DNA of 38,619 nt from Candidatus Brocadia sapporoensis (GTDB taxonomy: Bacteria > Planctomycetota > Brocadiia > Brocadiales > Brocadiaceae): contig NZ_MJUW02000030.1 in the NCBI RefSeq assembly GCF_001753675.2, forward strand, positions 1-38,619. Reading direction: 5' to 3'. The notes beneath the pieces are model-generated. The model saw only the letters and a program-made list of their open reading frames with translations. It had not been told where the DNA came from and ran no database searches. Of the stretch, positions 1 to 38,619 are shown piece by piece (the stretch's first letter is position 1; every line of letters starts with the position of its first letter). Position numbers and translations under genes: made by a program.

Positions 1-1648
1 CCTTTAGTATATAGGCTCCGTTCTTTAACTGACTTTGTGACGGATAGATTGAGCGGATAATTACCGGCAAATCCTGACGGGTGAGGACGAGCGCGGTTGG
101 CCCGTCTTTATGGTTGAGCGCCACGATCCAGGCAGCAGCCGTTTCTGTGGCGTCCGAAGGCCGTATCACCAGGAGATTAGGTATGGCGCGGAGAGATGAC
201 AAATGTTCGACCGGCTGGTGGGTAGGGCCGTCTTCTCCGACAAAAATGCTGTCGTGAGTAAACACATAGATCACCTGGATCTTCATCATCGCTGCAAGAC
301 GGATGGAAGGGCGCATATAATCAGAAAACATCAGGAATGTTGAGCCATAGGGAATAATGCCGCCATAAAGCGCCAATCCGCTTAACATTGCACCCATGGC
401 ATGCTCCCTGATTCCAAAATGGATGTTTTTTCCAGAGAACTGATTTTTTTCCAAGGAAGAGGAGTTTTTTATAGAGGTCTTTGTTGAAGGGCTGAGGTCT
501 GCAGAACCCCCCATAAAAGAGGGCACCCTCTGGGCAATCACTTGAATCATATCTCCCGACGCTGAACGGGTGGCAATAGATTCCTTTTTGATGGTTTTCA
601 GTAACTCAAGTTCCAAATCGCCAGGTATTTCTTTCTTAAAACAAGCATTCCACGCTTGAGATAGGGCGGGATCGTCTTTGACATGTCTCTTGAACAGTTC
701 TTGCCACTGTGTATACTCTTCTTTCAGCTCGGCAACACGACCCTGGCAGAGTTGCTTTACTTCGTCTGGAATATAAAATGCAGGGCTTTTAGGCCAACCA
801 AGATTTTCCTTTGTCAATTCTATCTCTTGTGCACCCAGCGGTTCACCATGAGCGGATGCCGTATCCTGCTTATTAGGACTTCCTTTGCCAATGTGTGTCC
901 TGGCAATGATCAGCGAAGGCCTCTCTCTTTCATTCCGTGCCGCTTCGATAGCCTCAACAATTTCATTATGATTGTGTCCGTCTATATGAAGCACCCGCCA
1001 GTTATAAGCTTCAAATCGTTTCCCAACATCCTCGGTAAAGGTAAGGGAGGTATTTCCTTCAATAGATATCCGGTTGCTGTCGTAAATATAGATAATATTG
1101 GACAGGCCGAGATGTCCTGCTAACGAAGCTGCTTCTGAAGTAATTCCTTCCATCAGATCCCCGTCACTCACTACCCCGTAAATGTGATGATCAATAAGCG
1201 TCCTGCCGTTTTTATTAAATCGTTCAGCCAGCACTCGTTCCGCCAGCGCCATTCCTACCCCGTTGGCAAATCCCTGACCCAATGGGCCGGTTGTAACCTC
1301 AACTCCCGGAGTATGCCCGTATTCCGGATGACCAGGGGTCTTACTCCCAAATTGACGGAACCGCTTAATTTCGTCCAGAGACAAATCGTACCCAAAGAGG
1401 TGCAGCAATGAATACTGCAACATGGAACCATGCCCTGCAGACAGGATAAAACGATCGCGATTGGGCCACTGCGGGTCTGTTGGATGAAACCGCAGGAATT
1501 GCATCCACAGGACAAAGGCTATATCGGCAAAACCCATGGGAAGGCCCGGATGGCCAGATTGCGCCTTTTCAATGGCATCCGCTGAGAGCATTCGTAAGGT
1601 GTTTACGGCCAGATTTATCTTCTGCTTATCTATTTTTTGTATTAGCAT
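1..1648 (-). CDS. tkt: Transketolase, C-terminus cut by window edge
   Basis: Transketolase moves two-carbon ketol units between sugar phosphates with thiamine diphosphate (TPP) and Mg2+, in the non-oxidative pentose phosphate pathway. About 549 codons are present of a family length near 660. The reading frame stays open to the window edge, so the C-terminal domain is missing. Seen in order: the N-terminal TPP-binding half with [13 protein letters not shown] and [10 protein letters not shown], then [19 protein letters not shown] (usual GDG reads SDG here) and [10 protein letters not shown] for Mg2+/TPP. The pyrimidine-binding half has [10 protein letters not shown], with the conserved catalytic Glu near residue 415, and [12 protein letters not shown]. 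The ATG at 1648 precedes the conserved N-terminus ([20 protein letters not shown]). Only 5 nt separate this start from the proC stop, so the two genes are probably co-transcribed. Identity is very secure. Confidence 0.96.
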
Positions 1649-1653
1649 GCAAG

Positions 1654-2463
1654 TTATTCTCCTAATTCCTTTGATTTTAACGTAGCCGCTTCAACAGCAT
1701 TGATGACAGCCGAGCGGAAGCCACTATCTTCTAGTTTGCTTAGTCCTTCAATCGTCGTACCACCTGGTGAGGTCACGGCATCCTTTAACTGTGCTGGATG
1801 CTGTCCCGTTTCCAAAAGCATCTTTGCAGCCCCCAAAACGGTTTGCGCTGCAAGGATGGTGGCTATATCCCTGGGCAGTCCCATTTTGACACCTCCGTCA
1901 GATAACGCCTCGATAAACATGTAAACGTATGCAGGCCCACTTCCACTCAGTCCTGTCACGGCATCCAAATATTTTTCGTCCATATGGAAAACCTTCCCGA
2001 CGGAGTTAAATATAGTAGACACCAATTGCCCGTCCTTTTGGGTGGCATGCAAGCCCAGAGCAAATGCCGTCGCTGATAGACCTACCAAACAAGGGGTATT
2101 AGGCATTACCCGAATAACGCGAACACCGGATTGCAGTCTCGATTCAATGCACTGTATCGGAATGCCCGCTGCAATCGATACCACTAAATGTCGTTGGGTA
2201 ATGCTGTTTTTTAAATCGGCAAGTATCTCGTTCACCATCTGTGGTTTTACCGCCAGGATAATAATATCAGCAAAGGAGGCTACGTCTTTATTGTTTTGCG
2301 TAGTTTGTATACCAATCTCCTGGCTTAATAATTTGCATCGTTCAGCCAAAACGTCGCTTGCAATTATACGGCTAGCTTCACTCAGCCTGGAATTAACCAT
2401 GCTTTTACAAAGCGCCTCCCCCATCTTCCCGCAGCCAATAAACCCTATCTTTTCTTGCAACAT
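1654..2463 (-). CDS. proC: Pyrroline-5-carboxylate reductase
   Basis: ProC reduces 1-pyrroline-5-carboxylate to proline with NAD(P)H, the last step of proline synthesis. Starting at ATG 2463 gives 269 residues, the normal family length. It begins directly with the Rossmann motif [12 protein letters not shown], and the C-terminal signature is present ([14 protein letters not shown], then [14 protein letters not shown]). The frame is open further upstream, to ATGs at 2508, 2535 and 2565, but those extensions are basic and unlike the family. No clear Shine-Dalgarno precedes 2463; the best one nearby (AGGAG at 2528-2532) sits in front of a short upstream ORF. proC lies immediately before tkt on the same strand. 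proA is about 2.4 kb away on the other strand, and proB is not in the window. Confidence 0.95.
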
Positions 2464-2480
2464 GACGGATATTTTCTTTT

Positions 2481-2522
2481 TCAAGGATAATTGATATGAA
2501 ATTTGCATCCATATCTTAGCAT
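2481..2522 (-). other. Possible 13-codon leader ORF ending Pro-stop before proC
   Basis: AGGAG (2532-2528) lies five nucleotides before ATG 2522. That ATG opens the peptide MLRYGCKFHINYP, which ends at TGA, 17 nt before the proC ATG. Its last sense codon is Pro (CCT). The ORF is in a different frame from proC. It could be a translated leader that couples or attenuates proC, or a chance short frame inside a longer proC N-terminus. The sequence alone cannot decide this. Confidence 0.3.
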
Positions 2523-2605
2523 TTTTACTCCTCATAATTCTATATCTTTTTGCTTCATGCTTCATTTTCCAGGATTATTCAACCAGAAGGAACAAAAACC
2601 ACGTT

Positions 2606-2674
2606 GTCGTTCCTGTGAAAACAAGCATCCAGTCTTTCGCTATTTTTCTGGATTTCCACGTGCGTGGGAATGAC
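2606..2674. repeat. Degenerate REP-like inverted pair
   Basis: Two roughly 27-bp halves face each other. The left begins GTCGTTCC and ends ATCCAG. The right begins CTGGATTTCCACG and ends GGGAATGAC. Both resemble the common intergenic palindrome of the form GTCATTCCCGC...GGGAATCCAG found in many bacterial genomes, here with several substitutions. It is probably a decayed REP/MITE copy. Confidence 0.5.
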
Positions 2675-2843
2675 ACAGGGGAACGGAATGTAACTTATTT
2701 AAGACGTTTGTTATATCATGCCTGCTAATCACCGTTTAAATTTTTCATCCATTCAATTTCCCTTAACGGTAAGGACAGGCGATTACCTTATTTGAGAGGT
2801 TCTAAAGGCATTCTTGTTTCTTATGTCAGGACCCTGTCATTAT

Positions 2844-2874
2844 CTTATGCTCAAAGGCAAGCCTTTCCCATAAG
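2844..2874. other. Two-tier hairpin upstream of eno
   Basis: Outer arms CTTATG/CATAAG and inner arms AAAGGC/GCCTTT enclose a 2-nt loop, with a small internal loop between the tiers. No T-run follows on either strand, so it is not an obvious terminator. It lies upstream of the eno promoter and may be a protein-binding dyad or repeat remnant. Confidence 0.35.
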
Positions 2875-2964
2875 CCAGATATCTGCTACGTTAAGACTTT
2901 CCGTCCAGAAAATGGTTTCACTCGGGAATAGCAGATAATATCAGTCATTTTTTCAAGAATCTGG

Positions 2965-2993
2965 TTGACAAGTCACTGGAAATTTACTATAAA
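2965..2993 (+). promoter_or_regulatory. Sigma-70 promoter for eno
   Basis: TTGACA (2965-2970), a 17-bp spacer and TATAAA (2988-2993) form an almost perfect housekeeping promoter. Transcription would start near position 3000, giving a leader of about 60 nt before the enolase start at 3061. Confidence 0.8.
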
Positions 2994-3051
2994 ACTCATG
3001 TTTTTAATGCTTTAAAACCCACCTTAAATTAAAATCATACATATAATATAG

Positions 3052-4901
<1,850 letters not shown>

Positions 4902-6369
4902 ACATGCAAAGATTGCGTCACGATCCATTGCCTCAGCAAATACCGCAGTAAAAAACACCGCACTTCAATATATTGCAGAAGGTATTCTTTCCTCAACCTC
5001 TGCGATCAAGGCAGAAAATGAAAAGGATGTCTTGGCGGCTCAAAAAGCCGGGCTTTCTGAGGCTATGATCGACCGGCTTCGGCTCACTGACAGCCGTATC
5101 GGGGGTATGGCTGAAGGCGTCAGACAAATCATTCATCTTGCCGACCCTGTCGGTGAACTTCTGTGGGGACATACCCGTCCAAATGGGTTACAAATTCAGA
5201 AAGTACGGGTACCCATCGGCGTTATTGCCATTATCTATGAATCCCGCCCCAATGTTACAGCCGACGCGGCATCCTTATGTTTAAAGGCGGGAAATACCGT
5301 CATTCTGCGCGGCGGGAAAGAATCGATTCATTCAAATATTGCAATTTATAAAATTCTCACATCTGCTTTGGAAAGAGCAGGACTGGACACACGGGGTATC
5401 CAGCTTATCGAACTTATAGACCGTGAGGCTATCGACTACTTGTTGAACGCAGATCAATATATAGATGTTGTTATTCCCCGCGGTGGTGAGGCGCTTATTC
5501 GCACGGTTGTAGAAAAATCTACCATACCGGTTATTAAGCATTACAAAGGAGTGTGTCACACCTATGTAGACGAATATGCTGATCTCACCATGGCTGAAGA
5601 GATTTGTTTTAACGCAAAGGTACAACGCCCCGCCACCTGTAATGCTATGGAAACGATGCTGGTACATGAAAAGATCGCGCAAAGGTTTTTACCAGTCGTG
5701 ACAAATAAATTGAGAAGTTCAGGCGTAGAAATACGGGGTTGTGATAAGACCGGTAAAATCGCGGGTAATATGAAACATGCCGTAGAAGACGATTATTATC
5801 AGGAATACCTTGACCTGATCTTAAATATAAAGGTAGTAAAAACCCTGGATGAAGCCATTAGCCATATTGCCACGTATGGATCAAATCATTCTGATGCCAT
5901 CGTCACCGACAATGTCAATTCCGCCATGAAATTTACGCGGGAGGTTGATTCGGCAGCCGTGTACGTCAATGCCTCCACACGTTTCACTGACGGTTACGAA
6001 TTTGGCATGGGCGCAGAAATTGGCATCAGCACTGACAAGCTTCACGCCCGAGGCCCCATGGGACTTGAAGAACTTACCACATACAAATTCGTAGTTTTTG
6101 GAAATGGACAGCTAAGGAAATAAGATTGGGGAAAATCTTACCGATTGTCCACAAGTTTATGCCCACAATCATTGCTGTCCAAAATTGAATTTTCACCGCT
6201 TTGGCACTGATTCTCTCAAAGATCCTTATCGTGAGAGTCTGTTTGAGAATCTTAAAAAAACGGTTCAACCAGCCATTTCAACTTTCTTCTTATCATTCAT
6301 ATAAATTTTTAGTAGAATTTTAAAAATGAAAACCATATTCGAAAACCTCATTGAGTAAAGGTGTTAATC

Positions 6370-8430
6370 ATGGAAGAGCATGTCATGCCTTTAAATGACC
6401 TGCGCCTGAGCGAACAGGAGCGTCTGACTCGCAAAGACTATTTGGACTTTACAGAAAGAGATGCAACCCTGTTGAAAGAGTTAAACGGCCTTATCCATCG
6501 GCATGCTGACGATATCATAAGCAATTTCTTCCGTCATCTCCTCCGGTTCGAAAAAACCAGGGTATTTTTAGCCGATGGAGACACGATGAAAAAGGTTAAA
6601 CGCACGCAAAAGGAATATCTCCTGATGTTAACTGAGGGGAATTATGGCGAGAAATACTTTACGCATCGTTTAAATGTGGGAAAAACTCACGATCGCATCG
6701 ATCTGCATCCCAATTGGTATATCGGCGCATACTGCTTATATCACAGACTGATCTTTCCTCTTATCATTGAAAACTATAAAGACCAGCCGGACAAGATGAC
6801 AGACTATCTCCTCGTGATGGATAAGATCATGAACCTGGATATGCAACTGGCAATAGACGCCTACATTCACAGTTACCACGCAGCACTTGAAGAAAAGATA
6901 AGACTTACCGAGACACAAAACAGAAAGATAGAAGCCGCCAACAGGTCCAAGAGTGAGTTTCTCGCCAACATGTCACATGAACTGCGGACTCCATTAAATG
7001 CAATCATTGGTTTTTCTGAAGTGCTTAGGGATAATCTGTGCGGTGTTTTAAATGAAGAACAGACGGAGTTCGTTATTGATATTCACAGCAGTGGCCAACA
7101 TCTGTTGCAGATGATCAATGATATTTTGGATCTTTCAAAAGTAGAATCCGGTAAACTGGAATTAAAATATGAAGAATTTGAGATAGGCAAGGCTATAGAA
7201 GCCGTCTTAATAACTCTGAAAGGGCTTGCAAACAAAAAGTCACTTACTATAGAAACCATAATCCACAATCCATGTGACCGGCTCGTTGCAGACCTTACCA
7301 AATTCAAACAAATGTTATATAATCTGCTTTCCAATGCTATTAAATTTACTCCGGAAAAGGGAAATATTACTCTCCATACGACATCACTGAAAAGAGAAAA
7401 AGATTTTATTGAAATTAAAGTTATGGATACAGGCATCGGGATAGCTCCCGAAGATTACTCAAAAATTTTCGTGGAATTTTCACAGGTCGACAGTTCTCAC
7501 TCGCGCAAATACGAAGGAACAGGATTGGGTCTTGCCCTCACGAAGAAATTAGTTGAAATGCATGGTGGCAAAATAGGCTTTGAAAGCAAAGTGGGTGTTG
7601 GCAGTACCTTTTATTTCATCCTGCCGGTAAATACAAATGCCCAAGTTGAAAAAGAGAGTGCCCATTTATCTGAAAAACCGGTAAACCGGGGGACTATTCT
7701 GGTAGTAGAAGATGACCCTAAGACGAGCGAACTATTATGTGTTTTTTTAAACAAATCAGGATACCAGACAATTACCGCCTTCGATGGTGAAGAAGCCTTG
7801 CTAAAGGCAAGGCAATTTAAACCTTCTGCTATTACCCTGGACATAATGCTCCCCAAAAAAGACGGATGGGAAGTATTAAAAGAACTGAAGGAGGATACCG
7901 AGGTTAAAGATATTCCTGTACTGGTAATTTCTCTTGTAGATAATAAAGATATCGGTTTTGGGTTGGGTGCAACAGATTATCTCAGCAAACCGGTAAGCAG
8001 GAATGATCTCTTGTCAAAACTCTCCTCATACGGATTTCTCCCCAAAACCAATAACTTATACACGAAGGTATTGATTGTTGACGATGATCATAAATCGGTA
8101 GAATTACTCAACACCATCCTCCGTGCTGAAGGATATGATGTTTTAACGGCTTCAGGAGGAAGAGAAGGAATCGAAAAGGCTTTTCACCATAAGCCTGACC
8201 TGATCCTTTTAGACCTGATGATGCCGGAAGTCAGTGGATTTGACGTTGTGGATAAATTAAGAATGTCACCGGAGACTAACACAATTCCCATTATCGTGGT
8301 TACTTCAAAGGATCTGACACCGTCAGATAAGGAAAAGTTAAATCACTGCGTTTCATTAGTGGTAAAAAAGGGGATGTATTCCAACGAACGATTCCTGAGC
8401 GACATTGCCGCCTTAAGAAAACATTTATAA
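6370..8430 (+). CDS. Globin-coupled hybrid histidine kinase with two receiver domains
   Basis: A soluble hybrid sensor kinase of about 686 residues. Residues 15-175 match the protoglobin/globin-coupled sensor fold: the VGKTHDRIDLHPNWYIGAY stretch carries the likely proximal heme His (His107). HisKA follows (SEFLANMSHELRTPLN, His203), then HATPase_c (NLLSNAIKFTPEKG, DTGIGI, GTGLGLALTKKL). Two receiver domains follow, with phospho-acceptors Asp491 (TLDIMLPKKDG) and Asp615 (LLDLMMPEVSG). No membrane segment or DNA-binding domain is seen, so output would go through phosphotransfer. A GTG at 6361 is in frame, but it lies inside the AAAGGTG Shine-Dalgarno that best serves ATG 6370. Globin sensors bind O2, CO or NO. 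The ligand here cannot be read from sequence. The gene converges on the 7TM kinase with a 26-nt gap. Confidence 0.9.
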   Translation: MEEHVMPLNDLRLSEQERLTRKDYLDFTERDATLLKELNGLIHRHADDIISNFFRHLLRFEKTRVFLADGDTMKKVKRTQKEYLLMLTEGNYGEKYFTHRLNVGKTHDRIDLHPNWYIGAYCLYHRLIFPLIIENYKDQPDKMTDYLLVMDKIMNLDMQLAIDAYIHSYHAALEEKIRLTETQNRKIEAANRSKSEFLANMSHELRTPLNAIIGFSEVLRDNLCGVLNEEQTEFVIDIHSSGQHLLQMINDILDLSKVESGKLELKYEEFEIGKAIEAVLITLKGLANKKSLTIETIIHNPCDRLVADLTKFKQMLYNLLSNAIKFTPEKGNITLHTTSLKREKDFIEIKVMDTGIGIAPEDYSKIFVEFSQVDSSHSRKYEGTGLGLALTKKLVEMHGGKIGFESKVGVGSTFYFILPVNTNAQVEKESAHLSEKPVNRGTILVVEDDPKTSELLCVFLNKSGYQTITAFDGEEALLKARQFKPSAITLDIMLPKKDGWEVLKELKEDTEVKDIPVLVISLVDNKDIGFGLGATDYLSKPVSRNDLLSKLSSYGFLPKTNNLYTKVLIVDDDHKSVELLNTILRAEGYDVLTASGGREGIEKAFHHKPDLILLDLMMPEVSGFDVVDKLRMSPETNTIPIIVVTSKDLTPSDKEKLNHCVSLVVKKGMYSNERFLSDIAALRKHL

Positions 8431-8456
8431 AGTCGGAAGGAATCTCCCGTTCTTCT

Positions 8457-10997
8457 CTATCGATGAAACACAATATTTGAAGGAACTATGCTATTTAATG
8501 GCAAAATGACATAAAAATCTGTTCCTCTCCCTTCTTCGCTTTCCATATAGATACATCCCTTATGATCCTTTATTATTCGATAGACAACAGCAAGACCAAG
8601 CCCTGTTCCCTTGTCTTTATTCGTAAAGAATGGTTCAAAGATGTGTGCAATTTTTCCCTTAGGAACCCCCATGCCATTATCTGAGACCTTTATCACAAAA
8701 TATTGTTTTCCCGTTTGCTCTGATTGAGAAGGATCAAACGTGAAAAATATACTCTCGGAATTTATTTTTGCCATTTTTCTGAATTCAGAAACCGTGTCTA
8801 TGATTTGAGTGTTCACCTGAATACAGCCGTTTTCCGGTAGTGCGTCAAGACTATTTTGCATAATATTAATGAGCACCTGCCTTATTTTATCCTCATCTGC
8901 AACTAGCTGACATCTTTGCTCCTCTAATGTCGCGGTTATCTCCGCACCTTTATTTGCAGCCGTATGTTTGAGCAGATTTATGGTGTCCATTATACAACCA
9001 TGAGGGTCTATACTCCGTATAACAGAATTAGAAGGTTTTGCCAAATTTAGCATATCTTCAATAATTCTGTTGATCCTTCCGATTTCCTTTAAGGCAATCT
9101 CACGGAAGTTCGTATGGAACTCAACATCATCTCTTTTGTAAGGGAGGAGTTGAAAATAGGTATTTATGGCTACCAGGGGATTTTTTATTTCATGGGCAAT
9201 ATTAGAAGCGAGAGTGCCAAGATATGCAAGCCGGTCGGCATGTTGTTTTTCCATCTGCAGCAATTTCAGTTCCGTCAAATCGGTCAGAATTATGAGTGCG
9301 CCGAGCTTTTCTCCGGCCTCAGTTTTTAGCTGTGTTATGGTCACGCTGCACGGAACTTTTTTTTCGTCTCTCTCGATGAACGTTTCGATATCACGATAGT
9401 CTACATTATTCTTTAGGGTATGACGCAGCAAATGATGGGTGTCTTTATTAAGAGCACTGAGCGTAGTCCCGTTAGAACCGGTACTTTCTAAGCCAAGGAT
9501 AATTTTTGCCTCACTATTGATCAGCGTGACTTCCTCATGAATATCTACAGCAATTACCCCACATTTTAAACTTTGAAGAATATTATCCCGATAGGTCTTG
9601 GCCTCATCCAGTCTTGAATAGAGGCGGGCATTATGAGCAGCCATCGCCAATTGGCCGGAAAATGCAAGAAACATCTGAATATCTTCCTGGGTAAAGACAC
9701 TCTTACTTACCTTCCTGCCCAGGAGGATTATGCCAAGGAGGTTGTTTTCCTGAAAAACCGGGACACAACTGTCTATGTCCATGGATGCCATGGTTTTTTC
9801 CAATACCTGGTCAAGCTCACTATGCGTAAAACGATTCAATTGTTCTTTCGAAAGAACGGTTCTCTTTTCGCGAAGCCACGTAACAACAGCATCATGGTTG
9901 AGGAAACACAACGTGTCTTCAGATACCAGATTGATAGCCGCTTTTAGGTGGTAATCTTTGGTTTTTTCATCCTTTATCAGTATTCCTATCTTCTGAATAC
10001 CGACAGAGTCATATAAATATTGGATGGCAAAGTGAAGGAGTCTGTTCAAATCATGGATAGAAGAAAACATCATCATAGAACCGCTCAGTATCTTCGGGTG
10101 GCTATACCTGGTATGGAAGAAATTGTTTTCAATAAAGTGTTGAATTGATTCTCTGGCAATCACAAAGGTTAAGACCATTACCATTATGGATACTACGTTA
10201 GTTACGGTCTCTTTGTACTCTGATACCGGGAGTATTCTGCTCATGACGAGTCCAACTGTAAAATAGATTATACTGAGAATGACGGAGAGAGCGGCATAAA
10301 CAGTGCTGCGTTTAATCACTACGCTGATATCCATGAGATGATACTTTGCGATAGCGTAAGCGACAGTAATCGGAATAGGAACGGCTACGAGCGGGACAAA
10401 TACTTCAGCCTGCCACAGACCTAATATTGGCATGACAAAATTGGTAATGATTCCCAGAAATACGGACATTGCCACCCCGAAGTATAAATACTGGACCTGC
10501 AATCTCTTTATCCCGTAAAAGCAGACACTTTTCCTGTAAAGGGTATATAATGAATATGCCATGCAGGTAATAAAATAAAGCCAAAATATGGGAAATAACG
10601 GACTGTATTTAGCCTGAGGAAATCGTTCTACAAAGGACACGGACTCGACGATATGGGAAGAAAATAAAACGAGGAGAATGCTTATGACAAAAAAGGATAT
10701 GCTGTAATAACGATCAATAGATCTTTCCGTCCGGTCAGGAAAAACAGTCGAAAAAGAAAAAAAGGAAGATGGAATGAAGACGGCGGCACAAAAAACGAGT
10801 CTGAGTCTGAAGGTAGCAAATGCGGGATCTGTTGTCTGGAGCAAAAAATAAATAAAGAATATCCACACGGCCACGGCTTGCGCAAAAACGCAAAATCGCT
10901 TGTTAATGATGTTTGTTGGATTTCTCAGAAGTACAAAGATTCCGATCCCAGCAATCAGCAGAAAAAGGAAAATGAACATTGCCTGACTTATGAGCAT
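8457..10997 (-). CDS. 7TM-GAF-PAS sensor histidine kinase
   Basis: A membrane histidine kinase of 846 residues. The first ~290 residues carry about eight hydrophobic helices resembling the HisKA_7TM sensing domain. A GAF domain follows (about 310-465), then a PAS domain (about 470-585, starting LQSLKCGVIAVDIHEEVTLIN). The NtrB-type HisKA box is LGTLASNIAHEIKNPLVAIN with phospho-His602. HATPase_c is at about 700-835 (NIMQNSLDALPENG, VSDNGMGVPKG, GTGLGLAVVYRII). It is the last gene of a run read right to left: sigma-54 regulator, radical SAM, ketosynthase, this kinase. Its ATG is 5 nt from the ketosynthase stop, with AGGA upstream. It is therefore the likely partner of the regulator at 14127-15506. 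The domain layout resembles PrsK-type kinases, but no PEP-CTERM or exosortase gene is present. Confidence 0.9.
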   Translation of the reverse strand: MLISQAMFIFLFLLIAGIGIFVLLRNPTNIINKRFCVFAQAVAVWIFFIYFLLQTTDPAFATFRLRLVFCAAVFIPSSFFSFSTVFPDRTERSIDRYYSISFFVISILLVLFSSHIVESVSFVERFPQAKYSPLFPIFWLYFITCMAYSLYTLYRKSVCFYGIKRLQVQYLYFGVAMSVFLGIITNFVMPILGLWQAEVFVPLVAVPIPITVAYAIAKYHLMDISVVIKRSTVYAALSVILSIIYFTVGLVMSRILPVSEYKETVTNVVSIMVMVLTFVIARESIQHFIENNFFHTRYSHPKILSGSMMMFSSIHDLNRLLHFAIQYLYDSVGIQKIGILIKDEKTKDYHLKAAINLVSEDTLCFLNHDAVVTWLREKRTVLSKEQLNRFTHSELDQVLEKTMASMDIDSCVPVFQENNLLGIILLGRKVSKSVFTQEDIQMFLAFSGQLAMAAHNARLYSRLDEAKTYRDNILQSLKCGVIAVDIHEEVTLINSEAKIILGLESTGSNGTTLSALNKDTHHLLRHTLKNNVDYRDIETFIERDEKKVPCSVTITQLKTEAGEKLGALIILTDLTELKLLQMEKQHADRLAYLGTLASNIAHEIKNPLVAINTYFQLLPYKRDDVEFHTNFREIALKEIGRINRIIEDMLNLAKPSNSVIRSIDPHGCIMDTINLLKHTAANKGAEITATLEEQRCQLVADEDKIRQVLINIMQNSLDALPENGCIQVNTQIIDTVSEFRKMAKINSESIFFTFDPSQSEQTGKQYFVIKVSDNGMGVPKGKIAHIFEPFFTNKDKGTGLGLAVVYRIIKDHKGCIYMESEEGRGTDFYVILPLNSIVPSNIVFHR

Positions 10998-11002
10998 GTC
11001 TT

Positions 11003-12253
11003 TTATTCCTGCGAATATTTCCTTAATACAAGAACGGCGTGAGTCCCCCCAACACTATGGCTATTAATCAACGCCGTGCCCATAGGGAAACGCCTGGAGT
11101 GGAGTGGAACATAATCAAGGTCACAGAGAGGATCGGGCATCTCCAGATTAATGGTGGGAGTAACAAATCCGTTCTTTAAACAAAGGCTCGTTGCAACTAC
11201 CTGAAAGCCACCTCCGGCCGCGTATGCCTGTCCTGTCATAGACTTTATTGAACTTACCGGAATTTTATACGCATGCTTTTGAAAAAATGTTTTGAAGGCA
11301 TTGGTTTCTGACACATCATAACTCGGAATAGCATTCCCATGTGCACAGATATAGTCTATCTCTTCCCTTCTCATTTTGCCAAAAGTTAATGCCTGCTCTA
11401 TTGCGGAAACCAACGCCTGCCCACTAAGATCAACCCGAACGACATCCTGCGCATCACAGGTAGATGCATAGGATACAATTTCAGCATATATCGTTGCTCC
11501 CCTCTCTAACGCATGATTTAGTTCTTCGATCACCACAGCAGCTCCACCCTCACTGATGACCATGCCATCACGTCCTTTATCGTAGGGTCGCGAAGCCTTC
11601 TCAGGTGCTTCATTTCTTTTTGAAAGAATTCCCAGGGCGCAGAAGGTAGACATGGCAAAGGGGAAAATGGGGGCATCTGAACTCCCCACGACTGCCACAT
11701 CCACCTCTCCCCGCCTAACCATCTTAAAACCCCAGTTTATAACTTCAAGCCCGGTTGAGCACCCGGATGACAGCGTTGAGTTGGGTCCGGTAATTTTCAA
11801 TTCCGAGCATATATAACCAGTTGCCACGTGTGGCGTAAATTCAGGGGCTGTAAAACGGTTAACCGCCTTTGGACCTAACTCCAAGAATCTCCGGTGCTGG
11901 CTTTCATAGATATCATTTTCAGCGCCTATCGTTGTCCCAAAGCACACGCCGCACCTGTCCCGGTTCTCGGTGCTCAGGTCTATTCGGGAGTCTGAAACTG
12001 CCATCTTTGATGCTGCAACACCAAAATGGGTAAATCTTCCGCTTCGCTTGACCAATTTTGAGTCAAAGTAATCGCAGGGATTAAAGTCCTTTACCTCACC
12101 TGCAATCTGTGTACTGAACGGAGATGAATCAAAGGAAGCAATTTTTTTTATCCCCGATCGTCCTTTAATCAGAGCATCCCAATACGCATCTTTTCCATTA
12201 CCATTGGGGGCTAATATCCCCAGGCCCGTGATAACGACGCGCCTTGCTTTCAT
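11003..12253 (-). CDS. FabF-like beta-ketoacyl-ACP synthase with atypical active site
   Basis: A 416-residue thiolase-fold condensing enzyme of the KAS I/II (FabB/FabF) family, which elongates acyl-ACP with malonyl-ACP. It has VVITGLGILAPNG at the N-terminus, nucleophile Cys165 in TLSSGCSTGLEV and first active-site His305 in CAHGNAIPSYDVSE. In KSMTGQAYAAGGG the second active-site His of the family (KSMTGH) is Gln342. The C-terminal NSFGFGGTN loop reads NSHSVGGTHA, changing both loop Phe residues (to His399 and Val401). It may therefore be a specialised condensing enzyme, or one with weak decarboxylation, rather than housekeeping FabF. The ATG at 12253 overlaps the radical-SAM stop as ATGA, with GGAGG upstream. 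An upstream in-frame GTG falls within that Shine-Dalgarno. Family is certain; the specific substrate is unknown. Confidence 0.9.
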   Translation of the reverse strand: MKARRVVITGLGILAPNGNGKDAYWDALIKGRSGIKKIASFDSSPFSTQIAGEVKDFNPCDYFDSKLVKRSGRFTHFGVAASKMAVSDSRIDLSTENRDRCGVCFGTTIGAENDIYESQHRRFLELGPKAVNRFTAPEFTPHVATGYICSELKITGPNSTLSSGCSTGLEVINWGFKMVRRGEVDVAVVGSSDAPIFPFAMSTFCALGILSKRNEAPEKASRPYDKGRDGMVISEGGAAVVIEELNHALERGATIYAEIVSYASTCDAQDVVRVDLSGQALVSAIEQALTFGKMRREEIDYICAHGNAIPSYDVSETNAFKTFFQKHAYKIPVSSIKSMTGQAYAAGGGFQVVATSLCLKNGFVTPTINLEMPDPLCDLDYVPLHSRRFPMGTALINSHSVGGTHAVLVLRKYSQE

Positions 12254-14073
12254 AAAACTTTTCCTCCCCACGAAATATCCGTCTCCGCCGGAGAGAAATT
12301 TTTCTCTGCCAGTTTACGGCTGTATGCGTTTATTTTTCGGTAAACATCATTCAGGAAGCGATAATCCGTTGTCAACAAAGCCAAATCGCTTTTTGTCTTA
12401 AATTCCTCTAATCCTCTCTGGCCTGTAAATCCTGCACTCCTTGCCGCAAGACAATGCTCATCGGACACGTTTACCGTGTAACCCATTTCCCGCACCTTTT
12501 TCTCCATGAAGGCGGACATCTTCAGCATGTCCTGGAAGTTTATTCCCTGCAGGGAGATATTCAGGTCTCTCCAGGTGCTTGGGTCTTTCGCCAGTTCATA
12601 CTCGTATCGTAAGACCGTTTGGTGATAATTATCGGGCAAGTTAAATCCGAATCTTTCTGGCTCTTTTTGCCATGCCGTCCCAGGTAAGGGAGCAGCAGGG
12701 GTTATCAGAACCGAATCCGGTTTGCAATCCTCATGTTCTAATTTCCGAAGTAAATGCAAATTCTCTTCCAAAATCTGCTCGTGTGTTATACCACTTCCAT
12801 ACGGTACTGGGCAAGGATAAATCATACTGATTCCAACATCAAGATGCATTCTTTCGTTGCGGGATGCCTGCTTTAGGGCCTTAATCGTGAAGTAAAAATC
12901 CTCCGTAGTATTCCCCTTATTCATTATCGCTGAAAGAACTTCGTCGTTTGCTGTCTCAACGCCAAGAAAAACTGCCCGAAGTCCTGAGCGTACGATCTTT
13001 TCATAGGCTGCAACAAGCTCTTCTGCCCTCTCTTTTGCCCTGGTCTCTGCCCGGATGAACATTGAATACTCAATCTGCAAGCCTTCCGTTAAAATAGCAT
13101 CGGCGATTCGGCTGCTCAATGAAACGGGTGTTGCAGAACCTGCAAAACGAAAGAGTCCGATACCTGTTTCCTCCAAAGTATTTTTTATTTCTTGAATGGT
13201 CAGTGCAACATCTCTGGCTTGATATCTGCCGGTAATATTTGGATGCGTACAAAACTTGCACTTCCCGTAATAACAGCCAGAGGATTCGTTTATAACTGCA
13301 ATATTTACCTTCCTGTCCTCCTTTTCATAGAAGGGAAAAGGTTTTGCATTTAGAGGAAGCCGCTTAACCGGTGTTTCCCTCACGATACCGTTGGCATCTC
13401 TATATAATAAATTAAAAATCTTACCCGCCTCTGCAAGTTCCGTAATTTTTTTTATTACATCGGATTTCAGACCTCCGCAAGCAGAAATTTCCCGCACAAG
13501 CGTAAGAATCTGTACCAGCGTTACTTCACCCTCAACATCAATACAAAAGTCAAAAGGGCTACTTTCCAGCGCACATGCCTTAAATTGATTGACCTGTGGT
13601 CCGCCGGCGATCACCAAAGTCTCCGGGCTTTGTTCTTTTACCATTTGTGCAAACTTCTCGGAATAGGTAAATCTGTCGCCAAGCCATGTCTTAATTCCTA
13701 GCACTTTAACCCGATCTTTACGCACCTTGTTAACCAGAGCAGAAAGGTATCCTTCCATTTTTTCTTTGATAATCTCATTGAGATTATTCTGGAGGATGTT
13801 CCACTCATTCCTGGACGCTACCCTATCTTCTTCCGTCTTTGGCTTAAAAACATGGGGAAAGAGTTCGAACAGCTTTGATGTAAGGTTGTTTTTTGTAAAT
13901 GTGGTATAGAATTCAATACAAGCCGGATCTTCAACCTCAACGGAAAAACCTGCGTCCCGGCATGCTCTTGAGAGTATTCCGATACCATTCTCCCTGAAAC
14001 AATCACTAACGGAATATGCCTTTCCCATAAATGAATTCCATAGCATAATGTCTGTGCCTTGTGTTGTCTGCAT
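12250..14073 (-). CDS. B12-binding-domain-type radical SAM protein
   Basis: A 607-residue cytoplasmic radical SAM enzyme. Residues ~1-225 look like a B12-binding-type Rossmann domain (ETLVIAGGPQVNQF, FDFCIDVEGEVTLVQIL), but no DxHxxG cobalamin ligand motif is visible. The radical SAM barrel starts at NESSGCYYGKCKFCTHPN: Cys267, Cys272 and Cys275 are spaced CX4CX2C rather than the usual CX3CX2C. FRFAGSATPVS and RAVFLGVETANDEVLSAI fit the SAM-binding barrel strands. AGGAT sits eight nucleotides before ATG 14073. Translation is coupled to the ketosynthase through an ATGA overlap, so the two probably act on the same substrate, plausibly an acyl chain. Reaction unknown. Similar pairs occur in anammox ladderane-candidate clusters; assignment to that pathway is inference. 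Confidence 0.85.
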   Translation of the reverse strand: MQTTQGTDIMLWNSFMGKAYSVSDCFRENGIGILSRACRDAGFSVEVEDPACIEFYTTFTKNNLTSKLFELFPHVFKPKTEEDRVASRNEWNILQNNLNEIIKEKMEGYLSALVNKVRKDRVKVLGIKTWLGDRFTYSEKFAQMVKEQSPETLVIAGGPQVNQFKACALESSPFDFCIDVEGEVTLVQILTLVREISACGGLKSDVIKKITELAEAGKIFNLLYRDANGIVRETPVKRLPLNAKPFPFYEKEDRKVNIAVINESSGCYYGKCKFCTHPNITGRYQARDVALTIQEIKNTLEETGIGLFRFAGSATPVSLSSRIADAILTEGLQIEYSMFIRAETRAKERAEELVAAYEKIVRSGLRAVFLGVETANDEVLSAIMNKGNTTEDFYFTIKALKQASRNERMHLDVGISMIYPCPVPYGSGITHEQILEENLHLLRKLEHEDCKPDSVLITPAAPLPGTAWQKEPERFGFNLPDNYHQTVLRYEYELAKDPSTWRDLNISLQGINFQDMLKMSAFMEKKVREMGYTVNVSDEHCLAARSAGFTGQRGLEEFKTKSDLALLTTDYRFLNDVYRKINAYSRKLAEKNFSPAETDISWGGKVL

Positions 14074-14126
14074 AGTCGTTATCCTAAAAATTTTGCCGGA
14101 GGTATAAAGTTAGTGCATGCAACAAT

Positions 14127-15506
14127 TCAGTTTTCTGTGTCTGCAATTCCATATTTCTGCATCTTATAACTAATAACGCGGCGGGTAGTTCCGAGGAGCC
14201 TGGCTGCCTTTGATTTCACACCCCCGGATTGATGAATAGCCTGTTCAATAAGTTGCTTTTCAACTCTTCCTACTTCATCCTCTAACGTGATTCGCCAGTT
14301 CCCATCTGACTTCACTCGTTGCAGATTCCGGGACGAAATACCGGTAACTTCAATTGGAAGATGTTCAGGAAAGAGCGTCAACTCATTTCCGTAAAGTGCA
14401 AGAGTTCTCTCCATAACATTCTTCAGTTCCCTAACATTTCCCGGCCAATGGTACTTTAGTAATGCTTCCATAGCTTCTTTTGAGATGTATTCCATTTTTG
14501 CATGACACTCCTTTCGAAAAATACCGAAGAAGTGTTCTACCAATTGTGGAACATCCTCTTGTCTCTCACGAAGTGGCGGAAGATATAGGGGAACTACATT
14601 GATACGATAGTAAAGGTCTTCACGAAATCGGCCATCTTTGATCATGGATTCCAAATCTCGATTTGTTGCGGCAATAACACGCACATCCGTCTTTATAACG
14701 GCATGGCTGCCTAAACGGGAGAACTCTTTCTCCTGAAGGATTCTCAGGAGTTTAGCTTGCAGCGGGAGGCTTATCTCACTGATTTCATCGAGAAATATCG
14801 TACCACCTTCAGCTATTTCAAATTTCCCCAGACGCCTCTCATATGCACCGGTAAATGATCCCTTCTCATGCCCAAAAAGTTCCGCCTCGAGCAATTCGCC
14901 GGCCAGATTTGGACAACATACCACAATAAAGGGCTCCTCCCGGCGGTTACTATGAAAATGGATTGCACGCGCCGCTAATTCCTTACCAGTTCCACTTTCC
15001 CCCCGTAAAAGAACCGTTGAGTCCACCCGGGAGACTCTGGAAATAATATCAAGTATTTCCTCCATTACCCTGCTACGTCCTTGGATTAGTTTGTTAATCA
15101 AATGGCTTTTAGATTCTGAACGAAGATACCGAACTTCCCGGCTTAAGCTTTTAAACTGCAATGCTTTTTCTATGGTTATCTTAATCTCTTCTACCCCAAA
15201 GGGTTTTACAATATAATCTAACGCACCAAGCTTAACCGCCTCGACAATTGCTTTTACGTCATTTACTGCGGTTAACACGACGACACCAGCCTCTTGACCC
15301 AAAGGTTGCAACCTCCTGAGGAATTCCAACCCATTCATTTCATGCATTTTTATATCAAGAAGGACAAGATCCACATGTTCTTTTTCCAGTATCTTTAAGG
15401 CTTCTCTTCCATTGAGAGTACTTAGTACCTTATAGCTATCCTTTACGATAAGCCTGAGCGATTCAACGACACTGGATTCATCATCTACAAGTAATATTGT
15501 TTTCAT
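14127..15506 (-). CDS. NtrC-family sigma-54-dependent response regulator
   Basis: A 459-residue transcriptional activator that would remodel sigma-54 RNA polymerase when phosphorylated. The receiver domain starts at [12 protein letters not shown], with phospho-Asp51 in [11 protein letters not shown] and Lys in YIVKPFG. The AAA+ domain has Walker A GESGTGKE, the sigma-54 contact loop as GSFTGA (usual GAFTGA), Walker [11 protein letters not shown] and [12 protein letters not shown] Fis-type helix-turn-helix closes the protein ([22 protein letters not shown]). ATG 15506 is chosen because the receiver fold starts there; the in-frame upstream ATG at 15563 adds 19 hydrophobic residues foreign to the family. 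It heads the run radical SAM, ketosynthase, 7TM kinase, so that kinase is its likely phosphodonor. No convincing sigma-54 promoter was found in the 276 bp upstream. Confidence 0.93.
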
Positions 15507-15782
15507 AGAGAATCTGAGACAAACAAGAAAGATAAAATACCCTTTTACCCGGCGCCATAACACTACTGTCCACTGTAAATCATTCTTTTGAAATACAACC
15601 TATTAAACCCCTGATAAATATTCTTTTGGAAGAACAAGCACCCTTCCAACGCTCTTACAGAAATAAGTCATCATTTGAAATAAATTTCGACAATATTTCT
15701 GTGGGCGGTCCATTCGGAATATCTATCGCAAACGCCTGTTGAAGGAGTAGAAGAAAGGCCTTTTCGGTGTCTGTTTTGATAA

Positions 15783-17237
15783 TCAATCTGATTGAGTAAC
15801 AAGGATATTACTCAACTCATGTGAAATGCCGGATGAGGTATTTCGGTTTTCTAAATTCTTTACCTTACTCTCTAATTCCCTAACGGCACTTAAACTTAAT
15901 TGTAATTTCCTAATTTCACTTATATCCGAAAATATCATAATTGCCCCCAACTCACCGCCAGCATCTAACAAAGAAGTACTTACTGAATATACGGCATGTG
16001 TAGTTGGGTGTGTAACCTCGCGCATCTCATACGTCTTCTTGTCTTTTAACGTTCTCAAAATAATATCCGTAAAGAGAGAACCGATGTGTTTTACATCCTT
16101 TCCGAGGATATCGTGCGAAGAAATGCTCAGCATCTTAGCAGCATTCTTGTTAAAGGCATTAATTCTGCCATTGCTGTTTATGGCAATTACACCACACGGG
16201 ATATTTTCTAAAATGTTCTCATTTTGAATCTTCCTAAGATTTGCCTCACGATACAGAAATGCATTCTCAACTGCCATACCTATATACCCGGCCAGCATGG
16301 ATAATAACTCAATGTCCTCATCAAAGAAAACCTTTCCGGTAATCTTGTTTCCTAATGTAATCATGCTACTGAGGTTTCCATAAGCCAAGACAGGAATACA
16401 CAAACTGGCTTGCAAAATATTTATTTCCCTCTGAATATTTATCGCTTCACGTATGCTCAATTTATTACTTGCGACCTCCCGTTCTATAACGTCCTTGGTC
16501 AATATTTGATAATTTTTCGCTAGCCAGAGCATTATGCTCTCATTATTGTTAAAGCTAATTTTTTTAGCAACCGCCTCATCTATGCCTAGATACCGATAAG
16601 GCCTGCTCAGTCCTTCTTTCTTGTATACCAGCACAAATACCGCCTTACCCACACCAAATATTTCAGACATGGCCTCAACCGTCAAGTCTGCAAGTTTCCC
16701 AAGATCATGGACTCGCGCTAATACCTTCGAGAATTTTTGAAAGACCTCTTTGTATTTAAGATATATTTCACTCGTAGTCGGTTGCCTGTTAATTCCAGGT
16801 TCTGATAGCTCAGTTATTTTATTCGCTGGCTGTATATTTTTTATATGCGAGTGAATAAACCCCAGTTCTTTTTTCAGTGATTGTTTTTCCAACGCCCTCT
16901 TTGACGCATGCTGTATTGCATCATGAGTCAATGGCTTTTCAAGCAGTTCATATGCGCCGATCTTCAGAGCATCATCGGACAACATCGGCAGAGACTCCGG
17001 AATTACCAAAACAACCGTTGGTTCAATATTGATTTGTTTAAATTTTTCCAACAATTTGGTTGCACCATCGTTCTCCAGAAGAACGTCTAAAAACGTTATA
17101 TCGATGTCTTTATTAAACAACAACTGCAATGCATCCTCATGAGACTTTGCATAGTAAATTACATAATCACCATTTAAAGACTTTTTAAAAAGGTTATTAA
17201 CGGAATTATCATCCGAGACTATCAAAATTGAGTACAT
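15783..17237 (-). CDS. Receiver-GAF-PAS signalling protein without kinase domain
   Basis: A 484-residue soluble protein. It has a receiver domain at 1-120 (phospho-Asp51 in ITFLDVLLENDG, Lys in LLEKPLT), GAF at about 165-325 and PAS at about 330-450 (ENIPCGVIAINSNGRINAFN), then a short coiled coil. It stops at SGISHELSNILVTQSD, which resembles the start of a HisKA H-box (SHEL), but no dimerisation or ATPase domain follows in any frame. The GAF-PAS part closely parallels that of the 7TM kinase at 8457-10997 (GVIAVD/GVIAIN, GALIILTDLTELKLLQ/GAIMIFSDISEIRKLQ). It could be a phosphorylatable adaptor for that system or a kinase truncated long ago. ATG 17237 has AAGGGG eight nucleotides upstream and a TATAAT hexamer at 17270-17265. 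276 bp separate it from the sigma-54 regulator. Confidence 0.82.
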   Translation of the reverse strand: MYSILIVSDDNSVNNLFKKSLNGDYVIYYAKSHEDALQLLFNKDIDITFLDVLLENDGATKLLEKFKQINIEPTVVLVIPESLPMLSDDALKIGAYELLEKPLTHDAIQHASKRALEKQSLKKELGFIHSHIKNIQPANKITELSEPGINRQPTTSEIYLKYKEVFQKFSKVLARVHDLGKLADLTVEAMSEIFGVGKAVFVLVYKKEGLSRPYRYLGIDEAVAKKISFNNNESIMLWLAKNYQILTKDVIEREVASNKLSIREAINIQREINILQASLCIPVLAYGNLSSMITLGNKITGKVFFDEDIELLSMLAGYIGMAVENAFLYREANLRKIQNENILENIPCGVIAINSNGRINAFNKNAAKMLSISSHDILGKDVKHIGSLFTDIILRTLKDKKTYEMREVTHPTTHAVYSVSTSLLDAGGELGAIMIFSDISEIRKLQLSLSAVRELESKVKNLENRNTSSGISHELSNILVTQSD

Positions 17238-17847
17238 AATAAACCCCTTTCTAAAAAATCTTTGATTATAGAGAAAATGTCAATCAAATAAACATATCTA
17301 TGAGCTTTTTAAATATGATACATAAGATTAATTGAACAATTATGTTCAAATCGCAATTACTGTACCAATTGTTGATAATATGTCGATTAAACATTTTAAG
17401 TATGTTGATTTATTATACATAAGACCATTGCGCCTTTGATTAAAAAATTTAAATCAAAAACAATAAACAAAAATGTGTTTACTTTATTGACATATTTTGT
17501 TGCATTATTTTTCATTTTCAGATATAAGTTTACAAAATTATCCAAAGAAGCTAACCGTCCGAGAAACCAAAGGCAAAAGAAAAATGATCATTTTTACAAA
17601 TTCATACCATGTTTTAGACTGTAGTTTTTCAATAAATGTACAATTATAGCTATAAAATGAGAATCTTTATTCCTGGAAAAGGGACATTAAATAATGTTGT
17701 AGGTTTGTTCTATACCGTGTATTTTTTTGATCATAAAAAAATTGTTATTATCCAAAGAATGTAAATTAGTTATGAATCTTTTATTAAATTTTTCCTCGTA
17801 ATTTGGCACAAAAAGTGTAATCTATAAATGTCTTTGAGGACTAAGGT
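17238..17847. other. AT-rich divergent regulatory region
   Basis: This 610-bp gap lies between the divergent REC-GAF-PAS and REC/HD-GYP genes and is strikingly A/T-rich. It contains a TATAAT hexamer for the leftward gene (17270-17265), an operator-like dyad (17332-17349), and a TGGCAC-N5-GTGT sequence (17804-17818) that only partly fits a sigma-54 site before the rightward gene. A 62-codon frame at 17436 has a TTG start, no Shine-Dalgarno and A/T-driven composition; I do not accept it as a gene. Confidence 0.6.
17332..17349. promoter_or_regulatory. Operator-like perfect dyad
   Basis: TTGAACA and TGTTCAA are perfect 7-bp inverted arms separated by ATTA. The dyad lies upstream of both divergent signalling genes, about 95 bp before the leftward start. 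Such a symmetric site suits a dimeric regulator. In A/T-rich DNA it could also arise by chance. Confidence 0.35.
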
Positions 17848-18882
17848 ATGGAACAAATAACAAAATCGACAAACATCCTGGTAATCGATGATGACCTTGG
17901 TGTAAGGGAATCGCTAAAGATCATTTTAAGAGATAAATATTGTGTTTCCACCACATCAAATATTGACGAAGCTATTGTCAGTATGGATACCGTAAAGCCG
18001 GAAATGATCTTTCTTGATATAAAAATGCCTAAAGCAAACGGTCTGGATTTTCTCAAACAGATGCGTTCCGCAAACACCACCATCCCTATAATCATGATTA
18101 CGGCTCACCCATCTATAGAAAACACCATTACCTCTTTACGGAATGGCGCATTTGATTTTATTGTGAAACCTTTTCAACCAACAGAAATCCTTAATGTAGC
18201 AGAAAAGGCGTTGCATCATAGTAACGAACTATGGGAAAAAGACATGTTGGTAAATAATTTGAGGAAGGCCGCACAACAAAATTTCTTTTCAACGACAGAA
18301 GCGCTTTTACACGCTATAGACGCAAAAGATTCTTATACTGCTGGTCACTCTAAACGAGTGTCAGAACTTTCAGCATTTGTTGCCAAAGAATTGGGTAAAA
18401 ATGAGCCGGAAATTGAAGTCCTACGATATAGTGCCTATCTTCATGATATAGGAAAAATTGGAGTCGGCGATCTTGTGCTGACAAAACCAAGCTACCTTAC
18501 TCCGGAAGAATTTCATTTAATGAAACGTCATGCCGAGATTGGTTATAAAATTCTTACGCCAATAAAATTCTTGGAAAAATGTTTACCCATCGTGAGACAT
18601 CACCATGAATGGTATAATGGCAAGGGTTATCCTGATGGTCTGGAAGGATCTGATATTCCCTTTGAAGCCAGTATTCTTTCAATTATAGATGCGTATGATG
18701 CCCTGACCACAGACAGACATTATCATAAGAAATATTCCCACCAGAAAGCCTGTGAAATTATTACCCAAGGGATACACACTCAATTTACGCCAACCGTGAC
18801 AGAAAAGGTACTCGCCATTATTAATCGCCATCATGAAGCATACTTACAACAGGGACGGGCAGAAGAATCCTTAATTCTCTGA
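17848..18882 (+). CDS. Response regulator with HD-GYP domain (c-di-GMP phosphodiesterase)
   Basis: A 344-residue protein predicted to hydrolyse cyclic di-GMP under receiver control. The receiver domain covers 1-125, with the acidic pocket at LVIDDDLG, phospho-Asp57 in MIFLDIKMPKANG and Lys in FIVKPFQ. The HD-GYP domain covers about 150-325: the HD pair is in YLHDIGKIGV and the GYP motif in HHEWYNGKGYPDGL. Further metal-ligand His residues occur in MKRHAEIGY and IVRHHHEW, and DAYDALTTDR follows. The metal-binding set looks complete, so activity is likely. AAGG precedes ATG 17848 closely, and GAGGA lies further up. The HDOD-GGDEF protein at 23242-24795 is a potential opposing cyclase in this window. 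Confidence 0.93.
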   Translation: MEQITKSTNILVIDDDLGVRESLKIILRDKYCVSTTSNIDEAIVSMDTVKPEMIFLDIKMPKANGLDFLKQMRSANTTIPIIMITAHPSIENTITSLRNGAFDFIVKPFQPTEILNVAEKALHHSNELWEKDMLVNNLRKAAQQNFFSTTEALLHAIDAKDSYTAGHSKRVSELSAFVAKELGKNEPEIEVLRYSAYLHDIGKIGVGDLVLTKPSYLTPEEFHLMKRHAEIGYKILTPIKFLEKCLPIVRHHHEWYNGKGYPDGLEGSDIPFEASILSIIDAYDALTTDRHYHKKYSHQKACEIITQGIHTQFTPTVTEKVLAIINRHHEAYLQQGRAEESLIL

Positions 18883-19057
18883 CAATCGATTTTATACAAG
18901 CACTCTTCTGACCGGAGAACCTTTGCATAAAACGGTTTGCTTTTTCAGACTGAAAGGAACGGGTGCCTTTGGCGCATCTCATAGACGGTCACTATGATCT
19001 CATCACTCTATCATTGCTATGAATTTCACGTATGCGGTTTAAAAATATTTCCATCTT

Positions 19058-20305
19058 TTACATAACATCAAGTAATACGAGGCGTACCATATTTAATGCA
19101 GTATTTACCGAATAATTTTTAATGTCTATCCTGGAACCAGCAAACCGACATTTCCTTATCCTAACAAGACCATTTTTTGCTACTGCAATATAGACCAAAC
19201 CTACCGGTTTTCCCGGAGTCGCACCTGTAGGACCGGCAATTCCCGTAATGCCAACACCAATATCCGCCGAAGCCTTCTTTTTTATCCCCTTGGCCATCGC
19301 TTTCGCCACCGGTAAACTTACAGCACCATGTCTCAAAATAAGTTTTTCTGGAACACCAAGCACGTTTACCTTCGCATTATTACTATAGACCACCACACCT
19401 TCCAGGAAAAATTTGGAAATACCTGAAATATCGGTGAGTTTATCAGATAATGATCCCCCGGTACACGACTCAGCAACGGCGATCGTTTTATGTTTCTTAT
19501 TCAGAAGAACAAAAACGGCGTATTCAAGCGTTTCATCACCCTCTCCAAATACTGCGTAACCCAATTTTCTACGGATAGCCCGTTCTGCCTTGTCTAATAG
19601 CCTTACAGCTTTATTTTCTTTTTCAGCGGTTGTATGAATATTTATTGTTACAACTCCGCCACGCACCAACGTTATTGCCTTCGTTTGTCCTGAGTTTGTC
19701 CGACAACCTTTGACTGCATCCTCAACAAGTCGCTCAGAAACACCAAAGGTATGCAAATTTCTTGTAACGAGACATCCTTTTTCTGCCTTGTGTTGCCTTG
19801 CATATATTTTCAAGTACTTATGCAACAGAGGTTGCATTTCTCGAGGAGATCCAGGCAAACAGACTATTTCCTTTTTCTTGTGATGGATGGCAAACCCTGT
19901 CGCAATCCCATTGTCTGTATGAAGCGCAATCGCCCCCTCAGGAATAAGGCATTGTCTCCGGTACTCATCCTTTCTGTTTGTATGACGGTTTGAAAAATAT
20001 TTTTGAAGACGAATACGTGATTCTTCATCAGGAATCAAAGGAATGTTGAAAAAAGCCGATATCACTTCCCTGGTTATGTCATTTGCAGTAATGCCTAGCC
20101 CTCCCGTTGTAATAATCAGGTTCACCCGATCGCTTGCAATTCTCAGAGTAGATTTTAATAATTCCTTATCGTCACCGACAGATGTCTGAAATAGCACAGG
20201 AATCCCTTTTTCAGTTAATTTCTTGGCAATATGCTGGGCATTTGAATCAACGATCTGCCCTGCTATTATTTCAGTACCTATGGTTATAATTTCTGCTGTT
20301 GTCAT
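19058..20305 (-). CDS. cinA: CinA-family protein (NMN deamidase / MocF-like)
   Basis: A 415-residue CinA-type protein. The N-terminal molybdopterin-binding-like domain (about 1-170) starts MTTAEIITIGTEIIAGQIVD and has TTGGLGITANDITRE, where the usual Pro after GLG is Ile. The C-terminal amidohydrolase domain (about 255-410) has VAESCTGGSLSDKLTDISG, VVVYSNNAKVNVLGV and GVGITGIAGPTG. That domain converts nicotinamide mononucleotide to nicotinate mononucleotide in pyridine nucleotide salvage; the N-terminal domain acts on ADP-ribose-type compounds in characterised members. The start at 20305 is set by GGGAG seven nucleotides upstream and by the conserved N-terminus, although the frame is open to 20419. 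It follows uvrC by 38 nt and is likely co-transcribed. Confidence 0.93.
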   Translation of the reverse strand: MTTAEIITIGTEIIAGQIVDSNAQHIAKKLTEKGIPVLFQTSVGDDKELLKSTLRIASDRVNLIITTGGLGITANDITREVISAFFNIPLIPDEESRIRLQKYFSNRHTNRKDEYRRQCLIPEGAIALHTDNGIATGFAIHHKKKEIVCLPGSPREMQPLLHKYLKIYARQHKAEKGCLVTRNLHTFGVSERLVEDAVKGCRTNSGQTKAITLVRGGVVTINIHTTAEKENKAVRLLDKAERAIRRKLGYAVFGEGDETLEYAVFVLLNKKHKTIAVAESCTGGSLSDKLTDISGISKFFLEGVVVYSNNAKVNVLGVPEKLILRHGAVSLPVAKAMAKGIKKKASADIGVGITGIAGPTGATPGKPVGLVYIAVAKNGLVRIRKCRFAGSRIDIKNYSVNTALNMVRLVLLDVM

Positions 20306-20343
20306 TAAATATCTCCCGTTTGTAACCGGCCTTATGTGCATCT

Positions 20344-22203
20344 CTACTCGAATTGTTTTGTGTTCTTCACGGTTGGCGACTCTGTCTTGTGAAAGAACTG
20401 ATAGATTTCCGTTGCACATTTTGCCGGTAGCTTACCAATTTCCACCAATTGTTCTATAGTGGCGCTTCGTATACCTTCAATACTGCCAAAGCATCTGATA
20501 AGTTTCTTTTTGCGTACAATTCCTATCCCGGGAATCTCATCAAGCGGCGACGTATAATATTCCTTGCGACGAAGCTTCCTGTGATAAGCTACCGCAAATC
20601 GGTGAGCCTCATCCCGTATCTTATCAAGAAGTAATAGTTCCGGCGAAGAAGGCGCTAGTACAATAGGGTCTGACCTATGTGGAACAAAGATCTGTTCACC
20701 GGCTTTTTCGCCCAACCCAGAGATTTCCTTCTTGCCTTTGGCCAATGCAACCAAGTCGACGTTATCGATCGCCAGTTCGTCAAAAACCTTTAGGGCTACG
20801 CCCATCTGGCCCTTACCTCCATCCACGATAATTAGGTTAGGCAAATCTTTTTCTTCGACTGCACGTTTGTATCTGCGGATCAGCACTTCGTGCATCATAG
20901 CATAATCATCGATTTGTCCTACTGTTTTAATCTTGAACTTTTTATACCTGGATTTAGTAGGCTTCCCCTGCTCAAACGTAACCATGGATCCCACGGCTTG
21001 CTTACCAGAAATATTTGAGATATCAAAGCATTCGATCCGTTCCGGTATTTGTTTAAGATACAGGGTTTCTTTCAGCGTCATGAGGGTTAATGCCAAATCA
21101 CCCCCATGAGTTTGCGATACCCGGTAGGCATTTTCTGCATTTTTTTGCGCCATCTCAATCAGCCGCACCTTGTCTCCGCGTTTCGGGTTTATTACCACAA
21201 TCTTTTTCCCCTTCCTTTCCGTAAGCCATTCTTCAAGCAACTTTGAATCTGCCGATTCCACAGGTATAATTATCTCTGCAGGAACAAATCTCGTCTGACT
21301 GTAAAATTGATTCAGAAACGAACGAAATATTTCTTCAATAGCATTATGGTTTACAGAAAAATGATAAGAGGCTATATCCTCCATGTTCCCTGAGCGGATA
21401 AACATAACCTCAATCCACACCTCGTTGCCCGCCAAGTAATAGCCAAAAACGTCGCGATCCACAAAAGTCATAGAATGAATTTTCTGTTTTTCCACAGTTT
21501 CTTCAATAGCCAGAATACGATCGCGAATCTTGGCTGCCTTTTCATATCGTAGCGCTTTTGACTCCTCAAGCATCTGTTGTTTCAATACCTTGACAAGGTC
21601 GTCCTGTTTGCCCTTTAGAATGAGAACCACTTGATCTATCAGTTCTCGATACACAACCTCATCCACAAGACCACAACACGGTCCCAGGCACTTATGGATT
21701 TGATAGTAAAGACAAGGTTTCATCCTCTTTTTAAATACCGTATCGGGGCATTTACGAATAGGAACAATGTCATGAATGTACCGCAATGTCTCCCTCACTG
21801 CCTTTGCTGAAGCATAAGGGCCGAAATACATGGCACCATCGTTCTCAATCTGCCTGACCACTTTTGGACTGGGAAACTTCGCGTTAACTTCCAGTTTTAT
21901 GCTTATAAAAGTCTTGTCATCACGCAGGTTAATATTAAATTTTGGCTTAAATTGCTTGATCAGGTTATTTTCAAGAATGAGCGCCTCTTTCTCAGTTTCC
22001 GTAAGTACAAAATCGATGTCTTCAACATGTCGCACCAGATACTCGACATATGCCCTCCCACCTCTTTCCCTCTGGAAATAACTTCTCACCCGATGCCTGA
22101 GATTCTTGGCTTTCCCAACGTAGATTACCTTATGCTTTGCATTCTTCATAAGATAAACTCCCGGAGAGTCCGGGAGATTTTTCAATTTATTAATTAATTT
22201 CAT
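20344..22203 (-). CDS. uvrC: UvrABC excinuclease subunit C
   Basis: UvrC makes both incisions flanking bulky DNA lesions in nucleotide excision repair. The 619-residue protein has every expected part. The GIY-YIG nuclease is at about 8-95 (LPDSPGVYLMKN, VIYVGKAKNLRHRVRSYF). A Cys-rich region follows (KCPDTVF, MKPCLYYQIHKCLGPCCG), matching the iron-sulfur-type cysteines of the family. The UVR motif is at about 200-240 (LRYEKAAKIRDRILAIE). The RNase H-like nuclease has ECFDISNISGKQAVGSMV and IIVDGGKGQMGVA. The C-terminal helix-hairpin-helix is IPGIGIVRKKKLIRCFGSIE. The ATG at 22203 has AAAGGGATG upstream and the standard MKLINKLKNLPDSPG beginning. The frame is open to 22287 but that extension is not conserved-looking. 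The gene is divergent from murQ. Confidence 0.97.
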   Translation of the reverse strand: MKLINKLKNLPDSPGVYLMKNAKHKVIYVGKAKNLRHRVRSYFQRERGGRAYVEYLVRHVEDIDFVLTETEKEALILENNLIKQFKPKFNINLRDDKTFISIKLEVNAKFPSPKVVRQIENDGAMYFGPYASAKAVRETLRYIHDIVPIRKCPDTVFKKRMKPCLYYQIHKCLGPCCGLVDEVVYRELIDQVVLILKGKQDDLVKVLKQQMLEESKALRYEKAAKIRDRILAIEETVEKQKIHSMTFVDRDVFGYYLAGNEVWIEVMFIRSGNMEDIASYHFSVNHNAIEEIFRSFLNQFYSQTRFVPAEIIIPVESADSKLLEEWLTERKGKKIVVINPKRGDKVRLIEMAQKNAENAYRVSQTHGGDLALTLMTLKETLYLKQIPERIECFDISNISGKQAVGSMVTFEQGKPTKSRYKKFKIKTVGQIDDYAMMHEVLIRRYKRAVEEKDLPNLIIVDGGKGQMGVALKVFDELAIDNVDLVALAKGKKEISGLGEKAGEQIFVPHRSDPIVLAPSSPELLLLDKIRDEAHRFAVAYHRKLRRKEYYTSPLDEIPGIGIVRKKKLIRCFGSIEGIRSATIEQLVEIGKLPAKCATEIYQFFHKTESPTVKNTKQFE

Positions 22204-22245
22204 ACATCCCTTTATAACATGCAGACATTTCTTTGTAAATATTCT

Positions 22246-22274
22246 TTGACAACCTTTTGAGACAATGGTAACAT
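22246..22274 (+). promoter_or_regulatory. Sigma-70 promoter for murQ
   Basis: TTGACA (22246-22251), a 17-bp spacer and TAACAT (22269-22274) face murQ. The predicted transcription start (about 22281) is only a few bases before ATG 22286, suggesting a nearly leaderless mRNA. Confidence 0.55.
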
Positions 22275-22285
22275 GCCCGCCTATC

Positions 22286-23185
22286 ATGGAGACAAAAGAC
22301 CGTTCTCAATTACTCACCGAACAACGCAACCCGAGGACCCTCAATATCGACTGTAAAACTACCCTGGAGATTATTGATATTATCAATGCCGAAGATGCGA
22401 GAATCTTTGCCGCCGTTCATAAAGAACGAGAACGTATTGCAAAGGCAGTTGATCTGATCGTTGCTGCTTTTAGGGAAGGTGGGCGACTTTTGTATGTCGG
22501 CGCTGGTACCAGCGGAAGATTGGGTATTCTCGATGCATCAGAATGCCCCCCTACCTATGGCACCGATCCCGATCTTATTACGGGAATCATCGCTGGCGGG
22601 AAGAAGGCAGTATTTCAATCTATAGAGGGAGCCGAAGATTTTTCTGAAAATGGAGTAAAGGACATCCAGCAAAAAACGATAAGTCACAAGGATGTTGTCG
22701 TAGGTATTACTGCGGGAGGAACAACACCCTACGTAATGGGTGCCCTCTTTGAGGCGAAAAAACGCAATGCTAAAACGATTTTTCTCTGCTGTAACAAAGA
22801 AACTACACCGCATTTTGATGTCGACATCATCATCAGGCCAATCACAGGCCCCGAGGTCATAACCGGATCTACCCGAATGAAGGCAGGTACAGCTACAAAA
22901 CTTATCTTAAACATGCTGACCACAACTTCGATGATTAAAATTGGAAAGGTCTATGAGAACCTTATGGTGGATCTCCGGGCTACAAATATAAAATTAACAG
23001 ACCGGGCAGAGCGCATTATTATGCTGGTTACCGGCATAAACCGTGAAGACGCAAAAAAATTACTAGAAGCAGCCTTTGGGAATGCAAAGGTTGCTATAGC
23101 TATGCAAATACTGGGAATTGATTACACAGAGGCAAAAAAAAGACTGGATGCACAGGGCGGATTTGTAAGAAAAGTCTTGCAATAA
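22286..23185 (+). CDS. murQ: N-acetylmuramic acid 6-phosphate etherase
   Basis: MurQ cleaves the lactyl ether of MurNAc-6-phosphate to GlcNAc-6-phosphate and D-lactate during peptidoglycan recycling, in the cytoplasm. From ATG 22286 it has 299 residues, the family norm, beginning METKDRSQLLTEQRNP. The SIS fold shows LLYVGAGTSGRLGILDASECPPTY, carrying the first catalytic Glu, then GAEDF with the second. It continues with VVGITAGGTTPYVMGAL, GPEVITGSTRMKAGTATKL and a C-terminal helical region. An in-frame ATG at 22265 exists, but it overlaps the spacer of the apparent promoter. The gene indicates that this organism makes and recycles peptidoglycan. No MurNAc kinase or permease is adjacent. Confidence 0.95.
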   Translation: METKDRSQLLTEQRNPRTLNIDCKTTLEIIDIINAEDARIFAAVHKERERIAKAVDLIVAAFREGGRLLYVGAGTSGRLGILDASECPPTYGTDPDLITGIIAGGKKAVFQSIEGAEDFSENGVKDIQQKTISHKDVVVGITAGGTTPYVMGALFEAKKRNAKTIFLCCNKETTPHFDVDIIIRPITGPEVITGSTRMKAGTATKLILNMLTTTSMIKIGKVYENLMVDLRATNIKLTDRAERIIMLVTGINREDAKKLLEAAFGNAKVAIAMQILGIDYTEAKKRLDAQGGFVRKVLQ

Positions 23186-23205
23186 CCATGCAAAGCGAGA
23201 CTTTG

Positions 23206-23236
23206 AAAAAACACGAAAGAGAACAGAGGCTCTCGC
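23206..23236 (-). terminator. Possible terminator after the HDOD-GGDEF gene
   Basis: Read leftward, CGAGAG and CTCTTTCG form an interrupted stem around an 8-nt loop. A T6 run follows two bases later. It begins about 6 nt past the stop at 23242, in the convergent gap with murQ. The stem has a two-base bulge, so strength is uncertain. Confidence 0.35.
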
Positions 23237-23241
23237 TACTT

Positions 23242-24795
23242 TTAAAGTGGTTGAGCTAGTAGATATTTTTTCTGATCATACACCGTAACTTTGTTGCGGC
23301 CTACCTTTTTAGATTCAAAAAGAGCAGCGTCTGCAAAAACAATAAGATCTTTTTTTGTAAGATCATCAAGTGCAGGAATTATTCCTGCCACTCCAAAACT
23401 TGCCGTCACGTTATATTTGTGATTATGAATGATAAAGGTATGCCCAGCAATTGATTCCCGCAATCGTTCAGCCATAAACCAGGCATCGCGATCGGATGTA
23501 TCAATAAGAAGAATAGCAAATTCTTCACCTCCGTACCGAAAAAGCATATCATAATCCCTGAGCGATTTTTTCATCAACGTGCACAATTCCTTTAAAATAG
23601 CGTCACCAACCGGATGTCCGTAATTGTCATTAAAATTTTTGAAATTGTCAATATCAAGCATGATTAAACTCAGAGGTAAAATATTGCGAGTTGCCAAGCT
23701 AACTTGGTTGCCAAGCATCTTTTGAAAACAACCATGGTTATATACTTCTGTTAAGCTATCCAGCTGTGCAAGTTTTTCAAGGTGTTTATTTTTTTCCTCA
23801 AGTTCTTTGGTAAGCTTTTGTAATCGCTCCTTGGTATCAATAAGTTCCCTGTTTATTTGATCGTATGTTAAGTTTATACTGCTAAGCGATGTATTCGCCT
23901 CTTGCAGAATCTCCTCAATTGATTTGTACTCCTTGGTATGAAGGCCAAATAATGCAGTAGTCTGATTGATTTCTGTAATAGCATGCTCCAGTATCCTGCT
24001 AACAACTTTCTCATCAAAACCGAATGTTTCCTTTGATACCTCTAGAAATCTTTGGTGATACCACTTGGGGTTATTTGAACAAAGAATATTCGCGAATATT
24101 CCTGATAAATAGACGACATTGATGGCGAACCGGTGCTTGTTATCATTGCCCTTATAGTCGTGAGGACGATGATGATAATAAATAGGAATGGATAACTCAG
24201 GCGGAAATCCCCATCTTTTGGTAACCTCATATCCAATGCATGCGTGATCTGCACCAATTATGTGTTCTTCCATTTCAATAGTGTCTTTTTCGCCATTGGT
24301 CGTTTCCGTTAATAATCGCGCATACTCCTGCGGAAAACAGCTAGCCACAATCAGCACTCCTATGTCTTGCAAGAGTCCAGCAATGAAAACCTCTTCCCCA
24401 TTGAATTTCCCAGACTCCGTCACAATAAGCTTCGCCGCAACTGCATTCGAAAGGGATCTTTCCCAAAATTTTTCATAATCAAAAATATCCTTACCGTTCT
24501 TTACCTTCATTGATAAAAACGAAAAGGAAAGTACCAGACTTCGAATTGCATTTAAACCAATCCTTGAGGCTGCCTGATGTACATTGTTTATTTTAACGGG
24601 GAAATTGTACAGTGCCGAATTGGCAATTTTTAATACTTTTGCAGACAGGGAGGCATCTTTCGAGACCAGGTTTGCAATTTCTTTCATTCCTATTTCTTCC
24701 TGGGATGAAATGGAAACGAGCTTCCATGCAACTGCTGGTAAGGTAGGCAGCGACTCTGATTTTAATACAAATTTTATGACTTCGTCTTTTTCCAT
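23242..24795 (-). CDS. HDOD-GGDEF protein, probable diguanylate cyclase
   Basis: A 517-residue soluble signalling protein. The HDOD domain covers about 8-215 (LPTLPAVAWKLVSI, VSKDASLSAKVLKIANSALYNFP, FIAGLLQDIGVLIVA, then CIGYEVTKRWGFPPEL). A coiled-coil linker lies at about 300-345 (RELIDTKERLQKLTKELEEK). The GGDEF domain covers about 345-510, with catalytic GGEEF at 422-426 and an upstream RxxD (RDYD) inhibitory-site match. It should make cyclic di-GMP, with possible product inhibition. The HDOD domain is a regulatory scaffold, not a phosphodiesterase. The ATG at 24795 fits the fold; no strong Shine-Dalgarno is seen. It stands alone, converging on murQ. Confidence 0.92.
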   Translation of the reverse strand: MEKDEVIKFVLKSESLPTLPAVAWKLVSISSQEEIGMKEIANLVSKDASLSAKVLKIANSALYNFPVKINNVHQAASRIGLNAIRSLVLSFSFLSMKVKNGKDIFDYEKFWERSLSNAVAAKLIVTESGKFNGEEVFIAGLLQDIGVLIVASCFPQEYARLLTETTNGEKDTIEMEEHIIGADHACIGYEVTKRWGFPPELSIPIYYHHRPHDYKGNDNKHRFAINVVYLSGIFANILCSNNPKWYHQRFLEVSKETFGFDEKVVSRILEHAITEINQTTALFGLHTKEYKSIEEILQEANTSLSSINLTYDQINRELIDTKERLQKLTKELEEKNKHLEKLAQLDSLTEVYNHGCFQKMLGNQVSLATRNILPLSLIMLDIDNFKNFNDNYGHPVGDAILKELCTLMKKSLRDYDMLFRYGGEEFAILLIDTSDRDAWFMAERLRESIAGHTFIIHNHKYNVTASFGVAGIIPALDDLTKKDLIVFADAALFESKKVGRNKVTVYDQKKYLLAQPL

Positions 24796-24901
24796 AGTTT
24801 GATACTTGCATCAAGCAGTATAAAATGCGGTTTTCATTTAATATCTTCCTTATTAAGCATCGGACTCATTTGCTTTTTATCTACGATTTATAAGGTTATG
24901 T

Positions 24902-25087
24902 TTATTTTAGATTAAATTCCTGTTTCAAAGAATTTATAGCTTCAACAATCATTATACTGCTCATGAGAATCAAGGTTATTAGGAAGAAGGTAAATACATC
25001 AACCTCGTGAAATGAATTTTTAGCCTTTTTTTTCCTGACACCGAGCAAAAATACCAGTGCATCTATTAGATATAAAGCAAATTTCAT
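24902..25087 (-). CDS. Small membrane protein of unknown function
   Basis: A 61-residue frame with two hydrophobic segments (about 4-17, LYLIDALVFLLG, and 33-49, FFLITLILMSSIMIVEA) separated by a basic loop RKKKAKNSF. A GGACGGAG Shine-Dalgarno about eight nucleotides before the ATG supports translation. I do not recognise a family. It lies 106 bp upstream of the HDOD-GGDEF gene on the same strand and could be co-transcribed with it. It may be a genuine small membrane protein of the type often missed in annotation. Confidence 0.55.
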   Translation of the reverse strand: MKFALYLIDALVFLLGVRKKKAKNSFHEVDVFTFFLITLILMSSIMIVEAINSLKQEFNLK

Positions 25088-25451
25088 GTTAAAAACTCCG
25101 TCCTTTCGTTTATAACATTATCTTTAAAACTTCTTTATGTGTAAGTATTTACTGTCTCTCATTTAATAATAAGAACTTTGCTGCATTATGATATCTATAA
25201 CCCGTGAAGAAACAAAACTCACAAAGTTAACAATTCACACTGAACATAAAGGTAAAACTGATTGTATATATATATCGGCATTTCTTGCCATAATATTATA
25301 CTCGTAAAATATCATTTTCTTATACGTCTGGGAGGGAATGCTGCATAATGATTTGGGGCAAATAACCTTGAGATATGTCACGGATATTGCTCATTCTGGA
25401 ACTCAACCTTACAATCGATTTATCTGACACTTAAGCCATTTTTTAAGGTCT
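25088..25451. other. Gene-free A/T-rich gap
   Basis: This 364-bp stretch has no coding frame I can support. It includes a TA-repeat run (near 25264) and two near copies of GCTGCAT(T/A)ATGAT, near 25181 and 25340. Nothing else is recognisable. Any promoter for the small membrane protein on the minus strand would lie at its left end. Confidence 0.5.
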
Positions 25452-25835
25452 TTATTCCTGAATAAGAGGTTTTATGGTCTGTGAAATAATGTACCTGTTA
25501 TTGGAAACCCATCGATAGGCTGTACACAGGCAATTTCTGCTTACTGGGAATTGGAATAGTACATATAACCACCGGAATCCTTTTAACCGGATTACTATCT
25601 CCGGCAATGCCTTATCACCGGCAAGAATCTGTTTGTGGAAAAGCACTAATTGAAAGGACTCCAAACAGGTTTCTTCACTCATTTCTGGAAATCTACGTCT
25701 CCGTTCTTCTGATCGGCAAGGAATAAATTCAAAGGCGTTACTTCGGATAGCATGCAATTCAATCCATTTCATGCATCCACGACATAAGCTGCACTTGTCG
25801 TCATAAATAAGTACCACCGTTTCCAGTTTTCGCAT
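25452..25835 (-). CDS. DCC-family (DUF393) thiol-disulfide oxidoreductase-like protein
   Basis: A 127-residue protein matching the DUF393/DCC1-like family. It begins TVVLIYDDKCSLCRGCMKWI, where YDxxCxLC is the family signature and CSLC a thioredoxin-like CxxC. FEFIPCRSEE and the C-terminal GFRWLYVLFQFP and YRWVSNNRY are typical of the family. Members are assumed to be small redox proteins but lack an assigned substrate. The coding region is full length. It stands alone between gene-free gaps, with no neighbour that points to a partner. Confidence 0.82.
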   Translation of the reverse strand: MRKLETVVLIYDDKCSLCRGCMKWIELHAIRSNAFEFIPCRSEERRRRFPEMSEETCLESFQLVLFHKQILAGDKALPEIVIRLKGFRWLYVLFQFPVSRNCLCTAYRWVSNNRYIISQTIKPLIQE

Positions 25836-25950
25836 GCCTGAAACATCAAGAATCTTTTAATAATTTTAACATCTTAAAAAAATCAATCATCAATCCATTT
25901 ACAGTAAAGTTTAAGAATACGGAAACCAGCTCGCAGCAAATGTAAACCAA

Positions 25951-26466
25951 CTAACGGATTTCAATTTCACAAAGTTCAATTCCCGATAAATTAGAAATAT
26001 CTTTTACCGGTTGACTGCCATCATACCTGCTTTCCAGAACGGCGTTGCCGTTATTGTAAATCGAAATAGGTGTATTGTTGATATTTTTTTGGAGGATAAA
26101 TTTATAGTGAAATCGGGTGCGGTCACCGGAATTTCTGGTAATAACCGATACAACCCTGTTTAAACCGGGTAGCAGTTTATCTCCTGCATTACAAAATCCC
26201 TTTTGCTTTAATTTTTCAGACCTTTGGGTAGTTATAAAAATCAATGCTACTTCGTCACCCTCCGTTAATTCTGTCAGATTAAAACCCAGTTCCTGACATC
26301 CATCTGTAATAATAACTTTTGTCGGAGTCTTATGAATGATTTTTTTTGTATCATCCCAAGCCTTCGGGTCTTTTAAAAAATAGTCTACAATATTGCCCTG
26401 AGCAAGGGTCGCCGCATTTACGGAAGAAAACAAAAGTATTGCTACTATATAATGAAGATATCCCAT
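25951..26466 (-). CDS. Exported protein of unknown function downstream of nadD
   Basis: A 171-residue protein with an N-terminal signal sequence (MGYLHYIVAILLFSSVNAATLAQ) and probable cleavage after the Ala-rich region. I do not recognise a family. The mature part is mixed alpha/beta-looking with polar strands (DEVALIFITTQ, TRFHYKFILQ) and three Cys (DGCQELGF, KGFCNAGD, ELCEIEI), so one disulfide is possible. AGGAGGAA directly upstream of the ATG is the strongest Shine-Dalgarno in this region. It starts 27 nt after the nadD stop and is probably co-transcribed with it. The functional link to NAD synthesis, if any, is unknown. Confidence 0.7.
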   Translation of the reverse strand: MGYLHYIVAILLFSSVNAATLAQGNIVDYFLKDPKAWDDTKKIIHKTPTKVIITDGCQELGFNLTELTEGDEVALIFITTQRSEKLKQKGFCNAGDKLLPGLNRVVSVITRNSGDRTRFHYKFILQKNINNTPISIYNNGNAVLESRYDGSQPVKDISNLSGIELCEIEIR

Positions 26467-26493
26467 AACTATTTCCTCCTATTATATGATTTC

Positions 26494-27159
26494 TCAGGAG
26501 TGATCAAATTCCCCGTATGTTTTCGTATATATTTTATGAGCCTCGATATACTCTGCCACACAGCGGGGAACTAGATACCTTATACTCTGTCCCCTCTGCA
26601 GTCTCATCCTGATCTCTGTTGACGATATACCAATGTGCGGTATTATAACTTTTAATCGTTCAATCTCCGCTGTTTTCTCATGAGAAAACAACTCCATTCC
26701 CCGGAAGCTTTCCCATGGAAAAGAGTATGGAGAACCACTCCCATTTGCTTTGATCGGGAATCGGTTAACGACAACAAAATAACAGATCCCGGAAAGTATG
26801 TTAATATCCTTCCAGGTGCTTATTTCGCTGATCATATCCGTACCCATAATCAGAAACAAATTATGATTTTTTCCATACATCTCCTTTAGAGCACTTACAG
26901 TATCAATGGTATACGATTTCCCAGTCCGTTTAATTTCTATATCAGACACATCAAAATGTTCGTTGTCTTTTATTGCGTACTTTACCATCTGATACCGATG
27001 AAAAGAATCAAGCAAATCCCTTTCCTCCTTATGGGGGGATATCCCTGTCGGAATAAATATAACCTTCGACAATCGCCTTTGCTGATAAACCTCTTCAGCT
27101 ACAATAAGATGTCCAATATGAATTGGGTTAAACGATCCGCCAAATATACCAATATCCAT
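26494..27159 (-). CDS. nadD: Nicotinate-nucleotide adenylyltransferase
   Basis: NadD adenylates nicotinate mononucleotide to deamido-NAD in NAD biosynthesis. From ATG 27159 it has 221 residues. It starts [23 protein letters not shown], with the nucleotidyltransferase GGxFxPxHxGH motif. [16 protein letters not shown] follows, and [23 protein letters not shown] carries the ISSTxIR motif that binds ATP phosphate. An in-frame ATG nine codons upstream (27186) adds residues outside the fold. A good sigma-70 promoter lies 60-90 bp upstream. CinA in this window also feeds nicotinate mononucleotide into the same pathway. Confidence 0.95.
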
Positions 27160-27218
27160 GTTAATCTCAAGCAATACCGCCATCACGAGACAAAGTAAAC
27201 GCTCCCATTCACAGCTGC

Positions 27219-27246
27219 ATTATATAAACGAACGTGGAGAAGTCAA
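27219..27246 (-). promoter_or_regulatory. Sigma-70 promoter for nadD
   Basis: On the minus strand, TTGACT (27246-27241), a 16-bp spacer and TATAAT (27224-27219) give a near-consensus promoter, about 60 bp before the nadD ATG at 27159. Confidence 0.65.
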
Positions 27247-27266
27247 TAAAAATGGGCTGTTTTTCA

Positions 27267-27295
27267 TTGACTCAGAATAACGTGTGTGTTAGCAT
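27267..27295 (+). promoter_or_regulatory. Probable sigma-70 promoter for larC
   Basis: TTGACT (27267-27272), a 17-bp spacer and TAGCAT (27290-27295) face larC. The predicted start would give a leader of about 45 nt. The -35 elements of this and the nadD promoter lie about 20 bp apart, back to back. Confidence 0.45.
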
Positions 27296-27344
27296 CTGAA
27301 ATACGAAATGGTAACCCCGCATATTTATTAAAAAAAATATTCCC

Positions 27345-28556
27345 TTGAAAATTGCGTACTTTGACTGCTTTTCCGGTATCAGCGGCGATATGACCCTCGG
27401 GGCGTTTGTAGACGCAGGACTCGATGCCAACCTCCTGAAGGACCAACTCGCCCAACTTCATCTCCACGGCTATAAACTATCAACAGAAAAAGTGAAACGT
27501 GCGGGAATAAGCGGTACAAAAGTCCACGTAGTAATCCCGTCGGGTCATGACCACACACATATGCCTCATGACAGCCATCACCACCACCATCATTCGCACT
27601 TAAAATTTTCTGATATCCAGTTCATGATAGAAAAAAGTCCACTCCATGATGAAATCAAAAACTACAGCATCAAAATCTTCAAGAGGCTCGCAACTGTTGA
27701 GGCGAAGGTGCACAACACGACGATAGAAAAAGTTCATTTTCATGAGGTTGGCGCGATTGACTCAATAGTTGATATCGTCGGCTCCGCAATCGCCATCAAA
27801 CACATGGGAATTGAGAAGATCTATTTTTCTCCCGTTCCCACGGGATGCGGATACACCATCTGCGAACACGGCACATTCCCGGTTCCAACCCCTGCAACTG
27901 CGGAACTTCTGAAGAACCATTTGCTGAAATCAGTCCCGGTAGAAAAAGAACTAACCACCCCCACCGGTGCTGCTATAATAACAACCCTGGGAGAAGGACT
28001 AAGGACAAATCCTGAGATGAAAATCCTTCAGATCGGCTACGGAGCAGGCACTCATGACAATCCCAATATCCCCAATTTACTACGCATATTCATCGGTGAA
28101 ACAACCCCCAGCACTGAATCCGACGAAGTTTGGATTGTCGAAACTAATATCGACAATATGCCGGGTGAGATGCTGGGCTACGCCATGGATAAATTGTTTC
28201 AGGCAGGGGCCGTGGATGTCTACTTCACATCAATTCAGATGAAGAAGGAACGACCTGGAACAATGATCAGCGCCATTGTTCCTGAACTAAACCTATTGCC
28301 GGTAGAATCGGTTTTCTTCAATCAAACGACTACATTCGGTATCAGAAAACACAAGGTAGCACGTAAAACACTCACACGTGAATTTAAAGAATTCGATAGC
28401 CCGTTGGGGAAAATACAAATGAAGATCGGAACATTGAACGGTGATATCAAAAGCATTTCTCCTGAATATGAAGACTGCAAGAAAATCGCTGAGGAAAAGG
28501 GCATCCCCCTCAAGCAAGTCTATAATACGATTTCGCAGGCTTTCGGGAAACTATAA
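27345..28556 (+). CDS. larC: Nickel insertion protein LarC (nickel-pincer cofactor synthesis)
   Basis: LarC inserts nickel into the pyridinium dithiocarboxylate mononucleotide that becomes the nickel-pincer nucleotide of lactate racemase and related LarA-type enzymes. The 403-residue product is full length. It starts KIAYFDCFSGISGDMTLGAF, the family signature, followed by VHFHEVGAIDSIVDIVG and SPVPTGCGYTICEHGTFPVP. The C-terminal half has ETNIDNMPGEMLGYAMDKLF and TTFGIRKH. A His-rich loop at 68-85, including six consecutive His, suits nickel binding. The start is TTG at 27345 with no clear Shine-Dalgarno. No larA, larB or larE is in the window, so the client enzyme lies elsewhere. Confidence 0.93.
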   Translation: MKIAYFDCFSGISGDMTLGAFVDAGLDANLLKDQLAQLHLHGYKLSTEKVKRAGISGTKVHVVIPSGHDHTHMPHDSHHHHHHSHLKFSDIQFMIEKSPLHDEIKNYSIKIFKRLATVEAKVHNTTIEKVHFHEVGAIDSIVDIVGSAIAIKHMGIEKIYFSPVPTGCGYTICEHGTFPVPTPATAELLKNHLLKSVPVEKELTTPTGAAIITTLGEGLRTNPEMKILQIGYGAGTHDNPNIPNLLRIFIGETTPSTESDEVWIVETNIDNMPGEMLGYAMDKLFQAGAVDVYFTSIQMKKERPGTMISAIVPELNLLPVESVFFNQTTTFGIRKHKVARKTLTREFKEFDSPLGKIQMKIGTLNGDIKSISPEYEDCKKIAEEKGIPLKQVYNTISQAFGKL

Positions 28557-29165
28557 TTTCTTTAAGCAATTCCCTCTGATTGGTCTATCCTGTTTATTTG
28601 TCAACTACTCAGCAAAACCAACAGAGAATACTATCTCAAACCAGTTAAGCGCCATAACTATTCAGCGTATTCTTATTTTCAATCACTATGAGTTGGCAAA
28701 ATCAGACAATTCACTACAAAATAACATCTGTAACGCCCGGTACAAATTTGCCCCTTATTTTTAACAAGGTGAGAGCTAACCGCGAATACAGCGGAAAATC
28801 CTAACTCTGTCCAGAGAACGGAAGCATCTTAATATCTTCTACTGAATCTTTGTCATCCTGATATTGTTTTCAGCCGAATTATTCATCAAGAGGGCATTCG
28901 TAAGGCTCACAAATCCAAGTACATCATCCTCCATGCGCCCTAATAATTCCTGAGCCAAACTACCCGCCTGGCGAGTGGTTTAGCTCAGGAATTAGCCTGG
29001 TAAACGTTTTTAAATACTTTCATTATATGCACAAATACATATAAATCATATCAATAAAAAACCGTATTTACCTGAGCCCATCTACAGCTAGTTAAATCTT
29101 TGGTTGAACTGCTCTTCTTACCAAATTTTACTGACTAAAGATTTGGGTATGACGATTTCAGATAC
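28557..29165. other. Gene-free region containing a long palindrome
   Basis: About 610 bp with no supportable coding frame. The main structure is the 49-bp inverted repeat at 28945-28993. No T-run terminator directly follows larC. The rest is unremarkable A/T-rich sequence. Confidence 0.6.
28945..28993. repeat. 49-bp near-perfect palindrome
   Basis: The left arm AATTCCTGAGCCAAACTAC (28945-28963) pairs with the right arm GTGGTTTAGCTCAGGAATT (28975-28993) with two mismatches. Inner CGCC and GGCG around a single T continue the stem. There is no flanking T-run or gene. It may be a solo REP/MITE hairpin or a recombination site. Confidence 0.6.
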
Positions 29166-30182
29166 TCAAATAGATAACCCTAATTTTGTAAGCACTTCAG
29201 TCAATCCTAATGTGCTTGCATCAATTCCAATACCCAGGGCAAAGGCCTCCAAGTAGTCCCTGTTCATGATACCAAAAGGGCGCTTACCATAAAATCGCCA
29301 GCCTTGTATCAATAGTCCGATAATCAGGGCAAGACAAAAACGGAGATTCAGAAATCGGTCTGCTAACGCCTGAGCCGCATGAATGGATGAAGGTAAGATT
29401 TCCAATTTAACTTTACCTTCACCGAGTATTTTTCCTACAGAGGATAGTGTACCAGGTATAAAATCTTCGGCAACGAAGGCATGAACCTCCATCTGTTTTG
29501 GCCGTTTGAATCGATGTGTCAGACGTGTGCCATGGCGGATTTGTTCTGCTGTAAATTTTGCATACGGCGTACCGTCACCGAAATCGATGATAATATTTAC
29601 TCCGATTCCCCATGATGGATCGAGATCGCTTAATTCCAGTACAACCTGACGATCTACATGCAATTCATCAGGCGGGGTAAGCGAAGTAACTTTTATTGGT
29701 CGGGGCACTGACATGAGACGGCGGGCTAAAGCTATAGCTTCTTTTTCCCCTGAGCGTTTAGCGGCAGACAGACGAACTTCTGGCAAAATACTCTGGGATG
29801 CTATAAGTGTCGTTATCATTTTGCCTCCGACTCTACTGAGCCGGACTTGCAAATCAGTCAAGTTATTAAGACACTCTTTCGCTGTCAATTGCTCCAACCC
29901 GAGGCGCACGCGATCCAATTCCTTCGCGACTCCGTCAATTCCAGGATTGGGTTCCAGAAGAGCCAGGCCTTGTTCAGAGACATATAATTCAATCCTCAGG
30001 CCAGATTCTAGCTTTTTGCAAAATTTACTTTCAACCTTTTTTTTGATTGTTTGAATATACGCACGGATTTGGAATATATCCACTGACAAACAAAGTTTGT
30101 CAGTGCCACCCTGTAATCCGCTTATATAATGAAATATTCTGATACAATCAAGTTCCGGGCTAGTTGCGCACATAATAGGCAT
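29166..30182 (-). pseudogene. Probable 5'-truncated gene for a PKD-like membrane protein
   Basis: The frame has 338 codons, but its first ~34 are not protein-like and include repeat copy A (30081-30120), read in frame as GLQGGTDKLCLSVD. After that comes a plausible protein: a helical part (LEQLTAKECLNNLTDLQVRLS), a PKD/Ig-like segment (LELSDLDPSWGIGVNIIIDFGDGTPYAKF), then a hydrophobic segment (FCLALIIGLLIQGWRFY) and a second apolar stretch near the C-terminus (LEAFALGIGIDAS). No Shine-Dalgarno precedes any candidate start near the repeat. I read it as the 3' part of a longer gene whose 5' end was lost or replaced by the repeat. It may still be translated from GTG 30083. I do not recognise a family. 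Confidence 0.5.
30081..30120 (-). repeat. Palindromic interspersed repeat, copy A
   Basis: The unit, read on the minus strand, is a head GGATTACAGGGTGG followed by a hairpin with perfect 11-bp arms (CACTGACAAAC / GTTTGTCAGTG, 30081-30105) and a 3-nt loop. Copies B (32323-32360) and C (32395-32434) share head and hairpin. It lies inside the 5' part of the truncated PKD-like gene. Confidence 0.75.
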
Positions 30183-30688
30183 GCCTATCTTGCAAAAAAC
30201 CCGTCTATCGAAAAATAGCTAAGAAACTTATTCGTGAACAGACAAATCCTCTTCTCGCATTTTTCTCGCTTTGCATGGATATTTATAAGATCCCGGAGAT
30301 GCCTCCATAATTGGTTACCATCACATAGTAAGAATGGCCATAGTTTTATAGAAAGAGTGTTGGCTGTCTTGTTCATTTCTCGTTTCTTTTTCTCAAATAC
30401 GGATGCCCTTTTGGTCACTTTACAGGCCGATACACTATTTTGGCGCACTCAATGATGTTGTTGATGCCGGTCATCTTCTAACAGCATTTCTATCACATTC
30501 ATCAGAGGGTCAGTCTGTTCTACGGTTATAAAGGGCTGATTTTCACTGCACGAAAATCATTTGCAGAATTTAGGTTAAACAGTAACTACTGTAGCACACT
30601 TTTTGTCAAATTAAATTTTACACAAAGATAATTTGGTCTCTTCACTATACAACAAGGCTTTGCCTTGCTGACCGGTTTTCGCTAAACG
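30183..30688. other. Gene-free region upstream of the truncated gene
   Basis: About 500 bp without a convincing coding frame. An 87-codon minus-strand frame (30185-30448) has no Shine-Dalgarno and no recognisable domain, and I do not call it. If the PKD-like gene was once longer, this is where its 5' end should lie, but no matching coding sequence remains. A hairpin at 30654-30668 follows yajQ. Confidence 0.5.
30654..30668 (-). terminator. Weak hairpin terminator candidate after yajQ
   Basis: Perfect 6-bp arms CAAGGC/GCCTTG with a 3-nt loop begin 20 nt past the yajQ stop. The sequence after it (TTGTAT) has no solid T-run, so termination would be weak. Confidence 0.35.
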
Positions 30689-31183
30689 TTATTTGTAATT
30701 AATAAATTGCATGGCAAAATCATAATTCTGATCCTTAATTGCCTTGATGACTGTTTGTAAATCATCAATCTTCTGCCCTGAGATCCGCACCTTGTCTTCC
30801 TGTATCTGAGCCTGCACTTTGAGTTTCAGACCCTTGACAAATTTTACTAGTTCTTTGGCTTTTTCCATCGGTATGCCAGATTGAAAGCTAAGAACCTGCC
30901 GGATAGTGCCACCCAACGCATTCTCTGATTTCCCAAAGTTAAGGGCCTTCTGAGGGATACCCCTCTTTTCAAGTTTCTCTTTTACAATCTCTGTCAGACT
31001 CCCCATCTTATAATCGTCATCTGCAATTAGCGTGATTGTGTTGTCACTATTTAACGTAAGAGATGACTTGCTCCCTTTAAAGTCATATCGTACCGCGAGT
31101 TGTTTTTTAGCCTGATCAACGGCGTTATTCACTTCGTGCATTTCTATCTTACAGACAATATCGAATGAATGTGTTTCTGCCAT
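30689..31183 (-). CDS. yajQ: YajQ-family nucleotide-binding protein
   Basis: A 164-residue YajQ/UPF0234 protein, full length. It starts MAETHSFDIVCKIEMHEVNNAVDQA and has AVRYDFKGSKSSL, GGTIRQVLSFQSGIPMEKAK and the C-terminal DDLQTVIKAIKDQNYDFAMQFINY, all family hallmarks. Members fold as tandem RRM-like domains and bind nucleotides. In Xanthomonas and Pseudomonas relatives cyclic di-GMP binding controls transcription. Whether that applies here is unknown, but cyclic di-GMP enzymes occur in this window. ATG 31183 has AAGGAGA nine nucleotides upstream. The frame is open to 31285, but that stretch is a hairpin-rich spacer. Confidence 0.95.
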   Translation of the reverse strand: MAETHSFDIVCKIEMHEVNNAVDQAKKQLAVRYDFKGSKSSLTLNSDNTITLIADDDYKMGSLTEIVKEKLEKRGIPQKALNFGKSENALGGTIRQVLSFQSGIPMEKAKELVKFVKGLKLKVQAQIQEDKVRISGQKIDDLQTVIKAIKDQNYDFAMQFINYK

Positions 31184-31213
31184 AGGCGGCGTCTCCTTAA
31201 AATATAAGTGAAC

Positions 31214-31258
31214 TGCAGGCTGGGCCTGCACTACTGTATGGGCAGGAGGACACCCTCC
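31214..31258. other. Two consecutive hairpins between the DUF1566 gene and yajQ
   Basis: TGCAGGC/GCCTGCA arms with a 3-nt loop (31214-31230) are followed by GGAGG/CCTCC arms with a 4-nt loop (31245-31258). Both lie between the DUF1566 stop (31295) and the yajQ start (31183). No T-run adjoins either hairpin. They may be a processing or attenuation signal, or a G/C-rich repeat. Confidence 0.45.
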
Positions 31259-31294
31259 GTCCCCCCAAATAAGCAAATCACACAACTTACCAAA

Positions 31295-31867
31295 TTAATA
31301 AGCATCATAGCCGTGTCCGCCTCGGACACACCATACGTAATAATCGTGGGCCTTATCGCGGTCGCCCACGTAACCATCGTCAAAATATACGTGCCACGCG
31401 GCGCTGGTAAGGCTAACGTTGGTAGTAGACGACCAATAGCTGTCCGACTGCACATTGGTAAAGGGATGGTCACTGGGCAAGGCAGGACTGTTCTGCGTTG
31501 GATCTACCAGACTTGACAACTCCTCAATCGTAGGTAACCGCCATCCTTTACGACCTCCCACACTCTTGGTATAGGCATAAGACACAGCATCAGCCCACGT
31601 TCTGGCTTCTGTATCCGGAGACTTCTCCCACACAAGCCCCGTCTCTTTATCCAGCACGCCTGCCCCGTCCAGTACGATTTGAAAACGCTTTGATGCCTTC
31701 TTTATCTTCTTGCTCCATGCGGGTTGAAGTTCCTTCGTTGCCCTTATGGTTTGCCCGGAAAGAGCGGAGGACTCCAGACCGCCCGCACTAGCAAACCCAC
31801 AATACGTTACAGAAACTATTAATACAGACAATAACCATAACAAATTCTTACTCTTCAGTTCCATCAT
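31295..31867 (-). CDS. Exported DUF1566 (Lcl C-terminal) domain protein
   Basis: A 190-residue protein with a signal peptide (LLWLLSVLIVSVTYCGFASA) and a mature DUF1566 domain. The domain shows VLDKETGLVWEKSP, TWADAVSYAYTKSVGGRKGWRLPTIEELSSLVD, SDSYWSSTTN and YYVWCVRGG, the characteristic order. The family is common in secreted or surface proteins and has a C-type-lectin-like (FGE/sulfatase-modifying-like) fold; a catalytic role is not established. A Cys near the signal end (TYCGFAS) could suggest a lipoprotein but does not fit a good lipobox. AAGGAGA lies close before the tandem ATGs (31867, 31864), which fixes the start. It is followed by the paired hairpins and yajQ. Confidence 0.8.
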   Translation of the reverse strand: MMELKSKNLLWLLSVLIVSVTYCGFASAGGLESSALSGQTIRATKELQPAWSKKIKKASKRFQIVLDGAGVLDKETGLVWEKSPDTEARTWADAVSYAYTKSVGGRKGWRLPTIEELSSLVDPTQNSPALPSDHPFTNVQSDSYWSSTTNVSLTSAAWHVYFDDGYVGDRDKAHDYYVWCVRGGHGYDAY

Positions 31868-32155
31868 TTCTCTCTCCTTCAAAAAATAAAAGATACATTA
31901 CGATGATTATTGATATACCTCTCCGGGATAAATACAGTAAATAAGTATGCGTACAAGTGTATTGCAAAGGCAATAGCCCGAAACTATCTCTTAAGTCTGG
32001 ATTGCTTCGCTTCTTTCGTAATAACAGCATTCTTTGCGCTCACCCTATGTAGCATCGGCCGTTCGAATGAACTCACAAAAAAGTCTTTTATGTTCTGTCT
32101 TCACCCAAACGACATGTTGCACCGTGCATGGTAAGGCTATCGAACCATCACAGCA

Positions 32156-32290
32156 AAGTCAAAGGGAGCGAAGGGGGGTATAAAAAAACTTGTAAAAAAG
32201 AAAGATTTTACACGGCAATACTATAATACCTTCCATTATTCCGCAACACCAACCACCAAAGGATGTCCTCCCTTTTTCCCCCTTAATCTC
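32156..32290. repeat. Purine-rich inverted pair
   Basis: CAAAGGGAGCGAAGGGGGGT near 32157 faces CTCCCTTTTTCCCCCTTAAT near 32268. The arms resemble the widespread intergenic purine-rich motif AAAGGGGGATTAAGGGGG, arranged as an inverted pair around ~90 bp. Likely a decayed MITE-like unit next to repeats B and C. Confidence 0.4.
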
Positions 32291-32322
32291 TCTGTAACCG
32301 GAGGGAGAATAAATTATGTCTT

Positions 32323-32360
32323 CGGTTACAGGATGGCATGGACAAACTTGTTTGTCCATG
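32323..32360 (+). repeat. Palindromic interspersed repeat, copy B
   Basis: Head CGGTTACAGGATGG followed by a hairpin with perfect 11-bp arms CATGGACAAAC / GTTTGTCCATG (32337-32360). It has the same order and spacing as copies A and C, with compensated changes in the arms, which argues for conservation of the hairpin. It faces copy C, 34 bp away. Confidence 0.75.
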
Positions 32361-32394
32361 TTGTTTGAACATATTGGGATTTTGGATTATATCG

Positions 32395-32434
32395 CATTGA
32401 CAAACAAAGTTTATCAGTGGCACCCTGTAACCCG
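32395..32434 (-). repeat. Palindromic interspersed repeat, copy C
   Basis: On the minus strand: head GGGTTACAGGGTGC followed by arms CACTGATAAAC / GTTTGTCAATG (32395-32419), two mismatches from a perfect hairpin. It converges with copy B, giving a head-out, hairpin-in pair. Confidence 0.7.
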
Positions 32435-32512
32435 TTACGGAGATGGCTAGGTGGGGTTTTGCCTCTTCCTTCTGGCGGATAGCAAATTTCATTTTTTACT
32501 AAAACTGCAAAC

Positions 32513-32541
32513 AAAAAAAAACACCTTTCCCGGATGTTTTT
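32513..32541 (-). terminator. Intrinsic terminator of the envelope gene run
   Basis: Read leftward, AAAACATCC pairs with GGTGTTTT across a GGGAAA loop (one bulged base). The T-run continues to about nine T. It lies about 47 nt past the metalloprotease stop (32588) and should end that transcript. Confidence 0.65.
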
Positions 32542-32587
32542 CAAGACTGGTTGAAATTCATACTATTTTAGCCATTTACTCCAGAGT

Positions 32588-33307
32588 TTAATACCCCATC
32601 TCCTTTATTCCGTCCTCGGTAAAGCCAACAAAATGTGCGACCTCGTGACGTACTACCTCTTTTATCTTTTGTTTGATTTCTGCATCAGAATGGCAGAGAT
32701 TTTCAATGTTTCTCTGGAAAATAGTAATCCTTTCCGGCATCGTTACGGATTGCCATACACTCTTTTTATTTAGCGGTACACCCTGAAAGAGTCCAAGTAA
32801 TACTTTGTTCTTCGTGAGTCCAAATTTTTTCACTATGAAATTGCTTGGCTGATCCTCAATAACGACGGACACGTTGGACAAACGATCCTTTAAGCTTTCT
32901 GGCAATTCATTCATTGCCTCAGCAACCAGTTGATCAAAAACAGGCACATGTCCCAAGACCAGGTGATCAGGAATGTATTTACTCGATATACGTTCCTTTG
33001 TGCGGTCGATTTTGTATTTCTCTATGAACAGTTTTGCTATGAAGAAAATTATTCCTCCGAGCATGACAAAGGTAACCCAGAAATTCCAACCGTGCACCAC
33101 CATGATCCCGCCAACTGCTCCAACAAGAGCAATAATTCCAAAATATCCCAATAAGGCAATCAACTCGTTCGCATCACCCGCAATCGTTTTATCAGTAACG
33201 AGGGGGATCAATTTCATACCGCAGCCAGAGCATCTCGTACCTTTATCCTGATAAAACGGATCGGGACGATATGTCTCGCCACAATGTAAACATCTTAGCA
33301 GTTCCAT
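32588..33307 (-). CDS. Membrane zinc-ribbon protein with C-terminal HExxH metallopeptidase domain
   Basis: A 239-residue protein. The N-terminus is a zinc ribbon with two CxxC pairs (Cys6/Cys9, Cys26/Cys29). Two membrane segments follow at about 48-92 (IALLGYFGIIALVGAVGGIM, FWVTFVMLGGIIFFIA). The cytoplasmic C-terminal half resembles the Zincin_1 (PF06262) small metallopeptidases: VVIEDQPSNFI, LLGLFQGVPL, PERITIFQRNIENLC and the active-site VRHEVAHFVGFTEDGI, with His221, Glu222 and His225. The fusion of ribbon, membrane hairpin and zincin is unusual for this short domain. ATG 33307 is preferred because the ribbon starts there; a GTAGG abuts the alternative ATG at 33319 too closely. It is the last gene after the DUF481 protein (about 28 nt). 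Confidence 0.75.
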   Translation of the reverse strand: MELLRCLHCGETYRPDPFYQDKGTRCSGCGMKLIPLVTDKTIAGDANELIALLGYFGIIALVGAVGGIMVVHGWNFWVTFVMLGGIIFFIAKLFIEKYKIDRTKERISSKYIPDHLVLGHVPVFDQLVAEAMNELPESLKDRLSNVSVVIEDQPSNFIVKKFGLTKNKVLLGLFQGVPLNKKSVWQSVTMPERITIFQRNIENLCHSDAEIKQKIKEVVRHEVAHFVGFTEDGIKEMGY

Positions 33308-33335
33308 ATCTGCGACCATACCTACAACGTACTAT

Positions 33336-34481
33336 TTAAAAGTTATACCCTACACTACCAATAAACGTCCTGTCTTCTTTCATTTTTCCCTCTGCTGGCA
33401 TGTTGTTATACTGATCGAGATATTCGAAGCTCACGGCAATGGACTTTGTCAGATTATGCCGCAATCCCAGGCCAGAATACACACGCCAATCGTTAGTATC
33501 TTCAGCACTTTCTACGAATTCCGATTTTGCATAAAATTTTGTATCGCGCCAGAATTGCCAATCCAAACGCTGACCAACCCTTACACCCAAAGAATCCTCG
33601 GTAATTCCGCCATGAAATCTTTCAAGCGTATAAGCCGGCCCCGCTTCCGCTTTGTATTTTAAGCGCTCACTATCAAGAAACCGGTATCCAACGCCCGGCG
33701 ATGAGATGGACCGATAATTTAGGCTTTCAATTTCATCGTGTTCAAGGTACTGGTTAAAGAATGAGTAAAATCTGGGCGTATGCTTGTACTCATATTTCCC
33801 CGTAGCTCTTTGCTCATTGACCGTCACCTCGTCAACATTTGTATCCCTGTTGGTAACGATTTCATATAAAGCAATCGCGTCAAAGTAAATATTATCACAC
33901 TCTCTTTCGTTGGCATACCCTCCTTTTAGATTAGCTGTTGTCGATTCCGTATTTCCATCTTTTGCGGTGAGTCCCGCATCAATATGCCCCTTCCACGTTT
34001 TTGGTGGCGCCGTAACTGTTTTTGTTTCTGCCGGAGCATTTTTTTCATCAATGGCGACTGACGGTTGCGCTGCGTCGTTTTTTGCTTCCGGCGTGCCTAC
34101 CTTTGCAGCAACGTTTGTCGTTTCCGTTCCCAGATCCTGCAAGGTTAAGGTATCTTTCTTAATCCAAACAACATCATTCATTGAGAAATTCTCTGACTTT
34201 GGTATTCTCAGAACAGATAGTTTCTCACCTTGACGGCTTATTATGCTGATCTCATTACCCCTGGAAATAAGAGTTACATCCTTCATTTGAAGACCACTCA
34301 CACTGCCGTCCCTCCTCCGCAGAGAGATCAATTCCCCGTCGACTTTTATTATCTCTCCCTCTAAAACCGTACCATCAACCATTTTTATCTCATCTGAATA
34401 TGCCATTCCGACAAGACGTACCCACATCACGGAAAATGCAACCACAGGTAATAAGCAAATATTTCTTTTTCTAACAAACAC
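33336..34481 (-). CDS. DUF481-family outer-membrane beta-barrel protein
   Basis: A 381-residue exported protein. After a signal peptide (CLLPVVAFSVMWVRLVGMAYS) comes a small domain (about 27-100: DEIKMVDGTVLEGEIIKVDGEL, then VSGLQMKDVTLISRG). An Ala/Thr/Lys-rich linker follows (about 105-160). The C-terminal ~220 residues look like alternating beta-strands of the DUF481/YdiY type: GHIDAGLTAKDGNTESTTAN, KYEYKHTPRFYSFFNQY and SPGVGYRFLDS. It ends in Phe (SVGYNF), typical of an outer-membrane barrel terminus. The start is GTG 34481, six nucleotides after a strong GAGGAG (34493-34488); longer in-frame starts would put the signal peptide internally. E. coli relatives are called salt-induced. It follows the MscS-type channel by 230 bp. 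Confidence 0.82.
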   Translation of the reverse strand: MFVRKRNICLLPVVAFSVMWVRLVGMAYSDEIKMVDGTVLEGEIIKVDGELISLRRRDGSVSGLQMKDVTLISRGNEISIISRQGEKLSVLRIPKSENFSMNDVVWIKKDTLTLQDLGTETTNVAAKVGTPEAKNDAAQPSVAIDEKNAPAETKTVTAPPKTWKGHIDAGLTAKDGNTESTTANLKGGYANERECDNIYFDAIALYEIVTNRDTNVDEVTVNEQRATGKYEYKHTPRFYSFFNQYLEHDEIESLNYRSISSPGVGYRFLDSERLKYKAEAGPAYTLERFHGGITEDSLGVRVGQRLDWQFWRDTKFYAKSEFVESAEDTNDWRVYSGLGLRHNLTKSIAVSFEYLDQYNNMPAEGKMKEDRTFIGSVGYNF

Positions 34482-34711
34482 CTTTAACTCCTCACTTTCC
34501 AACCTTAACAAGCTGAAAGGAATCCGCCCATTGCATTCTATACAACAGGGCTGCCTTTTCAACAAACGCCTCCTCTTTGCACTGAGTGTTACCCAAATCA
34601 AAGACATCTACTATCACCATGACGCAAAAAACGCGCAGTTTATATCACAACAACCTTGAGAATATTAATTGGATTACCACAGGGAGATAGGAAGAAATAG
34701 AATAAGAAACA

Positions 34712-37700
34712 TTACTTATTCTCGTCTATTTTTCCATTTAAATACTCCGGCATAGATTCTTTCTTAAAAGGCGCTAATGAATGTATATGAACATCATACT
34801 GCGGAAGGGCAATTTTAATATGATTCTTTTTAAATATTTCGTCAATGGCAAAATTAAGCTCACTCATAACATACCAGCGTTTTCCGGGATCGTTTGCCCA
34901 GAAATATAATTCAAATTTCAGCGCAAAGTCACCAAATTCAGAGAATCGCACAAAAGGTTCGGGATACGTCTTTACATTTGGATTCTGTTTGGCAACTTCC
35001 AGTAAACATTTTTTTACCAACGATGTATCGGAACCATGCTGTACCCCTACCTTCACAAAACCCCTCATTCGTGTTGTTGGATGAGTCCAGTTGATTATCT
35101 TGGTTTCAATAAACTTCGAATTGGGTACTGTTATGGTACTTTCGTCCGGGGTGTTAATCGTTGTACTTCTTGCACTGATTTTTTCAATTGTTCCTATTGT
35201 GCCATCTTCCAGAGCAATAACATCCCCAACGCGCATGGGACGCTCAAAGAGAAGGATAATCCCACTGACAAAATTACTGATAATATTCTGCATCCCGAAC
35301 CCGATACCGATACCAAAAGCGCCTGCAAAAAAAGCCAGACTTCTTAATGGGATTCCTGCGATACTAAGACCAACAAGCGCCGAGATACCGATGATGATAT
35401 ATCGCGTAAGAGTAGTTAGTGTCTGTTTCAGTCCGCGTTCCAGACGAAGTTTATAGAATACTTTTTCCTCAAGCAACTTTTTTATGTGTCGTGCAACAAA
35501 AAAGGATGCAAACAGTACAATCAAAGCTATAATGATTTTTATAGGAGTTGTATACCTGCCTTCTTCAAAGAAGAGACGATACTTTAGCCCCCCACCAATG
35601 GCCTCTAAAACCGTCTTTATCTGTCCAAACATTTTTTGGATCAGATAAGGAGCCGCCGGTGAACCTATAGCATCACGAAAGGTTCCAACCCATACGCGAA
35701 TAATAATTATTGTTGCAACAATCGAAATGAAATAATTTAACCAAATATGATATATTGCTGTAACGGCATGAAATCGATTCTCCTCAGGTGTGTTTTTCTT
35801 GATGTTTTCCCTTTTAAGACGCTTGTTTCTTATATAAACCAGGCGATGATACAAATACTTCCATATCCAAAAGGCGATACCAGCGACAACGAAACTCTTT
35901 ATACACGTCTTTAACAACACATAAGAAAGTACCGGATATCCAAGGATTCTTATCTCGAATAACAACACAACAAAGGTTATAAAAATGGGATAGATTATTG
36001 TTATTATGCGATGAATAAGTTTCCCAAATTGAGTTTCTGCACCCGGCAATAATTTGAATATCAGCGATTTTTGCGTTGCAAGCCACAACAACAGGATTAA
36101 AATTCCTACCCGATATACGAACCAAAGCAATTCGATAACATCATTTCTGTACCCATAGGTAGTGAGAACGGCAATTAAAGATAAAGAAACAAGGGAAAAC
36201 AGGACGATAATATTTAATGATTTATACAGATGTTTTGGAGAGATATATGCTAAAGAGGTTACGAGTTTTTTGTCTCCCTTTTCCGGGCTAAAGGACTCAA
36301 CAAGAAAGCATTTGAGGATTTTATACACTGCATAAAAGGTCACTACATAGATCGTCGCCGTTATTAGAGAAGTATTTACAGCGAGAATGACGGGTATCGA
36401 TACAGAAAGGAGGGCAAGCCATATGGCATTTATACTCTTTTGAAGCACGAGTAAAAGACTGGGAAACAGCCTTGATTTGTAATAGGATACATTTGGCGCT
36501 TCATACAGTGCCTGCGCTTTAAACGTAGTCCATCGGCGAATGTATTTTTTTGAAAAATAAAACACGGCAATAAGCCCGATTAGTCCACATCCTCTAATCC
36601 AAAAAGTAACGGTATACCTTTTATCAGAGATATGCAGCATGAAATTCTTTACGTGTGCCGGAATTACGTTATAAAACGAATCCAGTCGACTATAGCAATC
36701 TGCTAGATCCTTATACACCGCCTCAAATGTCCGTAAAGAAATGGTACTTTCTACTCTTATCCAAACATTCGCCGCCTTCAACGTGATCAACTTTTCTTTG
36801 GTCTTTTTCAGCAAGGTCAATGCATTTTGTTTTATTTCCAACCGCTCATGTAATCTGTCCAGTCTCGTCGATATAAGTTCAGACTGTTCTTCTAATGCTT
36901 TCACAATATTATTTGAAAATTCTATTGCCTGGCGCGCCAATTCTCTGTTTGTGAAAGAAAACACCTCTTTCTCAACTTTTGATATTTCTTCTTTTGCCTT
37001 TGCTACATTGTCAGAAACGAGTTTTTCTTCTTCGCTTACCGATGAAATAAGACTTTCTACTGCCAAAATTGACTCTGAGAACCGTTTAATATCCGTTTCT
37101 ATTTTTTTCAGGGATTCATCAATCTCTTTTGTTGTTTCACCCCTGCTTAATAAGAGCTCAACTTCGGCCTCTAGCTTTTTATACTCGGTAACATCTTTGT
37201 ATCTCTGTGCACCTTCTGTAATAAGGTCATCTTTTCTTTTGGCAATAAGCCCAACTTGTTTGGGGACATCGGACTCTAACTCCAACACCCGTTTCTTTTC
37301 CGGGGAGGTCGCCACCATTTGCTCCAGGGCAATTTCCTCGCTTTTTCTTGTCGCTTCCTGCAGGGTCTTTTCAATCTCAGACTTGGTCCTTTCGGCGATC
37401 CTTCGGCTTTCTTCCTCTGCTCTTTTTGCAGCCTCCAGTTCTGCCTGTTTCTTTATCAATTCTTCTGTCTTTAACTTTTCTTCCAGACGTTTTCCCTTTT
37501 CAATCAAAAAGGCAGTATTGAATTCTGCACATTTCAATTCTAACAGGGCTTTATCATAACGGATCTTAGACGTCCCCAATCGCGTCTCAAATAGGGTAAT
37601 CCATTGGTCGCCGATGGCCTTTTCCCATAGTAAAATGCTGTCAATTTTTTTCTGTACCGTAGTAGCTAGTTCTGTATCTCCGATTTCTGTTTTTAAAGAT

Positions 37701-38422
37701 TCCAGATACTTAGCCAAGGTTTTTTCATCTTCCGACACCTTAATTTTAATCTCTTCCAATCTGCCCTTAAAAAAAGATATCACCGATTCTTTCTCTTTGA
37801 TACCTGCATGCACGGCTGCAATGTAGCTTTTTGCAATGTCGGCCTCTTTTTTCACCAGGGGGACTTGTTCCGTGGAAGTTAAGCGTGTCTCCTCCAACCT
37901 TAATATCGACTTTAACAAAATAACGACTTCGTCATATGCTTTTGACTGATCATGGAGTACTTCAATCCGGTCCTTATATGTCTCTATCTGTTCGTTATCG
38001 ATATCTATCTTTTCTTTAACTACGGCAAGTTCTTTATCCAACACTTCCAGGTATTTCGAGTTTGCTCCCAGGCTGAGATAGTTATTCCTCTCTTGCTGAA
38101 GCTTGTCACGATGAGTTTCCATTGCCTTTGCATCCCGTTCCAGATCGGATATAAAAGACCTTATTGCATCTATAGATTTGGCTACCGTGAGCTTTATTTC
38201 TTCTTCCTTTATTTTGGCTTTTTCAATGTCTTCTGGCTTTACGGTTACACCAATTTCTGAAAGTCGTATTTCTACGTCCTTTTTTTCAGTATTTTGTATC
38301 TGTGCCATGACACACGGGCACAACCATACGATGCAAGCAGTCAAATATAGGACGAACCTCATCCGGGAAGCAGACGGAAGGATAAAAGTATTTTTTTCAG
38401 ATGATACCGATTTTAAAAACAT
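34712..38422 (-). CDS. Very large MscS/MscK-family mechanosensitive channel
   Basis: A 1236-residue protein of MscK (KefA) architecture. A signal peptide (FVLYLTACIVWLCPCVMAQ) is followed by a periplasmic coiled-coil region of about 540 residues rich in Glu/Lys heptads (EELIKKQAELEAAKRAEEES). At least eight membrane segments follow from about residue 607. The C-terminal MscS core (about 1000-1215) has the pore helix AFFAGAFGIGIGFGMQNIIS, then FERPMRVGDVIALEDG and STITVPNSKFIETKIINW. Such channels open on membrane tension under hypo-osmotic shock and vent solutes. GGGGAG eight nucleotides upstream fixes ATG 38422 over an in-frame ATG at 38452. Downstream genes encode a barrel protein and a metalloprotease, so an osmotic/envelope unit is plausible. 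Confidence 0.9.
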   Translation of the reverse strand: MFLKSVSSEKNTFILPSASRMRFVLYLTACIVWLCPCVMAQIQNTEKKDVEIRLSEIGVTVKPEDIEKAKIKEEEIKLTVAKSIDAIRSFISDLERDAKAMETHRDKLQQERNNYLSLGANSKYLEVLDKELAVVKEKIDIDNEQIETYKDRIEVLHDQSKAYDEVVILLKSILRLEETRLTSTEQVPLVKKEADIAKSYIAAVHAGIKEKESVISFFKGRLEEIKIKVSEDEKTLAKYLESLKTEIGDTELATTVQKKIDSILLWEKAIGDQWITLFETRLGTSKIRYDKALLELKCAEFNTAFLIEKGKRLEEKLKTEELIKKQAELEAAKRAEEESRRIAERTKSEIEKTLQEATRKSEEIALEQMVATSPEKKRVLELESDVPKQVGLIAKRKDDLITEGAQRYKDVTEYKKLEAEVELLLSRGETTKEIDESLKKIETDIKRFSESILAVESLISSVSEEEKLVSDNVAKAKEEISKVEKEVFSFTNRELARQAIEFSNNIVKALEEQSELISTRLDRLHERLEIKQNALTLLKKTKEKLITLKAANVWIRVESTISLRTFEAVYKDLADCYSRLDSFYNVIPAHVKNFMLHISDKRYTVTFWIRGCGLIGLIAVFYFSKKYIRRWTTFKAQALYEAPNVSYYKSRLFPSLLLVLQKSINAIWLALLSVSIPVILAVNTSLITATIYVVTFYAVYKILKCFLVESFSPEKGDKKLVTSLAYISPKHLYKSLNIIVLFSLVSLSLIAVLTTYGYRNDVIELLWFVYRVGILILLLWLATQKSLIFKLLPGAETQFGKLIHRIITIIYPIFITFVVLLFEIRILGYPVLSYVLLKTCIKSFVVAGIAFWIWKYLYHRLVYIRNKRLKRENIKKNTPEENRFHAVTAIYHIWLNYFISIVATIIIIRVWVGTFRDAIGSPAAPYLIQKMFGQIKTVLEAIGGGLKYRLFFEEGRYTTPIKIIIALIVLFASFFVARHIKKLLEEKVFYKLRLERGLKQTLTTLTRYIIIGISALVGLSIAGIPLRSLAFFAGAFGIGIGFGMQNIISNFVSGIILLFERPMRVGDVIALEDGTIGTIEKISARSTTINTPDESTITVPNSKFIETKIINWTHPTTRMRGFVKVGVQHGSDTSLVKKCLLEVAKQNPNVKTYPEPFVRFSEFGDFALKFELYFWANDPGKRWYVMSELNFAIDEIFKKNHIKIALPQYDVHIHSLAPFKKESMPEYLNGKIDENK

Positions 38423-38619
38423 AATTAATTCTCCCCTAATCCGAACGTACAAAGAAAAAAAGCAGCGAACGTTTTATCAATTCAGACCTTCCTCTTGTCC
38501 CATGAATATTCCCTACCACTCACAACAGATGACCTACGAAATGCTGATGGCCGGACTTTCATATGGGTCATCGTGGAAATGAGTGGGTGAAATTTGCATT
38601 TTTATATCTCCGGAAGCAT
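38423..38619. other. Upstream end of window
   Basis: The remaining bases upstream of the channel gene show its Shine-Dalgarno and no convincing promoter hexamers or coding frame. The right-hand neighbour is outside the window. Confidence 0.4.

Follow-up and report, generated by a model that had tools for sequence, protein, structure and literature searches.

The FabF-type ketosynthase KS3, encoded on the minus strand at positions 12253..11003 of the 38,619-nucleotide stretch of Candidatus Brocadia sapporoensis DNA analysed here (the window), lies in an operon of sensory and regulatory genes, and we tentatively propose that it makes a lipophilic product sensed by the linked kinase, with autoinduction through sigma-54. 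The operon context, which the initial annotation did not consider, is the strongest clue to KS3 function. In 5' to 3' order, all on the minus strand, the operon comprises a receiver-GAF-PAS gene (15783..17237), a sigma-54-dependent response regulator (14127..15563; PF00072, PF00158, PF02954), a B12-binding radical SAM protein (12250..14073; 607 aa), KS3, and a HisKA_7TM-GAF-PAS-HisKA-HATPase sensor kinase (8457..10997; 846 aa; PF16927, PF00512, PF02518). The last codons of the radical SAM gene overlap the start of KS3, and the kinase begins 5 bp after KS3 ends. Orthologues of the sigma-54 regulator are 458-459 aa long, with the start at the ATG at 15506. The receiver-GAF-PAS protein has lost a kinase domain that is present in its 714-722-aa Kuenenia and 699-aa Anammoxibacter homologues; its gene is partly duplicated in two relatives (G024 and G029). 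Divergent from the operon, a receiver/HD-GYP protein is encoded on the plus strand (17848..18882; PF13487, PF00072) and is syntenic in most relatives.

KS3 starts at an ATG, is 416 aa long and matches both ketosynthase domains of Pfam. Like the elongating KAS I/II enzymes (FabB/FabF), it combines the thiolase fold with a nucleophilic Cys and the first catalytic His. The best PDB match of its AlphaFold model (pLDDT 88.8 from a diverse alignment, 66 from close orthologues alone) is B. subtilis FabF, with a TM of 0.91 over the whole length, and KS3 shares about 42% identity and the Cys-His-Lys residues with FabF/KAS II enzymes (B. subtilis 4ls5, Synechocystis 1e5m). It scores 418.7 bits against the TIGR03150 fabF equivalog model, below the cut-off of 493.75. 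The active-site residues are C165 (SSGCSTG), H305 (CAHGNAI), K337 and Q342 (KSMTGQ), followed by the loop NSHSVGGTHA at 397-406.

The initial annotation described an intact enzyme that kept Cys165 and His305, carried Gln342 in place of the second His and had a rewritten gate loop, and each of these points stands. Cys165 and His305 are both present, Q342 aligns without gaps opposite the second catalytic His of solved FabFs (FabF His340) with no His at the equivalent position, and a dN/dS of ~0.05 against orthologues ~79-88% identical indicates strong purifying selection rather than simple decay. That His399 and Val401 occupy the gating Phe sites was right for one of the two: V401 aligns with Phe400, the gating residue of FabF, whereas H399 aligns with Phe398, a residue other than the gate. 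A pseudogene or sequencing error is ruled out by the dN/dS value together with the occurrence of Gln in many independent assemblies. Assignment as a KS-beta or chain-length factor was rejected as well, since these lose the nucleophilic Cys and KS3 keeps C165. A search of the open literature found no paper combining a ketosynthase with a Cys-His-Gln active site.

To place these residues in evolutionary context, we examined KS3 orthologues, which occur in 27 of 59 related genomes (the window's own counted) at 58-88% identity. C165, H305, H399 and V401 are unchanged in all 29 ortholog rows, and V401 and H405 are fixed in the gate loop. Residue 342 is more variable, with Gln in 22 rows and His in seven. 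All seven His342 rows fall into a single Brocadia clade (99/99) that is surrounded by Gln rows in the tree; Gln342 is also present in the orthologues that diverge most, those of the Anammoxibacter genome G039 and of G018. The simplest history suggested by the tree would be a change from His to Gln on the stem, followed by one return to His through a single-base codon change. Thus Gln is fixed in most of the clade but not throughout it, and orthologues with KSMTGH do exist, yet they do not reduce Gln to a one-off mutation.

Gln342 is not the key feature of the enzyme. The His342 clade keeps the same operon and the same H399/V401 loop, so Gln and His look interchangeable at this position, and given the return of His in that clade, Gln342 alone does not define the enzyme. 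Judged from the alignments, residue 342 is not the main departure of KS3 from FabF. Relative to FabF and canonical KS-alpha, the substitutions T307N, T309I/M and E351Q are fixed in KS3 orthologues, as are Phe to H399, F401V, N405H and Ala to G164, and gate loop 2 (DAYHMT-like in FabF) is rewritten; Lys337 is kept. The two threonines (KS3 307 and 309) contact the pantetheine arm in FabB/FabF, and both are lost in KS3. In place of the GFGG gate loop with Phe400 and Asn404, KS3 has H-S-V-G-G-T-H. Phe400 acts as the gate of FabF, whose two gate loops are coupled through Asp265 and Asn404 (PMC7138838); the corresponding couple in KS3 orthologues is Asp/Glu267 with His405. The changes in the threonines, the gate Phe and the gate couple suggest that gating and binding of the second ACP substrate were rebuilt around an intact Cys-His pair. 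H399 is unlikely to be a pure stand-in for the lost His, because it persists where His342 has returned.

The genes of the operon are tightly linked and inherited together. The host, an anammox planctomycete, has hydrazine synthase, and the named relatives carrying the locus are Ca. Brocadia, Jettenia, Loosdrechtia, Kuenenia hertensis and Anammoxibacter. KS3 is found in 27 genomes, the radical SAM protein in 26 and the kinase in 27; the radical SAM gene is missing only from G032, a genome that is 58% complete and whose contig breaks off at the locus. Radical SAM and KS3 frames overlap or nearly touch across loci, and KS3 and the kinase are separated by -1 to 12 bp at almost every locus. The kinase adjoins KS3 in Brocadiaceae loci; the Anammoxibacter kinase homologue is 33% identical and lies ~7 kb from KS3. 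In that Anammoxibacter locus (L056, G039:C37, 3267-8703), a second B12 radical SAM gene lies directly 3' of KS3, and a nearby gene encodes a 327-aa protein that matches no Pfam family. In one further genome (G034), which lacks both KS3 and the radical SAM gene, a similar regulator and kinase adjoin each other, as if the two enzymes had been added to a pre-existing regulator/kinase pair. Such linkage and co-inheritance of synthase and sensor genes is the pattern of quorum-sensing pairs, with KS3 as the putative ligand synthase.

The radical SAM protein matches PF04055 and, slightly under the cut-off, PF02310, and it scores under every NCBIfam equivalog cut-off. Its cluster motif, CYYGKCKFC (C267, C272 and C275; window 13249-13275), has the spacing CX4CX2C where the usual form is CX3CX2C, and an alignment of 12 orthologues shows no change at any of the three Cys.

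Eight genomes (G001, G003, G004, G006, G007, G008, G010 and G018) have extra genes between the regulator and the radical SAM gene. These are a canonical KS-alpha with Cys-His-His, a KS-beta that lacks the catalytic residues and whose frame is disrupted in G004, and an ACP reading frame, which Pfam confirmed in two genomes and direct reading in another two. Coordinates of this cassette at three of the loci are 4485-7066 in L044, 10704-13869 in L046 and 4612-7577 in L054. KS3 may pair with a second subunit, with KS-alpha, KS-beta and ACP as neighbours in these eight relatives; the window's own locus has no such cassette. Where upstream DNA is visible, the His342 clade falls wholly among cassette carriers, and two carriers have Gln342; with one transition only, a link between cassette and His342 cannot be proven.

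Upstream of the operon, 130 bp before its first gene, lies a sigma-54 (-24/-12) promoter, TGGTACAGTAATTGC (17353..17367, minus strand). The strict motif TGGYRY-N5-TTGC occurs 11-200 bp upstream of the operon's first gene at 15 of 20 loci; its spacers differ between loci, and these sites account for 15 of the 22 motif matches in 519 kb. Given a sigma-54 site and a sigma-54 activator in the same operon, autoregulation would be the natural inference. The local regulator is missing in eight loci, including those of Jettenia and Loosdrechtia; a 51-53% homologue is encoded elsewhere in genomes without the local copy. Across the genome, sigma-54 sites were no more frequent than in the control (77 versus 73 matches), so that a regulon cannot be read from them and only the operon promoter is informative.

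Two further planctomycete families also have a related ketosynthase adjacent to a kinase of this type. In G112 (L120, G112:C31, 1-10506), the order is ICMT methylase, ketosynthase, 7TM kinase, receiver-kinase and sigma-54 regulator; the set is flanked by divergent genes for HD-GYP and FadL proteins, as are many anammox loci. In G091 (L152, G091:C33, 2446-12608), the order is sigma-54 regulator, ketosynthase, B12 radical SAM, kinase and 7TM kinase. Both ketosynthases group with KS3 (92/89), and all three, together with KS-alpha, stand apart from planctomycete FabFs (98/97). They keep Cys-His-His and show partial gate changes (NSSGFGG and NQALGIGG, respectively), and for this reason the linkage of the ketosynthase to a 7TM-type kinase is probably older than the Gln and Val changes. 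The three lineages offer a natural series for testing the second His and the gate: C-H-H/Phe in G112, C-H-H/Ile in G091, and C-H-Q or C-H-H/Val in KS3.

We also weighed whether KS3 belongs to ladderane biosynthesis and is among the divergent FabF paralogues that Rattray et al. put forward in 2009 (PMC2649909). The anammox-limited pairing of a radical SAM protein with a FabF does resemble Kuenenia lipid clusters, and the Kuenenia paralogues Kuste3606, Kuste2805 and Kuste3348 are likewise FabF-derived with an altered active site, two Kuste paralogues having Glu342 changed to Gln (PMC2649909). They lack the Cys and both His, however, whereas KS3 keeps the Cys and the first His, and they lie in FASII/ladderane clusters rather than in a sensor operon. 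The host genome has separate ketosynthase pairs of the Rattray type on contigs C59 and C79. These tandem pairs, at 3732-6248 (L059, G000:C59) and 4028-6556 (L060, G000:C79), each include one member without the Cys and both His, like the 2009 Kuenenia paralogues. Hydrazine-synthase-positive anammox bacteria make ladderanes. KS3 is nevertheless absent from 20 hydrazine-synthase-positive genomes, among them all sampled genomes of families f2 and f4 and a complete, single-contig genome (G020) from the genus of Kuenenia hertensis that is probably K. stuttgartiensis. Because of these absences the locus is not part of the ladderane core, and the phylogenetic distribution rules out KS3 as an essential core enzyme; any ladderane role at all appears very improbable.

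We favor, still tentatively, the reading in which KS3, a thiolase-type enzyme with the FabF fold, has been remodelled to accept an unusual acyl partner and forms the biosynthetic core of the sensor operon. Cys165 would receive an acyl chain from an ACP, and His305, with Gln342 or His342 as second hydrogen-bond donor, would support condensation or acyl transfer. In C-H-N ketosynthases, Asn is the second hydrogen-bond donor. Because KS3 has replaced the Ppant-contacting threonines as well as the Phe and the Asp-Asn couple of the gate, the partner would not be gripped as malonyl-ACP normally is. The translationally coupled B12 radical SAM enzyme would then modify the KS3 product, probably by methylation; the 7TM kinase would sense the lipophilic product and drive the sigma-54 response regulator, which would activate the operon's own promoter and so produce autoinduction. 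In favor of this sensing model we count the tight gene spacing, the shared genomes, the conserved sigma-54 site, the G091 and G112 gene sets with ketosynthases that group with KS3, and the Asp/Glu-His pair that replaces the FabF gate couple. FadL (PF03349), which adjoins the HD-GYP gene in most of the 13 FadL-carrying anammox loci, also suits a hydrophobic compound; in rhizobia, FadL modulates extracellular long-chain AHLs (PMC9938287). Against the model we count the loci without a local sigma-54 regulator, the window's own locus, where no FadL gene lies beside the HD-GYP gene, and the reversion of Q342 to H342 in one clade, which makes the catalytic weight of Q342 less certain. Moreover, the same co-occurrence would arise if the regulator were specific to a neighbouring lipid-modifying pathway. 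Our confidence is limited because gene content cannot separate sensing from plain pathway regulation.

The main rival is a membrane role, which we regard as quite possible, if somewhat doubtful: KS3 and the radical SAM enzyme would produce a specialised fatty acid or membrane lipid, under a two-component system that serves only as a local pathway regulator and senses membrane or solvent stress. All genes of the operon are of lipid type or regulatory, the KS/KS-beta/ACP cassette adds a minimal synthase in eight loci, and FadL channels also take part in hydrocarbon uptake (PMC7728783). One ketosynthase and one radical SAM enzyme are thin for a bulk lipid, however, as there is no reductase, dehydratase or transferase gene near KS3 within the window, and the kinase linkage recurs in the two other planctomycete families with different methylases. 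Compatible with either operon reading is a narrower proposal about the chemistry, that KS3 has lost malonyl-ACP decarboxylation and is an acyltransferase only, passing the acyl group to a non-carbon acceptor. Such a role would suit an active site that keeps the Cys, first His and Lys but has replacements at the second His, the conserved Glu and the two Ppant threonines; we nonetheless consider it improbable, as a natural clade of orthologues carries His342, and Gln is able to donate that hydrogen bond too.

The sensing model has parallels among lipid quorum-sensing operons, such as Ralstonia PhcB/S/R and Xanthomonas RpfF/C/G, in which the signal-synthase gene lies beside a kinase and a regulator and, in Rpf, an HD-GYP protein. 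The KS3 operon similarly places a putative synthase gene beside a sensor kinase and a response regulator; unlike the methyltransferase or crotonase of those systems, it uses a FabF-type ketosynthase and a B12 radical SAM enzyme, with sigma-54 output. The kinase and regulator also match the PrsK/PrsR models of PEP-CTERM/exosortase systems, at scores (94.5 bits for TIGR02916 and 370.9 for TIGR02915) far under the cut-offs of 300 and 502.6.

For anammox bacteria, which grow as aggregates, the published signaling work that we encountered concerns acyl-homoserine lactones (cited in PMC10945367). More speculatively, and with less confidence than in the operon model itself, anammox bacteria and some other planctomycetes might have a chemical signaling system of their own, in which a remodelled FabF-type ketosynthase and a B12 radical SAM (or ICMT) methylase would make a new lipophilic autoinducer, the adjacent 7TM kinase would be its receptor and sigma-54 autoinduction would be the switch. 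If this is true, synthase, sensor and regulator in one operon would provide a direct genetic handle on the anammox bacteria's own signal.
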